A stretch of DNA of 33,619 nt from an uncultured Clostridia bacterium. GTDB taxonomy: Bacteria; Bacillota; Clostridia; Christensenellales; Aristaeellaceae. Below, one piece after another: positions 1-33,619 of this stretch. Below the pieces are notes generated by a model. The model saw only the letters and a list, made by a program, of their open reading frames with translations. It searched no databases and was not told where the DNA came from. The stretch is taken from NCBI GenBank assembly GCA_946413245.1, contig CAMKJS010000032.1, forward strand, positions 1-33,619, given 5' to 3'. Position numbers and translations under genes: made by a program. Numbering within the stretch: position 1 is the stretch's first letter; every line of letters starts with the position of its first letter.

Positions 1-67
1 CATATAGGGGGTGAATTAACAAGAAATTATCGATTAAATCAGCGTTTCCTTAAAAAAGGTTGTTTGA

Positions 68-393
68 GGTTAGTGCAGGGGGGAGAAATATGAAATACGA
101 AGCTTCGAAAGCTGAAGTGGTCAGATTTGATGGGGACTATTTTATGGCATTCAGTGGTAATTTTACTTGTCCTCCATATGATCCGGCGGATCCTACGAAC
201 TGCCAGAACTATGCCGATAGCAACACTGGGGTTCAATGTGGTGACTACCAGCAAGGCTCACGCTGCGGAAACTTTTCGTATACTGGTTTCACATGCTACG
301 AATATAATGGAAACTCCGGATCGGTCAATGGCAAATGGTATGAAAACAATGCCCCTGCATGCAGTATATTCTGAGGAATCAATTTGACCGGTG
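68..393. repeat. Long direct repeat, copy A (peptide gene plus flanks)
   Basis: This stretch matches 5467-5787 almost base for base, from the GGTTAG just before the ribosome site, through the whole small peptide gene, to TTGACCGGTG about 20 bp past its stop. The main differences are in the variable codons 31-50, including one two-codon length difference. Outside these limits the two copies are unrelated. The pair lies 5.4 kb apart in direct orientation, so recombination between the copies could delete or duplicate the intervening GTPase island. Confidence 0.9.
90..374 (+). CDS. Small six-cysteine peptide, copy A
   Basis: A 94-residue protein of unknown function. The ATG at 90 is chosen because GGGGGGAG lies just upstream and because it begins the same conserved protein as the copy at 5490; an earlier in-frame ATG at 60 has no ribosome site. 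The N-terminus (residues 1-26, MKYEASKAEVVRFDGDYFMA and on) is polar then mildly hydrophobic and is not a standard signal peptide. Residues 27-94 are rich in Cys, Gly, Asn and Tyr, with cysteines at 27, 38, 50, 59, 69 and 91. All six are kept in the second copy, which suggests three disulfides or a metal or modification site. No radical-SAM, lanthionine or peptide-export gene is nearby, so a modified-peptide role is only a possibility. A strong terminator follows at 483-518, so it is probably transcribed alone. Confidence 0.8.
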   Translation: MKYEASKAEVVRFDGDYFMAFSGNFTCPPYDPADPTNCQNYADSNTGVQCGDYQQGSRCGNFSYTGFTCYEYNGNSGSVNGKWYENNAPACSIF

Positions 394-482
394 AGCTGAT
401 GTCCGGGAAAACCGGAGTTAAACAGACTACATCCTGATCATTATATTTAGGACGAAATATAAAGAATATATCGTCCTGATTC

Positions 483-518
483 GCCTGCTGATTCAGCTAA
501 GGATCAGCAGGCTTTTTT
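483..518 (+). terminator. Intrinsic terminator after the first small peptide gene
   Basis: A perfect 10-bp stem (GCCTGCTGAT at 483-492 with ATCAGCAGGC at 503-512), a 10-nt loop and then six T form a textbook rho-independent terminator. A second, weaker hairpin (AGGACGA at 449-455 with TCGTCCT at 471-477) lies just before it. Together they separate the peptide gene from the LRR gene. Confidence 0.9.
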
Positions 519-620
519 GAGCAATCAAAGATACACCGGTAAATCCAGAATGGCTTCCGCGCCTGCTATGCTTATTCCGGGCGTGGGAGAAGCGCTCAGA
601 TTGAGATTGGAGGAATACCC

Positions 621-2405
621 ATGAAGAAACTGTTTGCTGCCCTGTTTGCGTGTTTGCTGGCCATTGCCTGCTTTACGTCAGCGCTGGCACTGGAGATCGA
701 CTACGCTTCCCTGACGGATGCTGAGCTGGACGAGCTGATCCGGGAGGCTACCGCCGAACGCAGCAGCCGTCAGGCGACGCATGTTCCTGTGGCTGTCAAT
801 CCATCACCCGACAAGTATACCTGGTATGTGCAGGATTACGTGGGCCGTAACGCCGCCGGGTTCGGCTATACTTCCCTGGGCGGCGATCGCCTGGAAAAAT
901 ACGGCGCCGGGTATCTGGAGTTCATCTTCGTGACGGAAGACGGGATATACATCGATATCGAGGATGAAACGCTGTTGCAGCAGTATATCGTCACCGGACA
1001 GAATCTGGCGCCCAACACGGAAATGAAGTACGTTTTCAGCAAAGACAGCAGCGGGAAGGAATACAGCAACCTGGTTGACTTCCAGAGCGTCCGGGTGATT
1101 GATCTGGCTGTGAAAAGAATGGACGGAACGACGGCGGGGGATCCCGTTGCCTTCGAGCTGATTCCCATCAATCCGTCGCCGGACAGGTACACGAGTTATA
1201 TCAGGAACTATGTCGGCAAAAACGTCGCGTCCTTCGGTTACACGTCGCTTGCCGGCGATCGCCGGGATAAGTACGGCAGCGGGAATATCAAATTCAACTT
1301 TGTGGCGGACGACGGCGCTTACCTGGATCCGGAGAACAAGGATCTCCTGAAGCAGTATGTGGTTACGGCGCAGGATGTCGCTCCGAATTCCAAAATGAAG
1401 TATACTTTTCAGAGAGACAGCAAGGGAAACGAGTATTCCAACCTGATTGAAAGTCAGACGTACCAGACCATCACGCTGTATGTCCATAAACTGAATCTTG
1501 TTTATCCGGAGACGACGGCTTCCGCGGAGGAAGCCGAGCCGGTTACGCCGACCGGAACAACGATTGCGGAGGAGCCTTCCGCCAAGCAGGTTGTGGCGGA
1601 CGGCACCGTGCTGAGCGACCGTGACGTCAAATACCGGGTGCTGAGCGACGGGACCGTCGAAATCTGCGGATACACCAAAGCCCAGAGTTCCATCACGATT
1701 CCTTCGGAAATCGGCGGCCGGAAGGTGACGAAAATTGCGGACGGCGCGTTTGAAAACTGTACGTCGCTGAAGGATATTCTGAACTGGGCAGACCTGACGT
1801 ATATCGGCGCAAAAGCGTTCAAGGGATGCACAAAGCTCAGGGATATCAGCATTCCATCAGAAACAACCTTTATCGGTGAATCCGCCTTTGAGGGATGCAC
1901 AAGCCTGAAGGACGTGATCCTGTGGGGCGACCCGACCAGTATCGAAAAGAATACGTTCAAGGACTGCACCAGGCTGACGGACATCAGCCTGCCGAGCAGC
2001 GTGAAGTATATCGGGGATTCAGCCTTCGAAAACTGCACCAGCATGAGCTCGGTCATCATCTGGGGCGACATCACCGGTATCGGCAAAAAAGCGTTTATGA
2101 ACTGCAGCAGCCTGGAAGACGTAAGCATTCCAAGCAGCTGCAGGGTGATCGAGGAATCCGCCTTTGAGGGCTGCTCCGATCTGGACACCGTGATCCTGTG
2201 GGGAGATACGAATATCGGGAACTCCGCTTTCAGGAGATGCACCAGTCTGGAAGATATCAGCATTTCCAGCGGCACGGAGTACATCGGAGACTATGCGTTT
2301 GAAGGCTGCACCAGTCTGGAAGACGTGCTCATGTGGGGACGTTCCACCAGGATCGGGAAGGACGCTTTCGCGAATTGCCCGAAGCTGAAGAGCGTCCCGC
2401 GGTGA
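621..2405 (+). CDS. Secreted leucine-rich repeat protein (LRR_5/BspA type) with two tandem N-terminal modules
   Basis: A 594-residue exported protein; the start has GGAGGA 6 bp upstream. Residues 1-23 are a signal peptide (KK, hydrophobic core, ALA cleavage site). Residues about 57-170 and 186-295 are two copies of one module, each opening with NPSPD, then FGYTSL, GDR and KYG, and ending near EYSNL. This module is not one I can name. From about 335 to the end run cysteine-containing repeats of the BspA type (AFxxCTSL, then a short strand with PSS or LWGD, then IG or IE), the LRR_5 family often used for surface adhesion in gut and oral bacteria. No sortase motif or membrane anchor is seen at the C-terminus, so it is probably released or held by other means. 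The last 66 bp are repeated at 5961-6026. Confidence 0.88.
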   Translation: MKKLFAALFACLLAIACFTSALALEIDYASLTDAELDELIREATAERSSRQATHVPVAVNPSPDKYTWYVQDYVGRNAAGFGYTSLGGDRLEKYGAGYLEFIFVTEDGIYIDIEDETLLQQYIVTGQNLAPNTEMKYVFSKDSSGKEYSNLVDFQSVRVIDLAVKRMDGTTAGDPVAFELIPINPSPDRYTSYIRNYVGKNVASFGYTSLAGDRRDKYGSGNIKFNFVADDGAYLDPENKDLLKQYVVTAQDVAPNSKMKYTFQRDSKGNEYSNLIESQTYQTITLYVHKLNLVYPETTASAEEAEPVTPTGTTIAEEPSAKQVVADGTVLSDRDVKYRVLSDGTVEICGYTKAQSSITIPSEIGGRKVTKIADGAFENCTSLKDILNWADLTYIGAKAFKGCTKLRDISIPSETTFIGESAFEGCTSLKDVILWGDPTSIEKNTFKDCTRLTDISLPSSVKYIGDSAFENCTSMSSVIIWGDITGIGKKAFMNCSSLEDVSIPSSCRVIEESAFEGCSDLDTVILWGDTNIGNSAFRRCTSLEDISISSGTEYIGDYAFEGCTSLEDVLMWGRSTRIGKDAFANCPKLKSVPR

Positions 2406-2633
2406 CGGGAGTCGAGCAAAAATGGAGTTGTTTACAGATGATTATTTAGCAGAGAAACGAATGGAAGGATTACAAAGGCGATTGTTTTTCTTGCGAAACA
2501 TATATCGTTTTTTTTAGAAATATAGAGCAAGGCAAAAAAATTGGTGTGATAGGCTGCACACTCTGACGTGAAAAGGAATTGAGTGCGCCTGCGAAGAATA
2601 AATAGCATATACAGTTTGACAAGGAGGATAACC

Positions 2634-3803
2634 ATGGAAAACGATTATCTTGATCCATTTGCAGCTGCTGAAAGAATCATGGACCAGATAGAGAGGAAGC
2701 GGGAAGGTTTGAAGACCATAAATCTGATGATCCTGGGAAAAACAGGAGTTGGTAAAAGTACTCTCATTAATACTCTTTTCGGGGAGAACCGTGTCAAGAC
2801 TGGTCTGGGACGTCCCGTTACCACAGATATCGTAAGAATACCGGGGGATCATTTGACGGTTTATGACACACCGGGATTAGAGCTTGGCGGCGACAATTCC
2901 ATGTCAAAACTTCTTTCTCAAGTAGTTGATGTGATTAACAGGCAAGTTGAAGAAGGAACTATAGATGACGCGATACATTGTATTTTGTATTGCGTAAGCA
3001 CTCCGTCTCATCGCTTCGAAGATAATGAAGCAGATTTTATCAAGAACCTTCAGGCGAAAATAATCACTCATAATATTCCTATCTTCATTGTTCTGACACA
3101 GTCGTTCAACAAGAATGACTCAGCAGCGCTGAAAGCGTATATTGAATCCTTACGTCTCAAAATCAAAGCAATTGTTCCTGTGCTGGCAACTGCATATTAT
3201 GTTGATGAAGACTACACAGCAAAGCCGCGAGGCGTTACTGAATTGGCACAGCTTATTTCAGATGCGATACCTGAAAGCGTAAGAGAAACATTTGCCGCAA
3301 TACAGCGCGTAAACATGGAGCTTAAGAAGAAAAGAGCCAGAGCGATTGTAGGCACTGCTGCGGCTGGTGCTGCTGCTATCGGTGCGGTACCTATTCCTTT
3401 TTCTGATGCTGCTCTACTAATTCCTGAGCAAATCGGTATGATGGCAGGCATTACGGCTGTATTTGGCGTTCCTGTAGATAAGGCGGCTTTTGCGGCAATT
3501 CTTTCTGCCACTATTGGTACAGGTGGAATGACTCTACTTGGGAAAACCATTGTCACAAATCTGCTAAAGCTTATCCCGGGCGTTGGCTCAATAGCAGGCG
3601 GTGCAATATCGGGTGCTACTGCGGCTGCTTTAACATCCGCTTTAGGTGAAGCATATATTGTTATTATGATAATGATCGCTAAGGGTGAAGTTTCGCCTGA
3701 GTTTATAAAAACTGAGGAAGGCATTAAAACGATGGCTAAGATTTTTGCTGAGAAAATGAAACTTGCACGTAACAGTGATGGCACTCCAAAGGTCGAAGAA
3801 TAG
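2634..3803 (+). CDS. Ras-like GTPase with hydrophobic C-terminal domain
   Basis: A 389-residue P-loop GTPase. The ATG at 2634 is preferred over an upstream in-frame codon at 2583 because AAGGAGG lies at 2621-2627. The G1 motif GKTGVGKS is at 35-42, a likely G2 Thr at 63-64 and the G3 motif DTPG at 78-81. A canonical NKxD G4 is missing; VLTQSFNKND near 150-160 stands in its place, as in some GTPases with DUF697-like C-termini. Residues about 235-365 are rich in Ala, Gly and Ile, with glycine-zipper-like stretches that could insert into a membrane. The gene is AT-richer than the flanking LRR and importer genes and its neighbours are unrecognised. A role in membrane remodelling or defence is a guess from architecture only. 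Confidence 0.82.
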   Translation: MENDYLDPFAAAERIMDQIERKREGLKTINLMILGKTGVGKSTLINTLFGENRVKTGLGRPVTTDIVRIPGDHLTVYDTPGLELGGDNSMSKLLSQVVDVINRQVEEGTIDDAIHCILYCVSTPSHRFEDNEADFIKNLQAKIITHNIPIFIVLTQSFNKNDSAALKAYIESLRLKIKAIVPVLATAYYVDEDYTAKPRGVTELAQLISDAIPESVRETFAAIQRVNMELKKKRARAIVGTAAAGAAAIGAVPIPFSDAALLIPEQIGMMAGITAVFGVPVDKAAFAAILSATIGTGGMTLLGKTIVTNLLKLIPGVGSIAGGAISGATAAALTSALGEAYIVIMIMIAKGEVSPEFIKTEEGIKTMAKIFAEKMKLARNSDGTPKVEE

Positions 3804-3913
3804 AACGCTTTTTATCAATGATTTTTCTATGGGCAAAATAGACAGGCCATAAGATTAATTTGGCTAGGTGTACAGCTTATATGGGAACGAGGCGACACGC
3901 AGAAATCTTCCTA

Positions 3914-4399
3914 TCAAATCCAATTGTATGGAAGCGAGACCATAGTGGATGTATCAACAGAGCTTGGAGGACCGCTGCCATGCGGCCTATCGCTATAAAG
4001 CAATTCATATATCTTTTCACGGGCTTCATCCCATTTTTCTCTATCTTCACGAGATAGTAGAACAATGGCTCCGGGACTTTCGTATCTGCTAATGATTTTA
4101 TCATTCAAATCCTGGAATATGTCGCAAAACTGATTGAGCATTTGGTGTAATTCAGTTGATATGTTCATAAACGATTTGCAGTGAGTATTGGGTGCATGAG
4201 CAATCCGGATTCTTAACTGCCTTGATATTGTATATCCAGAAAAATGGTCCATGGATCTATATAATGCTTCCATCCAAGCGAATGTGCGTCGCTCATTGAC
4301 AATCCACATCGGTAGCAGAAGGCCAGAACCGGTATCAATTTTATATACTTTTTCGCAGGATAACAGATAATCAAGATATGGCATTATTCTTCCGATCAT
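3914..4399 (-). CDS. Hypothetical protein, 161 residues
   Basis: I do not recognise the family. The protein is soluble, with no signal peptide or membrane segment. It is mixed alpha-helical by composition, with a charged helix DREKWDEAREKIYELLYSDR near the C-terminus. Its ATG overlaps the stop of the small upstream frame 4396-4530 in an ATGA arrangement, which implies translational coupling and supports both genes. It lies convergent to the GTPase, 110 bp from that gene's end, in the AT-rich island between the two peptide repeats. Confidence 0.6.
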   Translation of the reverse strand: MIGRIMPYLDYLLSCEKVYKIDTGSGLLLPMWIVNERRTFAWMEALYRSMDHFSGYTISRQLRIRIAHAPNTHCKSFMNISTELHQMLNQFCDIFQDLNDKIISRYESPGAIVLLSREDREKWDEAREKIYELLYSDRPHGSGPPSSVDTSTMVSLPYNWI

Positions 4400-4530
4400 A
4401 TAATCAGGTCCTCATATGAATCATCAAAATCACAAAATTCATCCAGTTCAGCAGTTTCGGAAACATTGCCGAAAATCATGGCATATCTGCGAATGGATTG
4501 GTAGATTAGCTGTAAACTGACCTCGCTCAC
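4396..4530 (-). CDS. Small coupled ORF, 44 residues, GTG start
   Basis: This frame is open from a GTG at 4530, preceded by GGAG at good spacing, to a TGA that overlaps the next gene's ATG. The product is acidic at its C-terminus (ELDEFCDFDDSYEDLII) with a basic amphipathic first half (SLQLIYQSIRRYAMIFG). An in-frame stop lies about 30 bp upstream, so the GTG is the only reasonable start. The function is unknown. Its size and coupling suggest a partner or regulator of the 161-residue product. Confidence 0.5.
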   Translation of the reverse strand: MSEVSLQLIYQSIRRYAMIFGNVSETAELDEFCDFDDSYEDLII

Positions 4531-4620
4531 TTTCTGTCTCCGGTGAATGAAGGACGGTCAAAGGGACAAATTGGATGGCAGGGAAAGCAGATATTTGACT
4601 GCTCACGATTTTTATACCTG

Positions 4621-5154
4621 TCAATCCCACATTATGATGCCATCAACCCATAACGATTCTTTGCATTCGGGGCAGGAAAGGACTGTCTGTCCCGTATTAT
4701 GTCCGGACGCGATATCGTTTTTCATTAGATCAATTTCCGTTATGGATTTCAGTGGTTTACCACATTTTTCGCAAATTTGCCCAGGAGCATAATACACATA
4801 GGAACGATCCTGCTCCAGTTCCATTGGAGAAACATAATCCGCATCCTCAAAGGGGAGTGCAACAGACCACCGGCCTTGTTCCTTTCGCTGAACATCTGGA
4901 TTACGGATATACATGGACAGATCCGGTCCGGCTTTCAGTGCTCCGCACTCCGGACACTGAAGAAACACCTCATCAATATTCAAAGCACCGTCGGGGTGGT
5001 CCTCAAGAAAATGCTTGATGGTTTTACCGAATGTCCCGGTTCTGGCGGCTTCCATTGTCTCCTGATATGCTAATGGAAAGCGAAAGCCGATGCCCAAATT
5101 AGCACTGATCTCATATCTGCACTTTCTGCAGCGAAGCATATAGCCTGTACCCAT
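4621..5154 (-). CDS. Zinc-ribbon protein with three CxxC-type cysteine sites
   Basis: A 177-residue soluble protein. AAGGAAGG lies upstream of the ATG. Paired cysteines occur at CRKC (about 9-12), CPEC (about 87-90), CEKC (about 131-134) and CPEC (about 159-162), which would give one or two structural zinc ribbons. The middle region is acidic and Tyr-rich. It resembles the many small CpXC-like proteins of Clostridia, for which no reaction is known. It probably leads the minus-strand set that continues with the 44- and 161-residue genes, after a 90-bp gap. Confidence 0.65.
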   Translation of the reverse strand: MGTGYMLRCRKCRYEISANLGIGFRFPLAYQETMEAARTGTFGKTIKHFLEDHPDGALNIDEVFLQCPECGALKAGPDLSMYIRNPDVQRKEQGRWSVALPFEDADYVSPMELEQDRSYVYYAPGQICEKCGKPLKSITEIDLMKNDIASGHNTGQTVLSCPECKESLWVDGIIMWD

Positions 5155-5415
5155 GTTCTATCCTTCCTTTCTTGGTCGAAAAGATGCGGTTTCTTTATTA
5201 GCCAAACTGACGCACCTATTTCTGAAGAAAAAAACTGATATACTTGCTATGAAGCTGATCTTGAAATCATCTGGGGGCGATAATCGGGGAGCGGATGGCG
5301 TCAGGCTCTATGACGCGTATCTGACCTTCATTCGGATATTTATCTGTTTATGATCCGCCTACCCCGTGAACAGTAACTTTTCAAAAGAGACTGCCCTGGC
5401 TCCAAGACCTTTTTA

Positions 5416-5444
5416 TTGTAAATTCGATAACTTTATTGTATAAT
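5416..5444 (+). promoter_or_regulatory. Promoter for the second small peptide gene
   Basis: TTGTAA at 5416-5421 and a perfect TATAAT at 5439-5444 are separated by 17 bp and lie 45 bp before the peptide ATG. The rest of the 335-bp gap from 5155 to 5489 shows no gene or other structure that I can support. The first peptide copy lacks this promoter within the window, since the homology starts downstream of it. Confidence 0.75.
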
Positions 5445-5466
5445 TTAAAAAGCAAAATGGTTTATG

Positions 5467-5787
5467 GGTTAGCGCAGGAGGGGAGAAATATGAAATACGA
5501 AGCTCCGAAAATTGAAGTGCTCAGATTTGACGGGGACTATTTTATGGCATTCAGTGGTAATTTTACTTGTCCTCCATATGATTCATCGAAGCCTGGGGAC
5601 TGCCAGAACTATTCCGGTAATAACTCTAATTGTAAAGACTACCAGCAAGGCTCACGTTGCGGAAACTTTTCGTATAGTGGTTTCACATGCTACGAATATA
5701 ATGGAAACTCCGGATCGGTCAATGGCACATGGTATGGAGACAATGCCCCGGCATGCAGTCTGTTCTGAGGAATCAATTTGACCGGTG
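5467..5787. repeat. Long direct repeat, copy B
   Basis: This is the second copy of 68-393, covering the ribosome site, the small peptide gene and about 19 bp after its stop. Beyond 5787 it runs into a dehydrogenase remnant, whereas copy A runs into a terminator. The homology break is therefore sharp on both sides. Confidence 0.9.
5490..5768 (+). CDS. Small six-cysteine peptide, copy B
   Basis: A 92-residue paralogue of the product of 90-374. The start follows AGGAGGGGAG and the 17-bp-spaced promoter at 5416-5444. Cysteines at 27, 38, 48, 57, 67 and 89 align with all six of copy A. The N-terminal 26 residues and the last 40 are almost identical, whereas residues 31-50 differ and are two residues shorter. 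Conserved ends with a variable middle resemble a family of peptides diversified for binding or immunity. The function is unknown, and no modification enzyme is visible nearby. Copy B has the best promoter of the two, so it may be the expressed copy. Confidence 0.8.
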   Translation: MKYEAPKIEVLRFDGDYFMAFSGNFTCPPYDSSKPGDCQNYSGNNSNCKDYQQGSRCGNFSYSGFTCYEYNGNSGSVNGTWYGDNAPACSLF

Positions 5788-5930
5788 CTTTCCTTACGGC
5801 ACAAGCAGCCGGAAAACAAATGATTCGGCAGGGAAAAGGCGGCTCAATCATCAACACGGCTTTCATGTCCGTGTATATCGTGAATGTGCCGTAACCGCAA
5901 TACTCGTATAACGCGTCATAAGCCGGGGGG
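5775..5930 (+). pseudogene. Short-chain dehydrogenase/reductase (SDR) remnant
   Basis: Reading from 5775 gives NLTGAFLTAQAAGKQMIRQG, then GSIINTA, then IVNVP, a clear match to the middle of an SDR oxidoreductase (Rossmann strands 4 and 5). The frame then hits TAA at 5892. Reading on gives PQYSYNAS and a second TAA at 5919 exactly where the catalytic YxxxK lysine should be. Both stops are one base from the expected Gln and Lys codons. There is no N-terminal half and no cofactor-binding glycine motif. It is a decayed internal fragment joined directly to the end of the peptide repeat. Confidence 0.8.
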
Positions 5931-5960
5931 AAACAGGGGAGTACTGATGAAACAGTAAAG

Positions 5961-6026
5961 CAGAATCGGGAAGGACGCTTTCGCGAACTGCCCGAGGCTG
6001 AAGAGCGTCCCGCGGTGACGGGAGTC
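5961..6026 (+). pseudogene. Remnant of the 3' end of an LRR gene
   Basis: These 66 bp match 2348-2413 at 63 positions and keep the reading frame of the last 18 codons (RIGKDAFANCPRLKSVPR) and the stop. They also match the 8 bp after the stop. Nothing else of an LRR gene is present. The order small peptide then LRR end mirrors 90-2405, so the locus was probably once a full duplicate that lost its LRR body. Confidence 0.88.
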
Positions 6027-6035
6027 TGATTTGTT

Positions 6036-6326
6036 TTACGCGGCGTCTTCCATGAGCTCGGAAATCTGCTCCATCAGCCAGAGGAAGGGTTTCATCGCGG
6101 TGTCGTAGTCCATGAAGTCGTCTTTGTTTTCCATGTTGTCCAGGTGCTTGACGACGGCGGCCTCCACCGCCCGGCAGATCGAGGTAAAGAACTCGGAATC
6201 GGTATCCGCCCGCCAGGCGATGCCGACGACGGGACCGCCGGGGAAGGGGATCGTTTCCGCCGCGGCCAGGGAGCCGGCAGTCAGCAGGAAGAGCAGCGCA
6301 AGCAGTAAAGCCAAGAGTTTTTTCAT
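6036..6326 (-). CDS. Short exported protein, possibly internally deleted
   Basis: A 96-residue protein with a clear signal peptide (residues 1-22, MKKLLALLLALLFLL then AAA). The mature part begins ETIPFPGGPVVGIAWRADTD and ends in an acidic amphipathic helix. The ribosome site is poor (only AAAG upstream). The GIAWRxDTDSEF phrase followed by a helix resembles the N-terminus of exported class-I glutamine-amidotransferase-like (peptidase C26) proteins, but the rest of such a domain is absent. The DFMDYDTA part could be a C-terminal end brought close by deletion. This is a weak inference. Confidence 0.45.
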   Translation of the reverse strand: MKKLLALLLALLFLLTAGSLAAAETIPFPGGPVVGIAWRADTDSEFFTSICRAVEAAVVKHLDNMENKDDFMDYDTAMKPFLWLMEQISELMEDAA

Positions 6327-6428
6327 CGTGTTTCTTTGTGGCCATCCCGGCGTGGGAAACCATTCTTCTCCATGATTCTGTTTGGCACAGCGAATCCGGT
6401 TTCCGGATTCGTTTGTCGTAAAGCGGGT

Positions 6429-7208
6429 TTACTTTGATACGGGATCAACAAACTGTTCGATGAACTTTTTGATTTCCCGGTCCCAGAGGGCCCATTCGTG
6501 CACGGCGTCCGGTTCGTCATGCCGGGTGACGTCCCAGCCGTTTTCCTGCAGGGCCGGGACAAAGGCTTTATGGCTTTCGAAGAGGAAATCCTTCGTGCCG
6601 CAGCTGACATACAGCCGGGGCTTGCTGGGCGCGGTGCCGTTGATCTTCATCAGATGCATCAGGTCATATTCCGTGCCGGAGACGTCCTTCACGTTTCCGA
6701 AGATCCGTTCAGCGGTGCCGTCCTCCGCGTGGCGGAAGAAAATCCTGGCGATGTCCACCGCGCCGCTGAAGCTGGCGGCCGCCGCGAAACGCTCCGGCCA
6801 GGTCAGGGCCAGCCGCATGGCGCCGTACCCGCCCATGCTCAGCCCGGCGACGTAGGTATCCTCCGGCTTTTCGCTGATGCGCAGGAAACAGTGCATGGCC
6901 TTCGGCAGCTCGTCGCTGACGTAGTCCCAGTACCGCTCGCCGTGGACTTCGTTGCAGTAGAAGCTGTGATTGACCGCCGGCATGATCACCGCGAGATTGT
7001 GGGCGGCTGCGTACCGCTCCACGGAGGTTCTGCGCATCCAGATCGAATGATCGTCGCTGTAGCCGTGGAGCAGATAGAGCACCTTGGGCAGGGAAGGGCT
7101 TTCAGAGGCGGTAATGCCGATTCCCTGACTCGCTTCCGGAAGAATGACGTTGACGGTGGATGCCACGTTCAGGACTCTGGAGAAAAACTGAACCTGTAAA
7201 AATGCCAT
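6429..7208 (-). CDS. Alpha/beta-hydrolase esterase of the tributyrin esterase/esterase D family
   Basis: A 259-residue cytoplasmic serine esterase. The ATG at 7208 is chosen because AGGAGG lies 9 bp upstream; an earlier in-frame codon at 7265 lacks one. The nucleophile elbow GLSMGG holds Ser124. Asp207 (GTKDFLF) and His237 (VHEWALWD) complete the triad at the spacing usual for this family. LLHGYSDDHSIW at 47-58 forms the oxyanion and active-site loop. Relatives hydrolyse short-chain acyl esters, and several act on acetylated or feruloylated plant sugars, which would suit a fibre-degrading host. No signal peptide is present. It is a single gene, followed after 100 bp by the short exported protein. 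Confidence 0.88.
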   Translation of the reverse strand: MAFLQVQFFSRVLNVASTVNVILPEASQGIGITASESPSLPKVLYLLHGYSDDHSIWMRRTSVERYAAAHNLAVIMPAVNHSFYCNEVHGERYWDYVSDELPKAMHCFLRISEKPEDTYVAGLSMGGYGAMRLALTWPERFAAAASFSGAVDIARIFFRHAEDGTAERIFGNVKDVSGTEYDLMHLMKINGTAPSKPRLYVSCGTKDFLFESHKAFVPALQENGWDVTRHDEPDAVHEWALWDREIKKFIEQFVDPVSK

Positions 7209-7248
7209 AGTGTTCGCCCTCCTGTTTTTATTGCTTTCCGGGATATCG

Positions 7249-7508
7249 TTACCTGATCTGATCACACAACGCGAACGCCTGTGCCATCTCGCTCTGGGCA
7301 GCTCTGCCCAGAGCGCAGTCTGCAGCGATGTAATGCCACTGCGTCCGGATGGTGGTGAGTATCTTTCCAGCTTCCTTTTCAGTCATTCCGTATCATACTC
7401 AAAAGAGCAGCTTTCCTTTCCGCGCAGGGTATCCACAAAAAGACGCCCCATCAGTGAGGGAGACACCGATGTCCAGCACTCATAGGCGTATATGGTTTTA
7501 CCAGCCAT
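7249..7508 (-). pseudogene. hipA-like toxin gene with its centre deleted
   Basis: From the ATG at 7508 the frame reads MAGKTIYAYECWTSVSPSLM to EYDTE and stops at 7383. This is the HipA N-terminal strand-rich region. A second frame from 7386 to 7249 reads TEKEAGKILTTIRTQWHYIA and ends AFALCDQIR, which fits the C-terminal helices of HipA kinases. The roughly 300 residues between, including the kinase active site, are gone, and the two ends are out of frame. The start overlaps the hipB-like stop (TGATG), the normal hipBA coupling. GGAGGAGG upstream is intact. Confidence 0.75.
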
Positions 7509-7840
7509 CAGTCCTCCTCCTTTCTGGTTTGACGCGGCGCCCTCTTCCGTTGAGGCAAATCCAGATCCTGCAGTTTCCGACCCAGTTCGTCGTCTTTCGC
7601 AATGAGGAGGAGATCCTGTTCCAGTCCTCCCAGGGCATGCAGCACGGCGGCATAAGCTCCCAGCGCCACAGACGCACTGCCCTTCTCAATAGCGGTGAGC
7701 GTCTGCCTGGATACGCCGGCCCGCTCCGCCGCCAGTTCTGAAGCCAGATGACGGCGCAGCCTGGCCAGACGGATTTGTTCTCCCATCTGGCTGAGCAGTT
7801 GCTGCGTCTGCGGCATCACCGTGACAGCTTTGCGTCCCAT
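7508..7840 (-). CDS. HipB-like helix-turn-helix antitoxin/regulator
   Basis: A 110-residue protein with an XRE helix-turn-helix at about 18-72 (IRLARLRRHLASELAAERAG, then SRQTLTAIEKG). The C-terminal tail is basic and probably disordered. HTH regulators of this size directly before hipA repress the pair and bind the HipA kinase. Here the toxin partner is destroyed, so the protein is an orphan that may still repress its own promoter at 7873-7901. The ATG at 7840 gives the natural length, although its ribosome site (GGAGGGACG) is a little distant. Confidence 0.82.
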   Translation of the reverse strand: MGRKAVTVMPQTQQLLSQMGEQIRLARLRRHLASELAAERAGVSRQTLTAIEKGSASVALGAYAAVLHALGGLEQDLLLIAKDDELGRKLQDLDLPQRKRAPRQTRKEED

Positions 7841-7872
7841 ACGCGTCCCTCCACGTTCTCATTACACACGAA

Positions 7873-7901
7873 ATTATAGCCTTAATGGACAATATTGTCA
7901 A
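7873..7901 (-). promoter_or_regulatory. hipB promoter with palindromic operator
   Basis: On the minus strand TTGACA (7901-7896), 17 bp, then TATAAT (7878-7873) form a perfect consensus promoter 33 bp before the hipB ATG. The perfect palindrome GACAATATTGTC at 7888-7899 overlaps the -35 box and spacer. In addition TGTCAATATT (7896-7905) is repeated inverted as AATATTGACA at 7925-7934. These are likely HipB binding sites, inferred from position. Confidence 0.8.
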
Positions 7902-8071
7902 TATTTATGATCGTTAATGAAAAGAATATTGACAGAGGAAAAATGCGATTAAATAAGATTGCCCAAAAAGGACCAGTGGACAGGAGAAGAAACCACTATT
8001 TCCAAAAAAGAGTTCAAAAGTGTATGCGGCGAATGATTCTTGTTTCCGAACTGAGAAACCGGATGGTTTTT

Positions 8072-8587
8072 CTACCGGTATTCACCGCAGTTTTTGCAGG
8101 AAAGCGCCTGGCTGTCATTCAGGGTTCCGCACCGGGCGCACTTCCATTTTCCCGCGGCGGCCGCTGAACGGGCGGGGACAGGGTTTGGGGTTGTCGGAAT
8201 ATGCCTGGTGAGGCCGGTTTCCACAATTTCCGCGTCGAGCTGAATGCCGCTGACGATGTCATGCATCGCGCTGATTCTGGCAATGACCCGGGCCATGCCG
8301 ATCAGCAGCATACCGCATATAACAAACGGCGTAAGTATGCCGAGAAACAAGACGGGGGAGAAGGTGATCGGGTTTGTCTTTCCGCCTTCAAAAGCGAAGA
8401 TCACGCCGATGACAAAACACATGATGCCGCAGACATACAGGAACTGGGCATAGCCGCTTTCGCCGGCATTGCCGAGACGAAGGGAGTAGGATTTGTTCTT
8501 TTCCCGGACAGGGTATCCGCAATGCGGACAGGCGTATGCTTTATCGGATAAGGCTTTGCCGCATTCCGGGCAGGTGATCAGTGCCAT
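8072..8587 (-). CDS. Membrane protein with zinc ribbons at both ends
   Basis: A 171-residue protein. Residues 5-24 hold CPECG and CPHCG (zinc-ribbon type). Two hydrophobic segments at about 45-65 and 75-98 are likely membrane spans. The C-terminus holds CARCG and CKNCG, a second ribbon. AAAGGAAG precedes the ATG. Such proteins are common in Clostridia, and I know of no established reaction. TATAAT lies upstream at about 8613-8618. A mutilated copy consisting of only the first five and last six codons, plus upstream DNA, is at 13199-13325. Confidence 0.75.
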   Translation of the reverse strand: MALITCPECGKALSDKAYACPHCGYPVREKNKSYSLRLGNAGESGYAQFLYVCGIMCFVIGVIFAFEGGKTNPITFSPVLFLGILTPFVICGMLLIGMARVIARISAMHDIVSGIQLDAEIVETGLTRHIPTTPNPVPARSAAAAGKWKCARCGTLNDSQALSCKNCGEYR

Positions 8588-8789
8588 GATATCACTTCCT
8601 TTCTCTGCTTTGTATTATACCGGGAAGCAGATTCAGGCTGTGATACGCGTTTTGCACGGTCCGGAACATACGCGAAACACCTTATTTGTGAAATGAGGAA
8701 TGAAAAGGAAGGGGAGCGGGGTCGTTGGAATGACCCGATATACTTTTGACATTGGCAGCGATCGGAAGGAATGAATTTGAAATACCGGA

Positions 8790-8831
8790 AAAGTCGCCAA
8801 AATCGATAAAATTTCATAAATTTGGCGATTT
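8790..8831. repeat. Inverted-repeat pair 1 (GTCGCCAAA motif)
   Basis: AAAGTCGCCAAAA at 8790-8802 faces TTTGGCGATTT at 8821-8831, with one mismatch in the core. The same 13-mer occurs again at 8920-8932, exactly 130 bp downstream. The pair lies about 60 bp before the ATPase -35 box. Confidence 0.85.
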
Positions 8832-8890
8832 AATGTCATGATTCACGATTCGTGGAAGAACGTGAAACCCAATAAATAAATGGACATCTG

Positions 8891-8919
8891 TTGACTTTTA
8901 TGAAGTGCTCAAATATAAT
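8891..8919 (+). promoter_or_regulatory. Promoter of the DUF234-type ATPase gene
   Basis: TTGACT at 8891-8896 and TATAAT at 8914-8919 with a 17-bp spacer. Transcription would begin near 8926, inside the first arm of the inverted repeat that starts at 8920. The operator-like repeat therefore sits right on the start point. Confidence 0.8.
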
Positions 8920-8962
8920 AAAGTCGCCAAAAGATGATGAATTGGATCATTTTGGCGACTTT
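8920..8962. repeat. Inverted-repeat pair 2, perfect 13-bp arms
   Basis: AAAGTCGCCAAAA (8920-8932) and TTTTGGCGACTTT (8950-8962) are perfect complements separated by 17 bp. The repeat fills the space between the -10 box and the ribosome site of the ATPase gene. It could act as an operator or, in the transcript, as a 5' hairpin. The 8588-8983 gap otherwise holds only the upstream pair and the two promoters. Confidence 0.92.
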
Positions 8963-8983
8963 ATGAGAGAAGAGGATGGCAAA

Positions 8984-10402
8984 GTGAATCTGATTGCCCG
9001 TGAAAATGAAATTAAACTGCTGAATCACGCGCTGAATAAAAGCGAATCACAGTTCATTGCGGTCTATGGCAGGCGCCGTATAGGAAAAACCTATCTTGTC
9101 CGGGAAGTATTTGCTGACAGTTTCTGCTTCTCACACACAGGCTATTACAATCTGCCCAAAGAAGCACAGTTGTCCGGATTTTTCAAGTCGCTGCAAAAAG
9201 CGGGCCTTTCTGCATACGGAGAATCCCCGGGAACCTGGATGGATGCTTTTGATATGCTGGAAACAATTATTGATCAGAGCCAAAGCGAAAAAAAGATTCT
9301 GTTTCTGGATGAAATTTCATGGATGGATACGCCCCGGTGTGACCTGATTCCAGCTCTGGAACATTTTTGGAATTCCTTTGCCTCGGCGAGGAAAGACGTA
9401 ATCCTCATCATCTGCAGTTCAGCTACGTCATGGGTTCTTGATCATGTGTTCCATAACAAGGGCGGATTACATAACCGGCTGACGCTCAGCCTTCATCTTC
9501 AGCCCTTCACTCTTTCCGAGGTGGAGAAATATGTTTATGCTCTCGGGGTTCAGATGAGCCGGATGCAGATACTGGAAGGCTATATGGCATTGGGCGGAAT
9601 TCCATACTACTGGAGTCACCTTGAAAGGGGAATGTCCATTGAACAATATATTGATTATCTGTTTTTCCGGAAAGGCGCAGTTCTGAAGGATGAATTTACG
9701 TATCTGTTTGACTCTCTGTTCAGATTTCCGGAAGTTTATGTGAGAATAATTCATGCGCTGACGGAAAAGAGAAAAGGTCTTACACGAAATGAGCTTTTGA
9801 GCGCGACAGGATTGACATCTGCGGGAGGAGTCAGCCAAAAACTGGAAAAGCTGGAGAACTGTGATTTTATTCGATCTTACCCTTCCTACGGAAAACGGAA
9901 AGAAAAACTGTATCAACTGATTGATCCGTTTGTTCTGTTCTATTACCATTTTATAGAACACCGTTCTTTTGATCCTCAATTCTGGATGCATCAGGCAAAC
10001 ACTCCGAAAACCAACGTCTGGAAAGGTCTGGCTTTTGAGCTGATCTGTCTTCTACATGTGCAGGAGATTAAGGAGAAACTGGGCATAGGATCGGTTCTGA
10101 CAGAGGTTTTTTCCTTTTCTGTTCAGGAGGATCCGGAAAAAGGAATACATGGTTCCCAGATTGATCTGATTATTAAACGGGCAGACCGGATTACCAATCT
10201 CGTTGAAATGAAGTACGCGCAGGATGAATATCTGATTACAAAGGCAGTGGATGAATCTATACGCCGGAAACGATCTGATTATCTGCGCGCAACGAAAACA
10301 AAACACGCAATCCAGACGACCTTGATTGCTCCCTATGGCGTCGTTCAAAACGCTTATGCTGCCAATCTGGATTCCGTACTGGACGCGGAGGATTTGTTTT
10401 GA
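8984..10402 (+). CDS. AAA ATPase with DUF234-like (PD-(D/E)XK-like) C-terminal domain
   Basis: A 472-residue protein if started at the GTG at 8984. I prefer this start because AAGAGGA lies 8 bp upstream and the product then begins MNLIARENEIKLL, the usual opening of the family; earlier in-frame ATGs fall in the hairpin region. Walker A GRRRIGKT is at 29-36, and Walker B is KKILFLDEISW. A winged-helix region follows (GLTRNELLSATGLTSAGGVS). The C-terminus has GSQIDLIIKR and NLVEMKYA, the D...ExK pattern of a nuclease fold. The family (archaeal-type ATPase_2/DUF234) is often multicopy, and its biological role is not established. It stands alone, with its own promoter and repeated sites. Confidence 0.88.
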   Translation: MNLIARENEIKLLNHALNKSESQFIAVYGRRRIGKTYLVREVFADSFCFSHTGYYNLPKEAQLSGFFKSLQKAGLSAYGESPGTWMDAFDMLETIIDQSQSEKKILFLDEISWMDTPRCDLIPALEHFWNSFASARKDVILIICSSATSWVLDHVFHNKGGLHNRLTLSLHLQPFTLSEVEKYVYALGVQMSRMQILEGYMALGGIPYYWSHLERGMSIEQYIDYLFFRKGAVLKDEFTYLFDSLFRFPEVYVRIIHALTEKRKGLTRNELLSATGLTSAGGVSQKLEKLENCDFIRSYPSYGKRKEKLYQLIDPFVLFYYHFIEHRSFDPQFWMHQANTPKTNVWKGLAFELICLLHVQEIKEKLGIGSVLTEVFSFSVQEDPEKGIHGSQIDLIIKRADRITNLVEMKYAQDEYLITKAVDESIRRKRSDYLRATKTKHAIQTTLIAPYGVVQNAYAANLDSVLDAEDLF

Positions 10403-10477
10403 TGACTGATCTGGAAGGGATGCGCTTCAGAAGCTATATTTGAACCTTGACGGATCGGGCCGGATTCCCGACAACGG

Positions 10478-10504
10478 AAAAAAGGCGGAGGGTTCGCCTC
10501 CGCC
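10478..10504 (-). terminator. Terminator after the vapBC-like pair
   Basis: On the minus strand GGCGGAGG pairs with CCTCCGCC around a 5-nt loop and is followed by six T (plus-strand A at 10478-10483). It lies 24 bp past the toxin stop codon. Confidence 0.88.
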
Positions 10505-10527
10505 CTGAGAAACCGGATGGTGATCGT

Positions 10528-10904
10528 TTAGTTCATTTCCGGAACAATCAGTTTCAGTTTCAGCTCCTTAACCTTTGCAAATCCTGTATCAGCTGTGATC
10601 AGTTTCGCGTCATTCTCAATCGCCGATGCTGCGATAATAGCATCCGGTAATTTAATACTGTATTCCCGTCTGATTTGGATCGTTTTTTCTATAATGTTTC
10701 CAGTCAGACCAATTGATACACTTTCATCCAAGAAACCGCGAATTTGTTTTACCTCTTCTTCCGTAATTTTTGCGAAGACAACAACTCCATTTCACTGATA
10801 ACCGAAAAGGCAAATCTCGAAGAAACAAAAGGTTTCATACATTCATTGCCGGACAGGAAATACAGGATTGCATTCGTGTCAGCCAAGAAATCAATTCCAC
10901 TCAT
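10528..10904 (-). pseudogene. VapC-like PIN toxin interrupted by a one-base frameshift
   Basis: The ATG at 10904 overlaps the antitoxin end by 14 bp and opens MSGIDFLADTNAILYFLSGN, a PIN-domain N-terminus with the first acidic residue. The frame continues through SEMELL and then runs to a premature TAA. Shifting by one base near 10773-10777 (one T missing from a TTT on the minus strand) restores FAKITEEEVKQIRGFLDESV through LPDAIIAASA and LITADTGF to the stop at 10528. The corrected product would be 125 residues with all four PIN acidic residues, a standard length. It could be a true mutation or a sequencing error. Confidence 0.82.
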
Positions 10905-11097
10905 TTCTCATGCTCCTCTGAATCTCCATTCCATCAATCGGTTTTCTGATTGCTCCAAAGAACCTGGAAGTACCTTCAGATGCGTTTTCTTTCTTTTTGC
11001 TGACTTTGAAAAGAATAAAATCGATATATTCCGAAACTTCATCCAGATATTCTTCCGGAACTGCTTGAATCCTGTCTTTAATCGTTACGTATGACAA
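10891..11097 (-). CDS. VapB-like antitoxin (DUF2281 type), TTG start
   Basis: A 68-residue acidic protein that opens MSYVTIKDRIQAVPEEYLDE and contains YIDFILFKV. This resembles small DUF2281 proteins found next to PIN toxins. The start is TTG at 11097, chosen because AAGGAGG lies 9 bp upstream and no ATG is available. The toxin gene follows with a 14-bp overlap. The antitoxin is intact while its toxin is frameshifted. It would neutralise the RNase and repress the operon. Confidence 0.75.
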   Translation of the reverse strand: MSYVTIKDRIQAVPEEYLDEVSEYIDFILFKVSKKKENASEGTSRFFGAIRKPIDGMEIQRSMRNEWN

Positions 11098-11145
11098 ATC
11101 TCTCAGCCTCCTTATCGGGATTCCAACTCGGTTTCGTCCAAGAAA

Positions 11146-11174
11146 ATATTATCATAATTCAATTTTCTTCTCAA
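11146..11174 (-). promoter_or_regulatory. Promoter of the vapBC-like operon
   Basis: On the minus strand TTGAGA (11174-11169), a 17-bp spacer and TAATAT (11151-11146) lie about 50 bp before the TTG start. Confidence 0.65.
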
Positions 11175-11202
11175 TGTTATTCTTTCATGTACTGTTGAAA
11201 GA

Positions 11203-13074
11203 TTATTTGGTCTTCGCGTTTTTGATGACAGACCAGGCCGAGTAGTACTTCGTGCCGTTCACGGTCTTGTAGGCACGAATCCGGACGTAGTAGAGCTTCT
11301 TCGCGGCCAGATCCTTGAGCACCGTTTTGGTTGTTGACGCTTTTTCGATCGTCACCGTCGTGGGCTTGTTAAAGCTCTTCTTCAGGCTGTACTGGATTTC
11401 GTACCCGGTGATGCCGCTGCCCTTTGCCCATTTGACGGTCAGCTGCTTCTTTCCGGCGGTCAGCGAGGAGAGCTTCACGGCCTTGGGCACGATATTGAAC
11501 TTGACGGTCTTCTTGCCGGTGTAGTTGCCCTTGCCGGTGATGGTGATGGTGGCGGTACCGATCTTCTTGTTGTTCTTATAGGCGACGGTGTAGTCCTTGT
11601 CCGCGGTGAGCTTCTTATTGTTATACCTGACCACTACAGCAGGCTTGATGGCCTTGCCGGTATACGCCTGGTCCTTGATGGCGGAAACTTTGGCCTTATC
11701 GAGATTGGGCTTCTCCGCGACGACCTCGACCTTCTGATCGACGATCAGCTGCTTTTCGGGGGCGCCGTCGCCGTCCTCATCCTTCTGCCAGTCATGCAGT
11801 CCGTCGTATTCCGCGGGGTCAGCTTCCTTTACCAGAGCCGCCAGCGCCGGCACCTTGATGACATCCAGCTTCTGAATCCTGTTATCGTGGCAATGGAGAA
11901 TCAGCAGCGCCTTGTTTTTGCTCACATCCAGGGTCTTCAGCTTATTGGACTGGCACGCAATCATCTTCAGCGCGGTGTTCTTGCTCACATCCAGCGCTGT
12001 CAGCCGGTTCACATGGCATTCCAGATGGATCAGCGCCGTGTTCTGGCTCACGTTCAGGGATTTCAGCTGATTCTGGCTGCAGTACAGATGGGTCAGGGCC
12101 GGGTTCCTGCTCAGATCCAGGGTCTTGAGCTGATTCTGTTCGCATTCCAGGTTTTCCAGGGCCGTGTTGTGGCTCAGATCCAGGGCCGTCAGTTGGTTGG
12201 CCCAGCAGTCGAGAACTTTCAGCGCGGTGTTCTGGCTGACATCCAGCGCGGTCAGTTCGTTCTCGCAGCAGTGCAGCTCCTCCAGGGCGGTGTTTTTGCT
12301 GACATCCAGGGAGGTCAGTTTGTTTTTGTTGCAGTAGAGAACTTTCAGCGCGGTAAAGTATTCGATGCCCTGCAGGCTTTCGATGCCGCAATCCGCGCAG
12401 CCCATATCGACCGCTCCGGCGATTTCCTCGTCGCTCAGGAAATCGTCGTCATCCACATCAAAGCATTTGGCGTTCTTCCGGAAGGCTTTGTCCGGGAAGT
12501 TGGTTTCGTCGATCGCGACCCCGGTCGGCACGGGCGCAGTGGGTTCTTCGCCCGGAAGGAAATCCCATTCGCAGACGTATCCGACATTGTCGGATCCCCA
12601 GAAGGACATGCTGTCCCAGGAATTAGCGTCCTCTTCCAGGTCGCCCCAGAGACCGGCATCCCAGCCAGAGCCACCCATGCTCTTGCCCAGAATAATGCAG
12701 TATCCCTGATTCCCGTTGTAATTATCCGGCTCGCTGGAATGAAAATTGGTATAAGTGACTTCTTCCCCCGTGATCCAGCGGTACTCCCCGTCGCCAAAGA
12801 GCTTCATGCCCAGCCAGTAGATGTTTTTGGTATTGGCGATGCTGACCACAAAGCTGTTCTCCTCGGCGTCGGAGATCGTGACGAGATGGCCGCCCAGGAG
12901 GGCGCAGCTGTTCTTCGCGGCGGTCCAGGACTTGGAATTGTCGAAAACGTAATAACTGTGCCCGTTAAAGAACGTCGCGTCTTCCGGAATGCCGGAGGCG
13001 CTTTCCGCCAGGACGGAGGCCGTGGCGAAGAGGAAAAGCAGCATGACAGACAAGACCAGCAGTTTCTTTTTCAT
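11203..13074 (-). CDS. Secreted mosaic protein: C-type lectin, LRR, MBG/YDG-like and Fn3 domains
   Basis: A 623-residue exported protein. The ATG at 13074 follows AAAGGAGAA and starts a clean signal peptide (residues 1-23). An upstream in-frame extension to 13143 has no ribosome site. Residues about 25-180 are a C-type lectin-like domain (SWTAAKNSCALLGGHLVTIS, GEYRWITGE, SSEPDNYNG and a closing GYVCEWDF). Residues about 195-440 are short LRRs of the LDVSKNTAL type, followed by a calcium-loop-like DEDGDGAPE. Residues about 450-530 hold an MBG/YDG-like domain (AYTGKAIKP, YTGKKTVKFNI), and the last 90 residues are an Fn3 domain. The likely role is surface binding to glycans or host or plant material. 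No anchor is seen. Confidence 0.88.
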   Translation of the reverse strand: MKKKLLVLSVMLLFLFATASVLAESASGIPEDATFFNGHSYYVFDNSKSWTAAKNSCALLGGHLVTISDAEENSFVVSIANTKNIYWLGMKLFGDGEYRWITGEEVTYTNFHSSEPDNYNGNQGYCIILGKSMGGSGWDAGLWGDLEEDANSWDSMSFWGSDNVGYVCEWDFLPGEEPTAPVPTGVAIDETNFPDKAFRKNAKCFDVDDDDFLSDEEIAGAVDMGCADCGIESLQGIEYFTALKVLYCNKNKLTSLDVSKNTALEELHCCENELTALDVSQNTALKVLDCWANQLTALDLSHNTALENLECEQNQLKTLDLSRNPALTHLYCSQNQLKSLNVSQNTALIHLECHVNRLTALDVSKNTALKMIACQSNKLKTLDVSKNKALLILHCHDNRIQKLDVIKVPALAALVKEADPAEYDGLHDWQKDEDGDGAPEKQLIVDQKVEVVAEKPNLDKAKVSAIKDQAYTGKAIKPAVVVRYNNKKLTADKDYTVAYKNNKKIGTATITITGKGNYTGKKTVKFNIVPKAVKLSSLTAGKKQLTVKWAKGSGITGYEIQYSLKKSFNKPTTVTIEKASTTKTVLKDLAAKKLYYVRIRAYKTVNGTKYYSAWSVIKNAKTK

Positions 13075-13198
13075 GGTTCTTTTTCTCCTTTCGTTTTTAA
13101 GCCATTTATTCACCGGTAAATTGTTCCGCTTCCGGGACGTCATTACCGGCTTTTTTCGATACGCGCAGTCCGGATTCCTTCCGGCAGACGAAGTTTTT

Positions 13199-13240
13199 TT
13201 ATCGGTATTCGCCGCAGTTCCTGCGGGTGATCAGCGCCAT
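13199..13240 (-). pseudogene. Ends-only remnant of the zinc-ribbon membrane gene
   Basis: On the minus strand the 14 codons read MALITRRNCGEYR and stop. MALIT is the start and NCGEYR the end of the product of 8072-8587, so about 158 codons are missing. The upstream DNA at 13241-13325 still matches 8609-8695 (TATTATACCGG, GTTTTGC, then ACCTTATTTG). The normal ribosome site is lost. This is a deletion scar, not a gene. Confidence 0.8.
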
Positions 13241-13323
13241 GGATATTATACCGGACAGTAACTTCCGGCTGTGATATGCGTTTTGCCTGTCCCGGAATAC
13301 GCGCAAAATACCTTATTTGCGGG

Positions 13324-13782
13324 CTATTCTTTCTCCTTTTTTAACAGTACAAGATATTCGGTTGTCCCATCTTCCGGTTTTTTCTCTTTGGTTACAGTAA
13401 ATCCATGTCTCTCGTAAAAGCGTATTGCTTTTACGTTCTTTTCCAGTGCCCAGAGATGATCAGCGTGATGTTCCTGCATTGCATATTCCAATAACTGAGA
13501 GCCAATGGAAGCATTTTGAAGAACAGGCTCCACGAACAGTCTCGCAATATAAGTTCCCTCAATCTTTATAAAGCCTTTGACAACTCCGTCATCATATACG
13601 TACAGACTGTCAAGATCGGTTTCATACTTCTGCATGACAGACGGAACGCCAAGTTCATCAAAGTAATATTCATCCGATTGAAAAATCGGGTAAAAGAACA
13701 GTCGGTAGTTAAAGACCAGGATCTCTGCTATACGTGACAGATCATTCCTGTTTGCTTTTCGTATTTTGCTCGCTTTTTTCAT
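13324..13782 (-). CDS. GNAT-family N-acetyltransferase
   Basis: A 152-residue acetyltransferase. The ATG at 13782 has GGAGA 7 bp upstream and opens MKKASKIRKANRNDLSRIAE, the usual GNAT first strand and helix. Acetyl-CoA-binding motif A is seen at ARLFVEPVLQNASIGSQLLE. The late ALEKNVKAIRFYERHGF is the classic motif B (NxxAxxFYxxxGF). The acceptor is unknown. Its start overlaps the stop of a fic remnant (ATGA), so it may now be translated as the downstream gene of the relB-like operon. In E. coli-like systems GNAT toxins pair with RHH antitoxins, but here the fold looks like an ordinary RimI-like enzyme. Confidence 0.83.
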   Translation of the reverse strand: MKKASKIRKANRNDLSRIAEILVFNYRLFFYPIFQSDEYYFDELGVPSVMQKYETDLDSLYVYDDGVVKGFIKIEGTYIARLFVEPVLQNASIGSQLLEYAMQEHHADHLWALEKNVKAIRFYERHGFTVTKEKKPEDGTTEYLVLLKKEKE

Positions 13783-13883
13783 TTGTAATCTCCATACGCC
13801 GGAAACTTGTAAGCTACAGTTTTCATGTCCAGTTTGTTTTTCAGCACATCCGATCCAGGGTAACAATACAACAGATCATCCAT
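13779..13883 (-). pseudogene. Fic toxin remnant (first ~20 codons)
   Basis: The frame from ATG 13883 gives MDDLLYCYPGSDVLKNKLDM and then 14 unrelated residues to a TGA. The YCYPGSDVLKNKL phrase is the typical opening of Fic (filamentation) family proteins. The HxFx(D/E)GNGR active site and the rest are missing. The start overlaps the relB-like stop by one base (TGATG), so the original pair was relB-like antitoxin followed by Fic toxin. The deletion placed the acetyltransferase gene directly after it. Confidence 0.68.
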
Positions 13884-14242
13884 CACACAGCCTCCGATGA
13901 TTCACCGCGATCAGCCGGAGTAATTGAAGCATAGATCATTTTTCTGAGATCGTCTCCACTGACTTTGCCGTCATTGTAATCCGTCAGCATCCGGACTTCA
14001 TCTTCTGTCAGTTTCATTCCCTCCATGGCAAGTGTAGCCCCGGTTTCCTGTACGTTCTGTTCCGGCGTATAGGCCGGATGAATCAGTTTTACCTCAAAGG
14101 GAATACTACGCGTAAGAATAATCTGCTTAAGCAGCATATTCACCACTGCAGACAGGTTTGTTCCCAGAGAATCGAGAATAGCAGCGGCTTTTTCCCTGTC
14201 AGACGCATCTGTTCTGACCTGAAGCATGGAAGTATTTGCCAT
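13883..14242 (-). CDS. RelB/DinJ-family antitoxin
   Basis: A 119-residue protein with an N-terminal ribbon-helix-helix of the RelB/DinJ type (MLQVRTDASDREKAAAILDS, then LSAVVNMLLKQI, then IPFEV). A longer acidic C-terminal tail would bind a toxin. AGGAGG lies 8 bp before the ATG. The toxin start overlaps its stop but only a fic stub remains, so it is an orphan. It probably binds the direct repeats in its own promoter. Confidence 0.83.
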   Translation of the reverse strand: MANTSMLQVRTDASDREKAAAILDSLGTNLSAVVNMLLKQIILTRSIPFEVKLIHPAYTPEQNVQETGATLAMEGMKLTEDEVRMLTDYNDGKVSGDDLRKMIYASITPADRGESSEAV

Positions 14243-14274
14243 ACATGATTCCTCCTGTTTATTACGCTGTATTG

Positions 14275-14303
14275 ATTATACTACATTGTCAGTACATTGT
14301 AAA
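14275..14303 (-). promoter_or_regulatory. relB promoter with direct-repeat operator
   Basis: On the minus strand TTTACA (14303-14298), 17 bp, TATAAT (14280-14275). Two copies of TACATTGT (plus strand 14282-14289 and 14293-14300), 11 bp apart, fill the spacer and touch the -35 box. Ribbon-helix-helix repressors commonly bind such one-turn-spaced direct repeats, so autoregulation is likely. Confidence 0.8.
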
Positions 14304-14420
14304 TCTGTTTTTTGATCAAAAGAAAGATTAGATGGGTATACTTTTGACAATAGTCATATGAATGCTCAAGTCAGCACCTCTGATGCCCAAGTCAATGCAC
14401 AAGTCGCAAGAAATGAAGTT

Positions 14421-14448
14421 GCCTCGTCCGCGGGTTTGCGGACGAGGC
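14421..14448 (-). terminator. Terminator at the end of the importer operon
   Basis: GCCTCGTCCGC (14421-14431) and GCGGACGAGGC (14438-14448) form a perfect 11-bp stem with a 6-nt loop. It lies 26 bp beyond the last importer stop. T-rich runs flank it on both strands (moderate on the minus strand), so it may work in both directions. Confidence 0.72.
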
Positions 14449-14473
14449 TGTTTTGTCTCTGCTGTTTTGGCTT

Positions 14474-15409
14474 TCAGGTGGTCTTGCCGAGCTTTTCCAG
14501 GGCGGCTTCCAGCTCCTCCTGGTTGGCGCGGAGCCAGTGGCCTTCCTCCACTTCGTTCCAGCCGGGAACGTGGATCTCATAGTGATGCTGGGAGGGGTCG
14601 TAGATCTCCAGCTTTTTGCTTTTCTCCGCCTCTGGATTGGGCTGGGGGATCGCGGAGAGGAGCGCCCGGGTGTAGGGGTGCAGGGGATGGGCGAAGAGGG
14701 TCTCCGTTTCCGCCATTTCCACGATGACGCCCTTGTGGATCACGGCGATGCGGTCGCAGATGAAGCGCATGACGCTGAGGTCGTGGCTGATGAACAGATA
14801 GGTGAGGCCGTGCTCCTTCTGCAGGTGGCTCATCAGATTCAGCACCTGGGCTCGGATGGAGACGTCCAGGGCGGAAATGGGCTCATCCGCGATGATGAAC
14901 TCCGGGTTCATCACCATGGCCCGGGCGATGCCGATGCGCTGGCGCTGGCCGCCGGAGAACTCATGGGGAAAGCGGGAGGCGAACTCCGGCAGCAGGCCCA
15001 CGTCCCGCATGGCCTGGCTGACCCGCTCCCGGATCTCCTCCTGGGGGATGCCGCGGCCCAGCAGGCCTTCGGAAACGATATAGTCGATCTTGGCCCGCTC
15101 GTTCAGGCTGGCCATGGGATCCTGGAAGATCATCTGGATCCGGTTGGTCAGGGCCCTGCGCTTGTCCCGGGGCAGGCGGCCGGTGATTTCCTCCCCGTGG
15201 AAGCGGATGGATCCGGCGGAGGCGGGGTAAACCCGGATGATGGCCCGGCCGATGGTGGTTTTGCCGCTGCCGCTCTCTCCGACCAGGCCGAAGGTTTCGC
15301 CCTTATAGATGTCGAAGCTGGCGTTCTTCACCGCCTCGAACCGGTTCCGGCCGTGGCCGAAGCGGACGTACAGCCCCTTGACGGACAGGATGACTTCATG
15401 CTCCTCCAT
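14474..15409 (-). CDS. oppF: Oligopeptide ABC importer ATPase, OppF/DppF type
   Basis: A 311-residue cytoplasmic ATPase, one of two that drive peptide import. Walker [10 protein letters not shown] is at 44-52, with signature [14 protein letters not shown] and Walker B FIIADEP. The C-terminal extension with [13 protein letters not shown] and [12 protein letters not shown] is typical of OppF. Its start overlaps the end of the preceding ATPase gene by 14 bp. It is the last gene of the operon and is followed by the hairpin at 14421-14448. The substrate could be di- or oligopeptides and cannot be decided from sequence. Confidence 0.93.
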
Positions 15410-16514
15410 CTTCCGCGCCTCCTTTCTGTGTGCTTCCCAGCTCCCGGACCTTCCGGAGAGCTTCCGGCGGCGTCAGCTTCGGCGCCCGCTCGTCCAGCAG
15501 CCAGGTTTTGGCCCGGTGGGTGGGGGAGACGTCGAAGTAGGGGGGCGCCTGCAGGGAATCGATCACCAGGGCCTGGGGATTCCGGAGGGCGAAGGCGTCC
15601 CCGGTGATTTCCAGGAACAGGTTCGGGGGCGTACCCTGAATGGTGTACAGCTCCTCTCCCCGGTGCCCCAGCTGCGGCAGGGAGCTCAGCAGGGCCCAGG
15701 TGTAGGGGTGGCGGGGATCGTAGAAGATCTCGTTCACCAGGCCGATTTCGATGATGTCGCCGGCGTACATGACGGCGACCCGGTCCGCCACGTTGGCCAC
15801 GACGCCCAGATCGTGGGTGATGAAGATGATGGTGAGGCGGTACTTTTCCTTCAGCTCCCGCAGCAGATGAAGCACCTGGGCCTGGATGGTCACGTCCAGG
15901 GCGGTGGTGGGCTCGTCGCAGATCAGGATGCGGGGATTGCAGGCGATGGCGATGGCGATGACCACCCGCTGGCGCATGCCGCCGGACAGCTCGTGGGGAT
16001 ACTGCCGGAAGCGGCGCCGGGGATTGTCGATGCGCACGTCCTCCAGGATGCGGATGGTTTCCTCGTAGGCCATTTTCCCCTTCATTCCCCGGTGGAGCAT
16101 CAATGCTTCGGAAATCTGCCAGCCGATGCTTTTCAGGGGATTCAGGCTGGTCATGGGGTCCTGGGGAATCATGCAGATTTCGCTGCCGCGGATGCGGAGC
16201 CAGTCCTCGTTCCGCTTAAAGGAGGCCAGGTCGATGTAATCCCCGTTTTCGTCCATGCCGGCGCCGCTGTAGTGGCGGAGCTTGTCGCCCATGCCGTAAT
16301 AGCGGATTTCGCCGGCGGTGATGCGGCCGTTCTGGTCCAGCAGGCCGATAAAGTTCTTGTTCAGGACGGATTTGCCGCTGCCGCTTTCCCCGACGATGGC
16401 CAGGGACTCGCCGTCCTCCACATCCAGATCGATCCCCCGGAGGGCATGAAGCTCCCGGCCCCGCAGCGTGAAGGACACATGCAGGTTCCGAACCGAAAGA
16501 ATCCGTTTGCTCAT
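15396..16514 (-). CDS. oppD: Oligopeptide ABC importer ATPase, OppD/DppD type
   Basis: A 372-residue ATPase. Walker A GESGSGKS is at 42-49, the signature is LSGGMRQR, and Walker B is [27 protein letters not shown] and [10 protein letters not shown] mark the OppD C-terminal region. An insert between Walker A and the Q-loop (about residues 60-105, [18 protein letters not shown]) is somewhat longer than usual. GGAGG lies upstream of the ATG. It heterodimerises with the OppF product beneath the two permeases. Confidence 0.93.
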
Positions 16515-16527
16515 GCGATCCCTCCTC

Positions 16528-17529
16528 TCACAGGTGATTCCGGGGATCCGCCGCGTCGGAGAAGGCGTTCCCGATGATGTAGAAGGAGACGGTGACGATG
16601 GACAGGATGATGGTGGGGTAGATCAGCTGATACCGCAGATTCGGGGACATCATCAGCTTACGGCCCTCGTTGATCAGGTTGCCCAGGGAGCAGACCTCGA
16701 TGGGCAGGCCCAGGCCGATATAGGTGATGAAAACCTCGCTGCCGATGGCGCCGGGGATGGACAGGGCCATCCGCAGCATGATCACGCTGACCAGATAGGG
16801 CAGCAGGTTCCGGGTCATGATGCGCCAGGTGGAGGTGCCCAGGGTGCGGCTGGCCACGTTGTAATCCCGGTCCCGGATGATCAGCACCTGATTCCGGACG
16901 AAGCGGGCCATGCCGATCCAGCCGGTGATGGACAGGGCGAAGATGATCGTGGTCATGCCCGGCCGCAGCAGGAAGGAGACGAGAATCAGCACGATGGTGG
17001 TGGGAATATTGTCCAGAATGTTGTAGAGCTCCGTCAGCAGGAAATCCAGCTGGCGCACGTAGCCCCAGAGGATGCCCACCAGAATGCCGATGGCCGCCTC
17101 GATCAGGGCCACGGAGATGCCGATGATCAGGGAATTGCGGGTGCCCGCCCAGACCCGGGACCAGAGATCCTGCCCGATGGAGTTGGTACCCAGCCAGTGC
17201 ACGGCATCCGCGGGCTGGTTTTTCAGGGGCAGGCCGTTTTCGCCGTTGGTGATGGCGTTGGCGTCAAACTGGCCGGGCAGATAGGGCTGAATGAAGGTGA
17301 AGACCAGGATAGCCAGCAGCAGCACCAGCAGGCCCATGGCGACCCAGTGGCGCCGGAAGGCCCGGAAGGTGGACCGCCAGTAGGAATAATCGCTGGAGCC
17401 GGTCAGCTCCGCCTGCTCCTCGCTGAAGGGGGCGATGGAAAACAGCTTTTCCGCGCCGATCTCCTGCTTCAGGGCGTCGGAGACGTGATCCTCCAGCCGT
17501 TCCACCTGCGGATGTTTCAAGAGGCTCAT
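16528..17529 (-). CDS. oppC: Oligopeptide ABC importer permease, OppC/DppC type
   Basis: A 333-residue inner-membrane protein. The ATG at 17529 overlaps the previous stop (ATGA) and has GGGAGG upstream; the longer open frame to 17712 overlaps the oppB coding region and is not used. An N-terminal cytoplasmic stretch of about 75 residues precedes the first span (VAMGLLVLLLAILVF). The OppC_N region and the BPD_transp_1 domain follow, including the EAA-type loop (SRTLGTSTWRIMTRNLLP). It pairs with OppB to form the channel. Confidence 0.92.
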   Translation of the reverse strand: MSLLKHPQVERLEDHVSDALKQEIGAEKLFSIAPFSEEQAELTGSSDYSYWRSTFRAFRRHWVAMGLLVLLLAILVFTFIQPYLPGQFDANAITNGENGLPLKNQPADAVHWLGTNSIGQDLWSRVWAGTRNSLIIGISVALIEAAIGILVGILWGYVRQLDFLLTELYNILDNIPTTIVLILVSFLLRPGMTTIIFALSITGWIGMARFVRNQVLIIRDRDYNVASRTLGTSTWRIMTRNLLPYLVSVIMLRMALSIPGAIGSEVFITYIGLGLPIEVCSLGNLINEGRKLMMSPNLRYQLIYPTIILSIVTVSFYIIGNAFSDAADPRNHL

Positions 17530-18470
17530 GCGCCGTCGCCTCCCTTCTTCGTGAAGCTGATCCGGGGATCGAAGAGCACCATCAGCACGTCGCCCAGGAT
17601 CAGGCCGATGATGCCGACGCAGGCAAAGAGCAGCACGATGCCGAGGATCATGTTGTTGTCCTGCTTGTGAATCACGTCCACCAGCAGGCCGCCCATGCCC
17701 TTGATGGACCACAGGGACTCAATGTAAATGGAACCGATGACCGTGTTCAGGAAGGAGGTGGGCAGATACTGCGCCATGGGCACGAAGGCGTTGCGGAAGA
17801 TGTGGCGGAACATGATGCGGCGCTCGTTGCACCCCTTGATCCGGGCCAGCATGATGTAATCCTTGGTGCTTTCGTCCACCATGTACCGGCGGATCCACAT
17901 GGCGTAATAGGCGATGTTCCCCAGGGACAGGGACAGCACCGGCAGGATCCAGCTCCGCCAGTCTCCGGGATCGAAGCGCAGCTTGATCTGCAGCAGCTCC
18001 GTGCCGTACAGCTGAATGAACAGGTAATAGACCGCGGCGGGCACGGCCTGGATCAGCACGATGAAGGCGGTGCCCAGATGATCCGGCAGCTTTCCCTTCC
18101 GCTGGGCCATATGGATGCCCATCGGCAGTCCCACAATCATGGAAAACAGAATGGACATACTGCCCAGCTGAATGGAAATGGGGATTTTTGTTTTCAGAAT
18201 ATCCCATACGGGCTTGCCGCGGTTGTATACCCGGCTGACGCCCAGATCGCCGTGGAACAGCCCCCTGAAGAAGTTCACCAGCTGAACCGTCATGGGCTGA
18301 TCGAGCCCCATCTGATGCAGCCCGTTGTCAATCTGAGACTGCGTCATCTTCTCGAAATTCGGGAAATACCCCTCGATGGGCATCTGCCGGACCAGGATGA
18401 AGACGATGGTCAGAATGAAGAACAGGGTCAGCAGGGATCGGGCGATACGCTTTGCCAAATACTTCAGCAC
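17526..18470 (-). CDS. oppB: Oligopeptide ABC importer permease, OppB/DppB type, GTG start
   Basis: A 314-residue membrane protein that begins at GTG 18470 after AGGAGA. The product opens MLKYLAKRIARSLLTLFFIL, the usual OppB N-terminal span. DLGVSRVYNRGKPV and the EAA loop (ARIKGCNERRIMFRHIFRNA) are typical. A long extracytoplasmic loop lies after the first span. It is separated from the binding-protein gene by 92 bp that contain a strong hairpin, and it is coupled to oppC. Confidence 0.92.
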   Translation of the reverse strand: MLKYLAKRIARSLLTLFFILTIVFILVRQMPIEGYFPNFEKMTQSQIDNGLHQMGLDQPMTVQLVNFFRGLFHGDLGVSRVYNRGKPVWDILKTKIPISIQLGSMSILFSMIVGLPMGIHMAQRKGKLPDHLGTAFIVLIQAVPAAVYYLFIQLYGTELLQIKLRFDPGDWRSWILPVLSLSLGNIAYYAMWIRRYMVDESTKDYIMLARIKGCNERRIMFRHIFRNAFVPMAQYLPTSFLNTVIGSIYIESLWSIKGMGGLLVDVIHKQDNNMILGIVLLFACVGIIGLILGDVLMVLFDPRISFTKKGGDGA

Positions 18471-18504
18471 AATATTTCTCCTGCCTTTGATTCACGGATG
18501 AAAG

Positions 18505-18536
18505 CAGGGGAGCCCCGATCTCCGGGTCTCCCCCTG
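18505..18536 (-). promoter_or_regulatory. Intercistronic hairpin between oppA and oppB
   Basis: CAGGGGAG at 18505-18512 pairs with CTCCCC and CTG at 18528-18536, and an inner CCCG pairs with CGGG. No T-run follows on the minus strand. Such hairpins between a binding-protein gene and its permeases commonly protect the upstream message or reduce read-through, which would give more binding protein than transporter. That role is an inference from position. Confidence 0.6.
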
Positions 18537-18562
18537 TAAGCCTGTGTTTCCGAAGGGTTTGC

Positions 18563-20401
18563 TTATTTCTTTTCCATGGTTTCAACCCAGGCCTTGTAGC
18601 TCTGCTCGTTCTGCTCCGCGGTGACGAATTCGTCCTGCAGGTGCATGAACTTGTACTTCAGGTTGCAGATGCCGAAAGGCGCGTATTCACCCTCGTACAC
18701 GTCGAGCTTCGTAACCTGGTAGTCAGTGGTGGACTTCCGGAAGGGGATGATGATGGCGTTTTCGATCAGCATGGCTTCCGCTTCCGCAAAGAGGTTATAG
18801 CGCTTCTCGATATCGCCGGTTTCCGCCTTCGCCTCAGCAACCTTGGCGTAGTACGCATCCAGGAAGGCCTTGGTTTCCGCATAATCGGTGTCGTACATCT
18901 TGTCCATCTTGTTATAGGAGTTACCCTGGTACAGCCCGGTCTCGGAATCGATGTTCACCGCGAAGGGATCGGTCCAGGTTTCCGGATCCGCGTAGTCCGC
19001 GCCCCAGTTGCAGCGCTGTACGCTGTACTTGCCGGCACGGCGGGTCTGGGACAGGAAGTTATCCGCGGGGCCCGCGTACAGAACTACGTCGATGTAATCG
19101 GTGCCCAGCACGCTTTCCAGCTGGCTCTTCTGCAGCTGAACCTGATTGGCCCAGTCGGAATCGTTGGTCTTGTAGGTCATGACCAGCTTGATCGGGAAGG
19201 TGGCGCCGGCGGCGGTCAGCTCCTCAACCGCCTTGGCCTTGTATTCCAGCGCCTTTTCGGTGTTGAAGAAATACTGATCGATGTTCGCGAAGGCGGCCAG
19301 CGTGGTGAAATCCTTGCCGTTTACGGAGGCGAAGGCCGGCGGGGTGACGGTGTTTTCCAGCAGCGCTTCAGGCGTATCGGTCTCCGCGGTCAGGGCGTAA
19401 GTCCGGTCCATGGCGCTCATGATGGAATGGCGGAAGTTGGCGTTGTTGACGGCGATCAGCCAGTTGGCGGGATCGTATTCCTCTTCATACTGGGGATCGA
19501 AGTCGAAGCAGTAGAAGTAGCTGTACTGCAGGTTGCTGCGGCTCTGGGTGATCAGCTCCGCGTGGTTGGCGCGCCAGTCGTCCATGATGTCGTTGTCCAG
19601 GCCGGCGTAGTCCACTTCTCCGCGCAGGGCGGCGATGGGGGACAGGGTGGCGCTTTCAGCGTTGTACAGCTGATCGATCTTCTCGATGAAGACGTTGTCC
19701 GCGTCCCAGTAATTCTGGTTCTTGACGTACAGCCGCTCGCTCTGGGGCTCGAACACCTCCAGGATGTAGGCGCCGCTGTAGTAGATGCTCTGATTGTCCA
19801 CGCCCAGGCTGGCGCCCATTTCCTCGGCCAGGGGGCCGTACACGGGCATGAAGGAGCCGTAGGTGGTCATGGAAACGAAATAGGGAACGGGGTTGGCCAG
19901 GGTGTACTGCAGCGTATAGTCGTCGACCGCCTTGATACCGACCTGCTCAAAATCGGTCACTTCACCGTTGTAATAAGCTTCGGCGTTCACAATCTGCGCG
20001 GTGAACACGTTGCTGACGATGGCGCTTTCATACTCAGGGGTCAGCACGTATTTCAGGCCGGAGACGAAGTCCGCGGCGGTCAGCTCAGCCTTTTCCTCGC
20101 CGAAGCAGTCATACCACTTGACGCCCTGGCGGAGGTGGAACGTCCAGGTCAGGCCGTCCTCACTGTTTTCCCAGGTTTCCGCCAGGCAGGGGATGACCTC
20201 GCCGTAGGTGTTGTATTCCACCAGGGTGTCCACGATATTGGCGCCGACCACCTGGTCATTCTCCGTGGAGGCGACCAGATAGTTCAGGGTGGAAACCTCG
20301 CCGGCATAATAGGTCGTATAGGTTCCGTTGTCCGCCAGGGCGGCGGGAACCAGCGCGGCCAGCAGCGCAAGGCTCAGAAGCACCGCAAGGATCTTTTTCA
20401 T
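18563..20401 (-). CDS. oppA: Oligopeptide-binding protein, SBP family 5
   Basis: A 612-residue extracytoplasmic solute-binding protein, first gene of the operon. AAGGAGG precedes the ATG. Residues 1-23 are a signal peptide ending PAALA before DNGTYTT. The family-5 pattern is clear: AGEVSTLNYL, GEVIPCLAETWENSEDGLTW, FHLRQGVKWYD, LTAADFVSGLKY, and later WGADYADPETW. Unusually for a Gram-positive binding protein, no lipobox cysteine is present at the cleavage site. It should capture peptides and hand them to OppBC. Confidence 0.9.
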   Translation of the reverse strand: MKKILAVLLSLALLAALVPAALADNGTYTTYYAGEVSTLNYLVASTENDQVVGANIVDTLVEYNTYGEVIPCLAETWENSEDGLTWTFHLRQGVKWYDCFGEEKAELTAADFVSGLKYVLTPEYESAIVSNVFTAQIVNAEAYYNGEVTDFEQVGIKAVDDYTLQYTLANPVPYFVSMTTYGSFMPVYGPLAEEMGASLGVDNQSIYYSGAYILEVFEPQSERLYVKNQNYWDADNVFIEKIDQLYNAESATLSPIAALRGEVDYAGLDNDIMDDWRANHAELITQSRSNLQYSYFYCFDFDPQYEEEYDPANWLIAVNNANFRHSIMSAMDRTYALTAETDTPEALLENTVTPPAFASVNGKDFTTLAAFANIDQYFFNTEKALEYKAKAVEELTAAGATFPIKLVMTYKTNDSDWANQVQLQKSQLESVLGTDYIDVVLYAGPADNFLSQTRRAGKYSVQRCNWGADYADPETWTDPFAVNIDSETGLYQGNSYNKMDKMYDTDYAETKAFLDAYYAKVAEAKAETGDIEKRYNLFAEAEAMLIENAIIIPFRKSTTDYQVTKLDVYEGEYAPFGICNLKYKFMHLQDEFVTAEQNEQSYKAWVETMEKK

Positions 20402-20460
20402 GAATAGAACCTCCTTCTTTTGATTGCCGCGTTTCGCGCCGCGGCATCTCTGTCCCTACC

Positions 20461-20489
20461 ATCCTAAAGTTTTTGGCTCCTGTTGTCAA
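20461..20489 (-). promoter_or_regulatory. Promoter of the importer operon
   Basis: On the minus strand TTGACA (20489-20484), a 17-bp spacer and TAGGAT (20466-20461) lie 60 bp before the oppA ATG. A GC-rich hairpin (GCCGCG with CGCGGC, about 20426-20445) lies in the leader. Confidence 0.75.
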
Positions 20490-20544
20490 GGAATCCGGCC
20501 CGCGCAGGTTGTTTTCCTGATGTTTTTCGGCCAAAACGGAGGGG

Positions 20545-21741
20545 TCAGGGGACGCGGTACATCTGTGCGAGACCGCCGTGGGAGGTCTCCCGGTATTTGT
20601 CGTTCAGGTCCTTTCCCGTCTGCAGCATGGTATCGATGACCACGTCGAAGGAGATCTTCCGGGTTTCATACAGGAACCGGGAAAGGTTCACCGCGCTGAC
20701 GGCACGCATGGCGGCGACGGCGTTCCGCTCGATGCACGGAATCTGCACCAGGCCGTCCACCGGATCGCAGGTGAGGCCGAGATGATGCTCCATGGCGATC
20801 TCCGCGGCGTACTCGATCTGCGCCAGATTCAGCCGGTACAGCGCGGCCAGGCCGGCCGCGGCCATGGAGCAGGCGCTGCCGATTTCCGCCTGGCAGCCGC
20901 ACTCGGCCCCGGAGATGCTGGCGTTGGTCCGGATCACGTTGCCGAAGAGGCCCGCCACCGCCAGGGCGTCCAGAATCTCCTCCTCCGGGAAGCCCCGGTC
21001 CTCCTGCATGTAATAGAACACCGCCGGGAGCACGCCGCAGCTGCCGCAGGTCGGGGCCGTGACAACGATGTTTTCGCCGGCGTTCTCCTCGCTGACGGCG
21101 TAGGCGTAGGCGGCGATGACCCGGTTCATGGTCACGTCGGCGCTTTCGTTGTAGCAGCGCTTTTCATACAGCAGCTTGGCCTTCCGGTTCAGGTTCAGCC
21201 CGCCGGGAAGGATTCCGTCCGTCCGGATGCCGCGCTGCACGGCCGCCCGCATCGCCTGCCAGACGGTCCAAAGATAATCCCGGAACCCGTCCGTTTCCCG
21301 GGCTTTGATGAATTCCGGCAGGGTCAGGTTTTCCCGCCGGCAGGTATCCAGGATTTCCGTCAGGTTTTTCTCCGTATAGATCTCCGGCTCCCCGCCGGCG
21401 GGATCGTCCTCGAACCGCACGGAGCCGCCGCCGACGGACAGCACCCGGACGCTTTCGATTTCGCGGCCGTCCTTCAGGGCGGTGAACAGCATGGTGTTCG
21501 GATGGGGAAGATTCTTCTCCTCCGTATTGACGACAATCTCCGCCCCGGGCAGCCCGGCCCGGATCGCCTTCCCGGTGCCGTGACCGGTGCCGGTGCAGGC
21601 AAGGGAACCGTACAGGGTGACGCGGAAGCCGTCCGCGTCCGGATGCCGCTGCCGGAAGCGCAGGGCGGCGTTGTAGGGCCCGACCGTATGGGAGCTGGAC
21701 GGGCCGTGACCGATTTTGTATACGCTCTGAATGCTTTTCAC
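20545..21741 (-). CDS. sdaA: L-serine ammonia-lyase (L-serine dehydratase), single-chain Fe-S type
   Basis: A 398-residue enzyme that converts L-serine to pyruvate and ammonia with an oxygen-sensitive [4Fe-4S] cluster. The start is GTG 21741 with AGGAGG 8 bp upstream, giving MKSIQSVYKIGHGPSSSHTV, the standard beginning; upstream in-frame codons are artefacts. The beta domain (about 1-150) and alpha domain (about 165-398) are fused. Cluster cysteines are visible in APTCGSCGVLP and GAECGCQAEIGSACSMAA. The conserved ending is KYRETSHGGLA. It lies upstream of the peptide importer in the same direction but has a separate promoter downstream, so joint control is possible but not shown. Confidence 0.95.
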   Translation of the reverse strand: MKSIQSVYKIGHGPSSSHTVGPYNAALRFRQRHPDADGFRVTLYGSLACTGTGHGTGKAIRAGLPGAEIVVNTEEKNLPHPNTMLFTALKDGREIESVRVLSVGGGSVRFEDDPAGGEPEIYTEKNLTEILDTCRRENLTLPEFIKARETDGFRDYLWTVWQAMRAAVQRGIRTDGILPGGLNLNRKAKLLYEKRCYNESADVTMNRVIAAYAYAVSEENAGENIVVTAPTCGSCGVLPAVFYYMQEDRGFPEEEILDALAVAGLFGNVIRTNASISGAECGCQAEIGSACSMAAAGLAALYRLNLAQIEYAAEIAMEHHLGLTCDPVDGLVQIPCIERNAVAAMRAVSAVNLSRFLYETRKISFDVVIDTMLQTGKDLNDKYRETSHGGLAQMYRVP

Positions 21742-21784
21742 CGAAATACCCTCCTGTTCTGTATCAATCATTCTGCCCGGCGGG

Positions 21785-22012
21785 GAGGTTTTCCTGGAAG
21801 CCGCGATCCAGGCGGCCATCAATCCCCTGATCGAGGAACGCACGTCCATCCTGATCGCCCACCGGCTCTCCACCATCCTGGCGGCGGACGAGATCCTGGT
21901 GGTCCGGGACGGACAGATCGTCGAGAGGGGAACCCATAAGGAGCTGGTTCACGCCGGCGGAACCTATCAGGAGCTGTACGAAACCCAGTTCAGCAAAGCG
22001 GTGGAAGCGTAG
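21785..22012 (+). pseudogene. C-terminal fragment of an ABC exporter ATPase
   Basis: The plus frame from about 21785 reads EAAIQAAINPLIEERTSILI, then AHRLSTI (the H-loop), DGQIVERGTHKEL, and ends after about 75 residues. This is the very end of an MsbA/LmrA-type fused exporter. Walker A, the signature and Walker B are absent. Its upstream limit is close to the sdaA ribosome site on the other strand, so the gene body was lost there. The original terminator at 22039-22071 is still present. Confidence 0.85.
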
Positions 22013-22038
22013 CCGCGTGCGGCGTTTACGCCCGATTC

Positions 22039-22071
22039 CCCTGCCGGCCGGTCCGGCAGGGATCCTTTTTT
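22039..22071 (+). terminator. Terminator of the dead ABC exporter gene
   Basis: CCCTGCCGG (22039-22047) and CCGGCAGGG (22053-22061) form a 9-bp stem with a 5-nt loop, followed by six T at 22066-22071. The stop of the convergent acetyltransferase lies immediately beyond it. Confidence 0.85.
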
Positions 22072-22072
22072 G

Positions 22073-22834
22073 TCAGGCCTGCTGTATCTCTTTGGCCGTC
22101 AGCGCGACCCAGGCGGGCCTGAATCCGCTGCGAAGCCCGTTTCGGACGGACCGGATGTTCGGCCAGGCCGCCGCGTAGAACGGAACCTTTCCCCGTTCAA
22201 ACACAGCCCGGGCCAGCCGGTTGGTCAGGGCGGAAGCCATGCCCTGCCGCCGGTACTCCGGCAGTACGTCGATGCCGATCTGCCACATTTCCGGGCAGTC
22301 CGCGGAGCAGGCCGCCAGCCCGACGAGCCTGCCTCCGTCGTACGCGCCGACGCCCAGCATATCCAGCTCCATCCGGTCCCGGCAGAGGGCGTTTCCCCAC
22401 TCCGGCAGATACAGCTCCGCAAAATCCTCCGGATGCAGTTCCCGCGTTTCATACGCGCAGGGCAGCTCCGGGCCGAAAACCGCGTCCGGATCCGGCAGAA
22501 AGCAGGCATGCGTCCAGAACACCCGGGCGTTTGCTTTCTCCAGGATCCGGTTCAGCGTATACAGATACGGCGTTTCAAAGCATCTGAACGCCTGGTCCGC
22601 TCCGTTGACGTAAGCTGTCACCTCCGGGATCAGATCCTCCCGGCAGGACGCGACGACATTGGATCCGTAGGAGAACAGCGCGCAGATATGCGGCAGCGTC
22701 ATATACCGGCTCGCGCTGTCGGATGCTTTGGACGCCACAACCACATTCGTTTCCCTGCGGAAATCCTCTTCTGAACAGGCGCAGTCAGCGGCGGACTGCC
22801 GCATGGCGATACACATAATGTCCTGTTTTGTCAT
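22073..22834 (-). CDS. GNAT-family N-acetyltransferase, large form
   Basis: A 253-residue protein. The first 120 residues (MTKQDIMCIAMRQSAADCAC on) form the N-terminal half seen in GNAT_acetyltran/ZmaR-like enzymes. The last 120 are the catalytic GNAT fold with motif A IDVLPEYRRQGMASALTNRL. GGGAGAAG precedes the ATG, and a TATAAT-like box lies on the minus strand at 22884-22879. The acceptor is unknown; some relatives acetylate an antibiotic made by the host. Its leader and first codons are copied at 25504-25547. Confidence 0.83.
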   Translation of the reverse strand: MTKQDIMCIAMRQSAADCACSEEDFRRETNVVVASKASDSASRYMTLPHICALFSYGSNVVASCREDLIPEVTAYVNGADQAFRCFETPYLYTLNRILEKANARVFWTHACFLPDPDAVFGPELPCAYETRELHPEDFAELYLPEWGNALCRDRMELDMLGVGAYDGGRLVGLAACSADCPEMWQIGIDVLPEYRRQGMASALTNRLARAVFERGKVPFYAAAWPNIRSVRNGLRSGFRPAWVALTAKEIQQA

Positions 22835-23027
22835 GGCTCTTCTCCCTGTGCGTGTTTCACGCGTTCATTCAGATTTTTATTATATTCCAGCTTCCCGATT
22901 CTGCCCATAATGATTGAGCAGTCGTGGACACAGGCATAAATATACACCAGGTTCTCCGGATCAGGCCTGCACTGGATGGTATTATCCGTATTCACGGCAT
23001 CCTATCATGATCCATAAAAAAAAGCAA

Positions 23028-23080
23028 GTTAACGTGCACGTTTTTGAAGATTATGTAAAATCGTGTGCGTTAAATGGCAT
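23028..23080. repeat. 53-bp palindromic element, left copy
   Basis: GTTAACGTGCACG at 23028-23040 faces CGTGTGCGTTAAA at 23062-23074, an imperfect inverted repeat, followed by TGGCAT. The whole 53 bp matches the reverse complement of 25561-25613 at 46 positions with no gaps. It lies about 80 bp before the DUF2804 promoter. Besides this element, the 22835-23225 gap holds only the promoters of the two divergent genes. Confidence 0.85.
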
Positions 23081-23162
23081 TTTTCGAAGATAATGTGCTT
23101 CAAAAGACTATTTCAGACATCTGTATACTTCCTGAGAAACCGCGAAGCGCTGCACGGCAGTA

Positions 23163-23191
23163 TTGTGATTATGACTTGCCGGGCTTATAAT
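23163..23191 (+). promoter_or_regulatory. Promoter of the DUF2804 gene
   Basis: TTGTGA at 23163-23168 and TATAAT at 23186-23191, spaced by 17 bp, lie 34 bp before the ATG at 23226. Confidence 0.78.
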
Positions 23192-23225
23192 AGAAGCAGC
23201 CGAACACGATGAAACGGGAGGAATC

Positions 23226-24263
23226 ATGAATATGCAGAAACGAATTGTTACGCCCGGGCCCCTGCACGATGATCAGGGAAGGCTGGTGGAAACAGGCTAT
23301 GCCACTGAGCTGATCAAAACGTATGACCGCCGCAAAGTCGCGGCGAAACGCATGCGGATCAAGGAATGGGACTATTATGCGGTTTGTTCGGATCAGTTTG
23401 CCCTGGCGCTGACTATCGACCACAACGGATACATGACGATGGACAGCATTTCCCTGCTGGATTTCGGGCAGAACAGTCAGGTGACAAAATCGGTGATGAA
23501 CCTGCCCATCGTATCTCCGAGAGACCTGCCGCCGACCAGTGCAAAGGGCGATATCCGCGTGAAGGGAAAAGGATATATGCTCTCCTTCGAAAACGACGGT
23601 ATCAGCCGGCACCTGACCGGATTCATGAATCAGTTCACCGGGCAGGATACGATCGTGTTCGATATCCATCTGTCCGACGCGCCGAAGGAATCGATGGTCA
23701 TAGTCACTCCGTTTAAGGATCATCCGGAAGCCTTCTATTATAACCAGAAGATCAACTGCATGCGGGCGGAGGGAACGATCACGCTGGGCGGAAAGGAATA
23801 CCGCTGCAGCCCGGAGGATACGTTCGCGGTTCTGGACTGGGGCCGCGGGGTCTGGACGTATGACAACACCTGGTACTGGGGATCCGCTTCAGGCCTGGCG
23901 GACGGCGTTCCCTTCGGGTTCAACATCGGGTACGGCTTCGGCGATACGTCGGCAGCCAGCGAAAACGTTCTGTTCTATGACGGAAAGATTCATAAGCTGA
24001 GTCAGGTGCAGTTTCAGATTCCGATGAAGGACGGAAAAGAAGACTATCTGTCGCCCTGGACGTTTACCAGCGACGACGGACGCTTTGAAATGCAGTTCCA
24101 GCCTGTTATGGACAGAAGCGCCAAAGTGGACGTGGGGATCATCTGCTCCGATCAGCATCAGGTGTTCGGCCGGTTCAGCGGGACAGCGGTGCTGGATGAC
24201 GGACGGACGCTTCGGATCAGCAGCCTGATGGGCTTTGCGGAGAAGGTCCGGAATAAATGGTAG
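23226..24263 (+). CDS. DUF2804 family protein
   Basis: A 345-residue soluble protein. GGGAGGA lies 7 bp before the ATG. It matches the DUF2804 pattern: an opening ITxPGPLHDDQGRLVETGYA, a central YYNQKINCM, then DWGRGVWTYDNTWYWGSASG, and a final region with DGRTLRISSLMGFAEKVRNKW. The Trp-rich centre suggests a beta-rich, lipocalin- or hydrolase-like fold. The family is common in Bacillota and has no established activity. There is no signal peptide. It is convergent with the following ATPase gene and only 28 bp away. Confidence 0.85.
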   Translation: MNMQKRIVTPGPLHDDQGRLVETGYATELIKTYDRRKVAAKRMRIKEWDYYAVCSDQFALALTIDHNGYMTMDSISLLDFGQNSQVTKSVMNLPIVSPRDLPPTSAKGDIRVKGKGYMLSFENDGISRHLTGFMNQFTGQDTIVFDIHLSDAPKESMVIVTPFKDHPEAFYYNQKINCMRAEGTITLGGKEYRCSPEDTFAVLDWGRGVWTYDNTWYWGSASGLADGVPFGFNIGYGFGDTSAASENVLFYDGKIHKLSQVQFQIPMKDGKEDYLSPWTFTSDDGRFEMQFQPVMDRSAKVDVGIICSDQHQVFGRFSGTAVLDDGRTLRISSLMGFAEKVRNKW

Positions 24264-24291
24264 GCAGGGAACGCTGACACAGCCGGCGGGA

Positions 24292-25347
24292 TTATGCCTC
24301 CGGTATGTAATTTTCCAGAACAAATTCTTCGAACAGCGGCAGTTCAAACCGTACGACGCCGTATACGTCCCCGTTGATGATTCCCTTCCGGATCAGTCTG
24401 GTGCGATAAGGCGTAAATCCGTTGCTGCTCATGTTCAGGTACGCACGGATTTCGGAAACGCTTCCTCCGGGGTTTTTGGCAATCCCATAAAGCACCCGCC
24501 GGTCTTCCGCGGAAAGTTCCTGCCAGATTTTCTCATAAACATATTCTTCCAGATACTGCTTGTATTCTGCCCGGATTCGGGCAGGATTATTCCGGCATTC
24601 CCATGTGAAATACCCGAGAACCTGGAATGCAAATGAATAGCCCTTTGTTCTTCTGGCCATATCCAGCGCTGATTCCGAATCGAGTTCGAAGATCCGTGCG
24701 TAGCTTTCAGCCATTCTGCCTATGTTCAGCGGCGTCAGCGCGATTCTCGGAGCACGGTACAGAAAAGTCAGCGTCTTTTGATCCTGCAGAGCCCGGACAT
24801 TTTCATACAGGCCTGTCATCAGCAGAAACAGGGGAAGATCCTGCCGTAGAAAGATCTGAAACGCGCTGGCAAACACCTTCATCGAAGGAGTTCCGGATAC
24901 TTCGTCTATGGCAATCAGCACCTTTTTATGATGCCGTTTCAGACTGGTCAGCATTCTCGTCAGCGCGACCTCAATATCATGTTCCGGTTCTGTTCCTTCA
25001 ATCTGTACCCCCAGGCCGAACGCGGAAAGGTTGATTTTGGCTGCCGTAAAGATCTCCTTCAGGGTATTCTCGCTGCTCAGTTTGGCAGCCAGATTCTGCA
25101 GCAGATCCCGGTCTGGATTCAGTTCAACCACAACCCAGTCTTTCTCGCTCTGAAACCGCTTGCACACAGAGGTCATAAATACGGTTTTTCCGCTTCCCCG
25201 TACGCCTGTAATGATGGTGATATGCTTGCTGGGATGATCGTCTGTAAAGGAACTGACCAGTTCCCCCATCAGCAGGGATCTGGGAATCATCTCATACGGT
25301 TCTCTGCCGAAATCCAGTGTGAACGGATTTTTGATATTCTCTGCCAT
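24292..25347 (-). CDS. AAA ATPase, Orc1/Cdc6-like, with winged-helix C-terminus
   Basis: A 351-residue ATPase. GGAGGAAGG precedes the ATG. Walker A GVRGSGKT is at 48-55, Walker B is KVLIAIDEV, and sensor-like LLMTGLYENV follows. The C-terminal 80 residues (LSAEDRRVLYGIAKNPGGSV, then SEIRAYLNMS, then GVVRFELPLFEEFV) look like a winged helix. This architecture resembles archaeal Cdc6-like proteins and the multicopy bacterial AAA_16 ATPases, and it differs from the product of 8984-10402. A DNA-binding role is plausible. Its promoter region carries four regular 20-bp repeats, a set-up that recalls both autoregulation and iteron-type origin binding. It is a single gene. Confidence 0.85.
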   Translation of the reverse strand: MAENIKNPFTLDFGREPYEMIPRSLLMGELVSSFTDDHPSKHITIITGVRGSGKTVFMTSVCKRFQSEKDWVVVELNPDRDLLQNLAAKLSSENTLKEIFTAAKINLSAFGLGVQIEGTEPEHDIEVALTRMLTSLKRHHKKVLIAIDEVSGTPSMKVFASAFQIFLRQDLPLFLLMTGLYENVRALQDQKTLTFLYRAPRIALTPLNIGRMAESYARIFELDSESALDMARRTKGYSFAFQVLGYFTWECRNNPARIRAEYKQYLEEYVYEKIWQELSAEDRRVLYGIAKNPGGSVSEIRAYLNMSSNGFTPYRTRLIRKGIINGDVYGVVRFELPLFEEFVLENYIPEA

Positions 25348-25383
25348 TTGCTTTCCTTCCTCCCGGCTGATGCGTCTGATTTG

Positions 25384-25490
25384 TTTTACAACTCTTTACA
25401 GTTTATCCGATCTTTTACAACTCTTTACAGTTCGCATAACTTTTTACAACTCTTTACAGTTCAGAATTCATTTTACAACTCTTTACAGTT
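25384..25490. repeat. Four 20-bp direct repeats at an exact 29-bp period
   Basis: TTTTACAACTCTTTACAGTT occurs at 25384-25403, 25413-25432, 25442-25461 and 25471-25490. All four copies are identical, and they are separated by three unrelated 9-bp spacers. The array covers the promoter and leader of the Orc1/Cdc6-like ATPase gene. Such regularity fits repressor or initiator binding sites (iterons) rather than slipped-strand decay. Confidence 0.96.
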
Positions 25491-25497
25491 TTGTCAA
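25470..25497 (-). promoter_or_regulatory. Likely promoter of the Orc1/Cdc6-like ATPase gene, inside the repeat array
   Basis: On the minus strand TTGACA (25497-25492), a 16-bp spacer and TAAAAT (25475-25470) enclose the outermost repeat. The other three repeats then lie in the leader. A protein bound to the array would block initiation. Confidence 0.65.
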
Positions 25498-25503
25498 TCA
25501 AAA

Positions 25504-25547
25504 AGTTTTGTCATGGTTTCTCTTCCTGTGCGTATTTCACACGTTAC
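25504..25547 (-). pseudogene. Leader and first codons of a lost acetyltransferase copy
   Basis: This stretch matches 22824-22866 (the ribosome site, ATG and MTK codons of the GNAT gene at 22834) with about six changes. The frame continues MTKLFD and stops. No other part of that gene is present. It is a duplicated gene start left as a scar, 13 bp from the 53-bp element. Confidence 0.75.
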
Positions 25548-25560
25548 TTTGATTCCTTAT

Positions 25561-25613
25561 ATGCCATTTAACGCGCACGATTTTGCAAAATCAGCAAAAA
25601 CGTGCGCGTTAAA
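25561..25613. repeat. 53-bp palindromic element, right copy
   Basis: TTTAACGCGCACG (25567-25579) and CGTGCGCGTTAAA (25601-25613) are perfect complements. Extending each arm inward to 20 bp adds only one mismatch. The flanking ATGCCA is shared with the left copy at 23028-23080, which lies in the opposite orientation. The 25348-25691 gap contains this element, the acetyltransferase scar and the 29-bp repeat array. Confidence 0.92.
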
Positions 25614-25691
25614 CGTGGATTTTCCGAAAAGGGTGTATGACGGATCGTCCGGCTTTTCTCCGTTTCTTTCAGACAACAGGACGCGTGATTT

Positions 25692-27869
25692 TCAGATTTC
25701 CACCCGCCAGTCCCGGGCATAGACGCTGCCGTCGGAGGCGGTATAGGGATCCGGGCCTTCAACGGCGTCCTCGGCATGGCGTTCGACGGCGGCCATATCG
25801 GCGGGCAGGTTATAGGGCAGGCGCCCGCCGGGTTTACGCACACCGGTCAGGACGTCGAAGAGGACCTGCCAGTTCACGCCGAAATGAACAAGAACGGCGT
25901 CCGCGGCGGGTTCGAATTCAGCGGGCACGGCGGGATTGTGCAGATGCAGGCAGACGATCACGGGCTTCCGGCCCATCACGCGCCGGGCTTCCAGAATGTT
26001 GTCCAGATCCTTTTCGTTATAGCAGGTGTTGGTTTTACCGCGGTAAGAGCGGTTGGTGAAATCCTCCCGGTAATCGCCGCCGGCGATGCTGGGATCCCTG
26101 GCCGTGTCCGCCGTATACGGGCGGTACTGCAGGAGCAGGGGCCGGTAGCCGTTGCCGTCCCCTGGGCAGTAGGGATCGGAAAGGGGACTCTCCGCCAGAA
26201 CGACGGCCGCGTCCGCCTTCTCCGGATTCTCCGTACGGATCAGCCAGGGCGAGCAGTCAAAGCCCCGCAGGGGATCGAAATCCTCCGCCGGGAGGACCAT
26301 GCGGATAAAGCCCTTGTGCGCGTCATAATGCCGCCCGGGAATCCAGACCTTTGTGCCGCGCTTCAGCGGAAGGACGCCGCCGGCGTTCTTGATCGCCACT
26401 ATAGCCCGGGCCTGGGCTTCCAGGCCGGCCTTCACAAACCGCGCCGCGCCGACGATCTTTTCGCTCTCGTCGGGATCCAGGTACGGGTTTTCGAACAGCC
26501 CTACCCGGAAGATCCCGGTCAGCAGGCGCTCCGCGCTGAGGCGCATGCGCTCCTCCATGAAGTCCGCGCCGTACTGTTTCTCGCCGATCTGCCAGGCATC
26601 GAGGACCGGCTGGGCGTCGTTGTTGCCGCCGAACTGATCCACGCCGTTCAGGATGGCCCGCAGATGCCGCTCGGCTTCCGTCAGATCCTGTACGCCGTAG
26701 CTCTGGCTGCCGAAGGCGTCCACGGAGGGTTTGGGATCGTGCGTGACGCCCCAGTCCGTGCAGACGACCCCGTCATAGGCGTATTTCTCCCGCAGCAGAT
26801 CCCGAACGATATGGGCGTTGTAGGCGTTCCCCACCCGGGGATCGCCTTTCAGCCAGGAGACCGTGTAATACGGCATGACCGCCGCGGCCTTACCGGTTGG
26901 GCCGTCCAGGCGGAAGGCGCCTTCCGTGAAGGGGCGGAGGTGCTGCTCAAACTGCCCGGAGGGATAGACCGCGAAGCAGCCGTAGACGTAATGCGCGTCC
27001 CGGCCGCCCTCGCCGGTTCCGCCGCCGGGCCAGTGCTTGACCATGGTGATGACGCTCTCCGCGCCCCAGCCGTCGGGGGCGCCTTCCGTGGTCTGCATGC
27101 CGTCGCAGTAGGCCTTGACCATGGGAATGACCCGCTCCGGATCGCTGCCGAGGGTATCCTCCATCCGCATCCAGCGCGGCTCGGTGGACAGATCGATCTG
27201 CGGCCCCAGCGCGGTGGTGATACCCAGCGCCCGGTATTCCCGCGCCGCGGTGCGGGCGAATTCGCGGACCAGCTCCGGATCGCCCGCTGCCGCCAGGCCG
27301 ATTCCTTCCGGCCATTTGGAGACGTCGCTGCCCGTGTTGCGGAACTCGGCTCCGCCGGCCGTCGCGCCGTGGCGCGGATCGGTGGAAATGTTGACCGGGA
27401 TGCCCCAGGGCTCCGCCTCACAGACCGCCTGAAGATTATTGCTCCATTCGGCGGAGATCCGGGCGCTTTCCACCCGCATCTGCAGCATGTGGCGGACGTG
27501 ATCCCGGCGCAGGCAGACAAGCTGCTCGTCGGTCAGATCAGAAGGGGCGTTCTTCTCCGGGTCGAACAGACCGCCGCCGTAGTGGCCGCCGAAGGGGCCG
27601 GGTTCCCGGCAGGGAACGACCTGATGGGAGGAATAGAGCATCAGCCCGGCGATTTCCTCCCGGCTCAGGCGCGAGGCCAGATCCTTCGCGCGGGTTTTCG
27701 GGTCCAGACGCCAGTCCTCGTACGGCAGGAGCTCTCCGGTTCCCGCCAGATCCTTAAAAGCGAGGCCGTCGCGCTCGACGATCCGGGAGCCGTCATGCAG
27801 GCCCAGGGTCGCGCCGCCTTCGTTGCGGATCAGGGTGTAGCCGTTTTTGGTTTCACGGGAATATGCCAT
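25692..27869 (-). CDS. Glycoside hydrolase family 3 protein (beta-glucosidase/xylosidase type)
   Basis: A 725-residue retaining glycosidase with no signal peptide, so it probably acts on imported oligosaccharides. AGGAGG precedes the ATG. The TIM-barrel domain covers about 60-430 and contains VNISTDPRHG, KHWPGGG at 278-284 and the nucleophile Asp372 in CTDWG. The C-terminal alpha/beta sandwich (about 460-725) carries GGVLPLKRG and ends in VGVxKPGGRLP-like residues (VRKPGGRLPYNLP). A fibronectin-like third domain, common in the family, is missing. The substrate cannot be named from sequence. It stands alone, 54 bp beyond the phosphatase gene in the same direction. Confidence 0.92.
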   Translation of the reverse strand: MAYSRETKNGYTLIRNEGGATLGLHDGSRIVERDGLAFKDLAGTGELLPYEDWRLDPKTRAKDLASRLSREEIAGLMLYSSHQVVPCREPGPFGGHYGGGLFDPEKNAPSDLTDEQLVCLRRDHVRHMLQMRVESARISAEWSNNLQAVCEAEPWGIPVNISTDPRHGATAGGAEFRNTGSDVSKWPEGIGLAAAGDPELVREFARTAAREYRALGITTALGPQIDLSTEPRWMRMEDTLGSDPERVIPMVKAYCDGMQTTEGAPDGWGAESVITMVKHWPGGGTGEGGRDAHYVYGCFAVYPSGQFEQHLRPFTEGAFRLDGPTGKAAAVMPYYTVSWLKGDPRVGNAYNAHIVRDLLREKYAYDGVVCTDWGVTHDPKPSVDAFGSQSYGVQDLTEAERHLRAILNGVDQFGGNNDAQPVLDAWQIGEKQYGADFMEERMRLSAERLLTGIFRVGLFENPYLDPDESEKIVGAARFVKAGLEAQARAIVAIKNAGGVLPLKRGTKVWIPGRHYDAHKGFIRMVLPAEDFDPLRGFDCSPWLIRTENPEKADAAVVLAESPLSDPYCPGDGNGYRPLLLQYRPYTADTARDPSIAGGDYREDFTNRSYRGKTNTCYNEKDLDNILEARRVMGRKPVIVCLHLHNPAVPAEFEPAADAVLVHFGVNWQVLFDVLTGVRKPGGRLPYNLPADMAAVERHAEDAVEGPDPYTASDGSVYARDWRVEI

Positions 27870-27923
27870 TTTTCTGTTCCTCCTGAATGATGTTGGTGTG
27901 GGATATGAGGGGAGCCTTTGGGG

Positions 27924-29795
27924 TTAATGAGAATCGCTTTCAGTGACCTGGTTCCCGTAGTACTTCAGGCAGAGCATGGTGATGTCGTCGAATTGGGCGG
28001 CGCCGCCTGCGAAGCGGTCCACGGCCCGGTGCACACGGCGGATGAGCTCTTCCGGATGCGCGTCCGGGGTTTCGTTCAGCGTGGCGGCCAGCCTTTCCTC
28101 GCCGAACATCCTGCCGGAAATGTTGCTGGCTTCCGGAACGCCGTCCGTATAGACGAACACGCAGTCGCCGGGGGTGAGCTCAAATTCCCGGTTCCGGAAC
28201 TTCGCCTTTTTCGAGGCGCCGACAAGGGTTCCGTGCCGGTACTTCAGGATTTCGAAATCGTCCCCCGCGTGCCGGACAACCGGGTTTTCATGCCCGGCGT
28301 TGCAGGCGAGGCCCTTGCCGGTAGAGATCTCCAGCACGGCCAGCCAGACCGTGACGAACATCATGGAGGAATTGCGCTCGCAGAGCTGGAGGTTCACCCG
28401 CTCCAGGGCCGCGGCCGGATCGCAGCCGCTCATCAGCTGGTTTTTGATCAGGGTTTTGGAAGCTGTCATGAACAGGGCGGCGGGAATGCCTTTGCCGGAA
28501 ACGTCCGCGATAACCAGGCCCAGATGATCGCTGTCGACCAGGAAGAAATCGTAGAAATCGCCGCCGACCTCCTTGGCGGGCGTCATGGAAGCGTACAGAT
28601 CGAACTCTGTCCGGTCCGGGAAGGGCGGGAAGGTCATCGGCAGCATGTTGAGCTGAATATCCCCGGCCAGCTTGAGCTCCGCGTCCAGCCGGTCCAGCTC
28701 CGAAATCATGGACACGACGCCCAGCACCGGATCGCCCTCTTCTTTCTCCTCCATGGTCGAGCGGAGGAAGGTGAAGGAATCCTCGTCCGTCATCCGGATG
28801 CGGCAGCTCACCGTCATGAGAACCTTATCCTCCGGAAAAGCGGCGTTATGCTTCGCCACAGCCTCCTCCACCCGCGTGGACAGCAGCTGCAGCTCGGACC
28901 GGCTGTCCGTGCCGGCAAACACCAGAAACTTCCTGTCCTCCACGCGGATGACGTCGTAGCGCTTGTGAAGAATTTCCCGCAGAATCCCGAAGGCGGCCGG
29001 CATGTTTCCGTCGGCCTTCAGGATCAGGGCGCTGCGGGTTTCATACTGCCCGGCGACCGCCATATCGAAGAGGTAGACCAGGTAGCTGCGGTTGTACAGC
29101 TCGGATTCCTCGTCCACAAAGCGAAACTCGCTCATCACGGAATAATACAGCAGGGTAATGCCGATGACATACCCGAGGATCCCGATATCGTACGGGGCGA
29201 ACAGCTGGGTTCCGGAAGCCAGCATGATGGAGACGATCATGGGGGACACGTGGAGAAAGCGCGTTTTCATGGACCGCCGGTCATAATACCGGACCATGAC
29301 CGCGGACAGCACAAAATAAGCGAACTCCACCAGAAAGATGATATACAGAAGCGGTTTGGGCTGGATCAGGTTCTCCGCGGAATAGGTAAAGACGATCCCG
29401 GTGAACAGGTTGACGATCAGGAGGACCAGCAGCCCGGCGAAGGGCAGGAGCGCGAGTCTGAATCGGAATTCCCGCCAGTTTCTCCGCCCGTACAGCTTGT
29501 GATCCACGTAGATCAGCCACAGGATGACGATCACCAGCACGACGCATTCCCGCAGGGTTTTGGCGATCACCGCCGCCGCGTGGCTCCAGGGGGCGGTCTG
29601 CATGTACATCGCGTTATAAATAAACGGGAAAACGCAGTTCGCCGTGACACACAGGCTGAGCAGGTTCAGGATGCGCATGGCAAGGGTTTTCCCATGCCGC
29701 CGGCGCTCTGTCAGAATCAGCAGCACCAGCATCACCAGCAGGGAGGCCGCGTCCACATAGCAGGAAACGACCGCGTCTCCGACAATCGGGGTCAT
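27924..29795 (-). CDS. Membrane-bound SpoIIE/PP2C-type protein phosphatase (RsbU-like)
   Basis: A 623-residue protein. The ATG at 29795 overlaps the sensor stop (ATGA) and has GGAGG 7 bp upstream. About 230 N-terminal residues hold six or seven spans, including WLIYVDHKLYGRR and LIVNLFTGIVFTYSAENLI. A poorly defined linker to about 365 resembles a degenerate GGDEF-like fold. The SpoIIE domain begins with GDIQLNMLP and carries the metal-binding acidic residues in GGDFYDFF, ADVSGKG, YTDG and FDDIT. Such phosphatases dephosphorylate STAS-domain anti-anti-sigma factors. No partner of that kind is in the window. Confidence 0.9.
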   Translation of the reverse strand: MTPIVGDAVVSCYVDAASLLVMLVLLILTERRRHGKTLAMRILNLLSLCVTANCVFPFIYNAMYMQTAPWSHAAAVIAKTLRECVVLVIVILWLIYVDHKLYGRRNWREFRFRLALLPFAGLLVLLIVNLFTGIVFTYSAENLIQPKPLLYIIFLVEFAYFVLSAVMVRYYDRRSMKTRFLHVSPMIVSIMLASGTQLFAPYDIGILGYVIGITLLYYSVMSEFRFVDEESELYNRSYLVYLFDMAVAGQYETRSALILKADGNMPAAFGILREILHKRYDVIRVEDRKFLVFAGTDSRSELQLLSTRVEEAVAKHNAAFPEDKVLMTVSCRIRMTDEDSFTFLRSTMEEKEEGDPVLGVVSMISELDRLDAELKLAGDIQLNMLPMTFPPFPDRTEFDLYASMTPAKEVGGDFYDFFLVDSDHLGLVIADVSGKGIPAALFMTASKTLIKNQLMSGCDPAAALERVNLQLCERNSSMMFVTVWLAVLEISTGKGLACNAGHENPVVRHAGDDFEILKYRHGTLVGASKKAKFRNREFELTPGDCVFVYTDGVPEASNISGRMFGEERLAATLNETPDAHPEELIRRVHRAVDRFAGGAAQFDDITMLCLKYYGNQVTESDSH

Positions 29796-32700
29796 GGCGC
29801 CACCTCCTTCACCGGCTGATTCATCACATACAGATGGATGCACACGAGAATCAGCGTGTACATAAACGCGGTGGAAGATATGCTCGGATACCAGAGCTCC
29901 CAGAGCAGCCGGACGGCAATCAGCAGAACCCCGACGGCAGCCAGACGCGGGTTGATTCCGGCTGTTTTGAACAGGGAGAACACCAGATAGAACCAGATGG
30001 GCAGAATCGGAATAAACACAAGCTCGTCATAGGATCCGGACTGAAAGACGTTTCCCTCGCTGATGGAAAAGATCCAGCCTGTTTTCAGGTTGATCAGCAT
30101 GACAACGATGAACAGGAACCAGGGAATTCCGTACAGCAGCTTCCGCCGCCGCACGCGGAGCTTATCCGGAGTGGTGCGGTAATCGATATAGGTCAGAAGC
30201 AGATACGGGAATCCCACCAGGCAGACGTAGTACACCGTGTTTCCGGCGATCATGAATTCCCGCACGAACGGAAGCGAAACGTATTCCAGCAGATAGGACA
30301 GCAGCTCTCCGACAGACAGGGCGATGTTGACCAGGAACAGGGCTAAGAACAGCCTGTCCTCCAGACGGCCGCGCTTGCGGCGGGCGGAAGAATACACCAG
30401 CGTGCCTCCCATCAGCAGGAGGGACGCGGAAATCATAATGATGGTTCCCGAGGAGCCGGCGGAGATCTCCCGGCCTTTGACAATCCGGAAGGATACGGTC
30501 TGCTCGGTGCGGCCCACCGGATCCATGACCGTGAGGATAAAGTTGAAGGCGCCCATCTTCAGATTCGTGTAATCCAGCGGCACCAGCCGGCTGCGGCTGA
30601 CCGTGGTATCGGCCGGATCAAAGCCGTCCAGCCGGTAGGAGACCTGCGGATCAATCAGCGAATAGTTGAACACATAGGGATAAACGGTCAGTTTGCGCAC
30701 GCTGCCCGGCAGCACAAAACTGCCCGAGTCGTCGGGATAAAAGCGGGTTCCGTCCGCGTCGACATAGGGCAGGCAGATTTTCAGCTTGCTCATGTTCTCA
30801 AAGGGCTTTTCCATATTGACCAGGACCACGCCTGCCGAACCGGCGATATACAGATCGCCCCCGGCGGTCTGCTCGCTGTAGGAGTTGGCGGTGGCGGTAT
30901 AGGGAAGGCCGCTGGTGATTCCGAAGAAAACGGGATCGACGGGCCCGTTTTCCAGCAGCTTCTCCGCGGAAACCACGTAAATCCCGCTGCTGGACAGCAC
31001 CCAGACGTCTCCCCGGCTGTTCTCATACAGGTCAAAGTTGTTGGAATAAGGGAACTGCCGAATCGTCGTGACCTGATAATCCGGCGTCATAAAGGCGAGG
31101 GAATTGCTGGTGACGATCCAGTATACGTCATGATATTGGCTGCGCCTGACCCGCAGGATGACATCCGAGCCCAGCCCGTTTTCGGTCGTGATATGCCGTG
31201 TTTCGTTTTCCCCGACGATATAAATTCCGTCGCCGTCGGACCCGACGACCGTTTCATGCCGGAAGCCTTCCACCGCTGTCAGGAGCTCGGCGCTGAGGAT
31301 GCCGTCCTGCTCCCCGTATGCCTCTGTGACGGCGCCGTCCCGGATGACGTTCACACCGCCGGTGTTCACCACCAGCAGGGAGCCGTCCTCCCGTTCGCTG
31401 ACGACCCGGACCTGATTGGAGAAAAGACCGTCCTCCGGGGTAAACGCGGTCAGCTTTCCCTGATCGTAGCACAGCAGGCCGAGGCTGCGCCAGGTGGAAA
31501 TCCAGATCCGCCCCCCGCTGTCCCGGATGACGGAGCGGATGCGTACGCCCTCCAGATACGACAGAAGATCCTCCGCACCCAGATCGGCTCCGGAGGCTGT
31601 CGCCGCCGCCGTGAGGGGGAGACTGCTCAGCGCTTTCCGGTCCTCGACGACGGTCAGCCCGGTGTCGTTGCCGATGAACAGCTGCCGGCCGTTCATACAG
31701 GTGGTATTGACGACCTCCGCCGGGAGACCGTACCGCTCCGACAGATCCGAGAACTGATTGGGGACGATCTTCATGATGCCCTGCCGGGTGGATGCGAACC
31801 ACAGGTTGCCTTCATAGTCGGTGATGACCCGCTCCACCGAGTTGTCCATCGGTACGTTGTACAGGCGGTGAAAGCCCTCGGCGTCCAGCTTTCCGATCCC
31901 GTTTCCGGCGCAGATCCATACGTCCCCGTCGATATATTCCAGACACTCGGTATAGGAGAGGGAGGAGATGTCCTTGACGCCCAGGGAGGCGAAGTTGGTT
32001 TCCAGACTGCCGTAAAAGATCACCGGTTTTCTGGTTCCGAGATACAGATTGCCGGGATTGGCGGGATCCGGGAGAATGGCGAGAATATCCTTTACCCGGC
32101 ATTCCTCCTGGCTGAGAAAGGAGAGCAGTTTGCCGCCCCGCATCGTAAACAGATCGCCGTTGGACGTGAGCCCGTAGATACGGCCGTCGGTGCCGTGCCG
32201 GAGCTCCCGGATCGTCTGCCCGGCGAGCCGTTCGTCCTGCAGGACGGTGAGGTTCATGCCTTCGTCGATCAGCGCGATGCCGGAGGTGCTGCCCACACAG
32301 ATGAGGCCGTCCTCATCCTCCGTCATGGCGCGGATGCTGACGGATTCCAGGCCGTCCGCCCTGTTCCAGTTCGCGAGCTGCCCCCTGGACATGAGAAACA
32401 CGCCGGAATCGTTCGTGCCGATCCACAGGCGGTCCCGGCTGTCCACATACAGGCACCGTACGTTGGAAATGCCTGCCATTCGTTCAAAGGTGTTTCCGTC
32501 ATACCGGATCAGGCCGGCGTAGCTTCCGATCCAGAGAAAGCCCTCGCCGGTCTGCGCGACAGCGTTCGCCTCGGAGGTGGGCAGACCGTTCCTGTTGTCG
32601 TACAGGATCACGGAATAGCCCTCGCTTTTCCGGATCGGATCGACTGAAAGGGCCCGGTTCAGGTTGCCGGAGACGTTGACCGCCTGATTTCCGGCTTCAC

Positions 32701-32806
32701 AGCGTCCCGGCCCGGTCCACAGGAGAAAAACGATTGCAGCAGCGAACAGGGAAAACAACAGCCGGTGTCTGCCGTGCGCCTTCTTTCGAAACCAGTTTGC
32801 CGTCAT
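29792..32806 (-). CDS. Large sensor: beta-propeller plus Y_Y_Y-like domain and C-terminal multi-pass membrane domain
   Basis: A 1004-residue protein. I start at ATG 32806 because GGGAG is 8 bp upstream; a GTG three codons earlier sits on that ribosome site. A signal anchor covers about 15-35. Residues about 50-640 contain two-component-propeller repeats (NGLPTSEANAVAQTGEGFLW, then RLWIGTNDSGV, GGRIWIS). About 690-760 is Y_Y_Y-like (YRLDGFDP, LVPLDYTNLKMG). Several spans follow, with LTYIDYR and INLKTGWIFSISEGNVF, similar to the membrane domain of the next gene. No kinase or other output domain exists, so the adjacent phosphatase is the likely output. It probably senses an extracellular ligand such as a glycan. 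Confidence 0.88.
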   Translation of the reverse strand: MTANWFRKKAHGRHRLLFSLFAAAIVFLLWTGPGRCEAGNQAVNVSGNLNRALSVDPIRKSEGYSVILYDNRNGLPTSEANAVAQTGEGFLWIGSYAGLIRYDGNTFERMAGISNVRCLYVDSRDRLWIGTNDSGVFLMSRGQLANWNRADGLESVSIRAMTEDEDGLICVGSTSGIALIDEGMNLTVLQDERLAGQTIRELRHGTDGRIYGLTSNGDLFTMRGGKLLSFLSQEECRVKDILAILPDPANPGNLYLGTRKPVIFYGSLETNFASLGVKDISSLSYTECLEYIDGDVWICAGNGIGKLDAEGFHRLYNVPMDNSVERVITDYEGNLWFASTRQGIMKIVPNQFSDLSERYGLPAEVVNTTCMNGRQLFIGNDTGLTVVEDRKALSSLPLTAAATASGADLGAEDLLSYLEGVRIRSVIRDSGGRIWISTWRSLGLLCYDQGKLTAFTPEDGLFSNQVRVVSEREDGSLLVVNTGGVNVIRDGAVTEAYGEQDGILSAELLTAVEGFRHETVVGSDGDGIYIVGENETRHITTENGLGSDVILRVRRSQYHDVYWIVTSNSLAFMTPDYQVTTIRQFPYSNNFDLYENSRGDVWVLSSSGIYVVSAEKLLENGPVDPVFFGITSGLPYTATANSYSEQTAGGDLYIAGSAGVVLVNMEKPFENMSKLKICLPYVDADGTRFYPDDSGSFVLPGSVRKLTVYPYVFNYSLIDPQVSYRLDGFDPADTTVSRSRLVPLDYTNLKMGAFNFILTVMDPVGRTEQTVSFRIVKGREISAGSSGTIIMISASLLLMGGTLVYSSARRKRGRLEDRLFLALFLVNIALSVGELLSYLLEYVSLPFVREFMIAGNTVYYVCLVGFPYLLLTYIDYRTTPDKLRVRRRKLLYGIPWFLFIVVMLINLKTGWIFSISEGNVFQSGSYDELVFIPILPIWFYLVFSLFKTAGINPRLAAVGVLLIAVRLLWELWYPSISSTAFMYTLILVCIHLYVMNQPVKEVAP

Positions 32807-32847
32807 GAAGTCCACTCCCTGTTATTCTGCGGATTGGCAGATGATCG

Positions 32848-32994
32848 TCAGCCGGTGGGAAGATCAGGATTTGCGGAACCGGCGCCGGCAGCCAGCAGCA
32901 GCATGACCGCGGCCAGGCTTCCCAGGGCGATTTCCACCGCTCTCTGCCGCCGCCTGCGCGGACGGTAGCGGTAATGCCGGACGGTCCTCCGCAT
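32848..32994 (-). CDS. Small Arg-rich single-pass membrane peptide
   Basis: A 48-residue product: MRRTVRHYRYRPRRRRQRAV, then a hydrophobic span (LGSLAAVMLLLAAGAG), then SANPDLPTG. An AGGAGG lies 8 bp before the ATG, and a promoter lies 45 bp upstream. The gene ends 41 bp before the sensor start in the same direction, so the three genes form one operon. The strongly basic N-terminus predicts a cytoplasmic N-terminus with one span. It could equally be a twin-arginine-poor signal peptide for a nine-residue mature peptide. I do not recognise it. Confidence 0.62.
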   Translation of the reverse strand: MRRTVRHYRYRPRRRRQRAVEIALGSLAAVMLLLAAGAGSANPDLPTG

Positions 32995-33038
32995 CTGCCG
33001 GTCCTCCTGCGAACTTTCCTGCACTTTTTAATTCAAAA

Positions 33039-33067
33039 ATTATACTATAGATAATCGGAAAAAACAA
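33039..33067 (-). promoter_or_regulatory. Promoter of the sensor-phosphatase operon
   Basis: On the minus strand TTGTTT (33067-33062), 17 bp, TATAAT (33044-33039). The -10 box is perfect and the -35 weak, which would allow activator control. Confidence 0.65.
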
Positions 33068-33184
33068 TCCGTTTCCGGCGGGTTTCCGCGGCGTCCGCGC
33101 GGCGAAGTCCCGGAGAATCCGGACACGGCGGAACCCTTTTTTGATACGCGCGAAAAACGCCGCCGGAACTTATCGCGGAATCCC

Positions 33185-33213
33185 TTGACGGAACGGGTGT
33201 ATCAGGATAAGAT
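33185..33213 (+). promoter_or_regulatory. Promoter of the Big2-domain protein gene
   Basis: TTGACG at 33185-33190 and TAAGAT at 33208-33213 with a 17-bp spacer lie about 105 bp before the ATG at 33318. The gap 32995-33317 contains the two divergent promoters and nothing else that I can support. Confidence 0.65.
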
Positions 33214-33317
33214 AGGGGATACAGACACGCATGCCGCAGAAACGGGAAGGAACCCCGCGCTCCCGCGGTACAAAACAAAAACAATGCAGATTTTCAACGA
33301 GATCGGAGGTAAACAGT

Positions 33318-33619
33318 ATGCGCCGGAATCGAACGATTTCCCTGCTCCTGTCCCTGATGATGCTCTTTTCCTTCTGTTCGGCTCTGATGCTGCCGGAGGA
33401 GGCTGCCGCTCTGCCTTCCGCGGACGCATCCGTCAGCATCAGCGGCTCCGAATACGTAGCCGTGGGCAAAACGATCCGGCTGACGGCTGCCGTGACGCCG
33501 GCTGATGCGGACCGGGGCGTGACCTGGAAGAGCAGCGACAGGAAGATCGCGACGGTCACCTCTGCCGGCAAGGTAAAGGGCGTCAAGGCCGGCAAGGTGA
33601 AGATCACCGCCACCTCCAA
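33318..33619 (+). CDS. Secreted Big2 (bacterial Ig-like) domain protein, 5' part only
   Basis: The frame runs off the window end after 100 codons. GGAGGT precedes the ATG by 7 bp. Residues 1-32 are a signal peptide (RRNR, then SLLLSLMMLFSF). From about 38 the text SVSISGSEYVAVGKTIRLTA, then DRGVTWKSSDRKIATVTSAG, then VKGVKAGKVKITA is a standard Big2 domain. These domains serve as stalks or adhesion modules in cell-surface proteins of gut Bacillota. The remaining domains, and hence the function, lie outside the window. Confidence 0.88.
   Translation, partial: MRRNRTISLLLSLMMLFSFCSALMLPEEAAALPSADASVSISGSEYVAVGKTIRLTAAVTPADADRGVTWKSSDRKIATVTSAGKVKGVKAGKVKITATS

Follow-up and report, generated by a model that had tools for sequence, protein, structure and literature searches.

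Among plasmids, the iteron-autoregulated Rep proteins are a familiar case of proteins that bind direct repeats close to the promoter of their own gene. Three further systems bear on the arrangement described below: Orc1-2 of Saccharolobus islandicus, an AAA+ winged-helix regulator, binds a motif on its own promoter (PMC9738581), MalT couples ATP-dependent oligomerization with cooperative promoter binding (PMC10427625) and BldC forms a head-to-tail oligomer on direct repeats (PMC6428758).

The window analysed here, the whole 33,619-nucleotide stretch of contig CAMKJS010000032.1 from an uncultured Clostridia bacterium, encodes on its minus strand an ATPase preceded by an array of direct repeats. 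With Orc1-2 the locus has in common an ATPase with a winged helix and a motif at the own promoter, the binding here being predicted; Orc1-2, however, is a global DNA-damage regulator with many targets, whereas no other exact paired site was found here, and the ATPase of the window fails the Orc1/Cdc6 model. An ATP-dependent oligomer with cooperative promoter binding would be the likeness to MalT, which is a large sensor controlling the maltose system, whereas the protein considered here has 351 residues and appears self-addressed, with its site inside its own promoter. The repeats point one way, are pitched at one turn and vary in copy number, as would fit a head-to-tail oligomer of the BldC kind, but BldC works without an ATPase, is MerR-like and addresses a large regulon through a loose consensus. 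As with the iteron Rep proteins, direct repeats are located near the promoter of the gene, binding being predicted from covariation in the present case, but the ATPase gene is chromosomal, no replicon is apparent and the protein matches no Rep family in Pfam or NCBIfam. Among the matches listed in a literature search of titles and abstract beginnings, with subscription papers and preprints outside its scope, such arrays were not described, and an earlier description may exist.

Results

Four exact copies of the 20-mer TTTTACAACTCTTTACAGTT occupy positions 25384-25490 with a period of 29 bp, separated by three mutually unrelated 9-bp spacers (TATCCGATC, CGCATAACT and CAGAATTCA); the exact coordinates confirm the four identical repeats and the period claimed in an earlier note on this DNA. 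Read on the minus strand, the direction of the gene, every 20-mer is composed of AACTGTAAAG followed by AGTTGTAAAA, two direct 10-bp half-sites; neither this subdivision nor the overlap of the distal copy with a promoter-like site appears in the earlier note. The unit at 25384..25403 is nearest to the ATPase gene and is followed by those at 25413..25432 and 25442..25461, while the distal unit, at 25471..25490, fills the spacer between the -35 and -10 hexamers of a promoter-like site and overlaps its -10 hexamer. The earlier note had extended the array to 25497, which holds up to 25490, whereas 25492-25497 are the minus-strand -35 hexamer. With up to three mismatches allowed, neither a fifth TTTTACAACTCTTTACAGTT nor any match to the reversed control was found in the 3.23-Mb assembly (78.6% complete). 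The GC content of array and leader (34.7%) is below that of the ATPase gene (50.0%) and of the neighbouring GH3 (65.8%) and DUF2804 (55.1%) genes.

The promoter-like site itself (minus strand, 25470..25497) combines TTGACA (25497-25492), 16 nt and TAAAAT (25475-25470), agrees with 11 of 12 consensus bases and straddles the distal unit. One such match against 0.9 expected in shuffled sequences makes it not significant on its own; its designation rests on the consensus match and on a placement conserved among relatives. A -35/-10 pair is located near the start of the array in 50 of 80 loci (any such promoter occurs in 6.5% of shuffled sequences), and in 38 of these 50 the first half-site begins 7 or 8 bp after the start of the -35 hexamer. 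A likely ribosome-binding site read from the sequence, GGGAGGAAGG (25355..25364, minus strand), precedes the ATG at 25347.

Two further repeat features of the window were observed. Between GH3 and the array, a near-perfect palindrome (TTTAACGCGCACGATTTTGC / GCAAAAACGTGCGCGTTAAA) is found at 25567-25613, and its arm recurs at four other places in the genome with one mismatch each, including 23062-23074 of the window. Tandem repeats of 63 bp are located at 11966-12354, inside a minus-strand 646-aa open reading frame (11203-13143).

Homologous loci were collected by a scan of genome contigs, which gave 139 confirmed stretches, the best 80 loci of which, 43-85% identical, were used; a family search contributed L086 and L087, L086 being the same gene as L012. 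The 80 upstream stretches tested include the window and L086 and exclude L047, L052 and L080. The copy number of a repeated 9-mer was above that in all 60 own shuffles in 70 of these 80 stretches, and the ten below this bar include evident arrays such as those of L007 and L008, the copies of which are too divergent for the measure. The spacing follows a common grammar: as called with a hand-seeded caller, 441 of 514 distances between successive half-sites are 9, 10, 11, 19 or 20 bp, neighbouring distances are most commonly paired as 10/19 (94) and 19/10 (74), and runs of three or more half-sites spaced 9-11 bp apart occur in 48 of the 80 loci. Where a full consensus is available, the half-sites are oriented in one direction, with 342 forward versus 40 reverse 7-mers. 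Compared over five loci of the window clade, the array units are 94% identical and the spacers 34%. The core of the half-site varies by lineage, being TGTAAA in the window clade and CAGTAAA, TTATAAA, TGATAAA, TTATAACC and others elsewhere. In the paralogues L166 and L167, the half-sites (AGTTATA, 11/19) are 11 rather than 10 bp apart within a pair, so that spacing may also contribute to specificity.

Repeats extend beyond the near family. In 29 of 33 new loci with at most 41% identity, a 7-mer occurs three or more times without mismatch within the 140 bp preceding the start, a count made with no shuffle control, and these 7-mers comprise many different sequences. Distant relatives are also found on 25 plasmid records, seven of which were inspected for upstream repeats: three, from Pseudobutyrivibrio (ATACTAAAG), Lactobacillus crispatus (AGTAAAATG) and Arthrobacter (TTTCACC), have clear arrays and four do not, those of Collinsella, Protochlamydia and Rhodococcus having two or three repeat copies and that of Microbacterium no convincing upstream repeat. 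Co-varying repeats at fixed spacing upstream of homologues, as anticipated in the earlier note, are thus a feature of the near family, with 70 of 80 stretches beating all shuffles, while their absence, which it had named as an argument against the idea, applies to some of the distant plasmid relatives. On its plasmid, the L. crispatus relative (L230) has in its vicinity an IS110 transposase gene and a toxin gene annotated as PemK/MazF-type.

The ATPase gene (24292..25347, minus strand; P0001, 351 aa) is single copy in the genome of the window (E ≤ 0.001). Its P-loop domain belongs to the Pfam family ATPase_2 (PF01637; 35.2 bits, cut-off 33.2), the match spanning residues 41-151 only, and all 77 relatives match this family at E ≤ 0.01. 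The same 77 match nSTAND_NTPase5 at E ≤ 0.01, P0001 with 28.4 bits being below the cut-off of 34, and NB-ARC is above its cut-off in the relatives L020 and L048. A C-terminal winged helix is predicted by way of relatives: HTH_24 is matched by L070 at residues 282-326 (26.9 bits, cut-off 21.9) and by 12 of 77 aligned proteins at E ≤ 0.01, whereas P0001 itself gives no Pfam winged-helix match at E ≤ 0.1. Together with the covariation presented below, these matches would place the domain at residues 281-326 (codons at 24370..24507, minus strand). The Orc1/Cdc6 identity proposed in the earlier note was rejected, with P0001 scoring 15.3 bits against TIGR02928 (cut-off 181.3) and 3 of 77 relatives matching that model at E ≤ 1e-3, the best at 1.5e-4. 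No relative was found among solved structures by profile at E ≤ 0.01, and the single-protein search gave 8fnt (E 0.018, residues 37-76). Searched with PADLOC defence models, P0001 had no strong match (best E 7.8e-5, residues 19-87 only); the anti-phage model NF053860 is matched by 7 of 77 relatives (best 1.2e-5), and such defence-model matches are weak and restricted to the P-loop part of the ATPase. Values of dN/dS of 0.019-0.082 in ten of ten relative pairs, several of them with high synonymous divergence, point to strong purifying selection.

Among 68 proteins less than 90% identical, the residue at position 312 (codon 24412-24414, minus strand), within the predicted winged helix, follows positions 4-5 of the half-site: Ser accompanies TA (30 of 34) and Asn accompanies AG (17 of 19), Thr is found both at TG (7 of 8) and at GA (3 of 4), and 312 is the top column for this dinucleotide. 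Position 4 alone is led by columns 9, 338, 263 and 313, which outscore 312, and positions 8-9 by columns 279 and 282, both outside the recognition helix; these higher-scoring columns may be clade effects. On a tree built from residues 1-270, which leaves out the winged-helix domain, 8 of the 10 branches with a change of the core also show a change at residue 312 (p 5.9e-8, the best of 343 columns; runner-up 0.001). With random tie-breaks, 312 ranks first in 40 of 40 runs with 6-8 co-changes; when the four hand-registered loci are left out, it leads in 24 of 40 runs, comes second in 11 and takes third place in 5, with 4-5 co-changes of 9, its usual rival then being residue 316 within the same helix.

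The relation was followed in 57 new loci, 50 after seven duplicates were dropped, which had been inspected before the scorer was written. Of the new loci, 16 were at least 40% identical and had a core that could be called, and the residue-312 rule was correct in 15 of them; with no limit on identity it was correct in 24 of the 26 scorable loci versus 14 of 26 for the residue of the nearest relative, and where the nearest relative has a different core, residue 312 matched the own core in 10 of 12. At the two misses, L164 and L180, the core was called automatically as GA from repeats like TTATGATA or ATATGATA, and the other 24 of the 50 have no callable core among the four types.

Searched for as exact paired half-sites, with looser or single sites outside the scope of the count, the motif is a private address: all 29 occurrences in 11 genomes are directly upstream of such ATPase genes, and the scattering of the repeats away from them that the earlier note had considered was not seen. 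Four of four are at the ATPase gene in the genome of the window, 21 of 21 at such genes in eight genomes with CAGTAAA-type copies (20 at the selecting gene, one at the same-type paralogue L152) and four of four at the ATPase gene in two genomes with GTTGTAAA-type copies; reversed-pattern controls across these searches gave two matches in total. The 39 genomes of 40 loci encode between 1 and 11 ATPase matches each at E ≤ 1e-20, G216 having ten full-length paralogues and one fragment. A repeat could be called by script for nine of its paralogues, and the top word is different in each, although the pair L167/L176 cross-matches. Over all co-resident paralogue pairs, 4 of 102 share a repeat against 8.7 expected (identity-matched pairs; P 0.04, the pairs not being independent), which weakly suggests that co-resident paralogues avoid cross-talk.

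Discussion

As the repeats change in step with a residue of the predicted DNA-reading helix, they most likely constitute the docking array of the encoded protein itself. We consider it probable that the array is a private operator of the ATPase, on the promoter of which an oligomer of the protein lines up to autoregulate by repression; of the options listed in the earlier note, the autoregulatory operator is the one supported by the position of the array in the apparent own promoter and by the covariation of half-site and protein. Computation establishes the array with its position, the spacing grammar common to the family, the covariation with residue 312 and the absence of further exact paired sites from the genomes searched; direct binding, oligomerization and repression rather than activation are what we infer from these observations. 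The C-terminal winged helix would read one 10-bp half-site per turn of DNA and, with one half-site per turn in uniform orientation, several ATPase subunits could line up along the array, presumably joined by the ATPase domain, which would tie assembly to the nucleotide state. As the first half-site pair takes up the -10 box and the spacer between it and the -35 hexamer, and the remaining half-sites are in the leader, a filled array would block RNA polymerase, and the outcome would be cooperative self-repression set by the level of the ATPase or the state of ATP. As to what the ATPase does for the cell, an accessory sensor or a defence-type role seems to us the likeliest candidate.

The sign of regulation might be the opposite, an oligomer on the array activating its own promoter and creating a bistable switch, for which the STAND ATPase MalT, an activator that acts as a cooperative oligomer at promoters (PMC10427625), provides a model. 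The first pair overlaps the -10 hexamer, however, and most half-sites are downstream of the predicted transcription start, so that repression is the likelier sign and autoactivation appears unlikely.

It is highly improbable that the array is the end or target site of a mobile element which moves the gene, even though the distribution of the gene invites the idea. The ATPase gene is solitary, patchy in distribution and gut-bacterial: at E ≤ 1e-20 it is present in 3 of 150 genomes of the family and 4 of 299 of the phylum, the genome of the window counted in each, and relatives 55-56% identical are encoded by Enterorhabdus sp. P55 (L022) and Atopobium fossor (L027), both members of the Actinomycetota. 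In most pairs of relatives at different sites, array and gene are the sole shared segment, from about the first half-site or the -35 hexamer to about the stop codon; for L010 and the window, L043/L045 and L045/L056 the alignment is limited to the coding part. Flanking repeats of the unit are clear (score ≥ 22) in 6 of 75 units and exceed all 20 own controls in 15 of 75, but absent or weak at the other loci and thus rejected as a general feature. A matching downstream array is absent from the window, the half-site is locked to the promoter and covaries with the winged helix, and one Mutator transposase is present among the 25 families listed for 99 neighbours, which represent 145 Pfam families, the commonest in four of them. 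No neighbour family is constant around the ATPase genes: among the 76 downstream and 73 upstream neighbours from 77 loci, no related cluster is larger than four, and two of those four come from a single shared site; the other clusters are pairs, some of them also from shared sites.

Several observations on neighbourhood and flanks are recorded here in their own right. Downstream neighbours are on the same strand within 100 bp in 32 of 76 cases and converge in 28; as the 32 belong to different families, no operon partner is proposed. A clean empty site was not found, the neighbours DUF2804 and GH3 of the window not occurring together in the loci of relatives examined; where L012 has a matching locus in the related genome G180, the ATPase stretch is unaligned and about 0.8 kb of other DNA is present, so that the ends of an insertion are unreadable. 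L060/L065 (97% identical) are not a clean case of movement, since the downstream flank is partly common too, and L135/L153 of one genome were left out, their about 770 bp of shared upstream DNA reaching to the contig edge and possibly being an assembly effect. Clear direct or inverted flanking repeats, several of them hairpin-like, were noted at L006, L019, L044, L049, L060 and L062, that of L006 comprising 46 bp at -198..-152 and +56..+102. No relative of P0001 was found in 50,697 phage records, and none of 56 pattern-matched stretches of viral contigs was confirmed as a relative by alignment search.

Just as improbable as a mobile element is an element of the leader RNA or a site for another host protein. 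In its favour, most repeats are downstream of the predicted transcription start, but the first pair is upstream of it, no unusual fold was seen (z 0.34), no Rfam family matches the window at gathering score, the repeats covary with the encoded protein and co-resident paralogues have different repeats in 98 of 102 pairs. Least probable of all is an initiator-bound iteron-type origin, the replication-type assembly site of the earlier note: direct repeats do adjoin an ATPase with a predicted winged helix that has distant relatives on plasmids, but the contig is chromosomal with ordinary neighbours and no replicon in the window, the ATPase is not Orc1/Cdc6, the arrays are located in promoters and there are up to ten full-length copies per genome.

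The private operator, in the preferred reading, raises the question why a solitary, patchy gene under strong purifying selection retains an elaborate operator with no other detectable target. A broader interpretation, which we hold tentatively and regard as less probable than its converse, is that of a large family of units that spread horizontally and comprise one gene each, the ATPase assembling in every case on a private, co-evolving array as its sole address; equally tentative are its further elements, that up to ten full-length copies per genome are largely insulated from each other and that the array is a sensing scaffold as well. If true, an ATPase filament, for example, might be lost or grow upon invasion, on damage to DNA or as replication passes, and so trip an effect, and in the pairing of the half-site with residue 312 and nearby residues one would have a simple DNA-recognition code of naturally orthogonal regulators. 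A family for which 'ATP-binding protein' or 'hypothetical protein' has so far been the whole annotation becomes a testable system, in which a putatively self-addressed DNA-binding ATPase comes with a protein-DNA code that can be read and with numerous natural variants that differ in specificity.
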